Positions 1 to 51,949 of a stretch of 51,949 nt of DNA are shown one piece after another; positions within the stretch are counted from its first letter, which is position 1, and every line of letters begins with the position of its first letter. A program made the translations under genes and the position numbers. The stretch lies in assembly GCF_900155545.1 (NCBI RefSeq), contig NZ_LT732526.1, positions 1,209,648 to 1,261,596 on the forward strand, given 5' to 3'. The notes below the pieces were generated by a model. It ran no database searches and was not told where the DNA came from. It saw only the letters and a program-made list of their open reading frames with translations. Source of the stretch: Clostridium sp. Marseille-P2415 (lineage in GTDB: Bacteria > Bacillota > Clostridia > Lachnospirales > Lachnospiraceae).

Positions 1-295
1 TAAATATGGGACCTGCCGCTATCACCGACATTCGGGCCGGAATGGATTTATTCTGGAACGCCCGTTCATCCGGATTCTCTTCATCTTCTCCCAGCATCAT
101 ACAGGAACCGCCTAAGGGCAGCACCTTAATGGAATAGGTTGTTTCACCCTTTTTAAAGCGAAACAGCCTCGGCCCCATGCCGATGGAAAACTCCACCACC
201 GCAATCCCATTCATTTTTGCAAATAAAAAATGTCCCAATTCATGAATTAAAACAATCAGTCCAAATACCAGAACTGCTAAGATAATACTGGACAA
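1..295 (-). CDS. rseP: RIP metalloprotease RseP/RasP (site-2 protease), 5' part only
   Basis: This is the N-terminal 98 residues of an intramembrane zinc metalloprotease; the window edge removes the rest. The first membrane helix carries the HELGH zinc motif at residues 18-22, followed by a G-P-R-L-F-R-F stretch and an LPLGG segment typical of site-2 proteases. The start is read as TTG at 295-293, preceded by an AGGTGG ribosome binding site and one base after the dxr stop, so translation is probably coupled to dxr. Family role: cleavage of membrane-bound anti-sigma factors and signal-peptide remnants within the membrane. It is the last visible gene of the pyrH-frr-uppS-cdsA-dxr operon, a usual position in Firmicutes. 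Confidence 0.93.
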   Translation of the reverse strand, partial: MSSIILAVLVFGLIVLIHELGHFLFAKMNGIAVVEFSIGMGPRLFRFKKGETTYSIKVLPLGGSCMMLGEDEENPDERAFQNKSIPARMSVIAAGPIF

Positions 296-296
296 T

Positions 297-1439
297 CTAC
301 CACCTGCTTTCTATATATTCGTAAGCTGCAGCCTCTGCTTCAAGAATCTCCTCTACCGTCGGATTCTCCTTTACAGTATGCCCGTTCATAGCCCCCTCTA
401 TCATATCTGTAATGGCAAGATATGAAATTTCTCTGTTTAAAAATTTGGCAACTGCCCGCTCATTGGCAGCATTGAAAACCGTAGGAAGCGTTCCTCCGGT
501 CTTTCCTGCACGATAAGCCAGAAGAAGCCCCGGAAAATTAACCATATCCGGTTTCTCAAAGTTAATATGTCCAATGGTCCAGAAGTCAAGCCGTTCTCCC
601 GGAAGAAATCTTCGTTCCGGATAATACAGCGCATACTGGATCGGAAGCTTCATATCCGGCGTTCCCAGTTGGGCCATCACCGCACCGTCTTCAAATTCCA
701 CCATGGAATGAATGACGCTCTTTGGCTGAACCACCACTTTAACCTGATCCATCTCTACGCCAAAGAGCCATTTCGCTTCCATAACTTCGAGACCCTTGTT
801 GACCATGGTGGAGGAATCAATGGTTATTTTCTTCCCCATAGACCAGTTTGGATGGTTCAAAGCTTCCTCCACTTGTACAGACTCCAGCTCGCTTCTTGTT
901 TTTCCGCGGAAAGGACCGCCGGAGGCTGTTAAAAGTATTTTATGGATTTTATTTTTATTTTCCCCGTTCAGGCATTGGAAAATGGCGCTATGTTCACTGT
1001 CCACAGGAAGAATCTTTACTCCTCTTTCCTTTGCCAGAGGCATGATAATATGTCCGGCCGTGACAAGAGTTTCCTTATTTGCCAGGGCAATGTCTTTCCC
1101 TGCTTCCATGGCTGCAATCGTAGGCTGTATCCCGATCATACCTACAAGAGCCGTTACCACGATTTCTGCAGAGATTTCCGTAGCTGCCTCAATAAGCCCT
1201 TCCATTCCGGATACGATATGTACTGGTAAATCCTGAACAGAGACCGCCAGTTCTTTCGCCTTATCTTCCCTCCACACACATGCCACCTTAGGATGGAACT
1301 GCCTGATCTGTGCCTCCAGCAGGCGGATATTGCTGCCTGCCGCCAGGGCGGTAACCTCAATATCCTTCTGAGTTTCAACCACCTCCAGGGTCTGCGTTCC
1401 GATGGATCCCGTTGAACCCAGGATTGCTATTTTCTTCAT
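297..1439 (-). CDS. dxr: 1-deoxy-D-xylulose 5-phosphate reductoisomerase
   Basis: The enzyme converts 1-deoxy-D-xylulose 5-phosphate to 2-C-methyl-D-erythritol 4-phosphate with NADPH, the first committed step of the MEP isoprenoid pathway. The N-terminal MKKIAILGSTGSIG is the family NADPH-binding start. NKETLVTAG and DSEHSAIFQCL supply metal- and substrate-binding residues. The start at 1439 gives 380 residues, the usual length. An ATG at 1481 in the same frame would add 14 residues (MSGILEKKRSYQHK) and has an AAAGGA site 5 bases upstream, so it cannot be excluded; the chosen start has AAGGAG at a rather long spacing. The gene lies between cdsA and rseP and feeds undecaprenyl-phosphate synthesis together with uppS. 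Confidence 0.95.
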   Translation of the reverse strand: MKKIAILGSTGSIGTQTLEVVETQKDIEVTALAAGSNIRLLEAQIRQFHPKVACVWREDKAKELAVSVQDLPVHIVSGMEGLIEAATEISAEIVVTALVGMIGIQPTIAAMEAGKDIALANKETLVTAGHIIMPLAKERGVKILPVDSEHSAIFQCLNGENKNKIHKILLTASGGPFRGKTRSELESVQVEEALNHPNWSMGKKITIDSSTMVNKGLEVMEAKWLFGVEMDQVKVVVQPKSVIHSMVEFEDGAVMAQLGTPDMKLPIQYALYYPERRFLPGERLDFWTIGHINFEKPDMVNFPGLLLAYRAGKTGGTLPTVFNAANERAVAKFLNREISYLAITDMIEGAMNGHTVKENPTVEEILEAEAAAYEYIESRW

Positions 1440-1490
1440 CTTATGCTGATAACTCCTTTTCTTTTCCAAAATTCCAGACATGGATATCCT

Positions 1491-2291
1491 TTAACGCAAA
1501 AATGTCACCGCAAAATAAATGGCCGGTGCCGTAAAGAGCATGCTGTCAAACCGGTCCAGAATTCCGCCATGTCCCGGAATCAGTTTCCCATAATCCTTTA
1601 TCTGATGATCGCGTTTAATGGCAGATGCAGCTAAATCTCCAACCTGAGAAATCACCGCCGCAATGGCACAGGCTAATGCACAGGCTGTCTGTGGATCACG
1701 GATATCCGTCATGGACGTACCGAAAACGGTTCCATAGAGAAGTCCAAGCAAGGCCGCTCCTGCCACTCCGCCAATCGCTCCTTCTATGGACTTTTTGGGG
1801 CTCAGCACAGGAGCCAGCCTATGTCTCCCAATTATCATCCCGACACAGTAAGCGCAGGTATCACAGCCCCAGGAGCTTAAAAACACCAGCCATACCAGAT
1901 ATTTTCCATCTGCCATGGAACGGACCTGATACAGATAAGACAGCATGACCGCTACATAGAATACTCCAAAAAATGCTGCTGTCACCTCATCCATCCGGTA
2001 TTTCGGGAAGGTGAATACATAAATGCTCATGAGGATCATCAAAAATGCAATGGACAAAAGCAGCATGAACTGCTCTCCGCGGAACCACAGCAGGCCGTAA
2101 TATGCCAAAACCGTTAAATACCCCATAAACCCCAACGCTTTTTTCTGTATCTTCATCACACGGTACAACTCAAACAAACCAACCATGGATATGGAAACGG
2201 TTGTGGCAAAAAGCAGGATTCCGCCGCTTCCCACCGTAACAAGAGCAATCAAAATAAGAATGATTCCGCTTATAAGTCTGGTTGTGAACAT
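1491..2291 (-). CDS. cdsA: Phosphatidate cytidylyltransferase
   Basis: A membrane enzyme that makes CDP-diacylglycerol from phosphatidic acid and CTP, the precursor of phosphatidylglycerol and cardiolipin. The 266-residue product is almost wholly hydrophobic with many predicted transmembrane segments. The C-terminal CDP-alcohol signature is visible: S-x-x-K-R-D-x-x-K-D-x-x-x-x-x-P-G-H-G-G-x-x-D-R-x-D, about residues 220-250. The length is typical. It lies 19 bases after uppS and about 50 bases before the chosen dxr start, in the standard uppS-cdsA-dxr-rseP order. Confidence 0.95.
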   Translation of the reverse strand: MFTTRLISGIILILIALVTVGSGGILLFATTVSISMVGLFELYRVMKIQKKALGFMGYLTVLAYYGLLWFRGEQFMLLLSIAFLMILMSIYVFTFPKYRMDEVTAAFFGVFYVAVMLSYLYQVRSMADGKYLVWLVFLSSWGCDTCAYCVGMIIGRHRLAPVLSPKKSIEGAIGGVAGAALLGLLYGTVFGTSMTDIRDPQTACALACAIAAVISQVGDLAASAIKRDHQIKDYGKLIPGHGGILDRFDSMLFTAPAIYFAVTFLR

Positions 2292-2310
2292 CGCGCTTCC
2301 TCCCTCCGGA

Positions 2311-3033
2311 TCACTTCACTCCCCCAAATCTTCGTTCCCTGCTATTGTACGCCGCAATAGCCTTTTTCAATTCATCCATATTAAAATCAGGCCAATAGCA
2401 GTCCGTAACATAGAGTTCTGTATAAGCCAGCTGCCATAACAGATAGTTGGAAAGGCGCAGTTCTCCGCTGGTGCGGATTAAAAGGTCCGGATCCGGAATT
2501 CCTTCCGTATCCAGATAAGAAGCAAAAACTTCCTCCGTCATATGTTCCGGTATAATCTTTTTGTCTATCACATCCTTCATGATCTTTCTCGTGGCGCGTA
2601 CAATTTCATCGCGGCTGCCGTAATTTATTGCAATCACAAAGGTCATGCCGGTATTGCTTTTTGTCTGCTCCACCAGTTTACTGATTCCTTCTATAATATC
2701 CTGGTCAAAACGTTCCCGCTCCCCGATCATCTTCACGCGCACATTATTGGCATTGGCAACCTTCAAAAGTCTCACCAAATAAACGCGGAACAACTGCATT
2801 AATGCTCCCACCTCTTCTATGGTACGCTTCCAGTTTTCCGTAGAAAAGCCATAAACAGTCAGATACTTAATTCCAAGATCTGCCGCGTCCTTCACCGTTT
2901 TTTCCACGGTCACACAGCCTTCTTTATGGCCCATGCTCCGGGGAAGTCCTCGTTTTTTTGCCCATCTTCCATTGCCATCCAGTATAATGGCCACATGCTC
3001 CGGGATTATCAGATTTTCAGTACTTTTTTCCAT
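2311..3033 (-). CDS. uppS: Isoprenyl transferase (undecaprenyl diphosphate synthase)
   Basis: A cis-prenyltransferase that extends farnesyl diphosphate with isopentenyl diphosphate to the C55 carrier lipid for peptidoglycan and wall polymers. The signature H-V-A-I-I-L-D-G-N-G-R-W-A lies at residues 13-25, with the catalytic Asp at 19. S-T-E-N-W and the C-terminal RTSGELRLSNYLLWQ-A-Y-T-E substrate region are intact. The start at 3033 was chosen because AAAGGAG lies 9 bases upstream and the protein then begins just before the conserved domain; 20 further in-frame upstream residues do not look conserved. The product is 240 residues, normal for the family. Confidence 0.95.
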   Translation of the reverse strand: MEKSTENLIIPEHVAIILDGNGRWAKKRGLPRSMGHKEGCVTVEKTVKDAADLGIKYLTVYGFSTENWKRTIEEVGALMQLFRVYLVRLLKVANANNVRVKMIGERERFDQDIIEGISKLVEQTKSNTGMTFVIAINYGSRDEIVRATRKIMKDVIDKKIIPEHMTEEVFASYLDTEGIPDPDLLIRTSGELRLSNYLLWQLAYTELYVTDCYWPDFNMDELKKAIAAYNSRERRFGGVK

Positions 3034-3098
3034 ATAATACGGCTCCTTTAAAAACACAAAACAGGACAGGCAAAACGCCTGCCCCCTATTCAAGATTT

Positions 3099-3653
3099 TT
3101 ACACAGTAAGAAGATCCTTTGACTTTTCTTCAATCGCTTTTTCTACCTGAGCGATCATCTTGTCTGTTAATTTCTGAATCTTATCCTCAGCCTCTGCCTG
3201 CTCATCCTCAGAAATTTCCTCTGCCTTTAACTGTTTTTTGAAGGAGTCATTGGCATCCCTGCGAATGTTGCGGATGGCCACCTTAGCAGCCTCTCCTTTT
3301 TTCTTAACATCCTTTACCAGCTCTTTTCTGCGCTCCTCGGTAAGTTCCGGGAAAACGAGACGGATCACATTGCCGTCATTTGTCGGGTTGATTCCCAGTT
3401 CAGAGCCAAGAATCGCCTTTTCAATGGCCTTTAACAGACTTTTCTCCCATGGCTGGATCACAATCATACGGGCCTCTGGAATGGAAACATTGCCCACCTG
3501 CTGGATCGGAGTCGGGGTTCCATAATAATCCACCCTGATTTTATCCAGTACATGCGGGTTGGCACGTCCTGCGCGGATGGTCATATACTCGTTCTCCAGT
3601 GTTTTTAATGTCTTGTTCATCTTGTCTTCGTAAACCTGTAAACTCTCCTGCAT
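3099..3653 (-). CDS. frr: Ribosome recycling factor
   Basis: With EF-G, this protein splits post-termination ribosomes. The 184-residue sequence shows the RRF pattern: an N-terminal helix ending in TIRAGRANP, then the IRVDYYGTPTPIQQVGNVS beta domain, I-Q-P-W-E and G-x-N-P-x-x-D-G-x-x-I-R-L, and a long C-terminal helical arm rich in Lys and Glu. The length matches the family. It sits 15 bases downstream of pyrH and upstream of uppS, the widespread pyrH-frr pair. Confidence 0.97.
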   Translation of the reverse strand: MQESLQVYEDKMNKTLKTLENEYMTIRAGRANPHVLDKIRVDYYGTPTPIQQVGNVSIPEARMIVIQPWEKSLLKAIEKAILGSELGINPTNDGNVIRLVFPELTEERRKELVKDVKKKGEAAKVAIRNIRRDANDSFKKQLKAEEISEDEQAEAEDKIQKLTDKMIAQVEKAIEEKSKDLLTV

Positions 3654-3668
3654 ATCGTCCTCCTGATT

Positions 3669-4370
3669 TTACGCGGTCACTATGGTACCGTTTATTTTTC
3701 CCTGCATTGCATTGGCAATACCATCTTTTTCATTCAAACTGAATACCGCAAGCGGCATCTTATTTTCCATACACATGATGGAAGCGGTCAAATCAATGAC
3801 ACCAAGCTGTTTGTCGATCACTTCCTGAATGGAAATCTTATCGTACTTTACAGCATCCGGATTAATCTTCGGGTCGCTGTCATACACACCGTCAATGGCT
3901 TTTGCCAGTAAAATACAGTCCGCATCCATCTCAATGGCACGCAGTGCAATTCCCGTATCGGTTGAAAAATAAGGATGACCCGTACCTCCGGCAAAAAAAA
4001 CGACCTTGCCTTCTGCAAAATATTGATTTGCCCTGTCCTTGGAAAAAAGCTCTGTCATGGAACCGCACTCGAACGGAGTCAGTATCCTGGTATCCATCCC
4101 CGCATTACGGAAAATTTCCGAAACATAGATGCAGTTCATAACAGTGGCAAGCATGCCGATCTGATCCGCCTTGGGACGGTCAATTGCATTGCTGGTCCTG
4201 CCTCTCCAGAAGTTTCCTCCGCCAATGACGATTCCCAACTGAACACCTGCCTGAACGGATATCTTAACCTGCCGTGCAACCTCTTTAACAGTAGCTTCCT
4301 CAAAGCCTGTCTTATTGGAACCGGCAAGAGCCTCGCCGCTGAGTTTTAATAATACACGTCTTGGATTCAT
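3669..4370 (-). CDS. pyrH: UMP kinase
   Basis: The enzyme phosphorylates UMP to UDP with ATP and belongs to the hexameric amino-acid-kinase-fold family. The N-terminal RRVLLKLSGEALAG and the G-I-V-I-G-G-G-N-F-W-R-G glycine-rich loop are diagnostic; F-F-A-G-G-T-G-H-P-Y-F-S-T-D-T completes the active site. The 233-residue length is typical. It is the first gene of the operon running to rseP, with a TATAAT promoter 38 bases upstream. Confidence 0.96.
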   Translation of the reverse strand: MNPRRVLLKLSGEALAGSNKTGFEEATVKEVARQVKISVQAGVQLGIVIGGGNFWRGRTSNAIDRPKADQIGMLATVMNCIYVSEIFRNAGMDTRILTPFECGSMTELFSKDRANQYFAEGKVVFFAGGTGHPYFSTDTGIALRAIEMDADCILLAKAIDGVYDSDPKINPDAVKYDKISIQEVIDKQLGVIDLTASIMCMENKMPLAVFSLNEKDGIANAMQGKINGTIVTA

Positions 4371-4407
4371 AACCTTACTCTCCTGTACTTTTGTATTGTC
4401 TTAACCG

Positions 4408-4436
4408 ATTATAGCATACTTTTGGATGGTTGGAAA
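4408..4436 (-). promoter_or_regulatory. Sigma-A-type promoter of pyrH operon
   Basis: On the minus strand, a weak TTTCCA -35 (4431-4436) and a perfect TATAAT -10 (4408-4413) are separated by 17 bases. The -10 is extended by TGC. It lies 38 bases upstream of the pyrH start codon. Confidence 0.7.
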
Positions 4437-4464
4437 GAGGAAGTTTGCAGACAACTGCAGGGTT

Positions 4465-4500
4465 AAAAATACCCAGGATAATAATTTCCCGGGTATTTTT
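4465..4500 (-). terminator. Intrinsic terminator after first oppA gene
   Basis: An inverted repeat, AAAAATACCC at 4465-4474 and GGGTATTTTT at 4491-4500, forms a 10-bp stem. The minus strand reads into a U-rich tail. It lies 16 bases beyond the oppA stop and separates the opp genes from pyrH. Confidence 0.75.
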
Positions 4501-4516
4501 ATAAAATATTCTATTA

Positions 4517-6220
4517 TTACTGTTCCATAGTTGCAAACTGGAAGTACCAGTATCCCCGCGGGCTATACCATATTCCCTTTAACTTTGTATCCTGCAAATA
4601 GTATTCATTGCTATATACAAGGGGTGCCATTGCAGCATCCTCTAAAAGCATATTCTCCGCCTCATGCAGCTTTTCATAATGTACGTTTATATCTGCTGTC
4701 AGGTTGGCCTCATCCAACAACTTGTCATATTCCGGATTATTGTATTTACCATCGTTGTTACCGCTGGTAGATTTTAAAAGGTTCAGCAGATTCGATGGAT
4801 CATCGTAGTCAAATCCCCAACTGTTGCGTGCGATCTGATAATCTCCGGCACGGCGGGTCGCTGAAAAGGTGGACCATTCTACGATCTTAATATCCAAATT
4901 TACCCCCAGTGTTTCCTTCCAGCAGCTCTGCAAATACTCTGCAATAGGTTTGTTATAACCGGCTTCATTGGTCATATATTCGATGGTTGGGAATCCTTTT
5001 CCATCCGGATAACCTGCTTTTGCGAGAAGTTCTTTTGCTTTTTCAACATCAGCATCGTGGTTCTTAACATCAAAGAAATCACCGCCATTGTTTACACGTG
5101 TCACATCTTCAAAGTATGAACCATCTTTTGCATCAGAAATGCCAGGCCCGACAAAGTTGGTTGCAGGAGAAGCAATTCCGTCCATGACAGTTTCTGCAAC
5201 ATAGTCCCGGTCAATTGCAAGGCTCAATGCTTTCCGTACATCCGGGTTATTAAACGGCTCCTTCTCTAGTTGGAAACTGATATAGGCGGTAGCCTGTTTT
5301 GGATCAAGATGGAAATCCTCTTGATCTCTCAGCCTTGGAATCTCTGCGGTAGGAACATCCTTACACAAGGAAATCTCACCCGCCTGATAAGCACTGTAAG
5401 CTGCGTTAGAATCTTCCATTAAAACAAACTTCAGAGTATTGACGGTAACCTTATCTGCATTCCAGTAGTTTTCATTTTTAGCAAATGTAATATGAGAACC
5501 CGGTACCCATTCAATCATCTTAAAAGGGCCATTGCTCACATAGGTTTCAGGCTTTAAAGTCCACTGTTCGCCATTTGCTTCAATCACTTCCTTTTTTACA
5601 GGAACCATGGAAGTATGGGTAGCCAGCTTAGGGAAATATACGCATGGAGCCGATAACTCAACTACAAAGGTTTTATCATCCGGTGCAGAAACGCCAAGGG
5701 CATCAATGTTTCCTTCTGAAGCCTCTTGATATCCCTTTACATTGCCAAGCATATCTACCGCATAGGGAGCAGCCGTATCCGGATCAGCAAGTCTCTTCCA
5801 TGCATAGGCGAAATCATGAGCAGTTAACGGTGTCCCATCGCTCCATTTTAAACCCTCACGAAGATGAAACGTATAGGTGCAGCCATCTTCAGATACATCA
5901 TAGGATTCAGCCTGGCCCCCTACAATCTTATTTTCTGAATCAACGATTAACAATGTTTCAAATGCTTCCATGATCATATTTCCGGCATCAGCAGTGCTGT
6001 TTAATGACGGGTCAATTGTCTCCGGATCCGGGCCAATTTGTACGGCCAGATCCAGTCCTGCAGAAGTTCCTTTTGCCGGTGCAGCAGTTTCTCCGCTAAC
6101 TGCCGCATCGGCCGTTGAATCAGCGGCTGCCTTAGTACCTGTAGCATTGTTACTGCCACAAGCGGAAAGAATCATACCGGAAGCCATAACAGCAGTCAAT
6201 ACAAGTGACACCTTTTTCAT
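4517..6220 (-). CDS. oppA: Oligopeptide-binding lipoprotein OppA-like (copy 1)
   Basis: A substrate-binding protein (SBP_bac_5 family) of an oligopeptide ABC transporter, exported and lipid-anchored. The N-terminal signal ends in a lipobox L-S-A-C with the acceptor Cys at residue 21, followed by a Ser/Ala/Thr-rich linker. F-H-L-R-E-G-L-K-W-S-D-G-T-P-L-T-A-x-D matches the family signature. The start at 6220 was chosen for its AGGAGG at 7 bases; a 7-residue upstream extension contains this site. The product has 567 residues. It is a close paralogue of the next gene and lies furthest from oppBCDF. It has its own promoter at 6287-6315 and a terminator, so it may be transcribed on its own. Confidence 0.92.
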   Translation of the reverse strand: MKKVSLVLTAVMASGMILSACGSNNATGTKAAADSTADAAVSGETAAPAKGTSAGLDLAVQIGPDPETIDPSLNSTADAGNMIMEAFETLLIVDSENKIVGGQAESYDVSEDGCTYTFHLREGLKWSDGTPLTAHDFAYAWKRLADPDTAAPYAVDMLGNVKGYQEASEGNIDALGVSAPDDKTFVVELSAPCVYFPKLATHTSMVPVKKEVIEANGEQWTLKPETYVSNGPFKMIEWVPGSHITFAKNENYWNADKVTVNTLKFVLMEDSNAAYSAYQAGEISLCKDVPTAEIPRLRDQEDFHLDPKQATAYISFQLEKEPFNNPDVRKALSLAIDRDYVAETVMDGIASPATNFVGPGISDAKDGSYFEDVTRVNNGGDFFDVKNHDADVEKAKELLAKAGYPDGKGFPTIEYMTNEAGYNKPIAEYLQSCWKETLGVNLDIKIVEWSTFSATRRAGDYQIARNSWGFDYDDPSNLLNLLKSTSGNNDGKYNNPEYDKLLDEANLTADINVHYEKLHEAENMLLEDAAMAPLVYSNEYYLQDTKLKGIWYSPRGYWYFQFATMEQ

Positions 6221-6286
6221 AGATATTCCTCCTCTTTTCATAGATACAACAAAACTTCAATCAGTTACTTTACTAATCTACCTTTT

Positions 6287-6315
6287 AATATATCAGAATA
6301 TGAAAGAATTAACAA
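6287..6315 (-). promoter_or_regulatory. Promoter of oppA copy 1
   Basis: TTGTTA (6310-6315) and TATATT (6287-6292) on the minus strand are spaced by 17 bases, with TGA before the -10. It lies 66 bases upstream of the start codon. Confidence 0.7.
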
Positions 6316-6425
6316 CAAAATATTATCCTTTTATGGATATTATTTAAAATGAGGGGAATGCTGTATGCAGTATGAATCATCGCGTTTTCATGTCAGGTGT
6401 AATGTTTCTCTTCTTTTAAACGAAA

Positions 6426-6465
6426 AATCCAGCCAGATTATCTTTTGAGATATTCCAGCCGGATT
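6426..6465. other. Imperfect 18-bp hairpin in the gap between the two oppA genes
   Basis: AATCC-x-GCC...GATTATCT (6426-6443) pairs imperfectly with AGATATTCC...GGATT (6448-6465) across a four-base loop. On the minus strand it is followed by TTTTTCGTTT, so it could be a second, weaker terminator behind oppA copy 2. The rest of the 6221-6557 gap holds the copy-1 promoter and the main copy-2 terminator; I see no other feature in it. Confidence 0.5.
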
Positions 6466-6495
6466 ATTGGCGTTATAAAAAATATATTACAGAGT

Positions 6496-6548
6496 ATAAA
6501 AAAGGAGATACTGTAAATGAACTCACGTTCGTTTTGCAGCATCTCCTT
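6496..6548 (-). terminator. Intrinsic terminator after oppA copy 2
   Basis: AAGGAGATACTG (6502-6513) pairs with CAGCATCTCCTT (6537-6548), giving a 12-bp stem with one G-U in the minus-strand RNA. The stem is followed by TTTTTTATA. It begins 10 bases beyond the stop codon. Confidence 0.85.
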
Positions 6549-6557
6549 GTTCCCTTA

Positions 6558-8255
6558 TTAATCCATAGTAGCGTACTGGAAGAACCAGTATCCATATGGA
6601 GAGTGCCATGTTCCCTTTAACTTCGGATCCTGTAACCAGAAGTCATTGTAATAGGCAAGCGGAGCAATAGCAGCATCCTCAAGAATCATATTTTCTGCTT
6701 CATGCAGTTTTGCATAATGATCAGCAACATCAGCTGTTGAGTTTGCTTCTTTGAGCAGCTTGTCCAGCTCAGGATTATTATACTTAGCATTGTTGTTACC
6801 GCTGGTGGATATCATTAAATTCAGCATATTAGAAGGGTCATCATAATCATATACCCAGCCATCACGTGCAAGCTGATAATCTCCGGCACGGCGGGTAGGT
6901 GTGAAGGTCGCCCACTCAACAATCTTAATGTCCATGTTAATTCCAAGTGTTTCTTTCCAGCAGCTCTGCAGATATTCAGCTACCGGCTTGTGATAGCCCG
7001 CATCATTAATCATGTATTCGATGGTTGGGAATCCCTGGCCATCCGGATAACCGGCTTTTGCAAGAAGTTCTTTTGCTTTTGCAACATCAGCATCATGATT
7101 GGCTATATCAAAAAAGTCACCGCCGTTGTTCTTACGTGTCACTTCTTCGAAGGAGGATCCTTCTTCCGCATCAGAAATACCAGGTCCGACAAAGTTTGTT
7201 GCCGGTGAATAAGTTCCCTGCATAACAGTATTGGCAACATAATCACGGTCAATTGCAAGACTTAATGCTTTCCGAACATCCGGATTATTAAACGGTTCTT
7301 TCTCATTCTGGAAGTCTACATAGTAAGTGCTCATAATAGGCTCAACATGGAAATCTTCTTTTCCCTTGAGATTTGGAATTTCTTCTGTCGGCGGCTCTTT
7401 AATCATAGAAACTTCACCGGCCTGATATGCATTGTACGCTGCATTGGGATCTTCCATCAAAACAAATTTCAAAGTATTTAAAGTCACTTTATCCGCATTC
7501 CAGTAGTTTTCATTCTTTGTAAATGTAATGTGAGAACCCGGTACCCATTCTACCATTTTTAACGGACCGTTAGAAATATAAGTCTCAGGTTTCAAGGTCC
7601 ACTGATCACCATTTGCTTCAATCGTACCCTTCTGTACCGGAACCATAGTCGCATGTGTAATCAGCTTTGCAAAATATACACATGGAACAGATAACTCTAC
7701 TACAAAGGTCTTGTCATCAGGAGCGGAAACACCAAGAGCATCTAAGTTTCCGGCTGCAGCTTCTTCATAGCCCTTCACATAGCCCAGCATGTCCGCTGCA
7801 TAAGGAGCAGCCGTATTAGGATCTGCCAGCCTCTTCCATGAATATACAAAATCATCAGCGGTTAATGGGGATCCGTCGCTCCACTTTAAGCCGTCACGAA
7901 GGTGGAAGGTATAGGTAAGTCCGTCCTCCGATACGTCATAAGACTCTGCCTGACCAGGTGCGATTTTATTTTCTGAATCCACAATCATCAAAGTTTCATA
8001 CGCATGAAGAACCATATTAGCACCGTCAACTGCGGTATTTAAAGCAGGATCAATTGTCTCCGTATCCGGACCAATTCGAACCGCAAGATCAAGCCCGTTT
8101 GAAGTTCCTTCCCCCGGAGCAGCTGTTTCCCCGTTTGCTGCAGCGGAAGTCGCACCGGCACCTGCTGACGGGTTGGCTGATTTATTGCCGCCGCAAGCGG
8201 AAAGAATCATGCCGGTCGCCATGACAGCAGCCAATACAAGTGACATTTTTTTCAT
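6558..8255 (-). CDS. oppA: Oligopeptide-binding lipoprotein OppA-like (copy 2)
   Basis: A second SBP_bac_5 lipoprotein of 565 residues with the lipobox L-S-A-C-G-G (Cys at residue 21) and the same Gly/Ala-rich linker. It is collinear with copy 1 and very similar along its length, which points to a tandem duplication. The clearest divergence is a short stretch near residues 270-300: copy 2 has P-P-T-E-E-I-P-N-L-K-G-K-E-D-F-H-V-E-P, copy 1 has V-P-T-A-E-I-P-R-L-R-D-Q-E-D-F-H-L-D-P. This could alter peptide preference (inference). It lies directly downstream of oppF with its own promoter and a GGAGG site before the ATG. Confidence 0.93.
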   Translation of the reverse strand: MKKMSLVLAAVMATGMILSACGGNKSANPSAGAGATSAAANGETAAPGEGTSNGLDLAVRIGPDTETIDPALNTAVDGANMVLHAYETLMIVDSENKIAPGQAESYDVSEDGLTYTFHLRDGLKWSDGSPLTADDFVYSWKRLADPNTAAPYAADMLGYVKGYEEAAAGNLDALGVSAPDDKTFVVELSVPCVYFAKLITHATMVPVQKGTIEANGDQWTLKPETYISNGPLKMVEWVPGSHITFTKNENYWNADKVTLNTLKFVLMEDPNAAYNAYQAGEVSMIKEPPTEEIPNLKGKEDFHVEPIMSTYYVDFQNEKEPFNNPDVRKALSLAIDRDYVANTVMQGTYSPATNFVGPGISDAEEGSSFEEVTRKNNGGDFFDIANHDADVAKAKELLAKAGYPDGQGFPTIEYMINDAGYHKPVAEYLQSCWKETLGINMDIKIVEWATFTPTRRAGDYQLARDGWVYDYDDPSNMLNLMISTSGNNNAKYNNPELDKLLKEANSTADVADHYAKLHEAENMILEDAAIAPLAYYNDFWLQDPKLKGTWHSPYGYWFFQYATMD

Positions 8256-8331
8256 ATATATTCCTCCTATAAAAATTATTTTCTATCAACACAATAACAC
8301 TTTAAACAGCTACTGCGCCAATTTATTTTTT

Positions 8332-8360
8332 AGCATAACATAAAAGCAGTGAAATAGCAA
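8332..8360 (-). promoter_or_regulatory. Promoter of oppA copy 2
   Basis: TTGCTA (8355-8360) and TATGCT (8332-8337) on the minus strand have a 17-base spacer and a TGT extension of the -10. It lies between oppF and oppA, which suggests extra transcription of the binding protein relative to the membrane complex. Confidence 0.65.
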
Positions 8361-8367
8361 TGGTAAT

Positions 8368-9348
8368 TTAGTTCACCTTGTCCAGGTGATGGCATGCCGC
8401 ATAGTGACCGGAAGACACCTCTTTCCATTCCGGTTCCTGCTCCGCGCAAAGCTCATCCGCATAGGGGCAGCGTGTACGGAAACGGCAACCGGATGGCGGA
8501 TTTACCGGGCTCGGAACATCTCCCTCCAGGACAATTCTCTTCGATTTACGGCTGGTCTCCGGATCTGCAATCGGGATCGCGGAAATCAGACTCTTCGTGT
8601 ACGGATGAACGCTGTGGAAGGTCAGTTCATAGCTGTCCGCAAGTTCTACCAGTTTCCCCAGGTACATAACACCGATCCGGTTGGAAATATGCTTTACAAT
8701 CGAAAGATCATGGGCGATAAATAAATAGGTAAGGCCCAGTTCTTCCTGAAGCTGTTCAAACATATTGACAACCTGTGCCTGAATGGAAACATCCAGAGCG
8801 GATACCGGCTCATCACAAACAATAAATTGCGGATTCACAGCCAAAGCCCGAGCAATACCTACACGCTGACGCTGTCCCCCGGAAAATTCATGAGGATAAC
8901 GGTTCGCATGCTCTGAGTTAAGTCCCACGGTAGACAGCACGGAAATGATCCTTTCCTGACGGTCCTTTTTACCGGAAGCCAGATGATGGATATCAATCGC
9001 CTCGCCCACAATGTCTCCTACAGTCATTCTTGGGTCCAGGCTTGCATACGGATCCTGAAATACAATCTGCATTTTCTGGCGGTAAGGAAGCATATTTGCT
9101 TTGGTAATATCTTCTCCGTCAAAGAAAATCTTTCCGGAAGTAGGCTCATAAAGGCGGAGCAGAGTACGGCCTGTGGTCGTCTTTCCGCAGCCGGATTCTC
9201 CTACCAGGCCCAGAGTCTCTCCCTTCCTGATTCCGAAAGACACGTTATCAACCGCCTTTACAACCTTTTTCTCAAACAGCTTACCACCGGCAACAGGGAA
9301 ATACTGCTGTAAATTCTTCACTTCTACAAGATTTTTATTTTCCATCAT
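8368..9348 (-). CDS. oppF: Oligopeptide ABC transporter ATP-binding protein OppF
   Basis: A cytoplasmic ATPase subunit of the oligopeptide importer. Walker A is [16 protein letters not shown], the signature is [15 protein letters not shown] and Walker B is FIVCDEP, followed by the H-loop FIAHDLS. The C-terminal oligopeptide-transporter domain has [14 protein letters not shown] with three conserved Cys. The product has 326 residues. The start ATG overlaps the oppD stop in an ATGA (9345-9348), so the two ATPase subunits are translationally coupled. The protein begins with two Met codons; either could be used. Confidence 0.95.
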
Positions 9349-10418
9349 GCATCTCCCTTCTGTGCCTGTCCTTTATCAAGCGGACATTCGCAATCCGCTT
9401 CCGCTGCCTGCACATGAACGCCGGACGCTGCGCTGCGTTCAAATTCCTGTTTCTGCAGCAGCCAGCAGGCACTGTAATGAATATCGGATATATCGGTGTA
9501 TGGCGGCATTTCGCGCAGACAAATCTTCATGCAGGCCCTGCATCTGGGCGCAAAAGGGCAGCCTTTAGGCGGATTCAGCATATCAACAGGGCTTCCTTCA
9601 ATCGGAACCAGCTTGCTGTGCTCTTTTTCCGTAAGCTTTGGAATGCTTCGGATCAGACCCTTGGTATATTCATGACTCGGACTGTAGAAAATATCATCCG
9701 TATCGCCATATTCGACAACTTTTCCAGCATACATAACTGCAATGCGGTCGCACATGTTGGCAACAACACCCAGGTCATGGGTGATCATAATGATTGCCAT
9801 GCCAAGCTTCTCTTTTAAATCCATCATCAGTTCCAGAATCTGTGCCTGAATGGTAACATCCAGAGCCGTTGTAGGCTCATCCGCAATCAGAAGCTTGGGT
9901 TCACAAGCGAGGGCAATGGCGATCATGACACGCTGACGCATACCTCCGGACAGTTCATGAGGATACTGTTTTAAACGTTTCTCCGGCTCATTGATTCCAA
10001 CCAGAGTAAGAAGCTCTTTTGCTCTCTCCTTCGCCTGATGTTTATTTTTGTTCGTATGAAGCATGATCACTTCACAAATCTGGTTTCCTATGGTATAAAC
10101 CGGATTCAGACTTGTCATTGGATCCTGAAATATAATAGAAATCTCGTTACCGCGGATCTTCCTCATATCCTTTTCCGTCATCTGCTCAACCTGATGTCCG
10201 TTAAACTGAAGGGAACCGCCGATCAAACGGCCCGGATAAGCCGTAAGGCCCATAAGGCTGTACGCAGTAACAGACTTACCGGATCCTGATTCACCGACGA
10301 TACCCAAAACCTCACCTTCCCGAAGATGAAGGGATACGTTATTCAAAGCCTTAACTTCCCCTGCCGGTGTAAAGAAAGAAAGACGTTCATTCTCAATATT
10401 AACCAAATATTCACTCAT
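9345..10418 (-). CDS. oppD: Oligopeptide ABC transporter ATP-binding protein OppD
   Basis: The partner ATPase of OppF. Walker A is [16 protein letters not shown], the signature is [16 protein letters not shown] and Walker B is LLIADEP, with an M-I-T-H-D-L-G H-loop and the C-terminal [12 protein letters not shown] segment. The ATG at 10418 was preferred over an adjacent in-frame TTG at 10421; AAAGGAGG lies 9 bases upstream. The product has 357 residues, and its C-terminal tail beyond residue 330 is poorly conserved. It sits 15 bases after oppC. Confidence 0.95.
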
Positions 10419-10433
10419 CAAATCTCTCCTCCT

Positions 10434-11474
10434 TTAATCTTTCAGTTTCGGGTCAAATGCGTCACGAAGACCATCCCCCAGCAGGTTGAAGCTTAAAATA
10501 ATGACCGAAATCGCAAGAGCCGGGGCAAACAAACGGTGGGGATAACTCTGCAGACCATTTAAGGCAGCGCTTGCAAGGCTTCCCAAAGAAGGCATGGGCG
10601 CAGCAACGCCAAGGCCCAGGAAGCTTAAAAAGCTCTCTGTAAAAATGGAGGACGGAATCTGCAGCGTAGTCGTAACGATCAGAGTACCGATACAATTGGT
10701 GAGAAGGTGCTTCTTAATAATATGTCCGCTGGAAGCGCCAAGGGCTCTGGCTGCCGTTACATATTCCTGCTCCTTTAAAATTAAAATCTGGCTTCGAACA
10801 ATACGCGCCATACCTACCCAGTAAAGCAGAGCGAACACAACAAAAATACTGATCAGGTTCACACCGATAACCTGGATCCACTGAAAGCCAGGCCTTTGAG
10901 CCAGGGCCTTTAAAGGCTGGTCAAAAGCGACCGACAGCAAAACAATGATCAGGATATCCGGTACCGTATAAATCATATCGACAATGCGCATCATGATCAT
11001 GTCGACCCAGCCGCCGAAGAAACCTGCTATGGAACCATAAAGCGATCCGATCAGCAGGATAATACAGGAAGCTACCAGACCTACTGTCAGGGATACACGG
11101 CTTCCCATCATGACGCGGACCGCATAATCACGGCCAAGATTATCCGTTCCCAGAATATGAGGATATACGCTCTCTCCTGCTTCTATGGCCTTCAATTCTT
11201 TTTCAGAATACTGCATCGGAGCAAGGTTTTCACTTCCCCGGATCTGCTGCTCGTACCGGTATGGATAAAACTGAGGAACAATAAATGACAAGACAAATAC
11301 AACAAGGATTACAACAAGGCTGACCATAGCAATCTTGTTCTTCTTAAGACGCCTGATCCCATCCTTCCAAAATCCGACGCTCTTCCGCATGACTGTAAGG
11401 CTTTCTTTTTCTGCATCACTTGCCGGGAGAAAGTCTTCCACATTAAGCTGCAATGATAATTTATTCTTTGGCAT
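10434..11474 (-). CDS. oppC: Oligopeptide ABC transporter permease OppC
   Basis: An inner-membrane permease of the DppC/OppC type with 346 residues. A cytoplasmic N-terminal stretch of about 45 residues precedes the first membrane helix (KIAMVSLVVILVVFVLSFIV). The binding-protein-dependent transport domain follows, with the EAA-type loop A-A-R-A-L-G-A-S-S-G-H-I-I-K-K-H-L-L that contacts the ATPases. The G-T-D-N-L-G-R-D motif after the first periplasm-facing segment is typical of OppC. It is 17 bases from oppB in the oppBCDF order. Confidence 0.95.
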   Translation of the reverse strand: MPKNKLSLQLNVEDFLPASDAEKESLTVMRKSVGFWKDGIRRLKKNKIAMVSLVVILVVFVLSFIVPQFYPYRYEQQIRGSENLAPMQYSEKELKAIEAGESVYPHILGTDNLGRDYAVRVMMGSRVSLTVGLVASCIILLIGSLYGSIAGFFGGWVDMIMMRIVDMIYTVPDILIIVLLSVAFDQPLKALAQRPGFQWIQVIGVNLISIFVVFALLYWVGMARIVRSQILILKEQEYVTAARALGASSGHIIKKHLLTNCIGTLIVTTTLQIPSSIFTESFLSFLGLGVAAPMPSLGSLASAALNGLQSYPHRLFAPALAISVIILSFNLLGDGLRDAFDPKLKD

Positions 11475-11491
11475 CCTCTTTCTCCTTTCTC

Positions 11492-12415
11492 TTACTTCAG
11501 ATTAATACGTGGGTCGATGAATTTATAGGCTACGTCAACCACCACATTCATGATAACCATTAAAGTAGCAAGGAAAATCGTTGTACCCATAATAAGAGGA
11601 TAATCACGTCCTGTAATCGAACCGATGAACTCCGAGCCCAACCCCGGAATTGTAAATATCTTCTCAACTATAAAGCTTCCTGTTACGGTATAGGCCAAAA
11701 GCGGTCCTAAATATGTAACAACCGGAAGAATGGCATTGCGCAGTGCATGCTTAAAGATGCTGACCATCTGGGAAAGCCCCTTGGCACGGGCAGTTCTCAT
11801 ATAATCCTGTCCCATAACATCCAGCATGGAGGAACGCATCAGACGGGCAATATAGGAGGATGGATATAATGCCAGCGCAATCACAGGCATGATATAATTT
11901 TTCCAGGATGCCAGTCCATAAGTAGGCAGAAGTCCCAGCTTTAAACTTAAAACATACATTAGAATCGTGCATACCACAAAGCTCGGCACCGCGATCCCGC
12001 ATGTACTGAATATGATAATGATATTATCAACAATGGTTCCCCGCTTAAACGCTGCAATACTGCCCAAAGGAACACCTACTATAACAGCCATCAAAATCGC
12101 AATCCCGCCGATTTTGGCTGATACCGGGAATTTGGCCGCAATGATCATGTTTACGGTCCGGCCACGTTGTTTTACGCTTAATCCCAAATTTCCATGAAGC
12201 AAATCCTTCATATAGGTTGAATACTGTTCGCCCAGCGGCTTATCCAGTCCATACTTTTCATTCAGGGCCGCCTGGGCCTGTGGACTGACGGCCTTCTCCG
12301 ACATGAAGGGGCCGCCCGGCACCATATTCATGACAAAGAAAGTAATCGTTGCAACAGCAAAGATGGTTATAATCGCCATAGCGATACGCTTTATAATATA
12401 TTTAGCCACTTTCAT
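11492..12415 (-). CDS. oppB: Oligopeptide ABC transporter permease OppB
   Basis: The first gene of the opp operon, a 307-residue permease with about six membrane helices. The N-terminal MKVAKYIIKRIAMAI and N-M-V-P-G-G-P are typical of OppB/DppB. The EAA loop is visible as R-T-A-R-A-K-G-L-S-Q-M-V-S-I-F-K-H-A-L-R-N. The start at 12415 has AAAGGAG immediately upstream; an in-frame ATG at 12457 would add 14 residues unlike the family. Upstream, between this gene and the tsf terminator, lies an 8-bp inverted repeat (12435-12478). Confidence 0.95.
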   Translation of the reverse strand: MKVAKYIIKRIAMAIITIFAVATITFFVMNMVPGGPFMSEKAVSPQAQAALNEKYGLDKPLGEQYSTYMKDLLHGNLGLSVKQRGRTVNMIIAAKFPVSAKIGGIAILMAVIVGVPLGSIAAFKRGTIVDNIIIIFSTCGIAVPSFVVCTILMYVLSLKLGLLPTYGLASWKNYIMPVIALALYPSSYIARLMRSSMLDVMGQDYMRTARAKGLSQMVSIFKHALRNAILPVVTYLGPLLAYTVTGSFIVEKIFTIPGLGSEFIGSITGRDYPLIMGTTIFLATLMVIMNVVVDVAYKFIDPRINLK

Positions 12416-12434
12416 CAACTCCTTTGGTCTAGTG

Positions 12435-12478
12435 GTGTCCGTCCAATATGGAAACATTTGTCAATGGTAAACGGACAC
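12435..12478. repeat. Inverted repeat upstream of oppB
   Basis: GTGTCCGT (12435-12442) and ACGGACAC (12471-12478) form a perfect 8-bp dyad about 20 bases upstream of the oppB start. The minus strand between the arms contains a TTGACA hexamer, but no convincing -10 lies at the right spacing. It could be an operator or an RNA hairpin in the opp leader. Confidence 0.45.
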
Positions 12479-12488
12479 TGTCTGAATA

Positions 12489-12516
12489 GAAAAATCCCAT
12501 GGATACCCATGGGATT
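12489..12516 (-). terminator. Intrinsic terminator after tsf
   Basis: AATCCCATGG (12493-12502) pairs with CCATGGGATT (12507-12516) across a four-base loop. The minus strand runs on into TTTTTC. It lies 26 bases beyond the tsf stop. Confidence 0.85.
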
Positions 12517-12541
12517 CCCCCCTCAGAATCCTGTTACAAGA

Positions 12542-13465
12542 TTACTGCATCTGTTTTGCAACTTCTTCTGCAAAGTTCTCTTCCTTCTTCTCAAGACCTT
12601 CACCAGTCTCAAAGCGGACAAACTTCTTCACATCTACCTTACCGCCAACTTCTTTGGAAACCTGCTCTAAATATTTGCCAACCGTTAAATCGCCATCTTT
12701 TACATAAGCCTGATCCACAAGACAGAATTCTTTTAACTCTTTGTTTAAGCGTCCGACAATCATTTTCTCAAGAATGTTGTCCGGCTTGTCCGGGTTCTCA
12801 TTCTTAGCCTGAACCTTTAAGATTTCCATCTCATGATCAATGAATTCCTGCGGGATTTCATCTCTCTTTACATACTTTGGTGTTAAAGCAGCGATCTGCA
12901 TGGCAACATTCTTTAACGCTTCTTTTACAGCATCGTTCACAACTTCAGCGCCGGCTTCAATTAAAACACCGATTCTTCCGCCGCCGTGGATATAATCAAC
13001 CACCACACCATCGGTAACGATTTTCTCAAATCTTCTGATGTTCATGTTCTCACCGATCACTGCGATCTGGCTGGATAATACCTGAGCTACCGTTAAAGAA
13101 CTTTCCTTTGCCCATGGCTCTGCAAGGAAAGCCTCCATATCCTTCGCATCGGATGCAAGTGCCTGAGCTGCAACATCAGCAACATAGCCCTGGAACTGAG
13201 CGTTCTTTGCAACGAAATCTGTCTCGCTGTTTACTTCTACGATTGCTCCGGATTTTCCGTCTGCACTTACAACAGCAGTAACGATACCCTCTGCTGCGAT
13301 TCTTCCTGCCTTCTTAGAAGCTGCAGCAAGTCCTTTCTCCCTTAAGAACTCTACTGCCTTGTCCATATCACCATCGGTTTCTGCAAGAGCCTTCTTGCAG
13401 TCCATCATACCTGCACCGGTCATCTCTCTTAATTCTTTTACCATTCCAGCTGTAACTGCTGCCAT
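12542..13465 (-). CDS. tsf: Elongation factor Ts
   Basis: The guanine-nucleotide exchange factor for EF-Tu. The N-terminal UBA-like domain reads VKELREMTGAGMMDCKKAL, followed by the SETDFVAKN motif that contacts EF-Tu and two core repeats. The C-terminal FVRFETGEGLEKKEENFAEEV is family-like. The start at 13465 (MAAVTAGMVKEL) has GGAGG 8 bases upstream; 5 upstream in-frame residues were left out. The product has 307 residues. It follows rpsB but is separated from it by a terminator hairpin. Confidence 0.96.
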   Translation of the reverse strand: MAAVTAGMVKELREMTGAGMMDCKKALAETDGDMDKAVEFLREKGLAAASKKAGRIAAEGIVTAVVSADGKSGAIVEVNSETDFVAKNAQFQGYVADVAAQALASDAKDMEAFLAEPWAKESSLTVAQVLSSQIAVIGENMNIRRFEKIVTDGVVVDYIHGGGRIGVLIEAGAEVVNDAVKEALKNVAMQIAALTPKYVKRDEIPQEFIDHEMEILKVQAKNENPDKPDNILEKMIVGRLNKELKEFCLVDQAYVKDGDLTVGKYLEQVSKEVGGKVDVKKFVRFETGEGLEKKEENFAEEVAKQMQ

Positions 13466-13556
13466 TCGTTTTCCCTCCATCTATTGATTCATTTCGTCAT
13501 TGACATACTCAAAGCTTGTCCTATATACCGGAATCTCATTTTTCCCGTTGCCCGCG

Positions 13557-13600
13557 TAAAAAAATGCTTCAACCCACTCCTCAAAGCAGGTCGAAGCATT
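13557..13600 (-). terminator. Terminator/attenuator between rpsB and tsf
   Basis: On the minus strand AATGCTTCGACC pairs with GGTTGAAGCATT (arms ending at 13600 and 13563), giving a 12-bp stem with one G-U. The stem is followed by a run of seven T. It starts 16 bases after the rpsB stop. It is probably leaky, since tsf normally depends on rpsB transcription. Confidence 0.8.
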
Positions 13601-13615
13601 CAATCGCCTGAATAA

Positions 13616-14356
13616 TTAAGCTTCTACAGTCTCTTCTGTTTCCTGAGCTGCTTCTGCTTCCTCAGCTACTGCCTCGCCCTGGTTTGCCTCGATTACTGCG
13701 TCTGCCATCTTGGATACGATTAACTTAACGGCTCTTATCGCATCATCATTACCTGGAATCACAAAATCAAGTTCTTCCGGATCACAGTTCGTATCAGCGA
13801 TACCAATCAACGGAATTCCCAGTGTGTGAGCTTCCTGAACGCAGATTCTTTCTTTCTTAGGATCTACAACAAAAATTGCATCCGGAACCTTCTTCATCTC
13901 TTTGATTCCGCCTAAGTTCTTCTCCAGCTTCTCCCATTCTTTTCTGAGAGCAATGACTTCCTTTTTAGGAAGAACATCAAATGTTCCGTCCTGAGACATG
14001 GTCTCGATCTCTTTTAATCTTGCGACTCTGGACTGGATGGTCTTAAAGTTTGTAAGCATACCTCCAAGCCATCTTTCATTAACATAATACATACCGCAGC
14101 GCTCTGCTTCGGACTTGATGGCATCCTGAGCCTGCTTTTTTGTACCTACAAAAAGGATCTTGCCGCCTTCCGCAGCGATGTCGGAAACTGCCTTGTAAGC
14201 CTCATCTACCTTTACAACAGACTTCTGTAAGTCGATGATGTAGATGCCGTTTCTCTCTGTGTAAATGTACGGAGCCATCTTAGGGTTCCATCTTCTTGTC
14301 TGGTGACCGAAGTGCACGCCAGCTTCCAAAAGCTGCTTCATTGAAATTACGCTCAT
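13616..14356 (-). CDS. rpsB: 30S ribosomal protein S2
   Basis: A structural protein of the small ribosomal subunit. [22 protein letters not shown] at the N-terminus is diagnostic, as are [23 protein letters not shown] and [20 protein letters not shown] further on. The start at 14356 has GGAGG 8 bases upstream; the same frame stays open for another 47 codons, but these lie in the mRNA leader. The product has 246 residues with an acidic Ala/Glu-rich tail. A promoter at 14469-14497 gives a leader of about 110 bases, long enough for S2 autoregulation, although I could not identify a defined structure. Confidence 0.97.
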
Positions 14357-14468
14357 GTTACTTCCTCCAATTGGTTTTTCTTCCATCCGCTTCTCATGCT
14401 TCCGGGGAGACCGGTATCCGGCACCTTCCTCTGGAATCCGCAGACGTGTTTTTTTATTAAGCTTAGCT

Positions 14469-14497
14469 AGTATAGCATATCTTTCTGTGCGATGCAA
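14469..14497 (-). promoter_or_regulatory. Promoter of rpsB
   Basis: TTGCAT (14492-14497) and TATACT (14469-14474) on the minus strand are spaced by 17 bases, with a TGC extension. It lies about 110 bases upstream of the rpsB ATG. Confidence 0.75.
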
Positions 14498-14551
14498 GTA
14501 ATTTTTTATATCTTTCTGTCCAAAACAAAAGCGTCCTGCCGCATTTTCACT

Positions 14552-14583
14552 AAAAAAGGAGCAGTCTCTCCCTGTCTGCTCCT
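14552..14583 (-). terminator. Intrinsic terminator after codY
   Basis: AGGAGCAG (14557-14564) and CTGCTCCT (14576-14583) form an 8-bp stem. On the minus strand it is followed by TTTTTTAG. It lies 18 bases past the codY stop. Confidence 0.85.
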
Positions 14584-14601
14584 CTGCGTTCCATACGGAA
14601 T

Positions 14602-15417
14602 CTACATATCTTTTATATCCCGGCGTTCCTGAATATTCTTACCATTTCCAGCCTTTATGGTCTTCAATTCATCAAAAACCACATCATTTAAAACCTTAAT
14701 ATAGGTTCCTTTCATGCCGGAAGATCTGGATTCAATCACTCCTGCACTTTCAAATTTCCGAAGTGCATTGACGATAACGGAACGGGTAATGCCTACACGG
14801 TCGGCAATTTTGCTTGCCACTAAAATACCTTCATTGCCATCCAATTCCTCAAAAATGTGGGTGATGGCCTCCAGTTCAGAAAAGGACAGAGTGCTGATGG
14901 CAGATTTTACAATCTGCACTTTTCTGGTCTCCTCTGCATTCTCTTCATTGACAGAACGCATCATTTCAAGTCCTACTACTGTGGTCCCGTATTCGCTTAA
15001 AATGATATCGTCGATATCGTACTGGGAATCCGATTTGTAAATGAACAGGGTCCCGAGCCGTTCTCCTGCAATGTCGATCGGGGTAATAATTGCCTGGTAT
15101 TTTCTGATATTGTTCCCAGTGAAACCCAGCGTTTCCAGATTGACGTTCTCTTTTGTTGATAAAATGCTGAGCAAACGCTCGTTCAGCATTTTATCAACAT
15201 AACCGCCGACCTGGTCCGCGATCAGCTCCTGAATCTCATCTATGTCCGGTGTAAGGCCAACGCCCAGCACCTTCCCCTTCTTGCTGATCACAAGAATATT
15301 CGAATTCAGGATCTCGGTCAGCACTTCACAGATATCGTTAAATACAACCTTATGCGAATTGTTGTTATGCAATAATTTGTTAATTTTTCTAGTTTTGTCC
15401 AACAACTGTACGCTCAT
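14602..15417 (-). CDS. codY: GTP/branched-chain amino acid-sensing global repressor CodY
   Basis: A global repressor that senses GTP and branched-chain amino acids and represses amino-acid and peptide uptake in rich conditions. The N-terminal GAF-type domain covers residues 1-155 ([12 protein letters not shown]... [17 protein letters not shown]... [12 protein letters not shown]). A linker leads to the winged helix [27 protein letters not shown] at about residues 200-230. AAGGAGG lies 9 bases before the ATG at 15417. The length of 271 is slightly above the usual 259. The opp genes nearby are known CodY targets in other Firmicutes, but I found no clear CodY box here. Confidence 0.96.
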
Positions 15418-15475
15418 AGCCGAAAACCTCCTTAAGAATTTATGTGAAAATCCAAAATACTCCTCTAATAATTAA

Positions 15476-15504
15476 ATACTAACATTATTATTTTCAAATA
15501 ACAA
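15476..15504 (-). promoter_or_regulatory. Promoter of codY
   Basis: TTGTTA (15499-15504) and TAGTAT (15476-15481) on the minus strand have a 17-base spacer and a TGT extension. It lies in the A+T-rich gap between topA and codY. Confidence 0.65.
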
Positions 15505-15550
15505 TAGTTTTTTGAAGATTTTCGATTTTCTTAATAATTATTCTATTTTC

Positions 15551-17620
15551 CTATTTGTCAGTACTGTAACCACACTGCTCATTCGAACACAGTAATTTAT
15601 TTCCCTTTTCAACCATATAATATCCGCATTTAGGACATTTTTGTGTGGAAGGCTTTTGCCAGGACATAAAATCACACTCCGGATTCGCTTCGCAGCCATA
15701 ATAAACTCTGCCCTTTTTGGTTTTTTTGATCACAACTTCTTTTCCGCATTTCGGACAGGGAACGCCAACCTTTTCCAAATAAGGTTTTGTATTCTTACAT
15801 TCCGGAAATCCAGGACATGCCAGGAATTTACCGTGAGGACCATACTTAATGACCATGTTACGGCCGCATACCTCACAGATTTCATCCGTCACCTCATCTG
15901 CAATGGTCACGGTTTCCAGTTCCACAAGCGCTTTATCCACTGCTTCTTTTAAATCCGGATAGAAATTTTTCACAACAGTTTTCCACTGAACCGATCCATC
16001 CCCCACCTTATCAAGAAGGTATTCCAGATTCGCAGTGAACGTGATATCTACAATACTGGGAAAGCTTTGCTTCATCATGCTGTTGACGACTTCGCCCAGT
16101 TCCGTCACATAAAGATTTTTACTTTCTTTTGCCACATACCTTCTGGCTATGATGGTAGTAATGGTAGGCGCATAAGTACTTGGGCGTCCAATGCCCTGTT
16201 CTTCCATGGCTTTCACCAGAGAAGCCTCTGTAAAATGAGCCGGCGGCTGAGTAAAATGCTGACTGTTCTCCAGTTTATCCAGCTGAAGAACAGTTCCTTT
16301 TTCCAGATTTCCCAGCAAAACATTTGCCTCTTCTTTTTCATCTTCCTGCACATAAACGGACATAAAGCCATCAAAGGACAATTTGGAAGCAGAAAGTGTA
16401 AAGGAATAATCTCCGGCCCCAACCTTAACGGAAGTGGTTTCGTAAACAGCTGGCTGCATTCTGCTGGCTGCAAAGCGTTTCCAGATCAACTGGTAAAGCC
16501 GGAATAAATCGCGCTGCAGGGACTCCTTTACCACAACCGGCGTGAGGGAAATATCCGTAGGACGGATTGCCTCGTGGGCATCCTGAATTTTCACATTGCT
16601 CTTCTTTGTCTGCTCGCCCTGGGCTACATACTGGCTTCCGTACTGCTTTTCTATATAATCTCTGGCTGCAGTATCCGCCTCTTCCGCAACTCTGGTGGAG
16701 TCTGTACGCAGATAAGTGATGAGACCCACGGTCCCATGTCCTGTAACCTCAACACCTTCGTAAAGCTGCTGCGCCAGCCGCATGGTCTTCTGGGTGGAAA
16801 AGTTAAGCACCTTGGAAGCCTCCTGCTGAAGGGTACTGGTCGTAAACGGGATCGGAGATTTCTTGATCCTCTCTCCCTTCTTGACTTCGTCCACCACATA
16901 GGCCTGATTTTCCAGACCTTCCAGGATCCGGTCCAGCTCCTCTTTGTTATGAATGGCAATTCTGCTGTTTTTGTCTCCATAAAATTTCGCTGTAAGAGGT
17001 TTTTTGCCTCCCTGCTGTTTCAGGACCGCTTCCAGATTCCAGTATTCTTCCGGAATAAAAGCATTGATTTCCTCTTCCCGGTCACAAATCAGCCGAAGTG
17101 CCACAGACTGGACACGGCCGGCACTCAAGCCTCTCTTTACTTTTGCCCAAAGCAAAGGGCTTATCATATAACCAACCATACGGTCCAAAACCCTTCTGGC
17201 CTGTTGGGCATCCACCAGATTCATATCGATCGCCCTTGGGGTTTTTAAAGAGGCTTTCACAGCGTTCTTCGTGATTTCATTAAAACTGATGCGATACACC
17301 TGCTTTTCGTTCAGTTCATCCAGCTTCAAAGCTTTCATCAGATGCCAGGAAATTGCTTCTCCTTCACGGTCAGGGTCAGTTGCCAAGTAGACCTTATCGA
17401 CCTTTTTCACTTCTTTCCTCAGCTTGGCCAGTATATCACCTTTTCCTCTGATCGTTATATATTTGGGATCAAAATCATGCTCTACATCAATTCCCATCTG
17501 ACTCTTAGGAAGATCCCTCACATGTCCGTTGGAGGCATCCACTTCATAATTCGCCCCAAGGAACTTCTTAATCGTCTTTACCTTTGCCGGTGACTCCACA
17601 ATTACTAAACAGTTCGCCAT
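15551..17620 (-). CDS. topA: DNA topoisomerase I
   Basis: A type IA topoisomerase that relaxes negative supercoils. The N-terminal TOPRIM domain starts with VESPAKVKTIKKFLG and contains the metal-binding TDPDREGE (residues 81-88). The catalytic Tyr is residue 303 in LITYLRTDSTR. The C-terminus carries three Cys4 zinc ribbons: C-E-V-C...C-x5-C, C-P-K-C...C-x5-C and C-P-K-C...C-x4-C. The 689-residue length is typical. GAGGAG precedes the ATG, and the start is 14 bases downstream of the dprA stop, in a comM-dprA-topA run that is common in clostridia. Confidence 0.97.
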   Translation of the reverse strand: MANCLVIVESPAKVKTIKKFLGANYEVDASNGHVRDLPKSQMGIDVEHDFDPKYITIRGKGDILAKLRKEVKKVDKVYLATDPDREGEAISWHLMKALKLDELNEKQVYRISFNEITKNAVKASLKTPRAIDMNLVDAQQARRVLDRMVGYMISPLLWAKVKRGLSAGRVQSVALRLICDREEEINAFIPEEYWNLEAVLKQQGGKKPLTAKFYGDKNSRIAIHNKEELDRILEGLENQAYVVDEVKKGERIKKSPIPFTTSTLQQEASKVLNFSTQKTMRLAQQLYEGVEVTGHGTVGLITYLRTDSTRVAEEADTAARDYIEKQYGSQYVAQGEQTKKSNVKIQDAHEAIRPTDISLTPVVVKESLQRDLFRLYQLIWKRFAASRMQPAVYETTSVKVGAGDYSFTLSASKLSFDGFMSVYVQEDEKEEANVLLGNLEKGTVLQLDKLENSQHFTQPPAHFTEASLVKAMEEQGIGRPSTYAPTITTIIARRYVAKESKNLYVTELGEVVNSMMKQSFPSIVDITFTANLEYLLDKVGDGSVQWKTVVKNFYPDLKEAVDKALVELETVTIADEVTDEICEVCGRNMVIKYGPHGKFLACPGFPECKNTKPYLEKVGVPCPKCGKEVVIKKTKKGRVYYGCEANPECDFMSWQKPSTQKCPKCGYYMVEKGNKLLCSNEQCGYSTDK

Positions 17621-17634
17621 ACCAAACTCCTCGC

Positions 17635-18735
17635 CTATAGTTTCTTACCATAATATTGATGGGATGTCTGTACAATGCGGCCATTCAACTCTAATTCCAG
17701 AAGGGCACTCATACAATCGTTTACAGACAATCCGCTTAAAGCTATAATCTCTTCCAGATTCTTCGGTTGCAAATCTAGGCAACTATACACCATTTTTTCT
17801 TTTTTGGCAAGCCCGTTCTCACTTTTTTCATGAACTCTTAATATTTTACCGTTCCTTAATTCGAAATATTCCAGCACTGCATCCGGGCTCAGCAAAACTC
17901 CGGCACCATCGCTGATAAGCCGGTTGCAGCCTGCACTTAAGGGATCTGTCACCCTTCCGGGAAGGGCAAATATTTCTTTTCCCTGTTCCAGCCCCAGATT
18001 TGCAGTAATCAGGGATCCGCTTTTTTCCCGGGCTTCGATCACCAGAATCACATCGGAGAGCCCACTGATAATCCGGTTTCTCATTGGAAAATTGCAGGGC
18101 CTGGGGGCTTCCCCCGGCATAAACTCCGTGAGTATCCCGCCCTGCCCGGTCATCCGTTCATATAATCCATAATTTTCCCTTGGATAACAGATATTGATTC
18201 CGCACCCTAATACTCCATAAGTGTCGCCACCGGCTTCCAGTGCTCCCTGATGTCCTGCTCCGTCTATCCCGCAGGCCAGTCCGCTGATGATCTGGACTCC
18301 TGCTCCCGAAAGTTCTCTGGCCAGATATGCAGCCATCTGTTTTCCGTAGTTGGTACAGTTCCTGGCTCCAATCACGGCTGCTGCCGGTCTTTCATCCTCA
18401 GGCAGCTTTCCCTTTAAAAAAATCCACATGGGAAATCCATGAATTGCAAGAAGGCGCTTCGGATATTCCTCATCATGCGGCGTAACAAAGCGGATTCCTT
18501 TGTTTTGCATGCCTTCCAGTTCTTTTCTGTAAGTATGAAACCTTTGTTTGTATTCATCAAAAAAAGAAGCTTCCGCCTGATTGAAAAATCCTGACTGCGC
18601 TAATTCTTTTCCTTCTATATTATATATTCTTTTATAGCTGCCCATGTGGTCATAAAGTTTCTTAATTTTCACTGCTCCCAGGACCGGAACATGGCAGAGC
18701 CAGTACAAGTACTCCAGTTCTTCATGATTGTCCAT
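17635..18735 (-). CDS. dprA: DNA-processing protein DprA/Smf
   Basis: A Rossmann-fold protein that loads RecA onto incoming single-stranded DNA in transformable bacteria. The core motif A-V-I-G-A-R-N-C-T-x-Y-G-x-x-x-A begins near residue 120, followed by ISGLACGIDGAGHQGALE and the G-V-L-G-C-G-I-N-x-x-Y-P-R-E-N stretch. A C-terminal winged-helix segment (NLEEIIALSGLSVNDCMSALLELELNGRIVQ) is present. The product has 366 residues. Its start overlaps the 3' end of comM by 14 bases, and GGGGAGG precedes the ATG. Confidence 0.95.
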   Translation of the reverse strand: MDNHEELEYLYWLCHVPVLGAVKIKKLYDHMGSYKRIYNIEGKELAQSGFFNQAEASFFDEYKQRFHTYRKELEGMQNKGIRFVTPHDEEYPKRLLAIHGFPMWIFLKGKLPEDERPAAAVIGARNCTNYGKQMAAYLARELSGAGVQIISGLACGIDGAGHQGALEAGGDTYGVLGCGINICYPRENYGLYERMTGQGGILTEFMPGEAPRPCNFPMRNRIISGLSDVILVIEAREKSGSLITANLGLEQGKEIFALPGRVTDPLSAGCNRLISDGAGVLLSPDAVLEYFELRNGKILRVHEKSENGLAKKEKMVYSCLDLQPKNLEEIIALSGLSVNDCMSALLELELNGRIVQTSHQYYGKKL

Positions 18736-20269
18736 AAATTCCTCCCCAATATTTTCCTTCCATGCTTCGCAAGCCTGCCGCTTCCGACAGATGATTTTTT
18801 GTAATCTTGTCAGATTGCTCTAAATCCGCGATGGTCCTGGATACCTTAAGTATCTTCTCATAACCTCTTGCGCTAAGTCCCAGCCTGTCATAAATCTTTT
18901 TCAAAAAATCTCTTTCTCTTTTCCCCAGGATGCAGAATTGCTCGATCTGGGACTTATTCATGGCGCTGTTAAAATAAATTCCGCGTCCCTCAAACCGCTC
19001 CTTTTGAATCCTTCTTGCCGCTTCCACCCGTTTCCGTATGGAAGCGGATGATTCTCCGCCTCTTCCCTCCTGCAATTCTTCATATGTAATAGCTCCCGAT
19101 TCCGCACAAATATCAATCCGGTCCAGCAGCGGCTTTGAAATCCTGCTTAAATATTTACGTACCTGCTGCTCAGAACATCTGCATCTGGTCCGGTCCGGAT
19201 AAAAGCCGCAGGGACAGGGATTCATAGCAGCCGCCAACATGAAATCCGCGGGAAATTCATACGCTCCAAACATTCTGGATATGGTTATTTTCCCCTCTTC
19301 AAGAGGCTGCCTCAGGATCTCTAAGGTATTTTTTTGAAATTCGGGTAATTCATCCAGAAACAGAACGCCTCCGGATGCCAGGGAGATTTCACCTGGTTTT
19401 GGTATTCTTCCTCCGCCGGCTAAAGCCTGGGGGCTGATCGTATGGTGGGGACTGCGGAAGGGCCGTCTTGCCATCATGGGCGTATCCTGGGAAAGCAGGC
19501 CGCATACGCTGTAAATCTTTGATATCCCGATGGTCTCATCCACGGATAGGGAAGGCATAATGGTTGGGATTCGTTTGGCGATCATGGTCTTTCCAGTTCC
19601 GGCAGGACCGATGTAGAGAATATTGTGCATGCCGGCTACAGCCACCTCCGTGGCCCGTCTTAAGAAAAGCTGTCCTCCAACCTCTGAATAATCAACGTCA
19701 TAGTTCTCTGACTGCCCCGTGAACCTGTTCAGACTGCTGCAGACTGTTTTTTGTTTTTTGGGGGAATGAAGCTGATCCGTTAAATCCTTCAAGCTTTCTA
19801 CCCCGATAATTTCCATTCCTTCTATTATCAAACCCTCTCTAACGTTTTCTCCGGGAAGAAAACATCTGTGCTTTCCGTCTTTTTTTGCAGCCGCAGTAAT
19901 CGAGAGCGCTCCCCGTACCGGCTTGATTTGCCCATCCAAGCCCAATTCCCCGGAAATGACACAATTTAGCAAAACAGAGGGTTCTACCATACCGGAAGCC
20001 GCCAGAATCGCGATAGCGATAGGCAGATCAAAGGCGGTTCCTTCTTTACGGATGTCAGCAGGCGACAAATTAATGGTGACCTTTCTTGCAGGGAGTCGAA
20101 AACCGGAGTTTTTAAGTGCTGTCCTCACCCGGTCCTGAGCCTCTTTCACCTCAGAAGACAGATAACCTACCATGGAAAAACCGGGGAGCCCATCACTTAC
20201 ATCCGCCTCAACCAGGATCGGAACCCCTTCCACTCCTGTAATACCCACACTATGAACTTTACTGTACAA
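18722..20269 (-). CDS. YifB/ComM family Mg-chelatase-like AAA ATPase
   Basis: An AAA+ ATPase of the YifB/ComM group; ComM in Vibrio promotes branch migration during transformation. The N-terminal ChlI-like (Lon-protease-like) domain reads VEADVSDGLPGFSMVGYLSSEVKEAQDRVR. Walker A is GPAGTGKTMIAKR and Walker B is GVLFLDELPEF. The C-P-C-G-F-Y-P-D-R-T-R-C-R-C zinc-like cluster and the C-terminal Mg-chelatase lid follow. The start is taken as TTG at 20269 (MYSKVHSVGITG) because AAAGGAG lies 7 bases upstream of it; a second in-frame TTG at 20287 precedes that site. The product has 515 residues. Confidence 0.93.
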   Translation of the reverse strand: MYSKVHSVGITGVEGVPILVEADVSDGLPGFSMVGYLSSEVKEAQDRVRTALKNSGFRLPARKVTINLSPADIRKEGTAFDLPIAIAILAASGMVEPSVLLNCVISGELGLDGQIKPVRGALSITAAAKKDGKHRCFLPGENVREGLIIEGMEIIGVESLKDLTDQLHSPKKQKTVCSSLNRFTGQSENYDVDYSEVGGQLFLRRATEVAVAGMHNILYIGPAGTGKTMIAKRIPTIMPSLSVDETIGISKIYSVCGLLSQDTPMMARRPFRSPHHTISPQALAGGGRIPKPGEISLASGGVLFLDELPEFQKNTLEILRQPLEEGKITISRMFGAYEFPADFMLAAAMNPCPCGFYPDRTRCRCSEQQVRKYLSRISKPLLDRIDICAESGAITYEELQEGRGGESSASIRKRVEAARRIQKERFEGRGIYFNSAMNKSQIEQFCILGKRERDFLKKIYDRLGLSARGYEKILKVSRTIADLEQSDKITKNHLSEAAGLRSMEGKYWGGIYGQS

Positions 20270-20382
20270 AGCTGCTTCTCCTTTCAATATTCAGTTTCTG
20301 AATGAATGCCGTTGGAAAAATAATGCAGAAACGCATCTGGAATGTTCCTAATCCGGAACCTGACTTTAGGATAACTGATAAA

Positions 20383-20425
20383 GCGGAAAAAAGCAAGTTT
20401 TTTCTCTCCACTGACTTTTTTCCGC
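20383..20425. terminator. Perfect 11-bp inverted repeat, probable terminator of repair operon
   Basis: GCGGAAAAAAG (20383-20393) and CTTTTTTCCGC (20415-20425) pair perfectly. It lies 43 bases beyond the stop at 20469. The U-run is inside the stem rather than after it, so termination efficiency is uncertain. Confidence 0.5.
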
Positions 20426-20468
20426 TGATCATCGTGAATGATTACCTAACCGCACCATAACCCGGGAA

Positions 20469-21245
20469 TCAGTTATCTTTTAAGCCATTAGAAAATTCCG
20501 GCATGTAAGACCGGTAACGGAGTGGCATGTGGTTACGCTGACAGACCGGATTTGTCCGTTCCTTTATGGAAATACTTCTTCTGAAGCACTTATAAAGCTC
20601 CTCATATTCGTCCTCTAACGATGCCTTCTTAAGCCGTTCTTCCCATTCTTCCGAAATGAAATCCGCCAAAAACCACGGCCGCAAAGCCGGATGAAGAGCT
20701 GCTTTTTTCCTGTTTTCATCATATAAAACCCAATTTTCCCCTGACAGCCGGTCCGCAAAATGTGGAGCCAGAAGAACAAGCACATCATTCTTTGGCCCGA
20801 TCCTGCTCACCAAAAGATCTCCCTCCATCTCCACAAAACGCACAAAACCGGTAAGCAGATGGGTCTCATTGTCTATATGGCGGCACATCTGAAAAATATC
20901 ATATACCTCTTGTACCTGAAGCATATTGACAACACCTGCTCCTATATGGAAACCATAAATCAGGAAACGGTAAATCTTATCCGCACGGTCCGCCTCTTTA
21001 CTCAAAGCCGCCTTATAAACAGCGATATAGGCATCCTCCGAGATTTTCTTCCTGATTGCCTCTGCCACCTTATCTGCATTCCGGGCATCAACAGGAACAT
21101 CGATGTATTGGCAGAATAACTCCATGGTATCTTCATCCCCCATAAGTCTCAGTTTTACATTGGAATGGCCCTTTCTGCCTGTCCATGCGGCATATACGCC
21201 GCTAAGGATTCCTTCCACGCTGTTTTCACACAAATAGACAGTCAT
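20469..21245 (-). CDS. TIGR03915-family putative DNA repair/metabolism protein (DUF4130)
   Basis: The 258-residue product matches the TIGR03915 pattern: an N-terminal MTVYLCENSVEGILSGVYAAW, a central helical stretch with R-F-V-E-M-E-G-D-L-L-V-S-R-I-G-P-K-N-D-V, and a C-terminal P-H-F-A-D-R-L block typical of DUF4130. The biochemical role is not established; the family always travels with the radical-SAM partner encoded immediately upstream. Its start codon overlaps the partner stop in an ATGA (21242-21245), so the two are translationally coupled. No membrane segments or signal peptide are seen. The operon is preceded by LexA-type boxes, which supports a role in the DNA-damage response. Confidence 0.88.
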   Translation of the reverse strand: MTVYLCENSVEGILSGVYAAWTGRKGHSNVKLRLMGDEDTMELFCQYIDVPVDARNADKVAEAIRKKISEDAYIAVYKAALSKEADRADKIYRFLIYGFHIGAGVVNMLQVQEVYDIFQMCRHIDNETHLLTGFVRFVEMEGDLLVSRIGPKNDVLVLLAPHFADRLSGENWVLYDENRKKAALHPALRPWFLADFISEEWEERLKKASLEDEYEELYKCFRRSISIKERTNPVCQRNHMPLRYRSYMPEFSNGLKDN

Positions 21246-22570
21246 CTCTGCATTCCTCCCGGCCCTGATAAAGCGGGTAAATTCATGTCATCAAACAGGG
21301 AAAGCTGCCGGAAAGTTCCTGTTGACCCGATATCCCATATCTTTTTCTGTTCATCACCAATCAGATGGCTGGAAATATAATCTTCCTCAATCTTAACCGG
21401 ATACATCATACGGCCGGAACAGGTAATAAAATATAGGGCCCGTTTCAGTACCACACCGATCTTTTTTAAAGCGTCAAAATCCAGGGGGGCGTTCCTTCTG
21501 GCCGCTATAATGCGCTTCGCGGACTTCACTCCCATTCCGGGAACTCTCAAAAGGGTGTAGTAATCCGCCCGATTCACTTCCACCGGAAATAATTCCAAAT
21601 GGCGTAAAGCCCAGTCGCACTTTGGGTCCAGCAATACATTAAAGTTGGGACGTTCTTCGGAAAGCAGTTCCCCCGCCTGAAATCCATAAAAACGCATAAG
21701 CCAATCTGCCTGGTAAAGCCTGTGTTCCCGCAAAAGAGGCGGGCCTCCGGGAAGGGATGGCAGGCTGCTGTCCCGATTGACCGGAACAAAGGCAGAGTAA
21801 AAGACCCTTTTTAAGTCATAATTCTGATAAAGTGCTTCTGCCACCATCATCATCTGGAAATCATTTTCCGGAGTCGCACCCACAATCATCTGAGTGCTCT
21901 GCCCCGCCGGCACAAAAGCCGGAGCTTTCCGATATTCCATCAGCTCATACCGATTCACGGCAATTCCCTTCTGTATCTGCTTCATTGGCATAAGGATCTT
22001 GCTCCTGCTCTTTCCCGGAGCCAGCTTCTTAAGGCCCTCTGCCGTAGGAAGCTCCAGATTGATGCTCATACGGTCTGTTAGAAAACCGGTTTTTTCTATC
22101 AAAACCGGATCAGCACCGGGTATGGCCTTTACGTGAATATATCCGTGAAAATGATATTCCTCCCGCAGTTTTTTAAGAGTCTGGTATATTAAATCCATGG
22201 TAAAATCGGCACTGTAAAGAACTCCGGAGCTTAAAAACAGTCCTTCAATGTAATTGCGGCGGTAAAACTGAATGGTCAGCTGGCATACCTCATCCGGCGT
22301 AAAAGCGGTTCTCACCACATCGTTGGAACAACGGTTAATGCAATATTTGCAGTCATAGATACACTGGTTGGTAAATAATATCTTCAACAGGGAAATGCAC
22401 CTGCCGTCTGCAGAAAAGCTGTGGCAGATCCCGGCCGCCGCCGTATTCCCAAGAGTTCCGGCCTTTCCTTTGCGGTCTACCCCGCTGGAGGTACAGGCAA
22501 CATCGTATTTTGCAGCATCCGATAATATCTCAAGCTTCTTCTGAACGCTTAATTCATCCTGAATCAACAT
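21242..22570 (-). CDS. TIGR03916-family putative DNA modification/repair radical SAM protein
   Basis: A radical S-adenosylmethionine enzyme of 442 residues. The 4Fe-4S cluster motif CIYDCKYC (C-x3-C-x2-C) lies near residue 70, and an L-F-L-S-S-G-V stretch follows the first barrel strand. Near the C-terminus is a helix-hairpin-helix, L-L-R-V-P-G-M-G-V-K-S-A-K-R-I-I, as in DNA-binding repair proteins. A GAGGTGAG site precedes the ATG. The substrate is unknown; the spore photoproduct lyase analogy is only loose. The gene is the first of a two-gene operon, and its promoter is flanked by two LexA-type boxes. Confidence 0.92.
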   Translation of the reverse strand: MLIQDELSVQKKLEILSDAAKYDVACTSSGVDRKGKAGTLGNTAAAGICHSFSADGRCISLLKILFTNQCIYDCKYCINRCSNDVVRTAFTPDEVCQLTIQFYRRNYIEGLFLSSGVLYSADFTMDLIYQTLKKLREEYHFHGYIHVKAIPGADPVLIEKTGFLTDRMSINLELPTAEGLKKLAPGKSRSKILMPMKQIQKGIAVNRYELMEYRKAPAFVPAGQSTQMIVGATPENDFQMMMVAEALYQNYDLKRVFYSAFVPVNRDSSLPSLPGGPPLLREHRLYQADWLMRFYGFQAGELLSEERPNFNVLLDPKCDWALRHLELFPVEVNRADYYTLLRVPGMGVKSAKRIIAARRNAPLDFDALKKIGVVLKRALYFITCSGRMMYPVKIEEDYISSHLIGDEQKKIWDIGSTGTFRQLSLFDDMNLPALSGPGGMQR

Positions 22571-22580
22571 TTTCTCACCT

Positions 22581-22594
22581 CGAACATACGTTCT
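22581..22594. promoter_or_regulatory. LexA-type box 1
   Basis: CGAACATACGTTCT matches the Gram-positive LexA consensus CGAAC-N4-GTTCG in 13 of 14 positions. It sits between the transcription start region and the start codon of the radical-SAM gene. Confidence 0.8.
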
Positions 22595-22601
22595 TTTCTC
22601 T

Positions 22602-22630
22602 ATCGTAGCACATTTCAGTCACTTTTTCAA
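22602..22630 (-). promoter_or_regulatory. Promoter of the radical-SAM repair operon
   Basis: TTGAAA (22625-22630) and TACGAT (22602-22607) on the minus strand have a 17-base spacer and a TGC extension. One LexA-type box lies on each side. Confidence 0.75.
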
Positions 22631-22637
22631 GCATTTT

Positions 22638-22651
22638 TGAATATATGTTCG
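22638..22651. promoter_or_regulatory. LexA-type box 2 (degenerate)
   Basis: Read on the minus strand, CGAACATATATTCA keeps the CGAAC half-site exactly and has one mismatch in the core of the second (ATTC for GTTC). It ends 8 bases upstream of the -35 element. Confidence 0.6.
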
Positions 22652-22683
22652 TCTCGTCCCCGCACTCCCTTGTCTTTAAAGCA

Positions 22684-22740
22684 AAAAAGAGTAACCGAAA
22701 AAGACGGCAGCAATAGAACCCGCCGTCCTTTTTGGTTACT
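22684..22740 (-). terminator. Intrinsic terminator after galE
   Basis: AGTAACC (from 22690) followed by an A-run and GACGGC pairs with GCCGTCC, a T-run and GGTTACT ending at 22740. The stem is long with small bulges, and the minus strand ends in TTTTTTGC. It separates galE from the repair operon. Confidence 0.85.
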
Positions 22741-22787
22741 CCATTCTGTATATGGAACTTAAAGCCCGCTTTAAGGCCTTAATTTTT

Positions 22788-23807
22788 TTATTCCACGTAT
22801 CCTTCCGGATTGTTTTTCTGCCAATTCCAGGAATCATGGCACATGTCTTTTAAATTCCGTTCTGCTTTCCAGCCAAGCTCCTGCTTCGCTTTTAAAGGAT
22901 CCGCATAACACTGCGGAATATCCCCCGGCCTTCTATCCTTCATCACATAAGGAATCTTCAAACCATTGGCCTCTTCAAACGCATGGATCACATCTAAAAC
23001 GCTGTAGCCGGTACCCGTACCGAGGTTGTAAATCCAGACGCCGCCCTCATTATCAGCCATTTTCTTTAAAGCCTTTACATGACCGTCTGCCAAATCCACT
23101 ACATGGATATAATCACGTACACAGGTGCCATCCGGTGTATCATAATCGCTGCCGAATACGCCCAGACACTCCAGCTTTCCTACTGCCACCTGGGTGATGT
23201 AAGGCAGCAGATTATTGGGAATTCCCTTTGGATTCTCACCGATACGGCCGGATTTATGAGCTCCGATGGGATTGAAATAACGCAATAGCATTACCTTCCA
23301 CTCCGGATCAGCCGTATGTAAATCAGTTAAAATCTGTTCCAGCATCCCCTTGGTCCGCCCGTAAGGATTAGTAATCTCACCCTTGGGACACTCCTCCGTA
23401 ATCGGAATAAATGCCGGATCTCCGTATACTGTGGCAGAAGAACTGAATACAATGCTCTTCACCCCGTGGTCTCTCATTACATCACAAAGCACCAGAGTTC
23501 CCGTAATATTGTTATGATAATATTCCAAAGGCTTACCGACTGACTCTCCGACCGCTTTCAGGCCTGCAAAGTGAATCACCGCATCAATAATTTCCTCATC
23601 AAAAATCTGGTCTATCACATTCCGGTCCAATAAATCTGCCTCATAAAAAGTCAGCCTCTTCCCCGTGATTTCCATCACTCTTTCCATGGATTCCCTGCAG
23701 GAATTGCATAGATTATCAACGACCACTACATCATAACCTGCATTTAAAAGTTCCACACAGGTATGGCTGCCAATATATCCGGCGCCTCCAGTAACCAAAA
23801 TCGACAT
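22788..23807 (-). CDS. galE: UDP-glucose 4-epimerase
   Basis: An NAD-dependent epimerase that interconverts UDP-glucose and UDP-galactose. The N-terminal [12 protein letters not shown] binds NAD. The catalytic Ser-x-Tyr-x-x-x-Lys is visible as S-S-S-A-T-V-Y-G and [10 protein letters not shown]-terminal [14 protein letters not shown] segment binds the nucleotide sugar. The 339-residue length is standard. GGAGG lies 8 bases upstream of the ATG. The gene has its own promoter and terminator, so it appears monocistronic. Confidence 0.96.
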
Positions 23808-23840
23808 TATATTATCCTCCTTCTAAGATGACTTAAGACT

Positions 23841-23869
23841 ATTATAAGCAGAGATAAGGAAAATAACAA
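23841..23869 (-). promoter_or_regulatory. Promoter of galE
   Basis: TTGTTA (23864-23869) and a perfect TATAAT (23841-23846) on the minus strand have a 17-base spacer. It is about 35 bases upstream of the start codon. Confidence 0.8.
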
Positions 23870-23881
23870 TGCAGAATTCTT

Positions 23882-23901
23882 AAAAAAACATTAGTTTTTT
23901 T
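23882..23901 (-). terminator. A/T hairpin after the coiled-coil gene, possible weak terminator
   Basis: AAAAAAAC, loop ATTA, GTTTTTTT forms a perfect 8-bp stem made almost entirely of A-T pairs, about 20 bases past the stop at 23921. Its low stability makes the call tentative. Confidence 0.4.
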
Positions 23902-23920
23902 AGTCGGAAACCCCTGTTTT

Positions 23921-26167
23921 TTAAAAAATGGAGGTAATGGACTTACATATTTTCCGTAAAATATTTCCAATGCGGTGAAAAACATTTCCATCCGGATGGA
24001 AATCCTCATCCACTTTGGCTGATGCCTCTTCCGCCTTATCCTTAATTTCCTCAGTTCGCAGAATCATCTGGATGCTCCGGGGAGATGGATTCTTTTCCGA
24101 TGTCATGGATACCGGGGAAGCTTCTAAATCAACGTTTAAGATGGTGGTATCTTCTATCGTGTACTCATCCCATTTATCATCAATCGTGCCCTTAATGGTA
24201 TCCTTGGCGTTTCTCAATATATCCGTCTGGTTTAAGCCGTTCCCTGCTTCGTCCAACGCACCTGCCAGGCCGTTTAAGGTTTTTTCCGTGCTGCCGTTTA
24301 AGGAATCTCCTACTGTCTTCATCTGGTTCTCCAGAGAACGGAAGAATACATTCATGGAATCCACGCTTCTGGAGGCGCTGTCCGTCATCTTTCCCACATC
24401 ATTCAAAGTGGCAATCAAATCATCATGGTGGCGGTTTAAAATGCCATTCAGCTCATCCACAGAGCCTATTAAGTCATCTGCAGTATCACAGATATTACCC
24501 ACAGCACTGGCTGCGCCCAGGGCTCCGTCAACAGCACCGTTTATGTAGCCCTTTTCTGAGTATATATCCGTTAAAAGCATTTCTGTCATTCCCAGCATAT
24601 CTCCCAGGTCTCCAGTCAGGCCCGCACCGCTGTTAACAATCTGCGGAAGAAGCTGGGCCAGAGGGCCCGCGGCCTCCAGCATGGCCTTGGAAGCTGCGCC
24701 CGGCGTGGCAGTCTGACCGGTTCCCAGGGAAGAGGCCAGATAGCCGGTAAGAGCCTCAATTTCCGTTACAGAGTAGTCCTTTTCATTAAATAAGTAGGAC
24801 GATATCTCATCCTCGTCCGCCAGTCCCTCACCTTTTAGTTCCTGTATCAATTCCTCTAAGTCCTCTTCATCCGCAAATCCCGCTGCCGATGTCTCCAGAG
24901 TGCCGGCCAATGCCGCCAGCTGGGGAAGGGCCTGCCCAAGTTCCGCCAGCTCTTTTGCCAGCTTCTGCTGCTGGGCCGTCAAGGTGCTTAAACGCACTTC
25001 TATCTTTTTCACCTGTGCGAAAAATGCCTGCGACTTCAAATCCGCCTGGGAGCCGCGCGTCATTTTACGCAGTTCTTCCACTTCATCTCTCAAATCCCTG
25101 ACATTGTCCTGCAAATCGCCCAGATCCGGTGACAGATCATCAAGAATCGCCACCATATGATTTGTCTGGGCTCTGATATCATTTAAGGCGTTCTTTGCAT
25201 TCTGTGTGTGATTATAAAATGGCTTTAAGGTCTGGGATAAATCATCAAGCGCTGCCAGAGCCTCATCGGCATTCTGATACACCTTTCCCTTGGAATCGGC
25301 AAATATCTGTCTGGTACGGTCCAGTCCTCTGAGACCGTTTGCTGTATCGTCGATGCTTTTCTGCATATTTCCCATGGTGTCCAAAACCACATCCAGGCTG
25401 TCGCTGATGGAATCCGCCGAATCCTCAACTGTTTCCTTGGCATCCCTTAAATCCGCAACCTTATCAAGCTGACTCACCGTTAACGGAACCATCGCAAATA
25501 CCAAGCCGGAAAACTTGAAATCCTCCGTGCCGATACGGATGGAATAATGGCCTTCTTCCCCGGGAAGAGCAAAGAAAACCACCGTGTTTAAATTGCCGAC
25601 CGTCTGAACCTGGGCTCCTTCTGCCTCCAGGCTTAAGTTTTTATCCATATCCACAACTGTGCTGGCCATCAGGGTCATGTTATTCCGGTAGTAATCCGAA
25701 AGTCCCTTGTTTGGAGTCAGATCCACATTGACCTCTATAAGCCCCTTTTCTCCGGCCAGTTCCTCAGCCTTTCTGTCCACCCCGTTTAAGCGGTATCCGA
25801 CTTTGATATCCCAGGGAAGCCGTGCCTTTTCTACCTCGGTCTGCCCTTCAAAATAAAACTGGCTTCCAGCCTCTTCCGGCGTAAAGGTGATGGAACCATC
25901 CGCTCCTATGAGAGGGGTGGAATGATCCGTCAGGTTTATGACCTTATCATAGGTACCGTAATCCACTACCTTACTGTTGCCATTCAGCCGGTAATTCTTG
26001 ACAATGCTGCTTTCCTTTATCCCCCCATAGGGATCCATGGTCACATAAAGGGTCTCATCGCACTGAGGGATATCCGGCGATGCCACAGCCGGCAGCACGG
26101 ACTGAAGGGAGAAAATTGCCGCCATGCCCATGCTTAAGATTCTTTTACTCTTCTTCATGATCATCAT
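23921..26167 (-). CDS. Secreted coiled-coil protein paired with MMPL transporter (YhgE/Pip-like)
   Basis: A protein of about 748 residues, beginning with a basic segment and a hydrophobic signal sequence (ILSMGMAAIFSLQSVLPAVAS). Two beta-rich segments follow, then several long helical stretches with regular Leu/Asp/Ala heptads, resembling the X-x-x-Leu-x-x-Gly repeats of YhgE/Pip-like partners of MMPL exporters. The C-terminus (HRIGNILRKICKSITSIF) is amphipathic with no clear membrane helix. The start is ambiguous between Met codons at 26167, 26164 and 26158, all downstream of GAGGAAAGGA; 26167 is used here. It overlaps the transporter gene by 23 bases. A role in envelope export is inferred from position only. 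Confidence 0.75.
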   Translation of the reverse strand: MMIMKKSKRILSMGMAAIFSLQSVLPAVASPDIPQCDETLYVTMDPYGGIKESSIVKNYRLNGNSKVVDYGTYDKVINLTDHSTPLIGADGSITFTPEEAGSQFYFEGQTEVEKARLPWDIKVGYRLNGVDRKAEELAGEKGLIEVNVDLTPNKGLSDYYRNNMTLMASTVVDMDKNLSLEAEGAQVQTVGNLNTVVFFALPGEEGHYSIRIGTEDFKFSGLVFAMVPLTVSQLDKVADLRDAKETVEDSADSISDSLDVVLDTMGNMQKSIDDTANGLRGLDRTRQIFADSKGKVYQNADEALAALDDLSQTLKPFYNHTQNAKNALNDIRAQTNHMVAILDDLSPDLGDLQDNVRDLRDEVEELRKMTRGSQADLKSQAFFAQVKKIEVRLSTLTAQQQKLAKELAELGQALPQLAALAGTLETSAAGFADEEDLEELIQELKGEGLADEDEISSYLFNEKDYSVTEIEALTGYLASSLGTGQTATPGAASKAMLEAAGPLAQLLPQIVNSGAGLTGDLGDMLGMTEMLLTDIYSEKGYINGAVDGALGAASAVGNICDTADDLIGSVDELNGILNRHHDDLIATLNDVGKMTDSASRSVDSMNVFFRSLENQMKTVGDSLNGSTEKTLNGLAGALDEAGNGLNQTDILRNAKDTIKGTIDDKWDEYTIEDTTILNVDLEASPVSMTSEKNPSPRSIQMILRTEEIKDKAEEASAKVDEDFHPDGNVFHRIGNILRKICKSITSIF

Positions 26168-28328
26168 TTCCTTTCCTCTTAATTCCTGCAAATTTAAAAC
26201 GCCGTTTTTCCTTCCTTTTCGCTGCCCGAAGCTGCTGCTTTTGGATCTGTTTGTCAAAGGTGCTTAACAGAGCCGGAAGAAGGGAGAGTACCAGCACCAT
26301 GCTGAGAACCGCACCTCTTCCCACCAGGCGCCCCACCTGGGAAATGGCCTGTATGGACGACGTAAAATACAAAAGATAACCAACGACCGTCAGGATTCCT
26401 CCTGATGTCAGTATGGAAAGTGTGCTCTTGGATATGGCAGCCGCGGCGGAATCCGTATTGTTCATGTTCTTCCGGAATCCCAGGTAATTATTTGTCATCA
26501 GAATGGAATAATCAATGGTAGCTCCCAGCTGCAGACAGCTAACTATGATGTAGCCGATGTATACCATGCTGTCTCCCATTACATAAGGAAGCGTCATATT
26601 CAAATAAATTGCGACCTCGATCGGAATGATGACAAGAATCGGAACCAAAACGGACTGAAAGGTTGCAAATACCACCAGCGCGACTCCTGCCAGGGACAGC
26701 ATTGAGACCTTATTGTAGTCATCGGTTAATATGTCACGGATATCGATGGTCGTGGGAGTCATACCGATCACATAAGCATTTTCCGGATAAAATTCCCTCA
26801 CCGTACGTTCCAGCCTCTGGCTGCAATCAAATGCATACTGGCTCTCCTGCACCGTATTCATGGAAATTAATAGCCTGGCGTACCGCTCGCTGCGAAGCTG
26901 GTCACTGACTTTTTCCGGAAGAAAGCTTTCCGGTATCCCCCTGGGAAGCGTACCTGACATGGATATGGCATAATTTATAAAATCCAGATCTTCCAGAGCA
27001 TCCGTCAGCTCCCGTTCCTTCACCAGGTCACCGTTCGGAACAATTCCTATAATCATGTTGGATTTTCCGAACTCGTCGTTAATGGCCCTGGTATCCTCGT
27101 AAACCCTCGTTCCCGGTCCGGCTCCGATGGCATCATCACCGTAATAAAAAACATTCATATTCTGCCCGAAGTAGCATGGGACAGCCAGAAAGATTGCAAT
27201 AACAAAAACCGGCTTCCGTATGCGGTTCATCCATTTTGCAAACCGGTCGAAAGAGGGAATGAACGGTTTATGAGCGGTTTTTTCGATCTTGTCATTAAAA
27301 TGCAGGATCAAGGTGGGCATGAGGAACAGTACTGTGGCCAAACTGCAGATGATCCCTTTTGTCAGCACGAACCCCACATCCTTGCCGATGGTAAAACGCA
27401 TGAAGGCAATTACAATAAATCCGACAATGGTCGTGGCTCCGCTGGCAAGAATGGAACTGCAGGATTCCTTCACTGCAAGCTCCATAGCTTCATGAATTTC
27501 AATGCCCGTATTTTTAATTGCTGTAAAGGTATGTAAAAGGAAAATAGAATAATCCATGGATACCGCCAGCTGCAAAATGGCAGCCGTGGAAAACGTAAAA
27601 AAGGAAATTGTACCGAACATCAGGTTTGACCCCATATTCAAAATGATCGCCACAACCATAACAAAAATGAACAAAAAAGGTTCCATCCAGGACGTTGTGG
27701 TGAGGGTTAGAATCAGCCAGATGATAACCAGCGCCATACCGATTGCCATGGTAATTTCTTTTGTAATGGACTCTTCGCGTTCCTTGCTGGATACGGCACT
27801 GCCTGCAAAAGCTCCTCTGTCTTTTCCCACAATGCCATAAATACCCTCCACCGCTTTCCGGGTCATGGGATCGTTGTCGCCGCCCTCAAAAATAATATCC
27901 AGCAATGCATAGCCATCATGATAATAGTCATCCATGGAAAATGCGTCCAAAGACATCATATCGGTAATTCCCTGGTTTATAAAGGAGGAACCCATATAGA
28001 CATCTGTAGTCAGATCCGGTCCTATCACCAGGTCCACACCTTTTAAATCGGAAATCTGGCCCCTTATTTTTTTTGCTTCCTGAAGGCTGACATCCCTTAT
28101 CATGATCCGGGCCATCCCAGGATATCCGAACTCATCCTCCATCACATCAAGAGCCTGTTTGGTCTGGGCAAACTGCGGCAGATACTCGCTTAAATCGTAA
28201 TTGACCTTTACAAAAGGAAAGCAGACTGCACAGATAAAGGTCCCAAGAAAGAAAACAGTCTCAATCGATTTTCCCTTAAACACAATAAAATGTACGATTT
28301 TGTTAAATAAACTCCTATCCTTTTTCAT
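26145..28328 (-). CDS. MMPL/RND family membrane transporter
   Basis: A 727-residue integral membrane protein with the two-fold RND layout: a membrane helix near residue 20-40, a large extracellular loop, five further helices, then a second helix-loop-five-helix half. SMDYSIFLLHTF in the first half and ATIDYSILMTNNYLGFR in the second carry the conserved Asp-Tyr-Ser of MMPL proton relays. The start at 28328 was chosen because GGAGGA lies just upstream; a Met 7 codons earlier contains this site. The substrate is unknown; lipids, hydrophobic drugs or cell-wall compounds are common for the family. A TetR gene is divergent, and the downstream coiled-coil partner overlaps. Confidence 0.9.
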   Translation of the reverse strand: MKKDRSLFNKIVHFIVFKGKSIETVFFLGTFICAVCFPFVKVNYDLSEYLPQFAQTKQALDVMEDEFGYPGMARIMIRDVSLQEAKKIRGQISDLKGVDLVIGPDLTTDVYMGSSFINQGITDMMSLDAFSMDDYYHDGYALLDIIFEGGDNDPMTRKAVEGIYGIVGKDRGAFAGSAVSSKEREESITKEITMAIGMALVIIWLILTLTTTSWMEPFLFIFVMVVAIILNMGSNLMFGTISFFTFSTAAILQLAVSMDYSIFLLHTFTAIKNTGIEIHEAMELAVKESCSSILASGATTIVGFIVIAFMRFTIGKDVGFVLTKGIICSLATVLFLMPTLILHFNDKIEKTAHKPFIPSFDRFAKWMNRIRKPVFVIAIFLAVPCYFGQNMNVFYYGDDAIGAGPGTRVYEDTRAINDEFGKSNMIIGIVPNGDLVKERELTDALEDLDFINYAISMSGTLPRGIPESFLPEKVSDQLRSERYARLLISMNTVQESQYAFDCSQRLERTVREFYPENAYVIGMTPTTIDIRDILTDDYNKVSMLSLAGVALVVFATFQSVLVPILVIIPIEVAIYLNMTLPYVMGDSMVYIGYIIVSCLQLGATIDYSILMTNNYLGFRKNMNNTDSAAAAISKSTLSILTSGGILTVVGYLLYFTSSIQAISQVGRLVGRGAVLSMVLVLSLLPALLSTFDKQIQKQQLRAAKRKEKRRFKFAGIKRKGNDDHEEE

Positions 28329-28371
28329 ATCTCCTCCATGATCCGTCATTATTCCACTAATAGATACAATA

Positions 28372-28400
28372 TTGACTTTTCAACATGTGTACATTATAAT
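28372..28400 (+). promoter_or_regulatory. Promoter of tetR (plus strand), -10 shared with transporter promoter
   Basis: TTGACT (28372-28377) and a perfect TATAAT (28395-28400) have a 17-base spacer. The transcript would carry an unusually long leader of about 165 bases before the tetR start codon. Confidence 0.8.
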
Positions 28401-28421
28401 ACTCGTGTAAATAACTTTCAA
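28393..28421 (-). promoter_or_regulatory. Promoter of MMPL transporter operon (minus strand), overlapping tetR -10
   Basis: On the minus strand TTGAAA (28416-28421) and TATAAT (28393-28398) have a 17-base spacer. The -10 overlaps the plus-strand -10 because ATTATAAT reads as a -10 in both directions, so RNA polymerase cannot occupy both promoters at once. Confidence 0.8.
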
Positions 28422-28569
28422 TAATCAATATTCCCTGATCGTTCTACTAACAATCACAGGATTTTTTTCAGTATAATACTCAACAGTTCTTAATAAAGTG
28501 TTCATTTTCAAAAGGATTTCAGCACCCAAGAACAGAAAGAAAACGCATAAACACATTTGGAGGAATGAT

Positions 28570-29151
28570 ATGGAAATGCAAAAACAGGATCGCCGTATCC
28601 GAAAAACCAGGAAATTGTTAAAAGAAAGCCTTCTTGAACTCATGGAGAAAAAAGACTTCAAAAATATTTCTGTGAAAGACATAACGGAACTGGCTGATTT
28701 AAACCGGGGCACTTTTTATCTGCATTATGCAGATACCTACAGCCTTTTGCAGGAAATGGAAACCGAAGTCTTAAATGATTTCCAGGACATGGTCAATAAC
28801 TGCCGGTATGCTTTCAAAAAGGACTCTCTGCTCCCCGTTGTCATTCCCATCATTCATTATATCGAAGAGAATAAAAAGATATGTAAAATCCTTTTTGAAA
28901 ACAGCGCATCCAATGATTTCGTAAACCGCTTTCATACTCTTGTTTTGATAAACGGTACGGAAATTATTAACGAACAATGTCCCGATGCAAGCGAAGTTAC
29001 CCTGAAATATTTTCTGGAATTCATCACCTATGGTCTGACAGGTGTCTTAAAGCAATGGCTTGATACGGGCATGCAGCAGCCCAAAGAAGAATTGGCCGAA
29101 TTCATTGACAAGGTGATCATGGGAACCGCAAAAAAACTTCTTTCCGTATGA
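28570..29151 (+). CDS. TetR/AcrR family transcriptional regulator
   Basis: A 193-residue regulator with an N-terminal helix-turn-helix, F-K-N-I-S-V-K-D-I-T-E-L-A-D-L-N-R-G-T-F-Y-L-H-Y, and a divergent C-terminal ligand domain. The start at 28570 follows GGAGG by 6 bases; an upstream in-frame extension of 24 codons lies before that site and was not used. It is transcribed away from the MMPL transporter operon. By analogy with many TetR/efflux pairs it probably represses that operon and itself; the effector is unknown. Confidence 0.92.
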   Translation: MEMQKQDRRIRKTRKLLKESLLELMEKKDFKNISVKDITELADLNRGTFYLHYADTYSLLQEMETEVLNDFQDMVNNCRYAFKKDSLLPVVIPIIHYIEENKKICKILFENSASNDFVNRFHTLVLINGTEIINEQCPDASEVTLKYFLEFITYGLTGVLKQWLDTGMQQPKEELAEFIDKVIMGTAKKLLSV

Positions 29152-29271
29152 AACTAAGACGATTTTTTCCAAGTTCTTATTTTTCGACAAAAATCAACCG
29201 ATATATAGTTAGTGATGTTGGGCAGCAGCTGATTTGGATCCTGCATCAATAAATACATAAGGATGATCATT

Positions 29272-30342
29272 ATGCCAAAACTTACAAAAACAGAAAAAGC
29301 GAAAATCCCCGATACAAAACTCAAAAAGGGGAAACCCGCAAAAACCAAACAGAAAAAAGCGAAACCAATAAAAGCACCAAAAGTCAAGGGGAAAAACCCC
29401 TTTTCCAAGAACAAAAAGGCGCTTGTACTGCTGGTAGCAGCCCTGATGGTCGTGATCGTAGGAGCCGCTGCAGCCATTATTCTGCTTACCTTACCCAAAA
29501 AAGTCCGTACCGACGAAAAAGCGGCGGAAGCACCGGCCTATTACTTTTCAAAAGAGGAAGGGATTTCTTCTGTAACGGAAGTTGTGGGAGAACGTAACTT
29601 TGAAAAAGTGACCGTTCCGAAAACCGCTCAGACAGAAAGTACAGAAAGCGAAGAGCATGGATCAGAAGACAGCCAAGGCAGTCAGACACAGGCAGCAAAG
29701 GAATCCGGCGAAACTACGGCTGAGTCAAACGGTCAGGGGGAAACATATAAGTATCTTAACGTTGACGATGTATCCGCTGATTTAAAAAGCTACCGGAGTT
29801 ACTTAGAGGAGGAAAAGAACTTCATTGATGTGACCGGTAAAAAGCAGACAACAGAGTCTTCTGCTGAGGAATCGCAGGAAGAAAGTACTGAGTTTTACCA
29901 GTTTGCCGGACCGTCAAAGGATTCCGACTCTTACCTCTCCATCACCCTTGAATCCGAGACAGGAAGCTATACCGTAACTGCCTGTAAGGAAAAGCAGTCA
30001 TGGAACACATATTTTAAAGATATCTGGAACCAGCAGAAAAAGGAAATTGAAGATTACGAAAAAGTACCAAAGGCAACCAATACAATTGAAAAGGCAGAAG
30101 AAACCGTCCGTGCCCAGGGACAGGAAAAGCTGGGCCTGCCGGAGGCTGCTGATTCTTACGAATTCATTGCAGCCCCGGGAATTTCAAAAATTGACGGAAA
30201 AGATTACTATACGGTCAGAACTTACAAACGTCTGCCGGATGACACTCTGAGTTACGTTGCCACCTATTTATTTGACTACAACACCAGCAACGTTGCCTTT
30301 CAATATAACGAAGCAACAAGAGAAATCACTCCGCTTAAATAA
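29272..30342 (+). CDS. Hypothetical Lys-rich single-pass membrane protein
   Basis: I do not recognise this family. The 356-residue product has a highly basic, Lys/Pro-rich cytoplasmic N-terminus of about 45 residues, one membrane helix (KALVLLVAALMVVIVGAAAAIILLTL), and a mostly extracellular remainder with a Ser/Glu/Thr/Gln-rich low-complexity stretch around residues 120-190. A folded C-terminal part follows (AAPGISKIDGKDYYTVRTYKRLPDDTLSYVATYLF). The start at 29272 has AAGGA 8 bases upstream; an ATG 9 bases earlier overlaps that site. It lies 120 bases after tetR in the same direction and ends at a strong bidirectional terminator. It may belong to the envelope module, but no function can be assigned. 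Confidence 0.7.
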   Translation: MPKLTKTEKAKIPDTKLKKGKPAKTKQKKAKPIKAPKVKGKNPFSKNKKALVLLVAALMVVIVGAAAAIILLTLPKKVRTDEKAAEAPAYYFSKEEGISSVTEVVGERNFEKVTVPKTAQTESTESEEHGSEDSQGSQTQAAKESGETTAESNGQGETYKYLNVDDVSADLKSYRSYLEEEKNFIDVTGKKQTTESSAEESQEESTEFYQFAGPSKDSDSYLSITLESETGSYTVTACKEKQSWNTYFKDIWNQQKKEIEDYEKVPKATNTIEKAEETVRAQGQEKLGLPEAADSYEFIAAPGISKIDGKDYYTVRTYKRLPDDTLSYVATYLFDYNTSNVAFQYNEATREITPLK

Positions 30343-30350
30343 CTGCGGAA

Positions 30351-30398
30351 AAGAAAAAGACGGAGCAGCCACATGTGGCCTGGCTCCGTCTTTTTCTT
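30351..30398. terminator. Bidirectional intrinsic terminator
   Basis: AAGAAAAAGACGGAGC (30351-30366) pairs perfectly over 16 bp with GCTCCGTCTTTTTCTT (30383-30398), giving U-rich tails on both strands. It serves the convergent hypothetical gene on the plus strand and the sugar permease on the minus strand. Confidence 0.92.
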
Positions 30399-30412
30399 TT
30401 TAAGTCTTATTC

Positions 30413-31252
30413 TTACCCTTTCACGCTGCCAGCCGTAACACCGCCAATAATGAATTTTGACAGGCATAAATATATGACAGCTACCGGAACGATGGCGATC
30501 ATTATGAGCATGTAGACCTGACCTAAATCAAACTTCAGGAAATCCGCGCTTCGAAGCTGGGCAATCAAGATCGGCAGGGTCTTTTTTGTATTGGATTTCA
30601 AAACCAGTGATGGAACAAAATAATTATTCCAGGAAGCTACAAATGAGAAAATACCCTGTACGGCCAGTGCCGGCTTTACGATGGGAATTACAATGAAATT
30701 AAAGGTATAAAATTCATTGGATCCGTCAATTCTGGCAGATTCCACAATTTCCAGAGGGAGATTGCTCTCAAAATAAGAAATCATGAAATAAAACACCACC
30801 GGTGCCGCCATGGATGGAAGGATAAGCGGAACAAAACTGTCCATCAGCCCCAATGTGTTGATCAGTCTTAAAAAGCCAAGAGTCGTCACCTGAGTCGGTA
30901 TCATCATAATCAGAATAATAAACAGATACACAGCTTTACGCAGCCGGAATTCATACGCATGAATGGCGTATGCCGTCAGCGCTGAAACATATACTGCCAG
31001 CGCCGCGGAGCTGCCTGCGATCAGAATGCTGTTGGTAATTCCATAAATGACCGGAAGATTTTTATTATGTAGTACATTGTATAAATTTGAGCCAAAGGAA
31101 CTGCCCGGTATAAAAGAGAATCCCTTTGAAATTTCCGGATGAGACCTGGTGGCATTTATGATCAGACAATAAAAGAAGAAGAGACACAAAAACGTCAAAA
31201 GTGACAATACCACATAAGCAACAGCCTTTTTTAAGTTCATCATCTTGCCCAT
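30413..31252 (-). CDS. Carbohydrate ABC transporter permease (MalG/LacG-type)
   Basis: The second inner-membrane permease of a CUT1-type sugar importer, 279 residues with about six membrane helices. The EAA loop is E-S-A-R-I-D-G-S-N-E-F-Y-T-F-N-F-I-V-I-P-I-V-K-P, which docks the ATPase. Its ATG overlaps the last base of the upstream permease stop (TAATG), so the two are coupled. No ATPase gene is in this window, so the system probably uses a shared MsmK-like ATPase encoded elsewhere. Confidence 0.93.
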   Translation of the reverse strand: MGKMMNLKKAVAYVVLSLLTFLCLFFFYCLIINATRSHPEISKGFSFIPGSSFGSNLYNVLHNKNLPVIYGITNSILIAGSSAALAVYVSALTAYAIHAYEFRLRKAVYLFIILIMMIPTQVTTLGFLRLINTLGLMDSFVPLILPSMAAPVVFYFMISYFESNLPLEIVESARIDGSNEFYTFNFIVIPIVKPALAVQGIFSFVASWNNYFVPSLVLKSNTKKTLPILIAQLRSADFLKFDLGQVYMLIMIAIVPVAVIYLCLSKFIIGGVTAGSVKG

Positions 31253-32187
31253 TACTTAAGTCCCCCTTTCTTTTTACCGGCACCGGTCAGCACATAGAAT
31301 ACGATCAGGCTGAGTATGGCTGTAATGATAAACAGTATTACGGATAACGCACCTGCCATGCCATAATTTTTGCTGTACAGGTGGTTATTTAAGAACATAA
31401 TCAATGTGGTACTGGTTCTGTCCGGGCTTCCTTTTGCATTGGTCAGCACCTGAGGCACATCAAACATCTGCAGCCCTCCAATTAAGGAAGTTATCAGCAC
31501 ATAAATAAAAATAGGCTTAATGGTCGGCATGGTTATCTTCGTAAAAGTCTGCAAAGACGTTGCTCCATCAATGGAGGCCGCTTCAAACAGGGAAGCATCC
31601 ACTCCAAGAATTGCCGCCATCAAAAGAATCGTAGTATTTCCGAACCACATCATAAAATTCATCAGCCCGATTAAGCCCCTGGTCCCCCAGACTGTGGCCA
31701 GAAAGCGGATAGGACCATTCGCTATCCCCATTTTGATCAGAAGGTTATTCATAGGCCCGTCATCCGAAAACAGAGCAAAAAACAGCATGGCAAAAGATGC
31801 CGCCATGATGACATTGGGCAGGTAAATGACAGTCTTAAAGAAGCTGCTTCCTTTTAACCGTAACCTGAAATCAGCAAACCAGACTGCCAGAATCAGAGAA
31901 ATAATGATCTGCGGTATAAAACCGATGATCCACAAAATCATGGTATTGCCCATATATTTGAGCAGATCACTCTGAAAAATGGATACATAATTTTGCAGCC
32001 CTACAAAATTGGGGCCGATCTGAGTCAATCCGGAGCGGTAATTTTCGAACAGGCTGTTATAAAAAGTATTTACCAGGGGGATAAAGGAGAATATAAAATA
32101 AGTGGCAAAAAATGGTATCAGAAAAATATATCCCCATTTCGAATAGCTGACTTTTTTTCTGGTCTTTGCCTTTTTTTCTTTTACCAT
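31252..32187 (-). CDS. Carbohydrate ABC transporter permease (MalF/LacF-type)
   Basis: The first permease of the sugar importer, 311 residues. A short basic N-terminus is followed by a membrane helix near residue 20 and five further helices. The EAA loop reads EAASIDGATSLQTFTKITMP. The start at 32187 (MVKEKKAK) has AGGAGG 7 bases upstream; a 16-residue in-frame extension was rejected. It lies 57 bases after the binding-protein gene. Confidence 0.93.
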   Translation of the reverse strand: MVKEKKAKTRKKVSYSKWGYIFLIPFFATYFIFSFIPLVNTFYNSLFENYRSGLTQIGPNFVGLQNYVSIFQSDLLKYMGNTMILWIIGFIPQIIISLILAVWFADFRLRLKGSSFFKTVIYLPNVIMAASFAMLFFALFSDDGPMNNLLIKMGIANGPIRFLATVWGTRGLIGLMNFMMWFGNTTILLMAAILGVDASLFEAASIDGATSLQTFTKITMPTIKPIFIYVLITSLIGGLQMFDVPQVLTNAKGSPDRTSTTLIMFLNNHLYSKNYGMAGALSVILFIITAILSLIVFYVLTGAGKKKGGLK

Positions 32188-32244
32188 AGCAGAACCTCCT
32201 GATTCTATGCAGGACGGGAATATCCCGCACTGCACTTCTTAAAA

Positions 32245-33651
32245 CTACTCTGTTTTTAATTCCGGATATTTTTCGGTAATTGCAGTGTAAAAATTCTTGA
32301 TTGCCGTATCTTTATCAACGGTTCCATTAAAATAATCACGCATAGCAGTCTGGAATTCTTCATTAAGACCCTGGTCATAAGGAGAAATTTTACTCATATC
32401 AATTTTCTCAGCTGCATCACAGTACATCTGGAACGGGTTCTGTCCTCCGAGGAAGTCAGACTTATAATCGCTTTTTGCCAGTTCTTCCATAACGGCCTTG
32501 TTGTTTACAAAATCATTCTTTTCTTCTACGATCTTTTTCATGGTAGCATCATCACAGCAAATGGTTTTCATGATATCTGCCACGATATCCGGGTTGTCGG
32601 TCCCATTGGCCGCACAAAGCCAGGTGCCTCCCCAGTTATAGGACTCCGGTCCGGTGGTAGCTGCCCAGTCGCCGTAGCAGCCATTTCCAACTTCCTGCTT
32701 TCCTCCATCCGCTTCTGCTTTTGCGAGGGAGTTCTTAGCGATGGTGAAATCCACTCCCCATGCAGGCATGAAGTAGCCGAATACTTTCCCTTCCGGTCCC
32801 TGGCCTGCCGCCCATTCCGCTGACCAGAGGATCGTCTTCTGGTTGTAGCCCTTATCCGTATAATTTTTTGTCTGCTCCACCCATTTTTCCATGTTGGGAT
32901 CAATGACTACCTTGTTTCCATCCACCCATGGAGCGGAAACATTATTAGAGAATGTACGATAGGTATCATCAAAACCGGATACCATATAATATCCTTTTTC
33001 CTTCATCTTCTCTGCGGTCTTATCAAAGGTATCCCAGTCATTGATTGCCTTTTGAACTTCTGCCGGATCGTCGGTTCCAAGCACATCCTTGGCAATGGAG
33101 CGCCGGTAAATATAAAGCCCTGGGCAGCCCTGCCAGGAAATACCCTTCTGTACACCGTTGGTATCCTGTGCGATTACCTTGGTATAGTCATATTGTTTGG
33201 ACATATCCTGGTCCGTAATGCCGACCTCCTTTAAATCCAGGGTACTGTCGGAATTCACATATTTCAGAATGTAATCCGCCTCAACTAAGAACATATCTAC
33301 CTTTTCATCAGCCGCTGCATCAGCCTGATTTAACAGAGCCTCATCAAGGGCGTTCTGATATGCATTGTTTTCACTAGGCGTAGTTACAAAGTTTACCGTA
33401 TAACCGGCCGGCAGCTTTGAAGCGTAATAATCTTCATATCTATCCTTGAATTCATCGTTCCAGACGTAAATATTAACAACTTTCCCTTCCGCGCTTCCGG
33501 TATCCTTTTCCGAAGCAGCTTCCTTACTTGTGCTCTCAGGATTTCCGCTTCCGCTCCCGCTTTCACTCTGGGTGCTCTGGGAACCGCAGCCTGCAACCAA
33601 TGAAACTGCCATAGCCGCACACAACAATCCACTAACTACTTTCTTCTTCAT
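32245..33651 (-). CDS. Extracellular sugar-binding lipoprotein (SBP_bac_1 family)
   Basis: A 468-residue solute-binding protein. The N-terminal signal ends in the lipobox L-V-A-G-C with the Cys at residue 22, followed by a Ser/Gly-rich linker. N-I-Y-V-W-N-D-E-F begins the mature binding fold. The start at 33651 has AAGGAG upstream. It lies between the LacI gene and the permeases in a lacI-SBP-permease-permease operon. The neighbouring GH94 phosphorylase suggests a beta-linked disaccharide such as cellobiose as ligand (inference). Confidence 0.92.
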   Translation of the reverse strand: MKKKVVSGLLCAAMAVSLVAGCGSQSTQSESGSGSGNPESTSKEAASEKDTGSAEGKVVNIYVWNDEFKDRYEDYYASKLPAGYTVNFVTTPSENNAYQNALDEALLNQADAAADEKVDMFLVEADYILKYVNSDSTLDLKEVGITDQDMSKQYDYTKVIAQDTNGVQKGISWQGCPGLYIYRRSIAKDVLGTDDPAEVQKAINDWDTFDKTAEKMKEKGYYMVSGFDDTYRTFSNNVSAPWVDGNKVVIDPNMEKWVEQTKNYTDKGYNQKTILWSAEWAAGQGPEGKVFGYFMPAWGVDFTIAKNSLAKAEADGGKQEVGNGCYGDWAATTGPESYNWGGTWLCAANGTDNPDIVADIMKTICCDDATMKKIVEEKNDFVNNKAVMEELAKSDYKSDFLGGQNPFQMYCDAAEKIDMSKISPYDQGLNEEFQTAMRDYFNGTVDKDTAIKNFYTAITEKYPELKTE

Positions 33652-33680
33652 ATTACCCTCTCCTTTTCTGATATGAACTA

Positions 33681-34700
33681 TCATAAAATATTTGCATATC
33701 CAACCGATTCCCCTTTTAACAGCTCTCCTTCCACAATGATCTGTTCCGTAAAAGTCGTTTTGGGTTTTTCGATGGTGCTTATTAATTTTTTAGCGGCCTG
33801 CATACCAATGGCGGCCGTATCCTGGCGTATGGTGGTCAGCTTGGGATTCAAAAGCTGTGATATCCTGCTGCCATCATATCCGGCAATGGAAATATCCTCC
33901 GGGACCTTTAGGTTCCTTGCCCGTATTTCATTTAATCCACCGATTAAAGCTGTATCATCCGGGTATAAAATACAAGTAGGCGGATCCTTTCTGTCCAGCA
34001 GTTCTCCAGTGCATACCATAGCCTGGCTGACATCCAGATAATCTGCTTCCAATACATAATTGTCCGGTATTTGCAGTTCATGACTTTCAATAAACCGGTA
34101 AAAGCTGGTGAGTCTCGCCTTTGTAACGGTCGTACTCATCTGTCCATGGATATACGCAATTTTCCTGTGCCCATTCTCATAGATGTATTCCATCAGACTC
34201 TGGATTCCCTTAATGTTATCGGATAAAACCGAGGAGCAGTTTTCATGGATGTGGTCAACAGTAACCACGGGAATTCCGCCTCCCAAAAGGTCAATTACCT
34301 CCGGATTATCAAAATTTACACAGGCGATTACCACTCCATCCACATTTCTGTATTTGCAGTGATCATAATAAGAGACTTTTTTCTTTCCTATCTGACCGTT
34401 GATAAACGTTATATCATACCCCTGTTTCTCCGCTTCGACCTTAAAGCCTTCCAGTACCGCTGCAAAATACTCATGGGTCAGGCCGCTGTTGGCCTCGTCT
34501 ACAAACAGAACGCCAATGTTGTAGCTTCTGTTTGTCTTCAAGGACCTTGCTGCTGCGTTCGGATAATATCCCAGCTTTTCTGCTGCCTTTTTGATCTTGG
34601 TTTTTGTACCCTCCCCGATGTCGCTCTGGTCATTGAGTGCTTTGCTTACTGTGGCAACGGATACTCCGCAGTGCTGCGCCAGTTCTTTCATAGAAATCAT
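33681..34700 (-). CDS. LacI family transcriptional regulator
   Basis: A LacI-type repressor with an N-terminal helix-turn-helix, MKELAQHCGVSVATVSKALND, a hinge helix (YYPNAAARSLKTNRSYNIGVL) and a periplasmic-binding-like sensor domain ending in T-T-I-R-Q-D-T. The start at 34700 (MISMKEL) follows AAAGG by 9 bases; an upstream Met at 34709 sits on that site. The product has 339 residues. A candidate operator lies 18 bases upstream of its start, overlapping its own +1 region, and another lies downstream of the divergent phosphorylase promoter. Confidence 0.94.
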   Translation of the reverse strand: MISMKELAQHCGVSVATVSKALNDQSDIGEGTKTKIKKAAEKLGYYPNAAARSLKTNRSYNIGVLFVDEANSGLTHEYFAAVLEGFKVEAEKQGYDITFINGQIGKKKVSYYDHCKYRNVDGVVIACVNFDNPEVIDLLGGGIPVVTVDHIHENCSSVLSDNIKGIQSLMEYIYENGHRKIAYIHGQMSTTVTKARLTSFYRFIESHELQIPDNYVLEADYLDVSQAMVCTGELLDRKDPPTCILYPDDTALIGGLNEIRARNLKVPEDISIAGYDGSRISQLLNPKLTTIRQDTAAIGMQAAKKLISTIEKPKTTFTEQIIVEGELLKGESVGYANIL

Positions 34701-34717
34701 ATGTCTCATCCTTTTTA

Positions 34718-34731
34718 CTTAATCGTTTTCG
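34718..34731. promoter_or_regulatory. Candidate LacI-family operator 1
   Basis: CTTAATCGTTTTCG, with a TCG-N4-CG(A/C) core, lies between the lacI -10 and start codon. The identical 14-mer recurs at 34925-34938. Confidence 0.7.
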
Positions 34732-34738
34732 CATTTCC

Positions 34739-34767
34739 AATATACCCCTTCCTGGCTAAGAAATCAA
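34739..34767 (-). promoter_or_regulatory. Promoter of lacI-SBP-permease operon
   Basis: TTGATT (34762-34767) and TATATT (34739-34744) on the minus strand have a 17-base spacer. The operator lies directly downstream. Confidence 0.7.
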
Positions 34768-34870
34768 TATATTTTAATTTTTTCATCTAATATATATAGA
34801 TTATACTGTTCAATTTTGTGCATTTATACCAATCCCCCCATGGATTCAAATTTATTTTTCGAAATACCTC

Positions 34871-34899
34871 TTGTAATTTTAAAATGAATGCGCTATTAT
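34871..34899 (+). promoter_or_regulatory. Promoter of GH94 phosphorylase gene
   Basis: TTGTAA (34871-34876) and TATTAT (34894-34899) have a 17-base spacer. The second operator copy begins 25 bases after the -10, a position that would block elongation or open-complex formation. Confidence 0.7.
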
Positions 34900-34924
34900 G
34901 GCCGTATAACTCCCTTATTTTTTT

Positions 34925-34938
34925 CTTAATCGTTTTCG
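34925..34938. promoter_or_regulatory. Candidate LacI-family operator 2
   Basis: CTTAATCGTTTTCG, identical to operator 1 and in the same orientation, is followed here by AAA, which completes a TCG-TTTT-CGA palindrome. Confidence 0.7.
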
Positions 34939-34992
34939 AAAAATGTCGTTTTTAGTAAATGGGTCATCCGAACAGAAAGGAGTTATTCTATT

Positions 34993-37428
34993 ATGAGATA
35001 TGGTTATTTCGATGACCAGGAAAAGGAATATGTCATTACAGTCCCGGATACTCCGCTTCCGTGGATCAATTATCTGGGCAGTGAAAATTTCTTTTCCCTG
35101 GTATCCAATACCGGAGGCGGCTACAGCTTCTATAAAGATGCAAAGCTGTTAAGGCTGACGCGGTACCGCTATAACAACGTCCCGCTGGACAGCAACGGAC
35201 ACTACTATTATATTAACGAAAACGGCACCATCTGGAATCCGGGATGGCAGCCGGCCCAGACTCCTCTGGATTCTTATGAATGCAGGCATGGTCTTGGGTA
35301 TACCCGCTACAGCGGTAAAAAGAACGGCCTGTCCGCAGCAGTTACTGCCTTTGTTCCTTTAAACGATCCTTGTGAGATACATAAGGTAACGCTCAAAAAT
35401 GAAAGTGAGGAGCCAAAGGATTTCACCTTGTATTCCTATGTGGAGTTCTGCTTATGGAATGCAATGGACGATATGACCAACTTCCAGCGGAATTTAAGCA
35501 CCGGAGAGGTAGAGGTGGAAGGCTCTGTCATTTATCATAAGACTGAGTACCGGGAGCGGCGCAATCATTATGCTTTCTACTCCGCAGGTACAGATATCCA
35601 GGGCTTTGATACTGACAGGGACACATTTATCGGTTCATACGGTTCAAACCAGAAGCCGCTCATGGTGCAGATCAATGCCTCCGGTAATTCCATTGCCAGC
35701 GGCTGGTCTCCCATCGGCTCTCACCGCTTAACGTTACACTTAGATCCAGGGGAAGAGACCTGCCTGATTTTTGTATTGGGCTATGCGGAGAATCCAAAGG
35801 AACAAAAATGGAGCGCTCCCAATGTCATCAACAAAGAGCCGGCCATGGCTGTTCTGTCAAAATATGAGACAGTCCGGCAGGTTGACGAGGCCCTTGCCGC
35901 ATTAAAGCGTTACTGGGAACAGCTGCTCTCCAATTATTCCGTCACAATGGCCGATGAAAAAACAGCGCGCATGGTAAACATCTGGAACCAGTACCAGTGT
36001 ATGGTGACCTTCAATATGTCCCGTTCCGCCTCCTACTATGAGTCAGGCACCGGACGCGGCATGGGTTTTCGGGACTCCTGCCAGGATCTGCTTGGGTTCG
36101 TACATATGATTCCGGAAAGAGCCAGGGAAAGAATCATTGACATTGCCTCCACCCAGTTTGAGGATGGAAGCGCCTATCACCAGTACCAGCCTCTTACGAA
36201 AAAGGGAAATATGGACATTGGAAGCGGCTTTAACGACGATCCTTTGTGGCTCATTGCCGGCGTATCGGCTTATATCCGGGAAACCGGAGACTTAAAGCTG
36301 CTGGAGGAATCCGTTCCTTTTGATAACGACGCAGAGAAAAGCCAGCCGCTTATGGAGCATTTGAGGCGGTCCTTCCGCTTCACCCAAACCCATCTGGGAC
36401 CACACGGTCTGCCCCTTATCGGGCGTGCTGACTGGAATGACTGTCTGAACCTAAACTGTTTTTCCACAGAGCCCGGGGAATCCTTCCAGACCACCGGACC
36501 CTCGGAAGGGCCTGTAGCGGAATCCTTAATGATTGCAGGAATGTATGTAAAATACGGAAAAGAGTATGCTGAAATTTGCCGCATGATGGGATTGGAAGCC
36601 GAAGCAAACGAAGCAGAAGCTTCTGTAAAGGAAGTGTACGATGCCGTGATTCAATCCGGCTGGGATGGCAGCTGGTTTTTGCGGGCCTATGATGCATTTG
36701 GCCAGAAGGTCGGGTCCGGGGAATGCAGGGAAGGACAGATATTCATAGAACCGCAGGGATTCTGTATCATGGGCGGCATCGGAATTGAAGAAGGTCTTGC
36801 AGAAAAGGCTCTGGACAGCGTAAAGGAAAAGCTGGATACTCCATATGGGATCGTTTTATTACAGCCACCATACAGCAGCTATCAGGAAAACCTGGGAGAG
36901 ATTTCTTCCTACCCGCCCGGTTATAAAGAAAACGCAGGAATCTTCTGCCACAATAATCCCTGGATCTCCATTGCGGAAGCCATGATTAGAAGAGGCAACC
37001 GGGCTTTTGAAGTTTACCGGCGTACTTCTCCGGCCTACACGGAGGACATCAGTGATATCCACAAAGCAGAACCTTATGTTTATGCTCAGATGATTGCCGG
37101 AAAAGATGCGGCTCATTTCGGAGAGGCCAAGAACAGCTGGCTGACCGGAACCGCTGCATGGTCATTTGTATGCATTTCCCAGTATATTTTGGGAATCCGG
37201 CCTGGTTTTAACGGTCTGATCGTAGATCCCTGCCTGCCGGATTCCATCAGGGAATTTTCCGCAGTCCGGAAATTCCGGGGAGCGGATTACCATATCCATG
37301 TAGACCATACCAACCGGAACGGCAGCGGGATTATCTCCTTTCTGGTGGATGGAAAGCCGATAGAGGGAAATGAAATCCCCTATGTGGAAGGGAAAACAGA
37401 ATATCATATCTCCTTAATTTTGGGGTAA
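34993..37428 (+). CDS. GH94 glycoside phosphorylase (probable cellobiose phosphorylase)
   Basis: An inverting phosphorylase that splits a beta-linked disaccharide with phosphate, saving one ATP per cleavage. The 811-residue length matches characterised clostridial cellobiose phosphorylases. The N-terminal domain has [21 protein letters not shown]. The central alpha-barrel has [17 protein letters not shown], and the catalytic Asp lies in [14 protein letters not shown] and H-N-N-P-W near residues 620-660 are phosphate/sugar-binding motifs. No signal peptide is present, so it is cytoplasmic. GAAAGGAG precedes the ATG. Laminaribiose or chitobiose specificity cannot be excluded. Confidence 0.92.
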
Positions 37429-37434
37429 AGCTGA

Positions 37435-37463
37435 GGGCAGAACCATTTACGTGGCTTCTGCCC
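37435..37463 (+). terminator. Terminator after GH94 gene
   Basis: GGGCAGAA and TTCTGCCC pair with an interior CC/GG, followed by TTAAATT. It begins 7 bases past the stop. Confidence 0.65.
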
Positions 37464-37597
37464 TTAAATTCCGGCTTCTGCCCGCTCTTATCTGCATATT
37501 CCTGAATCACGGGCATTTATTGTGGAATAATTGCAGACTCATTTGAATTTTTGTGATATAGTAATCATATAAAAATAATGGATAAGGAGATGTTACC

Positions 37598-38149
37598 ATG
37601 GAATTTTTACAGTTGGTGAAAGAACGGCATTCCGTCAGGAGGTTCAGCGACCGGAAAGTAGAACGTGAAAAGTTAGATTTGATTCTGGAGGCAGGGAGAG
37701 TTGCCCCGACTGCAGTGAATTATCAGCCGCAGCGCATTCTTGTTATCGACAGCAAAGAAAACCTGGACAAATTAAAATCATGTACAACCTATCATTTTCA
37801 TGCTCCGCTGGCATTATTGGTGTGCTATGACTCCACCGCCAGTTGGAAAAGATCTTATGATAATGAAGACATGGGAGCGGTTGACGCCAGCATTGTTACC
37901 ACCCAAATGATGCTTCAAACCGCAGAATTGGGATTGGGCAGTACCTGGGTAGGCCATTTTGACCCGAAGCAGATACGGACCGCTTTTGAGCTTCCTGAAT
38001 ATCTGGTACCTGTCGCTCTGCTCCCCATTGGCTACCCAAGAGAAGATTCGGCTCCGCACCCCCTTCACGGAAAACGGTTTGATATGGACCATACCGTTTT
38101 CTTTAACTCTTTTAACGGCATTACGGAAGGGAAACAAAACGAAAAATAA
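37598..38149 (+). CDS. Nitroreductase family protein
   Basis: An FMN-dependent oxidoreductase of 183 residues. The N-terminal R-H-S-V-R-R-F-S-D-R-K motif binds the FMN phosphate. A-P-T-A-V-N-Y-Q-P and the C-terminal L-G-L-G-S-T-W-V-G-H-F-D and P-I-G-Y-P segments are typical. It probably acts as a homodimer; the substrate is unknown. GGAG lies 8 bases upstream of the ATG. It converges on the TetR/zinc-ribbon/CMD operon across a shared terminator. Confidence 0.92.
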   Translation: MEFLQLVKERHSVRRFSDRKVEREKLDLILEAGRVAPTAVNYQPQRILVIDSKENLDKLKSCTTYHFHAPLALLVCYDSTASWKRSYDNEDMGAVDASIVTTQMMLQTAELGLGSTWVGHFDPKQIRTAFELPEYLVPVALLPIGYPREDSAPHPLHGKRFDMDHTVFFNSFNGITEGKQNEK

Positions 38150-38159
38150 TTACTCCTTT

Positions 38160-38225
38160 AAAATCCCTCTTTTTTTCTGACCGCTCTTTGACCAGAGCCG
38201 GGATCCGAAAGAAAAGAGGGATTTT
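38160..38225. terminator. Bidirectional terminator between nitroreductase and CMD gene
   Basis: AAAATCCCTCTTTTTTTC (from 38160) pairs with GAAAGAAAAGAGGGATTTT (ending 38225), giving a stem of about 18 bp with one mismatch. U-rich tails occur on both strands. Confidence 0.85.
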
Positions 38226-38237
38226 ACATGTCCGGTT

Positions 38238-38552
38238 TTATGCCTGTTCCTCATCAAAAGCATTGAGCGCTATGGGCAATGACTGGATAACTGCATTCCC
38301 AACGGCAGGTAATCCCACTAAAATGCTGCTTATGATTTCTTCTCTTGACGCCCCATGGGATTTTGCCATTTTTACATGAAAAGGCAATCCGCTTTCCAGT
38401 CTCACCGCAGCCATAACCGCTATATAGGCTAGCTCCTCTGTTTTCTTATCCAGCTTACTGGCAGCATCCAGCTTCTGCACGGCTTCCATCCACGCCTTTT
38501 GTGCCTCGGGTGCCTGTTCTTCAAATACTAAAAACGCTTTGCTTACCTGCAT
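38238..38552 (-). CDS. Carboxymuconolactone decarboxylase family protein
   Basis: A 104-residue all-helical protein of the CMD family. The signature K-T-x-E-L-A-Y-I-A-V-M-A-A-V-R-L-E and L-P-F-H-V-K-M-A-K-S-H-G-A-S-R-E-E-I matches. The AhpD-type redox CxxC is missing: the segment reads G-L-P-F-H, so a peroxidase role is unlikely. The conserved His is retained. It is the third gene of the tetR-zinc-ribbon-CMD operon. Confidence 0.85.
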   Translation of the reverse strand: MQVSKAFLVFEEQAPEAQKAWMEAVQKLDAASKLDKKTEELAYIAVMAAVRLESGLPFHVKMAKSHGASREEIISSILVGLPAVGNAVIQSLPIALNAFDEEQA

Positions 38553-38577
38553 GTTGATACACTCCTTCTAAAAATAA

Positions 38578-38838
38578 TCAGATTAAATCCTGCCGCTCAA
38601 AATACTCCTTCCACGCCGGAAGTTTTCTCATGCTGTTTTCCGCAATTTTAGCAGCAGCTTTTTCGTCAAATCCCTGTGTCTTCATTACGAAACGAATCAT
38701 TCCGGCTTTCTTTTCTTCAAAGGACTGCATGGTGCCATCCGGATTTGCGCAATAAATACAATAATCCTTCTGCACATCGCCTCCGGGAAAATCAGATGCC
38801 TTGTCCATAGGCATTCCACAGGCTATACATATTTTCAT
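38578..38838 (-). CDS. Small zinc-ribbon protein
   Basis: An 86-residue protein with two Cys pairs, C-I-A-C-G-M-P-M near the N-terminus and C-I-Y-C at residues 27-30, forming a zinc ribbon. A helical C-terminal half (FEEKKAGMIRFVMKTQGF) follows. It resembles the putative zinc-ribbon family often found beside TetR regulators and detoxification genes. It lies 12 bases downstream of tetR. The function is unknown; a metal- or redox-sensing or chaperone role would be speculation. Confidence 0.75.
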   Translation of the reverse strand: MKICIACGMPMDKASDFPGGDVQKDYCIYCANPDGTMQSFEEKKAGMIRFVMKTQGFDEKAAAKIAENSMRKLPAWKEYFERQDLI

Positions 38839-38850
38839 ATTGCCGGCCTC

Positions 38851-39432
38851 CTATTTTTTGATTAATGTTAAATAAGTGTTCATAATATCCTGCGCATATC
38901 GTTTTAAAACCGGTTCTTCCGGCGAGAAGAAGTCCTTATTCCACAGGTAATAATGGATCAGGCCCAGCCATGTATGAAACAGCATGTGTACCGGAACGTC
39001 TTTTACAATCTTCTTCTCAATCTCCTGTTCCAATACACGGTTAAAATGATGGGCAACGGCTGACTGGGTCTCTGCAAATGTATACTGCACCTCTTCAGGC
39101 AGCAGACTTCTCTCAGTGACCAGCCGGATATAAAATTCCTCATGCCGGATCAAAATATCCAAATGGGTTTTCAACAATTCTTCGACATTGCTGCTGGATT
39201 CCGCCAGATCATGGATTTCCAACGCGAAAGCTGTCCCAAAATTTCCGACCAGACACTCTAACAATTCGTTTAATGATTGGAAATGAGCAAAGATCGTTCC
39301 GTGGGATAATCCGGCTTCCCTGGCAATCACAGCTGTCGCAGCAGCGAATCCCTGTTCTGAATATACACGGTATGCTGTTTCCATAATCTTCTGCCGCGTG
39401 TTTTCTTTTTGTAATTGTCTTTTTGATTTCAT
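38851..39432 (-). CDS. TetR/AcrR family transcriptional regulator
   Basis: A 193-residue regulator with the helix-turn-helix T-A-V-I-A-R-E-A-G-L-S-H-G-T-I-F-A-H-F. The C-terminal half is a helical ligand-binding domain. GGTGG lies 7 bases before the ATG. A perfect 14-bp palindrome (39451-39464) overlaps its promoter, consistent with autorepression. It is the first gene of an operon with the zinc-ribbon and CMD proteins. Confidence 0.92.
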   Translation of the reverse strand: MKSKRQLQKENTRQKIMETAYRVYSEQGFAAATAVIAREAGLSHGTIFAHFQSLNELLECLVGNFGTAFALEIHDLAESSSNVEELLKTHLDILIRHEEFYIRLVTERSLLPEEVQYTFAETQSAVAHHFNRVLEQEIEKKIVKDVPVHMLFHTWLGLIHYYLWNKDFFSPEEPVLKRYAQDIMNTYLTLIKK

Positions 39433-39450
39433 TTAATGACCACCAACTCA

Positions 39451-39464
39451 TTGAGTATATACTC
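39451..39464. promoter_or_regulatory. Candidate TetR operator
   Basis: TGAGTATATACTCA is a perfect palindrome that abuts the -10 at 39464. An overlapping ACTCA-TTGAGT dyad begins at 39445. Confidence 0.75.
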
Positions 39465-39493
39465 ACTATATATTATTTTTTATGAAAAGTCAA
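39464..39493 (-). promoter_or_regulatory. Promoter of tetR-zinc-ribbon-CMD operon
   Basis: TTGACT (39488-39493) and TATAGT (39464-39469) on the minus strand have an 18-base spacer. Confidence 0.75.
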
Positions 39494-39614
39494 GCCTGAT
39501 CCAGGTAATTTGCTGCGTTCCAGGCAGCAATGGGCAATCTTTAGCATCAACCCTCATATACATACAACATAAATTAAAATTCACTGCGTTCGAAACGGAC
39601 AGGGGGGAGTTGTC

Positions 39615-41288
39615 ATGGAAAAGATACTGGATAATCAGTATTATGACCTCATTATCAGCAACGCTATGATACCGGAATTGGATACCGGAGATAACATTAC
39701 AATGCTGAACGATCATCATTCTTTGCTGCATATACACAAAAATAACATGGAGTCTTGTGACTTGGGTCAGCATCCTTATGAAAATTTTCCGTCTCTTTTC
39801 ACGCTTAATTCCAAAGTCAGCGTGGAAAAATCCGGTATCGGTAATATCCAGAGGCTTCCCCAATTAAATCTGTTTGGGCTGGGCGTAATAATCGGTGTAA
39901 TTGATACTGGTATTGATTACCAGCATCCGGCATTTCGGAATCAGGATGGAACCACCCGAATTCTCTCCATATGGGACCAGACAGACCAGGATGGCCGGCC
40001 CCCTGAGGGCTTTACTTTTGGTTCGGAATACGGCAGAAATCATATCAATACCGCATTGAAATCCAAAACCCCCTTATCCATGGTTCCCATCACAGATACA
40101 CACGGGCATGGAACTGCGATCGCCAGCATAATCTCCGGCTCTCCGAATGAAAAACGATCTTTCACCGGCATTGTTCCCCAGACCAAACTTGCAGTCGTAA
40201 AATTAAAAGAAGCAAAACAAAATTTGAAAGATATTTTTTTTGTTCCGGAAAAGGCCTTATGCTATCAGGAATCGGATATCATACTCGGTATCCGGTATCT
40301 TATGTCTCTTTCCGAAAAATTAAACCGCCCGATTGTTATATGCATTGCCATGGGTAGCAGCCAGGGCGGCCATGATGGAAACGGCCCGATCAGTACCTAC
40401 TTAGATCACCTGGTACACCTGCCCAGAACCGGCATTGCGGTCGCAGCCGGCAATGAGGGGAACCGGTGCAGGCACTATTTTCACAATTCCACTTCAGTGC
40501 CTTACAGCAATGATTTTAATTTAAATATAGGGGAATACGATAGAAAATTTACAATGGAAATCTGGCCATTTCCGCCCGGAAAGATCACCATTGAAATTTC
40601 ATCACCGAACCGGGAATACGTTCAAAGTATCTATCCATCCATAAGTGACTGCCAGAAGTTCAGTCTTACATTTGGTCAAACCACCATTTGGATTAATAAT
40701 ATCCTTCTGGAAGGGATCAGCGGCGACCAGCTGATATTAGTGCGTTTTGACAAACCGATTCCCGGAATCTGGCATTTCCGTATCAGAAGCATTGAATATG
40801 AGCCATTTTCTTTTCATTCCTGGCTGCCTTCGGGGAACCTTATTTCAAATGAAACCTATTTCTTTGGTTCAACCCCGGATACAACCATTACAGCTCCGGG
40901 AAATGCCAGGAATCCACTTACCGTAGCTGCCTACAATCAGTTCAATAACAAAATCCTGGAGGAATCCGGAAGAGGCTATACAAGATTCGGCCAGACGAAT
41001 CCGGATATCGCCGCTCCAGGCTATCGGATCCCCTGCGCAATTCCGGGAAATGAGTATGGGGTCATTACAGGTACCGGAGCAGCGGCTGCCCATGCAGCAG
41101 GCGCGGTGGCCATGGTCATGGAATGGGGGTTCTGCAAGGGAAATAATACTGCTGTCACCGGAAACCAGATTAACCGCATGATCATCCGGGGGGCACAGCG
41201 GTTCAACACATATACTTATCCCAATAATATCTGGGGATATGGCCAGATAGACGTATATAAACTGTTTAAACGGATATCCGTAATTTGA
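39615..41288 (+). CDS. S8 (subtilisin) family protein, catalytic Ser replaced by Gly
   Basis: A 557-residue subtilase-like protein with no signal peptide, similar in layout to clostridial Csp-type subtilases: a short N-terminal prodomain-like stretch, a split catalytic domain and an inserted beta-rich region. The Asp motif is V-I-D-T-G-I-D (Asp97) and the His motif is G-H-G-T (His165). The oxyanion Asn lies in A-A-G-N-E-G-N (Asn280). At the Ser position the usual G-T-S-M-A-x-P reads G-T-G-A-A-A-A-H, so residue 488 is Gly (codon GGA). Proteolysis is therefore not expected. GGGGGGAG lies 5 bases before the ATG. It stands alone between convergent or divergent minus-strand operons. Confidence 0.88.
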   Translation: MEKILDNQYYDLIISNAMIPELDTGDNITMLNDHHSLLHIHKNNMESCDLGQHPYENFPSLFTLNSKVSVEKSGIGNIQRLPQLNLFGLGVIIGVIDTGIDYQHPAFRNQDGTTRILSIWDQTDQDGRPPEGFTFGSEYGRNHINTALKSKTPLSMVPITDTHGHGTAIASIISGSPNEKRSFTGIVPQTKLAVVKLKEAKQNLKDIFFVPEKALCYQESDIILGIRYLMSLSEKLNRPIVICIAMGSSQGGHDGNGPISTYLDHLVHLPRTGIAVAAGNEGNRCRHYFHNSTSVPYSNDFNLNIGEYDRKFTMEIWPFPPGKITIEISSPNREYVQSIYPSISDCQKFSLTFGQTTIWINNILLEGISGDQLILVRFDKPIPGIWHFRIRSIEYEPFSFHSWLPSGNLISNETYFFGSTPDTTITAPGNARNPLTVAAYNQFNNKILEESGRGYTRFGQTNPDIAAPGYRIPCAIPGNEYGVITGTGAAAAHAAGAVAMVMEWGFCKGNNTAVTGNQINRMIIRGAQRFNTYTYPNNIWGYGQIDVYKLFKRISVI

Positions 41289-41311
41289 TTTATTCAATAA
41301 AATAACAGTAC

Positions 41312-41352
41312 AAAAAAGGGGCTGCCGCACTAAATAATCAGTGCACAGCCCC
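41312..41352 (-). terminator. Terminator of the beta-glucoside operon
   Basis: GGGGCTG (41318-41324) and CAGCCCC (41346-41352) form the base of a nested hairpin. The minus strand continues into TTTTTTG. It is 5 bases past the MFS stop and may also end the S8 transcript from the other side. Confidence 0.8.
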
Positions 41353-41356
41353 CCAT

Positions 41357-42553
41357 TCAGCTGCTCAGTGGATGACTGACAGCCTTTCTTTTATAAAATA
41401 TCATTGCAACAATGCCGCCCAGGCAGGCAATTCCCGCCAATAACAGATAGCCCAGCCGAATACCGGCTGCAGTGGCCAACGCTCCTGTAAAAACAGGGAA
41501 TGTTGTCATACCGGCGGCATATACTGCCTGGAATAATCCCATGGCTGTTGATTTACTGCCGGCCGGAATTCCCTGCATTGCCTCCGAGGCAGCAAAAGAA
41601 AACAGGATACCAGTGGACAGCCCCGGTAAAATCTGCAGTATTAAAAGCATATGTATACTTTTAGCGGATGGAACCAGTACACAATACAATGCCACAATGG
41701 CTAATACCGCCGGAATCCAGAACCCCGGACCTTTGCGCCTGCAGGTGGCGGAAGCGGCAAAAGCGGCAAAGCCTACTGCTGATATCATATAGATGATGGA
41801 CGATATCCCAACAAGTCCATCCGATGCACCAAGCTCCTTTAAGATCTGGTTCGTAAATGACATGGCCGTCGTCAGCTGGATCCCCTGCTGGATCAAGGCT
41901 ATGAAAGCAAACAGCCATAAGCGTTTGATCTTACATACGGAAAGCAGCTCCCTGACAGGTTTTATTCCGGTATGGGAAGCCGGTTCCCTTATCTGTGCCG
42001 AAAGGAAAAATGCCAGCAGACCCGCACAGATGCTTAAAAAGCAGATTCCTGTCATGCCTACCTGTTTATAGCCGACTGTACTGCACAGGAAGCCAAGAAG
42101 CATTCCAAAATTGTTAAACAGCACGATCCGGCTTGTCGCTGTCTGCTGATCCCCGGCAGAAAAATGATTTGTGTAGAAAACCATAAAAGAAATCCACATG
42201 GCGGAGGCCAGCCCGGAGAAAAGGTTGGCAACCAGGAAACCCGGGCCATTGCACCAGAATATGCGGAAAACAGATGCTAATCCGGAAGCCAGGGTTCCGG
42301 CCATAATAAAGATCTTGTGCCTGCCCGCAGAATCAGCACATAGTCCTATGGGAAACCGAAACAGCAATTGGGAAATTCCATAAGCCCCCACGACCATTCC
42401 TGTAAATGCACTGCCAACTCCCCTAAGTGTCAGATAAGTAGTCTGGTAGGGAATATATACATATTGTGCAAACCAGAACAATGATACCATAGCAAGAAAA
42501 TGAATTTCCTGTTTACGTGTAAATGTAAGTTCGTTCAAAGTCTTTCCTTTCAT
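41357..42553 (-). CDS. MFS transporter
   Basis: A major facilitator protein of 398 residues with about twelve hydrophobic helices. The R-F-P-I-G-L-C-A-D-S-A-G-R-H-K segment between helices 2 and 3 is the MFS signature loop. The ATG at 42553 begins one base after the licT stop; an internal TTG five codons later has a better-placed AAAGGA site and is an alternative start. The substrate is not predictable from sequence. Its position as the last gene of the bgl operon suggests sugar or aglycone export. Confidence 0.88.
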   Translation of the reverse strand: MKGKTLNELTFTRKQEIHFLAMVSLFWFAQYVYIPYQTTYLTLRGVGSAFTGMVVGAYGISQLLFRFPIGLCADSAGRHKIFIMAGTLASGLASVFRIFWCNGPGFLVANLFSGLASAMWISFMVFYTNHFSAGDQQTATSRIVLFNNFGMLLGFLCSTVGYKQVGMTGICFLSICAGLLAFFLSAQIREPASHTGIKPVRELLSVCKIKRLWLFAFIALIQQGIQLTTAMSFTNQILKELGASDGLVGISSIIYMISAVGFAAFAASATCRRKGPGFWIPAVLAIVALYCVLVPSAKSIHMLLILQILPGLSTGILFSFAASEAMQGIPAGSKSTAMGLFQAVYAAGMTTFPVFTGALATAAGIRLGYLLLAGIACLGGIVAMIFYKRKAVSHPLSS

Positions 42554-42554
42554 T

Positions 42555-43412
42555 TCATTTTTCTTTCCGCTGAGCGTACTCTTCTAAAATCCTGTGAATG
42601 TGAACAGCCAGGTACATCTCCTCCTGCCGGGCCAGCCTGGAATCAAATTTTTCCTTAATAAAGATACCGATCTTTTTCACACAATCATATTCCCTGGGAC
42701 AGCTCTCAAGTACATGGGTATAAAAAGAATCTTCATAATCATATAAATCCTGACTGCCGTTTACCAGCCTCTGGGCAAAGAGCCGCAGATGAGTTACAAA
42801 CCGGGTGTAACCGATCCCGTCCTCATCATAAACGATAGAAAAATTGTATTTTACGATATCCAGAATCCCCTTGACTGTTTCAAATATTTTCTGGTTGTCG
42901 GTACTATAAGAGTTATTCGTTTGAGCATTGATAAAATGAAAAGCGATATTTCCAGCTTCATCCCGGGGCAGCTCTACCTGCAGCTGCTCCCTCACAAGCT
43001 GCAGGGCATATAAGCCGACCTGGTATTCATTCGGGTTAAAACGTTTCAAGGTCTGTGTGTAAAAATTCTGTATCAAAATCCCCTCATTGTGTCTTTTTAC
43101 CGCAAAAGACAGATGGTCTGTAAGTCCCAGGTAAATGTGCTCCATCAGTACCATTCCATAGGTTTCAATGGCATAATCAATCACCTGCTTGGCCAGTTCA
43201 AAATATGTGCTGTCTATTTCAGAAGCAAGCCGAATGATATTTTTGGAAACAGACCGGTCTTTTAAGACAAATACCTTTTCAATATCTTCGCTTTTCAGAT
43301 GATGCCCAATGGACTTATTAAATCCGATTCCCTTGCCCATCAGGATCACTTCCCTGCCATTGTCATCCAGTGCCAGCAGCAGAGAATTATTCATTACCTT
43401 TATAACCCTCAT
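42555..43412 (-). CDS. licT: BglG/LicT family transcriptional antiterminator
   Basis: An RNA-binding antiterminator of 285 residues. The N-terminal CAT domain reads MRVIKVMNNSLLLALDDNGREVILMGKGIGF, residues 1-60. Two PTS-regulation domains follow; PRD1 has H-I-Y-L-G-L-T-D-H-L-S-F-A and PRD2 has V-T-H-L-R-L-F-A and A-V-H-I-H-R-I. These His residues are phosphorylated by HPr or EIIB to set activity in the known family. Its target is most likely the RAT site at 46920-46945 in the leader of this operon. It lies 22 bases after the GH1 gene. Confidence 0.93.
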   Translation of the reverse strand: MRVIKVMNNSLLLALDDNGREVILMGKGIGFNKSIGHHLKSEDIEKVFVLKDRSVSKNIIRLASEIDSTYFELAKQVIDYAIETYGMVLMEHIYLGLTDHLSFAVKRHNEGILIQNFYTQTLKRFNPNEYQVGLYALQLVREQLQVELPRDEAGNIAFHFINAQTNNSYSTDNQKIFETVKGILDIVKYNFSIVYDEDGIGYTRFVTHLRLFAQRLVNGSQDLYDYEDSFYTHVLESCPREYDCVKKIGIFIKEKFDSRLARQEEMYLAVHIHRILEEYAQRKEK

Positions 43413-43434
43413 AACCCAACCCCATTTCTGTTAT

Positions 43435-44859
43435 TTAGAGTTCATTTCCATTGGTTTCGATCACATGCTGATACCACAGGAAACTGTCTTTTTTAATACG
43501 CCGCAAATCCTTTAAATCATGATCATCCCGATTGATATAAACAAACCCGTAACGTTTCCGGAAACCTTCATGGGAACTGAGCAGATCCATAAAAGACCAA
43601 GGAGAATATCCCAGCATCCGGACTCCGTCTCCGATGGCCTGGCTGCAGGCCAGAATGTGCGCTCTTAAGTAGTCAATCCGGTAATCATCGTGGACCTTCC
43701 CGTCTTCTGTCAGGGTATCGGCAGTGCCCAGTCCATTTTCCGTTACGATCAGGGGAAGATGGTATTTCTGATAATAACTGTTTAATACGGTCCGAAGGCC
43801 CAGGGGATCGATCTGGGCTCCATATTCACTGGAAGCCAGATGCCCGTTCTTTATATGGTGGAAATAGCCGTATTGGTCAAAATCCACCTCATTGATCGGG
43901 AAAGCCCTCTCCCCTGCGGGATGCTCCTTATCTGCCGGAAGATACCTGACACAAAGGGTCCGGTAATAATTCAGTGCGATAAAATCCATCCTGGCATCCT
44001 TTAAAATTTCCTCATCTCCCGGTTCCATAGCCGGTACAATATTTCTCTCCTTTAAATAACCCATGTAATAACCGGGGTATCGGCCGTAAAAATGCATATC
44101 CAGGCAATAATCCGTCTTGAACCAGTCGTTCATCCGGGCTGCCCATACGTCTTCCGGCCTGTTGCTTTCCGGATAGGTGCAGGTGGAGGATACGGCCGGG
44201 CCTATCTTACCGTCCGGTATGATGGAATGGCAGGCTTTTACCGCCAGGGCATGTGCGAGGAACATGTGGTAGTCCATCTGGGCCCTCTGCCGGTCAGCTT
44301 CCCATGCATCGTCCGCGGTGATGTTCACCCTCTCATTTACCCGTACCATAAGATTCTGCTCATTGTGAACCTGCCAGTAGGTGACTCTGTCTCCAAAGGT
44401 CTCGAAACAGATTCTGGCATAGCGTTCAAATGCTTTTACGCATTCCCTGGATTCCCAGCCATTATATTTTTCCACAAGGGCATAGGGAAGGTCAAAGTGA
44501 TACAGTGTGATAAACGGCTGGATCCCCTGCTTAAGCAGACAGTCAATGATTCGGTCATAGAAATCAATGCCAGCCTGATTGACTGTTCCGTCCCCGTCAG
44601 GTATGATTCTGGCCCAGGAGATGGAAAACCGATAGATCTGCAGTCCCAGCTCTTTCATCAACCGGATATCTTCTTCCCAATGATGATAGAAGTCACTGGC
44701 GACCTTACTGTCAGCCTGCTTGTCGGAGCGCTTAAAGGAATTTACATCGGCAACGGTCATGCCCTTTCCGCCTTCAGCCCAGCCGCCTTCGATCTGAAAC
44801 GCTGAGGAAGACGCTCCCCAAAGAAAATTCTTTGGAAAATCTGCTTTTATTCTTTCCAT
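43435..44859 (-). CDS. GH1 6-phospho-beta-glucosidase
   Basis: A cytoplasmic GH1 enzyme of 474 residues that hydrolyses phosphorylated beta-glucosides delivered by the PTS. The N-terminal PKNFLWGASSSAFQIEGGW is the GH1 signature. The acid/base Glu lies in V-H-N-E-Q-N and the nucleophile in L-I-V-T-E-N-G-L-G. AAAGGA lies 9 bases upstream of the ATG. It follows bglP by 13 bases. Pairing with a PTS EII supports the phospho-sugar specificity over plain beta-glucosidase. Confidence 0.93.
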   Translation of the reverse strand: MERIKADFPKNFLWGASSSAFQIEGGWAEGGKGMTVADVNSFKRSDKQADSKVASDFYHHWEEDIRLMKELGLQIYRFSISWARIIPDGDGTVNQAGIDFYDRIIDCLLKQGIQPFITLYHFDLPYALVEKYNGWESRECVKAFERYARICFETFGDRVTYWQVHNEQNLMVRVNERVNITADDAWEADRQRAQMDYHMFLAHALAVKACHSIIPDGKIGPAVSSTCTYPESNRPEDVWAARMNDWFKTDYCLDMHFYGRYPGYYMGYLKERNIVPAMEPGDEEILKDARMDFIALNYYRTLCVRYLPADKEHPAGERAFPINEVDFDQYGYFHHIKNGHLASSEYGAQIDPLGLRTVLNSYYQKYHLPLIVTENGLGTADTLTEDGKVHDDYRIDYLRAHILACSQAIGDGVRMLGYSPWSFMDLLSSHEGFRKRYGFVYINRDDHDLKDLRRIKKDSFLWYQHVIETNGNEL

Positions 44860-44872
44860 ATCTATTTATCCT

Positions 44873-46789
44873 TTACTGATTTTTTTTAATCGCTATCACC
44901 GGTTTTTCAAGAGAAGCTCCGGTTCCTGTTATACCGGTAACCTGCTTGAAGGCAGCGGTATTGCTGATGATAATCGGAATGATGGTATCGTAACCTTCCT
45001 TTTTCAGGGCAGCTAAATCGAAGGAAAGGATTTTGGTTCCCTTCTTGATATGTGCTCCTTCTTCTACATACTTTTTAAAATGCTTTCCTTCCAGCTGAAC
45101 CGTATCAATGCCCACATGAATAATCATCTCAACTCCGTTATCCAGCATCAGTCCCAATGCATGGAGAGTCGGGTAAATCAGGGTAACCGTACAGTCCTCC
45201 GGGGCAATAACTTCACCCTTTTCCGGTATAATTGCGACTCCATTTCCCAGCGCCATGGAAGAAAAAACCTCATCATTTACCGATGTCATGGGAACTGCGG
45301 AACCTTGGACCGGTGAGCCTATTAATACATTTGCTTCAGAAATTATATCCGGATCATCCGGTGCTTGGGCAGATGCATCAGCCATAGTCTGCACAGATGT
45401 TTCGGCAGATGCAGAAGATCTTGCATTCTTCGCAGCAATATCATCAAAGCCAAAAAGGTAGGTCAATACCATTGCGCCAAAGAAAGATACGGCAACGCCG
45501 ATCAGGTAATAAACAAATGGTTTCATTCCAAAGGCCGCATAGGTTGCAAAGGTAAGGATACCGTTATTGGCAAAGGAATCACCATACACGCCGCCAATTC
45601 CCATGATCGCACCACCGACCGCTCCACAGATGATCGCATAGATCATAGGCTTTTTTAACCGAAGGTTACAGCCGTAAATGGCCGGCTCCGTGATACCGCA
45701 GACAGAAGCGGAAATCGCCGCAGAAGCTGCAACTGTCTTTAAATCCTTACTTTTCGTTTTCAGCATAACACCAAGGGCTGCACCGCCCTGGGAGAAATTT
45801 GCCGCACCTGCAAATGCCAGCAGGTTTTGATGGCCGAACTGCGCTACGTCATTGATCCCGATGGGAAGCAGGGCCCTATGTGCTCCGAAGATTACAAACA
45901 CACACCACATACCGCCTATAAAGGCACCGCAGACTGCAGGACTTAAATTCATCAGTCCGGTGTAAATAAAGTTAATGGCATCACCAATGTAGATGCCGAT
46001 GGGACCAAATACCATAAAGGTTGCTGGTATCATGACCAGCAGGGAGATGCCGGGAACCAGAATAATCTTCAGCACCTCAGGTATTATTTTTTCTAAAAAT
46101 TTCTGTACATATGCGAGAATAAATACCCCGATAATGATGGGGATAACAGAAGACGTATAGCTTGCTTTGGTAATGGAAATACCGAACATGCTCACAGCCT
46201 CTTTCCCTGTCATCAGGGTAACAACAGCAGGATAACACATGGTTCCGCCAAGAGCCATGGCAATAAATTCATTTGCCTTAAATACCTTGGCACTTGTATA
46301 GGCAAGAATGACGGGCATGAAATAAAACAGAGCATCCGTGGCAGCCATGATAAGAATGTAAGTCTGGTTGACCGTGATATCCATTCCATGGTTGGAGGCC
46401 GTGATCCTGGCTATGGTTAAAAATCCTTTTAAAAGTCCGGAGGCAGCAATTGCCGGAACCATGGGAGTAAAGATGGCGGAAACAGCAATTAAGATCCGGT
46501 TCCAGACAGAAACCTTCTCTTCGCTGCTGTCTGCACTTTCCTCCAGCGACAGCATAGGCATAATTACATCATAAACTTTCGTGACCTTTGTTCCCAGCAC
46601 AACCTGGAACTGCCCTCCGCTTTCTACTACGGAAATAACACCTTCCAGGTGTTCAATGGTTTCTCTATTTGCCTTTTTCGAATCTTTTAATTGAAATCTT
46701 AATCTGGTAAAACAATGGGTCAGTCCCATTACGTTTTCCGAACCGCCGACGTTTGTTATGATGTCTTTGGCTATTTGATTATAATTCAT
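44873..46789 (-). CDS. bglP: Beta-glucoside-specific PTS transporter EIIBCA
   Basis: A fused phosphotransferase permease of 638 residues. The EIIB domain has the phospho-Cys in L-T-H-C-F-T-R-L-R-F near residue 26. The EIIC domain has about ten helices and the motif C-G-I-T-E-P-A-I-Y-G. The EIIA domain at the C-terminus has the phospho-His in M-I-I-H-V-G-I-D-T-V. The start at 46789 (MNYNQIAKDI) follows GAAAGGGG by 8 bases; an 18-residue in-frame upstream extension lies in the leader. Substrates are likely aryl-beta-glucosides or cellobiose. Confidence 0.95.
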   Translation of the reverse strand: MNYNQIAKDIITNVGGSENVMGLTHCFTRLRFQLKDSKKANRETIEHLEGVISVVESGGQFQVVLGTKVTKVYDVIMPMLSLEESADSSEEKVSVWNRILIAVSAIFTPMVPAIAASGLLKGFLTIARITASNHGMDITVNQTYILIMAATDALFYFMPVILAYTSAKVFKANEFIAMALGGTMCYPAVVTLMTGKEAVSMFGISITKASYTSSVIPIIIGVFILAYVQKFLEKIIPEVLKIILVPGISLLVMIPATFMVFGPIGIYIGDAINFIYTGLMNLSPAVCGAFIGGMWCVFVIFGAHRALLPIGINDVAQFGHQNLLAFAGAANFSQGGAALGVMLKTKSKDLKTVAASAAISASVCGITEPAIYGCNLRLKKPMIYAIICGAVGGAIMGIGGVYGDSFANNGILTFATYAAFGMKPFVYYLIGVAVSFFGAMVLTYLFGFDDIAAKNARSSASAETSVQTMADASAQAPDDPDIISEANVLIGSPVQGSAVPMTSVNDEVFSSMALGNGVAIIPEKGEVIAPEDCTVTLIYPTLHALGLMLDNGVEMIIHVGIDTVQLEGKHFKKYVEEGAHIKKGTKILSFDLAALKKEGYDTIIPIIISNTAAFKQVTGITGTGASLEKPVIAIKKNQ

Positions 46790-46841
46790 TATCTTAACCC
46801 CTTTCAAGTGTTTTCTTATCTTATCATTTGGCCTGAATGAC

Positions 46842-46923
46842 AAAATAAAAAGACCCGATTAAACTATCCGAATCATAAGACTATAGAAAACCATAAGTCT
46901 TATAACCATAGATTAATCCGATC
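46842..46923 (-). terminator. Long leader terminator of bglP operon
   Basis: On the minus strand GATCGGATTAATCTATGG and ATAAGACTTA pair with TAGTCTTAT and GATAGTTTAATCGGGTC in a long, interrupted hairpin, followed by TTTTTATTTT. Its upstream arm overlaps the 3' end of the RAT site, so binding of LicT to the RAT would prevent its formation. Confidence 0.85.
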
Positions 46924-46945
46924 TTGCCTGCATTACCAGTAACAC
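46920..46945 (-). promoter_or_regulatory. RAT (ribonucleic antiterminator) site for LicT
   Basis: The minus strand reads GTGTTACTGG and TAATGCAGGCAAGATC, close to the BglG/LicT RAT consensus GGATTGTTACTG...GCAGGCAAAACC. Only the distal bases (ending in GATC) deviate. It is 40 to 66 bases after the -10 and overlaps the terminator arm. Confidence 0.85.
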
Positions 46946-46985
46946 GTCTTCATACTTATTTATTCAGTTGTTCTCAACTAGACAC

Positions 46986-47023
46986 AATATAGCACTGTTT
47001 GTATGAAAATGCAACTGCTTTCA
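46986..47023 (-). promoter_or_regulatory. Promoter of bglP operon with candidate cre site
   Basis: TTGCAT (47009-47014) and TATATT (46986-46991) on the minus strand have a 17-base spacer and TGC extension. TGAAAGCAGTTGCA (47010-47023) overlaps the -35 and differs from the CcpA cre consensus at two positions. Catabolite repression is inferred. Confidence 0.65.
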
Positions 47024-47099
47024 AAATTTTCTGCATTTATGCCAATTTTAACGTAAGAAAATTGTATGTTTTTAACAAAGTCAGTGTATCCATCAAACA

Positions 47100-47429
47100 A
47101 AGTTTGGCAATTCAATCATGGCAGGCAAAGAATACTCTTCCAAAATAGGATGTGTCACAAAGAACGGTCTCTTTCATGCGCCCTGTAATTATTGTCGTAT
47201 CCCGCATTTCAAGGTGAAGCGCTTCTTGAAAGATACAGTTCGTCAGCTATGTCCTCTAATCTGACATAGCTTGAGGATGAAACCAGATTCCTTGCAATGT
47301 AAAGAAATCTGGCATTATCGTTCGAACCAAAGTTATTGGTCAGACCGGACTGAGGGCTAACTTATCGGCGGTAAGAGGCCTGTTACTGACAGCCAGCTGA
47401 TAAATGATGCTTTCCTGCCTTCGTTTCAT
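47100..47429 (-). pseudogene. Decayed LicR/MtlR-type PTS-dependent transcriptional activator
   Basis: On the minus strand a Met at 47429 opens MKRRQESIIYQLAVSNRPLTADKLALS, which resembles the first HTH_11 domain of LicR/MtlR-type activators; the frame then stops. In another frame, around 47250-47330, FLYIARNLVSSSSYVRLEDI plus ADELYLSRS looks like the second (Mga-type) helix-turn-helix, again ended by a stop. Near 47110-47200 a fragment with G-R-M-K-E-T-V-L-C-D-T and G-R-V-F-F-A-C recalls the C-terminal EIIA-like part. The expected several hundred residues between are missing. It is probably a deletion remnant of a former regulator next to the bgl operon. No intact frame remains. Confidence 0.45.
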
Positions 47430-47481
47430 ATCTGATCCAATAGATTGTCCATAATTTTCAATCACATTTTCCAGAGAGGTT

Positions 47482-49017
47482 TTATAATCCCTGTTCCATG
47501 CGGATCACCCGGCCCACCCAGTCCCGGTAAAAGGACTCCTCATGGGATACAAATAAAACCGTGCCCGGGAACCGGGACAAAGCGGTTTTCAAAGATTCCT
47601 TGGCCTGTATATCGAGATGATTGGTCGGCTCATCCATGAGGAGGAAATTGCAGGGCCTTAAGGTGAGGAGACACAGCTTCACCTTTGCCTGCTCGCCTCC
47701 GCTCAGCGTACCGATTGACTGATCGGCATGCTTTGAATAAATGCCGCAGCGGGCCAGAGCTTTTCGTATTTCCTTTATTGTAAGGGTAGGATACTCATCG
47801 GAAACGATCCGGACCGGCGTCAGCTTTTTATCTTTCCACACAGGCTCCTGCTCAAAATACCCGATGTCCGCCTGCTCCGAGAAAATAAAATCCCCGCCCA
47901 GCGCAGGAATCTGCTTTACCAGCGTTTTTAAAAGCGTTGACTTTCCGATTCCGTTAAAGCCGGTGATCACCGCTTTTTCCCCTCCTTTTATGGTAAAACT
48001 GATATCTGACAAAACCGGCTCCCCATATCCCACGGATAAATGCTTTACGGACAAATGAACGGTTTCCGTCAGCGGCAGTTCCGGAAAATGAAAAAACGGC
48101 CGGATCTCTTTTTGCTCCAATTCCTCCAGACGCTCCATCCGGTCCAGCTGCTTTTGCCTTCCCCTGGCCATTCTTGACTTTCTTCCGGCAATATTCCTTC
48201 GGATAAATTCTTCCGTTTTTTTAATTTCCTTTTGCTGCACGGAATACCGGCGTGTATAATCTTCCAGCAAAAGCGCCTTCTTCTTTAAGAATTCTTGATA
48301 GGTTCCAAAGTACTTGGTTATTTTCTCATGGTCTATATCACAAATGCAATTTACCGCGCTTTCTAAAAAGTCAGAGTCGTGAGAGACCACCATAAAAGCG
48401 TTTTCAAGGCCTGATAAATATTTTCCAAGCCAGGAAACATGCTCCTTATCCAGGAAATTTCCGGGTTCATCAAGAAGCAGTACATCCGGCTTCTCAAGGA
48501 GAAGCTTTGCCAGGATCGCCTTTGCCCGCTGCCCGCCGCTCATCTGCCCAATAGGCCGGTCCAGTCCGGCAGATACCAGCCCCAGCCCTTCCGCCACCTG
48601 TCCGATCCTCGTCTCAATCAAATAAAAACCGCCAAGCTCCAGCTGTTCCTGATACTGTGCTGCAAGCTTTAAAACCTCCATATTCCCATTGCCTGCCCGC
48701 CGGTAAAGCTCATTCATTTTTTCCTCTGTCTCATATAAACGGCTAAACGCGTTTTTTAAAAACTCCTTCACCGTCATTTCCGGGCCGGTACTTGCATACT
48801 GATCCAGATATCCCACCGAAATTCCCGGCTGCCACAGGACCCGTCCCTCATCAGGAATGACCTGTTCCGTGCAGATCCGGATAAGAGTGCTTTTTCCTGT
48901 TCCGTTCTGCCCCACAATCCCCATATGCTCTCCTTTGTTAAGAGAGAGTTCTCCGTTTCTGTAAAGGGAATGCTCCCCAAAGGAATGGGATAATCCCGTA
49001 ATATCCAATAAACTCAT
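47482..49017 (-). CDS. ABC-F family ATPase (possible ribosomal protection protein)
   Basis: A soluble tandem ABC protein of 511 residues without membrane segments. ABC1 has Walker A GIVGQNGTGKST and signature MSGGQRAKA. ABC2 has Walker A ITGFNGIGKST, signature LSGGEQAKVKL and LLMDEPTNHLD. The interdomain linker is basic (IAGRKSRMARGRQKQLDRMERLEEL) and only moderately long, so classification among antibiotic-resistance ABC-F types is uncertain. Known ABC-F proteins bind the ribosomal E site and release drugs or relieve stalls. AAAGGA lies 10 bases before the ATG. The long leader with peptide and terminator supports induction by translation inhibitors. Confidence 0.9.
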   Translation of the reverse strand: MSLLDITGLSHSFGEHSLYRNGELSLNKGEHMGIVGQNGTGKSTLIRICTEQVIPDEGRVLWQPGISVGYLDQYASTGPEMTVKEFLKNAFSRLYETEEKMNELYRRAGNGNMEVLKLAAQYQEQLELGGFYLIETRIGQVAEGLGLVSAGLDRPIGQMSGGQRAKAILAKLLLEKPDVLLLDEPGNFLDKEHVSWLGKYLSGLENAFMVVSHDSDFLESAVNCICDIDHEKITKYFGTYQEFLKKKALLLEDYTRRYSVQQKEIKKTEEFIRRNIAGRKSRMARGRQKQLDRMERLEELEQKEIRPFFHFPELPLTETVHLSVKHLSVGYGEPVLSDISFTIKGGEKAVITGFNGIGKSTLLKTLVKQIPALGGDFIFSEQADIGYFEQEPVWKDKKLTPVRIVSDEYPTLTIKEIRKALARCGIYSKHADQSIGTLSGGEQAKVKLCLLTLRPCNFLLMDEPTNHLDIQAKESLKTALSRFPGTVLFVSHEESFYRDWVGRVIRMEQGL

Positions 49018-49050
49018 GATTGTAAAATCCTTTCTCTGTTAATTCCAAAT

Positions 49051-49095
49051 AAAAAAGCAGAAAGCAACGATACTTAAACGTATCTGCCTTCTGCT
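49051..49095 (-). terminator. Leader terminator immediately upstream of the ABC-F gene
   Basis: AGCAGAA (49056-49062) pairs with TTCTGCT (49089-49095), and GATAC with GTATC inside, across a TTAAAC loop. The minus strand then has six T. It ends about 35 bases before the ABC-F start, so read-through is needed for expression. Confidence 0.85.
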
Positions 49096-49131
49096 GAGAT
49101 GAGAGATCCCGGGATCCCTGTACATCCACAA

Positions 49132-49163
49132 AAGGCTACGGACAAAACATTGCCCATAGCCTT
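49132..49163 (-). other. Leader hairpin 2 of ABC-F attenuator
   Basis: AAGGCTACGG and CCATAGCCTT (49132-49163) form a stem with one mismatch around ACAAAACATTGC. The minus strand continues into TTTTGTGG, too weak for a confident terminator. Confidence 0.55.
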
Positions 49164-49194
49164 CCGCACATAAAAAATCATACGAAAAAGAAGC

Positions 49195-49234
49195 ATCAGA
49201 ACAGGCGAGCCCCTATGGGCCGTTCCGGTCTGAT
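49195..49234 (-). other. Leader hairpin 3 of ABC-F attenuator
   Basis: ATCAGA at 49195-49200 and TCTGAT at 49229-49234 close an extended, partly paired hairpin that includes the inner GCCCC/GGGC pairs. It lies just downstream of the leader-peptide stop. Confidence 0.5.
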
Positions 49235-49245
49235 TGCTCTCTTTT

Positions 49246-49318
49246 CCGATGAAATCCTAACGCGTATATGATCCGCTATACTCTGCACAATGTTTCATCG
49301 GTCCGGATTGTACAGAGT
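49246..49318 (-). other. Mutually exclusive stems inside and after the leader peptide gene
   Basis: Stem A pairs ACTCTGCACAAT (49280-49291) with ATTGTACAGAGT (49307-49318), 12 bp with one G-U. Stem B pairs CCGATGAAA (49246-49254) with TTTCATCGG (49293-49301), and the latter sits in the loop of stem A. A ribosome on the leader peptide would open stem A and could allow stem B to form. The switch itself is inference; the pairings are visible. Confidence 0.6.
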
Positions 49319-49358
49319 TAAGTTTTCTTTTCAATTGATCTGACAAATAAATGCCCAT
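49257..49358 (-). CDS. 33-residue leader peptide of ABC-F gene
   Basis: A short gene starting ATG at 49358 and ending TAG at 49257-49259. It is preceded by GAGGAG with 7-base spacing, a strong ribosome binding site. The peptide begins MGIYLSDQLKRKLNSV and ends in YSGSYTR. It is about 30 bases downstream of the promoter -10 and far upstream of the ABC-F gene. In other bacteria similar leaders let stalled ribosomes reset an attenuator; here that is inferred. It has no recognisable domain. Confidence 0.7.
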   Translation of the reverse strand: MGIYLSDQLKRKLNSVQSGPMKHCAEYSGSYTR

Positions 49359-49390
49359 ATCGATTCTCCTCTTAACTATAATTCACGGTT

Positions 49391-49419
49391 ATGGTAGCAT
49401 ACCTGTCTGACTTTGTCAA
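49391..49419 (-). promoter_or_regulatory. Promoter of ABC-F gene with long leader
   Basis: A perfect TTGACA (49414-49419) and TACCAT (49391-49396) on the minus strand have a 17-base spacer and TGC extension. The leader runs about 365 bases before the ABC-F ATG. The stretch 49420-49517 holds only an 18-base AGCACTT/AAGTGCT palindrome at 49468-49485. Confidence 0.75.
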
Positions 49420-49517
49420 TGAAAAGAAGCCAAAACAGAGGCGTCGCTATGTCTGTGCATCTATTGGAGCACTTATTTAAGTGCTGATTTGTTTTATTGT
49501 CAGCTTTTATTCTGTTA

Positions 49518-50621
49518 TCACACGCTGGGTACCAGCCGGAGAATTCTATCATCCCCGGGAGCCGGAAGCCCCCTGCCGTCCATGTTGCTGGTAGTAAGAT
49601 ATATGGAACCGTCCCTTGCCTGATAGGCTTCCCTTAACCGTCCGTAAAGGCCCTGCAGTAACCGTTCCACTTGAACCGCTTGTGTCCCGGATTCGTCAAA
49701 AGTGATTGCCAGGAGTACACTTCCCCGGAGCGTTGATACAAGCAACTGCCCCATCCGGGGACCGCTGGTTACGAAGGCCAGGCCCGCAGGGGCCCAGGTA
49801 TCGTTCCCGCTTTGTATGACGGGTTCCAAAAAATTATATCCCTGCATTTCCTCATCACCTGTAACCAAAGGCCAGCCATAGTTACCACCCGGCTGTATGA
49901 TATTAATTTCATCATGGGCCGTTTCTCCATGATCTGAGGCATATAACACATTCCTGTCATTCCAGGCCAGGCCCTGAGGATTTCTAAGTCCCAGGGCGTA
50001 AACCGGTGAACCCGGAAAGGGATTATCAGGCGGAATACTTCCGTCTGTTCCAATCCGCAGAATTTTACCGGCCGGACTGCTTATTTCCTGTGCAAGATAA
50101 CGCTCACCGGCATCACCGGCAGTTATATACAGGTAACCATCGGGGCCAATTTTTAACCTTCCGCCGTTATGGAACTGGCCTGCCGGAATCCGGTCCAAAA
50201 GAATTTCCTCCCCGGAAGCGGTATTTCCCTCGATGCGCATACGTACCACACGGTTGTAAAGTCCTCCGTTTTCCATATAGGTATACATAAGATAAATATA
50301 TCCGTTTGAAAGAAAATCCCTGTCCAAAGCAAGCCCCAGAAGCCCGCCTTCTCCGGTACTGACAAATGGAGGGCCGAATGTATACACAGGCACCGGATTT
50401 AATATCCCGTTTTCTATGACACGCAGGTTTCCGCTGCGCTCTGTAAAGAACAGCCTGCCGTCTTCACTGATGTCCACTGCCCAGGGTATATTGAGGTTTT
50501 CTGCAATAATCTGAATCTGAAATGAAGAATTCTGAGAGTTAAGAATACCAAACCGGATATATTCCTCATTACGGTACCAGGCAGTCATATAGCTTAATGT
50601 GTTAAAACTTCCGTAAATCAT
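49518..50621 (-). CDS. PQQ-dependent sugar dehydrogenase/sorbosone dehydrogenase-like beta-propeller
   Basis: A protein of about 367 residues with the glucose/sorbosone dehydrogenase six-bladed propeller fold. The first blade starts NLNIPWAVDISEDGRLFFTER. F-H-N-G-G-R-L-K-I-G-P-D-G-Y-L-Y-I-T-A-G-D-A-G contains the conserved His of the PQQ site. G-L-R-N-P-Q-G-L-A-W and D-H-G-E-T follow. No signal peptide is visible; about 45 residues precede the propeller. The start at 50621 has AAGGA 7 bases upstream; a Met 10 codons earlier is possible. PQQ synthesis is unusual in clostridia, so the cofactor and role are uncertain. Confidence 0.85.
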   Translation of the reverse strand: MIYGSFNTLSYMTAWYRNEEYIRFGILNSQNSSFQIQIIAENLNIPWAVDISEDGRLFFTERSGNLRVIENGILNPVPVYTFGPPFVSTGEGGLLGLALDRDFLSNGYIYLMYTYMENGGLYNRVVRMRIEGNTASGEEILLDRIPAGQFHNGGRLKIGPDGYLYITAGDAGERYLAQEISSPAGKILRIGTDGSIPPDNPFPGSPVYALGLRNPQGLAWNDRNVLYASDHGETAHDEINIIQPGGNYGWPLVTGDEEMQGYNFLEPVIQSGNDTWAPAGLAFVTSGPRMGQLLVSTLRGSVLLAITFDESGTQAVQVERLLQGLYGRLREAYQARDGSIYLTTSNMDGRGLPAPGDDRILRLVPSV

Positions 50622-50750
50622 GGCTTCTTCCTTAATACCCTTAACCGGCATTGCCTGCCATATCTTCCTAGCATTATATGTCAGGAAATAAAATCATGTG
50701 CAAAGCTTCATTTTTAATTCTCTCGAATTATCGTTTTGGAACGACCTTTC

Positions 50751-51002
50751 TTACCAATAACGCTCCGCTGCCGGACATCTTCGAACAGCAATCGCTGCCC
50801 TCATTTCTACAAAACAGCCGCATAAACGGCAAACCCCGTTCATCAGGCAGCTGCATCTTTCACAGCAGGATAACCGTTCTTTGTATAAGCTGTCATCTGC
50901 TCTTACACTTTCATCCAGATGATCAACATAGCGCTGCAAATGTTGAAAAAATTCCTCTTCCGGAATGGAGTTCAGGCATTTCCTGCAAATTCTCTTTTCC
51001 AT
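50751..51002 (-). CDS. DUF6171 family Cys-rich small protein
   Basis: An 83-residue protein with C-R-K-C near the N-terminus and C-C-E-R-C...C-R-L-C-G-C-F-V-E-M-R-A-A in the second half, a pattern I recognise from DUF6171 proteins of Lachnospiraceae. The Cys spacing suggests metal binding. The function is unknown. It starts 9 bases after the stop of the GH51 gene, so it is probably cotranscribed with it. Confidence 0.75.
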   Translation of the reverse strand: MEKRICRKCLNSIPEEEFFQHLQRYVDHLDESVRADDSLYKERLSCCERCSCLMNGVCRLCGCFVEMRAAIAVRRCPAAERYW

Positions 51003-51011
51003 AGCCTTTTC

Positions 51012-51949
51012 CTACTTTATTGCAATATGCAGAACACTGCAGGCGGGTATTGTAAAATTCAGCCCATTCTTTCCAGTATGTATTTCATCATATATTTCCC
51101 GCCCCACTCTCCGTGGATTCTCAAACGTATTTCCGGCACGGTATTCCTCTGTCACAATCTCTCCCACAGCCTCTGTCACCGGCAGATTCAACACGAATGT
51201 CTCAATATCATACGCTTCTGTCAAGGACAGATTCGTCATTGTAAGATGCAGGATTCCTTCCTCATCCATGGTCACTGATTCTGTCAAGTTGGGAACCATA
51301 TACTTATCTTCCATACCGATCTGCTCAGTCTCAAGGCTGCTTTCAACCAGAAACGAATCCTGATGATGCTGGTACATATGAAACACATGGTAGGTAGGCG
51401 TCAGAATCATGTCCTCTCCTTCTGTCAGAATCACGGCCTGAAGCACATTGACCATCTGGGCCAGATTTGCCATGGTGACTCTGCGGCTATGCTTATTAAA
51501 TATATTCAGCGTAATACCGGCAGCCAGCGCATCCCGCATTGTGCTTTGCTGGTATAAGAAGCCCGGTCTGGTTCCCGGTTCCTCCGTATACCAGGTCCCC
51601 CATTCATCCACAATCATACCGATCTTTCCAGACGGATCAAACATATCCATAATCGCACCATGACGGCGGATCAGCTCATCCATATATAACGCTTTGCTTA
51701 ACGTCTTATACCATGTTTTTTCATCAAACTCCGTGGCGCTTCCTTTCACCTTCCAGCCCTCCGGGTGGACATAGTAATGCAGGGACAAACCATCCATAAA
51801 TCCATGCATGGACTCTGACGAATGGGCAAAACAAGCGCTCAATACATTCCGGGTCCATTCATAATCATCCACATTTGCCCCACAGGCAATTTTCTGTATT
51901 TTTTTATCCTTCTTATAATCTCTTACATAAGTCTGATAACGGCGGTATT
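51012..51949 (-). CDS. Alpha-L-arabinofuranosidase (GH51), C-terminal part
   Basis: The frame runs open to the window edge, so the N-terminus is missing. The visible 312 residues include D-G-L-S-L-H-Y-Y-V-H and the nucleophile region M-I-V-D-E-W-G-T-W-Y. The C-terminal beta-sandwich ends in IPACSVLHIAIK. It cleaves terminal arabinofuranosyl groups from arabinan or arabinoxylan; the acid/base Glu lies in the missing part. No signal peptide can be judged. It is followed closely by the DUF6171 gene. Confidence 0.9.
   Translation of the reverse strand, partial: YRRYQTYVRDYKKDKKIQKIACGANVDDYEWTRNVLSACFAHSSESMHGFMDGLSLHYYVHPEGWKVKGSATEFDEKTWYKTLSKALYMDELIRRHGAIMDMFDPSGKIGMIVDEWGTWYTEEPGTRPGFLYQQSTMRDALAAGITLNIFNKHSRRVTMANLAQMVNVLQAVILTEGEDMILTPTYHVFHMYQHHQDSFLVESSLETEQIGMEDKYMVPNLTESVTMDEEGILHLTMTNLSLTEAYDIETFVLNLPVTEAVGEIVTEEYRAGNTFENPRRVGREIYDEIHTGKNGLNFTIPACSVLHIAIK

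Follow-up and report, generated by a model that had tools for sequence, protein, structure and literature searches.

The window analysed here, a stretch of 51,949 nucleotides from Clostridium sp. Marseille-P2415 (Lachnospiraceae), carries on its minus strand a gene for an ABC-F ATPase, which is preceded by a promoter, a short upstream open reading frame (uORF) and a series of predicted hairpins (Table 1). The encoded protein shows two ABC_tran stretches and an ABC_tran_Xtn linker (residues 226-304), which identifies it as an ABC-F ATPase, and its best-scoring relatives of solved structure are PoxtA and YbiT. The best NCBIfam model, NF000355 (ribosomal-protection-like ABC-F), is matched with 369.3 bits and thus below its cut-off of 380, so that we infer, rather than read from the model, a resistance role for this gene. 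Its upstream neighbours in the window (43435-46843) resemble, judged by eye from the list of open reading frames, a family-1 glycosidase and a beta-glucoside-type PTS transporter.

Table 1. Features of the leader and of the gene behind it (positions are those of the window).
Feature	Sequence or detail	Position	Strand	Basis
Promoter	-35 TTGACA, 17-nt spacer with TG before -10 TACCAT	49391..49419	-	10/12 matches
Shine-Dalgarno of uORF	AGAGGAG	49366..49372	-	
uORF (leader peptide)	ATG start, 33 codons, MGIYLSDQLKRKLNSVQSGPMKHCAEYSGSYTR	49257..49358	-	recurrent start, pN/pS, frame integrity
Putative stall window	codons 12-14, K-L-N; consensus [KR]-[LIM]-[NSC]	49317..49325	-	profile and footprint arithmetic
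Segment 1 (uup hairpin 5' arm)	CTCTGTACAAT, codons S15-V16-Q17	49307..49317	-	
RF03060 'uup RNA' match	full length, 1-48	49280..49327	-	59.4 bits
Segment 2 (hub)	CCGATGAAACATTGT; complementary to segment 1, segment 3 and T2 loop	49287..49301	-	
uup hairpin 3' arm	ATTGTGCAGAG, overlapping segment 2	49281..49291	-	
Segment 3	TTTCATCGG, just past the uORF stop; partner segment 2 or T1 3' arm	49246..49254	-	
T1	hairpin of segment 3 and segment 4, TTTTTT end; first terminator-like site	49172..49251	-	fold and segment 3:segment 4 pairing
T2	GGCTATGGGCAATGTTTTGTCCGTAGCC + TTTTG; best-conserved terminator-like hairpin	49127..49161	-	
Anti-segment-2 stretch within T2	GCAATGTTTTGTC; 13 nt complementary to GATGAAACATTGT with G-U	49141..49153	-	
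T2 3' arm and tail	GCCTTTTG, complementary to T3 5' arm	49129..49136	-	
T3	strong terminator-like hairpin, TTTTTT, 5' of ABC-F Shine-Dalgarno	49051..49094	-	fold and crude search of relatives
T3 5' arm	CAGAAGGC	49086-49093	-	
ABC-F Shine-Dalgarno	GAGAAAGGA, outside T3	49028..49036	-	
ABC-F ATPase gene	511 aa	47482..49017	-	

An earlier note on this DNA had described a strong promoter, a well-initiated leader gene of 33 residues and two mutually exclusive stems overlapping that gene, all of which are borne out at the positions given in Table 1. Three promoter-like sites occur on the two strands of the 601-base region (1.4 ± 1.1 expected), and a site with at least 10 of 12 matches is found within 100 nt 5' of the uORF in 56 of 79 dereplicated loci, as opposed to 1.8% of base-shuffled controls. 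The leader is predicted to fold with -130.7 kcal/mol, compared to -91.0 ± 5.4 kcal/mol for 100 dinucleotide shuffles, none of which folds as stably (z = -7.4). Over the uORF, the uup hairpin (49307-49317 with 49281-49291) competes with a pairing between the hairpin loop (49293-49301) and segment 3 (49246-49254). This 9-nt match is unremarkable in the window alone, since 4 of 100 shuffles reach it; what is striking is its recurrence across loci. The note had further described a clear intrinsic terminator directly before the ABC-F gene. T3 is indeed located there, yet it is the last of three terminator-like hairpins in series. A pattern scan for terminators listed none of T1-T3 on the minus strand, probably because of bulges, long stems and the narrow U-tract rule of the scan, and the three calls are based on the predicted fold and on recurrence in relatives. 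The intrinsic terminators of an attenuator are represented by predicted, recurrent hairpins with U tracts. T2 also holds an ATG (ATGGGCAATGTTTTG); in many relatives the equivalent ATG opens a frame MDNVLS..., which in some of them runs into the main gene.

Going beyond the earlier note, we found that the stem in the uORF is a member of the Rfam family RF03060 ('uup RNA'), which it matches with 59.4 bits over model positions 1-48 (gathering score 36.8), and that the same leader also precedes MATE and MFS genes. The uup motif was reportedly first described by Weinberg et al. in 2017, in a paper that may already mention a uORF. Excerpts of a 2024 review list it under 'RNA motifs similar to riboswitches' and state that uup RNAs commonly occur with ATPases whose function is unknown, that they are simpler in structure than most riboswitches and that further evidence for a function as riboswitch is lacking; in C. 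difficile, a uup RNA precedes a Uup-type gene (PMC11477304). The word 'uup' is absent from the main text of PMC8632094, and the best matches of a literature search on leader peptides and MATE genes contained no such case. The element described here agrees with RF03060 in its full-length match above the gathering score and in its position before ABC-F genes. Whereas the Rfam model consists of the 48-nt hairpin only, the element seen here also includes segment 3, T1, T2 and frequently T3, together with a uORF start about 14 codons 5' of the stem, and it is found before MATE and MFS genes as well. New here is the proposal that the uup RNA is a portable leader-peptide sensor.

RF03060 was detected in 24 of 99 relatives, in 19 of 396 genomes sampled from the family and in 4 of 398 genomes of a phylum sample, the window genome being counted each time; 22 of the 24 and 17 of the 19 exceed the cut-off. 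Within the genus, 22 of 25 genomes carry the motif, and it is exactly these 22 that encode an ABC-F ortholog with 60% identity or more; the remaining three have only an ABC-F paralog of 42-43% identity. The window genome carries this paralog, too, and matches the motif just once, before the window gene. The paralog in question (G000:C8:1009460-1010983) is a second ABC-F, 43% identical to the window gene and without uup motif, and similar ones are present in most genomes of the genus. Overall, carriers belong to the Lachnospiraceae, Oscillospiraceae, Peptostreptococcaceae, Peptoniphilaceae, Paenibacillaceae, Bacillaceae and Thermoactinomycetaceae and to Enterococcus, and tblastn searches of plasmids with two leader peptides and of phages with one gave no match at E<=10.

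The comparative analyses use a sample of loci, obtained in part by a DNA pattern scan of named genomes that returned at least 119 stretches; several genomes are present in both collections. From a starting set of 165 loci, one that repeats the window (L001) and three without the motif core (L024, L025, L026) were set aside. At least 161 loci contain the core and 153 a uORF in the frame of the SVQ codons of segment 1. The other eight of the 161 have no usable combination of segment 1 and start: L040 runs into a contig end, L153 has no start, and L049, L052, L059, L086, L103 and L111 have no segment 1. Several of these eight resemble chance matches, L049 perhaps being an exception. It stems from the gammaproteobacterium Izhakiella australiensis (L049:1-6506) and shows a uup-like hairpin, CTCTGACAA ... 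CGATGAAGCGTTGTTCAGAG, followed 48 nt on by TTCATCGC; the gene behind it looks by eye like a SAM-dependent methyltransferase, neither pump nor ABC-F, and the locus, lacking a standard segment 1, stands outside all counts. Sufficient sequence was available for 149 of the 153 loci, of which dereplication kept 79; leaving out L149 gave the 78 loci of the pairing tests, and excluding L055, L085, L096, L102, L136 and L157 for length or poor fit gave the 72 rows of the alignment. L085, with a short uORF and a stop within the loop, is a doubtful member. The sameness of segment 2 across loci is partly by construction, because the search pattern and the core expression fix most of its bases; the selection of loci was independent of the uORF, segment 3, T1, T2 and T3.

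To begin with the uORF, its start lies 14 codons before the serine of SVQ in 106 of the 153 loci and 12-16 codons before it in 150, the start codon being ATG in 149; the choice of starts relied on Shine-Dalgarno and start codon and slightly favoured this distance. For codons 2-14, i.e. the part 5' of the hairpin, 45 disjoint pairs of near relatives with 230 substitutions yield a pN/pS of 0.31. The nonsynonymous fraction is 0.571, compared to 0.744 ± 0.024 in 500 random relocations, none of which gave a value as low. Likewise, none of 104 unique sequences has an in-frame stop before the stem, as opposed to 99 and 87 of the 104 in the other two frames. With its Shine-Dalgarno sequence, recurrent start, low pN/pS and intact frame, the uORF thus has, at the level of sequence, the properties of a translated reading frame.

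Codons 12-14 rank with the most conserved codons in the 5' half of the uORF. In 85 unique windows, the profile before SVQ is [KR] at position -4 (60/85), [KR] at -3 (76/85), [LIM] at -2 (63/85) and [NSC] at -1 (68/85), and there is no single universal arrest motif across them. Macrolide-arrest leader peptides of the +x+ type, e.g. those of Mef(E) and Erm(K), have [KR]-x-[KR] at the stall site. The uORF of the window contains K-R-K, and [KR]-x-[KR] occurs at positions -7 to -1 in just 48 of the 85 windows, which makes the leader a candidate macrolide sensor at most. In the loop, the selected property appears to be a different one. Eight of the 153 loci, five of them from named Paenibacillus, have the loop shifted out of the SVQ frame with its bases kept, including two with a stop inside the loop, and the other loci read M-K-[HR]-C there. 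The eight frame-shifted loops indicate that the 3' half of the uORF is conserved as RNA and the 5' half as peptide, so that the conserved bases of the uup motif would be divided into a peptide on the 5' side and an RNA hub on the 3' side. M-K-[HR]-C was considered as stall peptide and rejected, because the frame is lost in these eight loci with the RNA kept and because a ribosome stopped there would cover segment 2.

To evaluate the competing pairings, the pairing energies of segments from the same locus were compared with those of segments swapped between loci (78 loci, 2000 permutations). All five alternative pairings fit better within their own locus than in any permutation: z amounts to -7.9 for segment 1 with the 3' arm, -5.0 for segment 2 with segment 3, -7.1 for segment 2 with T2, -12.0 for segment 3 with segment 4 and -7.4 for the T2 3' arm with the T3 region. 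Four control pairings are not outstanding (z of +0.1, +2.1, -1.4 and +0.8). The core of segment 3 lies 30-70 nt, mostly 42-50 nt, 3' of the loop in 76 of the 79 dereplicated loci. A crude search, which picked some hairpins wrongly and missed some evident ones, gave T3-type hairpins in 53 of 78 loci; with trimmed T3 arms from these 53 loci, the T2:T3 pairing reaches -10.5 kcal/mol for own and -9.7 kcal/mol for swapped partners, and 0 of 2000 permutations attain the own value.

The alignment points in the same direction. RNAalifold recovers the uup hairpin and T2, with compensatory changes in 13 of 23 pairs, and in the 72-row alignment the two helices are paired in 96.3% of cells, with double changes in 13 of 22 pairs and 113 double-change cells versus 37.4 in shuffles. 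For segment 2 with T2, 97.5% of the cells from 72 sequences are paired and 20 double-change cells compare with 6.7 in shuffles; the commonest double change is A-U to G-C (14 rows), in which GAAAC becomes GAAGC. Cells and score lie above the shuffles here, in contrast to the number of covarying pairs (2; 478/500 shuffles). A 2x2 tally of GAA[AG]C against T2 (A-T 39, G-C 11, A-C 7, G-T 5, 9 unread) had used a crude expression and is superseded by the counts from alignment columns. The pairing of segment 2 with segment 3 is nearly invariant and 91.5% paired, with 7 double-change cells versus 2.2 in shuffles; neither its covarying pairs (218/500 shuffles as high) nor its score (42/500) lies convincingly above the shuffles. 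Relatedness of the sequences inflates all such covariation counts, for which the control pairings are the better safeguard. Taken together, predicted mutually exclusive hairpins link the uORF to the terminator-like sites, as in the class of attenuators.

The genes behind the leader are of few kinds. Within 1.1 kb 3' of the 153 leaders, we found 122 ABC-F genes, 16 MATE genes, 5 Mef-like MFS genes, 9 contig ends and one insertion. Accordingly, 143 of the 144 leaders with readable downstream sequence are followed by a ribosome-protection or efflux gene, the 144th being the insertion. For L048 and L066, the MATE assignment is backed by the general MATE model, which both proteins pass. For the MFS protein of L092, the best named models are Mef(B), with 193.5 bits of 800, and Mef(A), with 180.5 of 675; both cut-offs are missed, and the protein is Mef-like, not Mef.

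In line with the anatomy of the leader, the selection on its reading frame, the spacing between start and stem, the co-fitting helices and the resistance-type genes downstream, we consider the leader to be a ribosome-stall-operated, trp-like transcription attenuator with the uup RNA motif as its switch, a reading to which we assign a probability of about 75%. Ribosome-mediated attenuation had been proposed in the earlier note, which had named missing conservation of the peptide or the stems in relatives as a finding that would speak against it; both are conserved, and the proposal is strengthened. What we infer for the course of events is the following. At rest, the uORF would be translated freely or not at all, segment 1 would pair with segment 2 in the uup hairpin, T1, T2 and T3 would form in turn, and RNA polymerase would stop before the ABC-F gene. 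Upon induction, a ribosome-targeting drug would arrest the ribosome with the P site near codons 12-14, where it would mask segment 1 and spare segment 2. The freed segment 2 would take segment 3 first, thereby breaking the base of T1, and would then pair with the loop and 5' arm of T2, whose displaced 3' arm could in turn pair with the 5' arm of T3. Provided that these alternative pairings form in time, polymerase would read through and the resistance gene would be expressed.

The position of the presumed stall follows from footprint arithmetic. For a P-site ribosome, a toeprint at +16 is quoted in the vmlR study (as excerpted from PMC9226507), which puts the edge of the footprint about 15 nt past the first P-site base. 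Counted from the uORF start, segment 1 occupies nucleotides 42-52, and segment 2 can pair from nucleotide 58 onwards. With the P site at codons 12-14, the ribosome would hence hide the greater part of segment 1 while segment 2 stays open, whereas at codon 11 it would cover under half of segment 1 and at codon 15 it would reach segment 2. When the RNA up to uORF nucleotide 51 was removed from the fold to mimic the masking, complete T1, T2 and T3 were still predicted at equilibrium. Here, the pairing of segments 2 and 3 wins only in a transcript that ends at segment 3, and that of segment 2 with T2 only in one that ends at the T2 loop; the latter pairing also forms when a transcript of this length is left unmasked. 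Since the equilibrium fold restores the terminators, the switch would have to be kinetic.

Part of these data could also be accounted for by a riboswitch-like RNA, in which the hairpin would stay folded, its loop would form a pseudoknot with segment 3 and kiss the T2 loop, and a ligand or ion would stabilise one of the states, translation of the uORF being incidental. Within segment 2, the double changes against T2 fall on positions (column 31 paired with 243, column 33 with 241) in or at the edge of the two loops, where kissing explains them as well as strand exchange does. Moreover, the loop bases are nearly invariant, partly through the choice of the pattern, and the review cited above groups the motif with riboswitch-like RNAs (PMC11477304). 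Such an RNA, however, assigns no role to the pN/pS of 0.31, the frame integrity, the Shine-Dalgarno sequence and the near-fixed spacing of 14 codons, and the genes behind it encode ribosome protection and efflux instead of belonging to one metabolic pathway; we therefore regard it as quite unlikely.

The same attenuator might also respond to general translation stress rather than to a drug, i.e. to low levels of charged Lys, Arg or Gln tRNA, or to a hard-to-translate KRKL stretch relieved by the ABC-F protein. ABC-F proteins can act on stalled ribosomes, which would suit such a circuit, and the conserved stretch has many Lys and Arg residues, encoded by several codons. The presence of this leader before MATE and Mef-like MFS pumps, however, fits drug export and not tRNA charging, and the residues before SVQ vary (Lys, Arg and others), so that no single amino acid is counted, unlike in trp-type leaders; stress sensing thus appears unlikely. 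Very improbable, finally, is that the structures act mainly on translation by hiding the ABC-F Shine-Dalgarno in the manner of erm leaders. That sequence lies outside T3 and is only weakly paired in the predicted fold, and all three hairpins run into a U-rich stretch, even though cplR, the closest experimentally studied clostridial case, combines both modes according to excerpts of PMC10201436.

The ribosome-operated transcription attenuator proposed here shares features with several known leaders, judged from passages of the cited sources. The vmlR leader of B. subtilis likewise has a uORF inside the first hairpin, which serves as anti-antiterminator and is succeeded by an antiterminator and a terminator, and controls an ABC-F gene by transcription attenuation (PMC9226507). 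Its uORF, however, has three codons (MIN) and is followed by one intrinsic terminator, compared to about 30 codons, a putative stall window in the middle of the uORF and up to three terminator-like hairpins here. In the cplR leader of C. difficile and Clostridium, a uORF also controls premature termination at the start of a clostridial ABC-F gene, but it reads MR[I/M], and the terminator stem hides the Shine-Dalgarno (PMC10201436). The mef(E)/mel and msrD leaders have in common with the present one the leader peptides, there with macrolide-dependent relief of termination, and an MFS pump and an ABC-F as output; their peptides, MTASMRLR and MYLIFM, have 6-8 residues and lie in one operon (PMC4335068, PMC10314930), whereas the present leaders, all of one family, precede ABC-F, MFS or MATE genes at separate loci. 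The bmrB leader of the BmrC/BmrD pump of B. subtilis resembles it in its long leader-peptide gene (162-nt span), the antibiotic-responsive attenuation before an efflux pump and the three alternative structures; its terminator lies inside bmrB, and the likeness is one of architecture (PMC4191407). The present leader is set apart by the long uORF, the tandem hairpins with shared complementarity and the three gene families served.

A more far-reaching version of this proposal holds that the freed 15-nt segment 2 sets off a relay by which up to three terminators in tandem are opened, in a portable Firmicutes antibiotic sensor that was placed repeatedly before ABC-F, MATE and MFS genes. We put it forward tentatively, at somewhat below even odds. 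If true, segment 2 would disrupt T1 and T2, the T2 arm thus set free would disrupt T3, and such a relay would represent a novel type of attenuator. The proposal provides a testable function for an RNA family hitherto without one, and it would tie three kinds of resistance gene to one sensor across many Firmicutes. Should the leader be drug-responsive, any unstudied gene located behind it would become a likely candidate for inducible resistance.

How leader and gene came together can be traced to some extent. On a tree of the 78 leaders, the gene label, known for 72 of them, changes at least seven times. The bootstrap of this tree is not fully settled and many forks are open; the best-supported mixed pair unites L106 (ABC-F) and L118 (MFS) with 100/97. 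From these repeated changes, it seems that the leader was passed around as a module or that another gene took the place behind it. Individual loci show further rearrangements. In L017, from the same genus as the window, a gene resembling by eye an IS200-type transposase is situated between leader and ABC-F, the match to which begins 1085 nt 3' of the loop. At a locus of Lacrimispora xylanisolvens (L010/L067), the ABC-F frame is broken after 138 codons and the match resumes 709 nt 3' of the loop; L077 and L096 look similar. In Paenibacillus assamensis (L061:6620 onwards), the leader is followed by an ABC-F remnant, of which residues 1-66 are matched, and then by a Mef-like MFS gene, perhaps a step in swapping one output for another.
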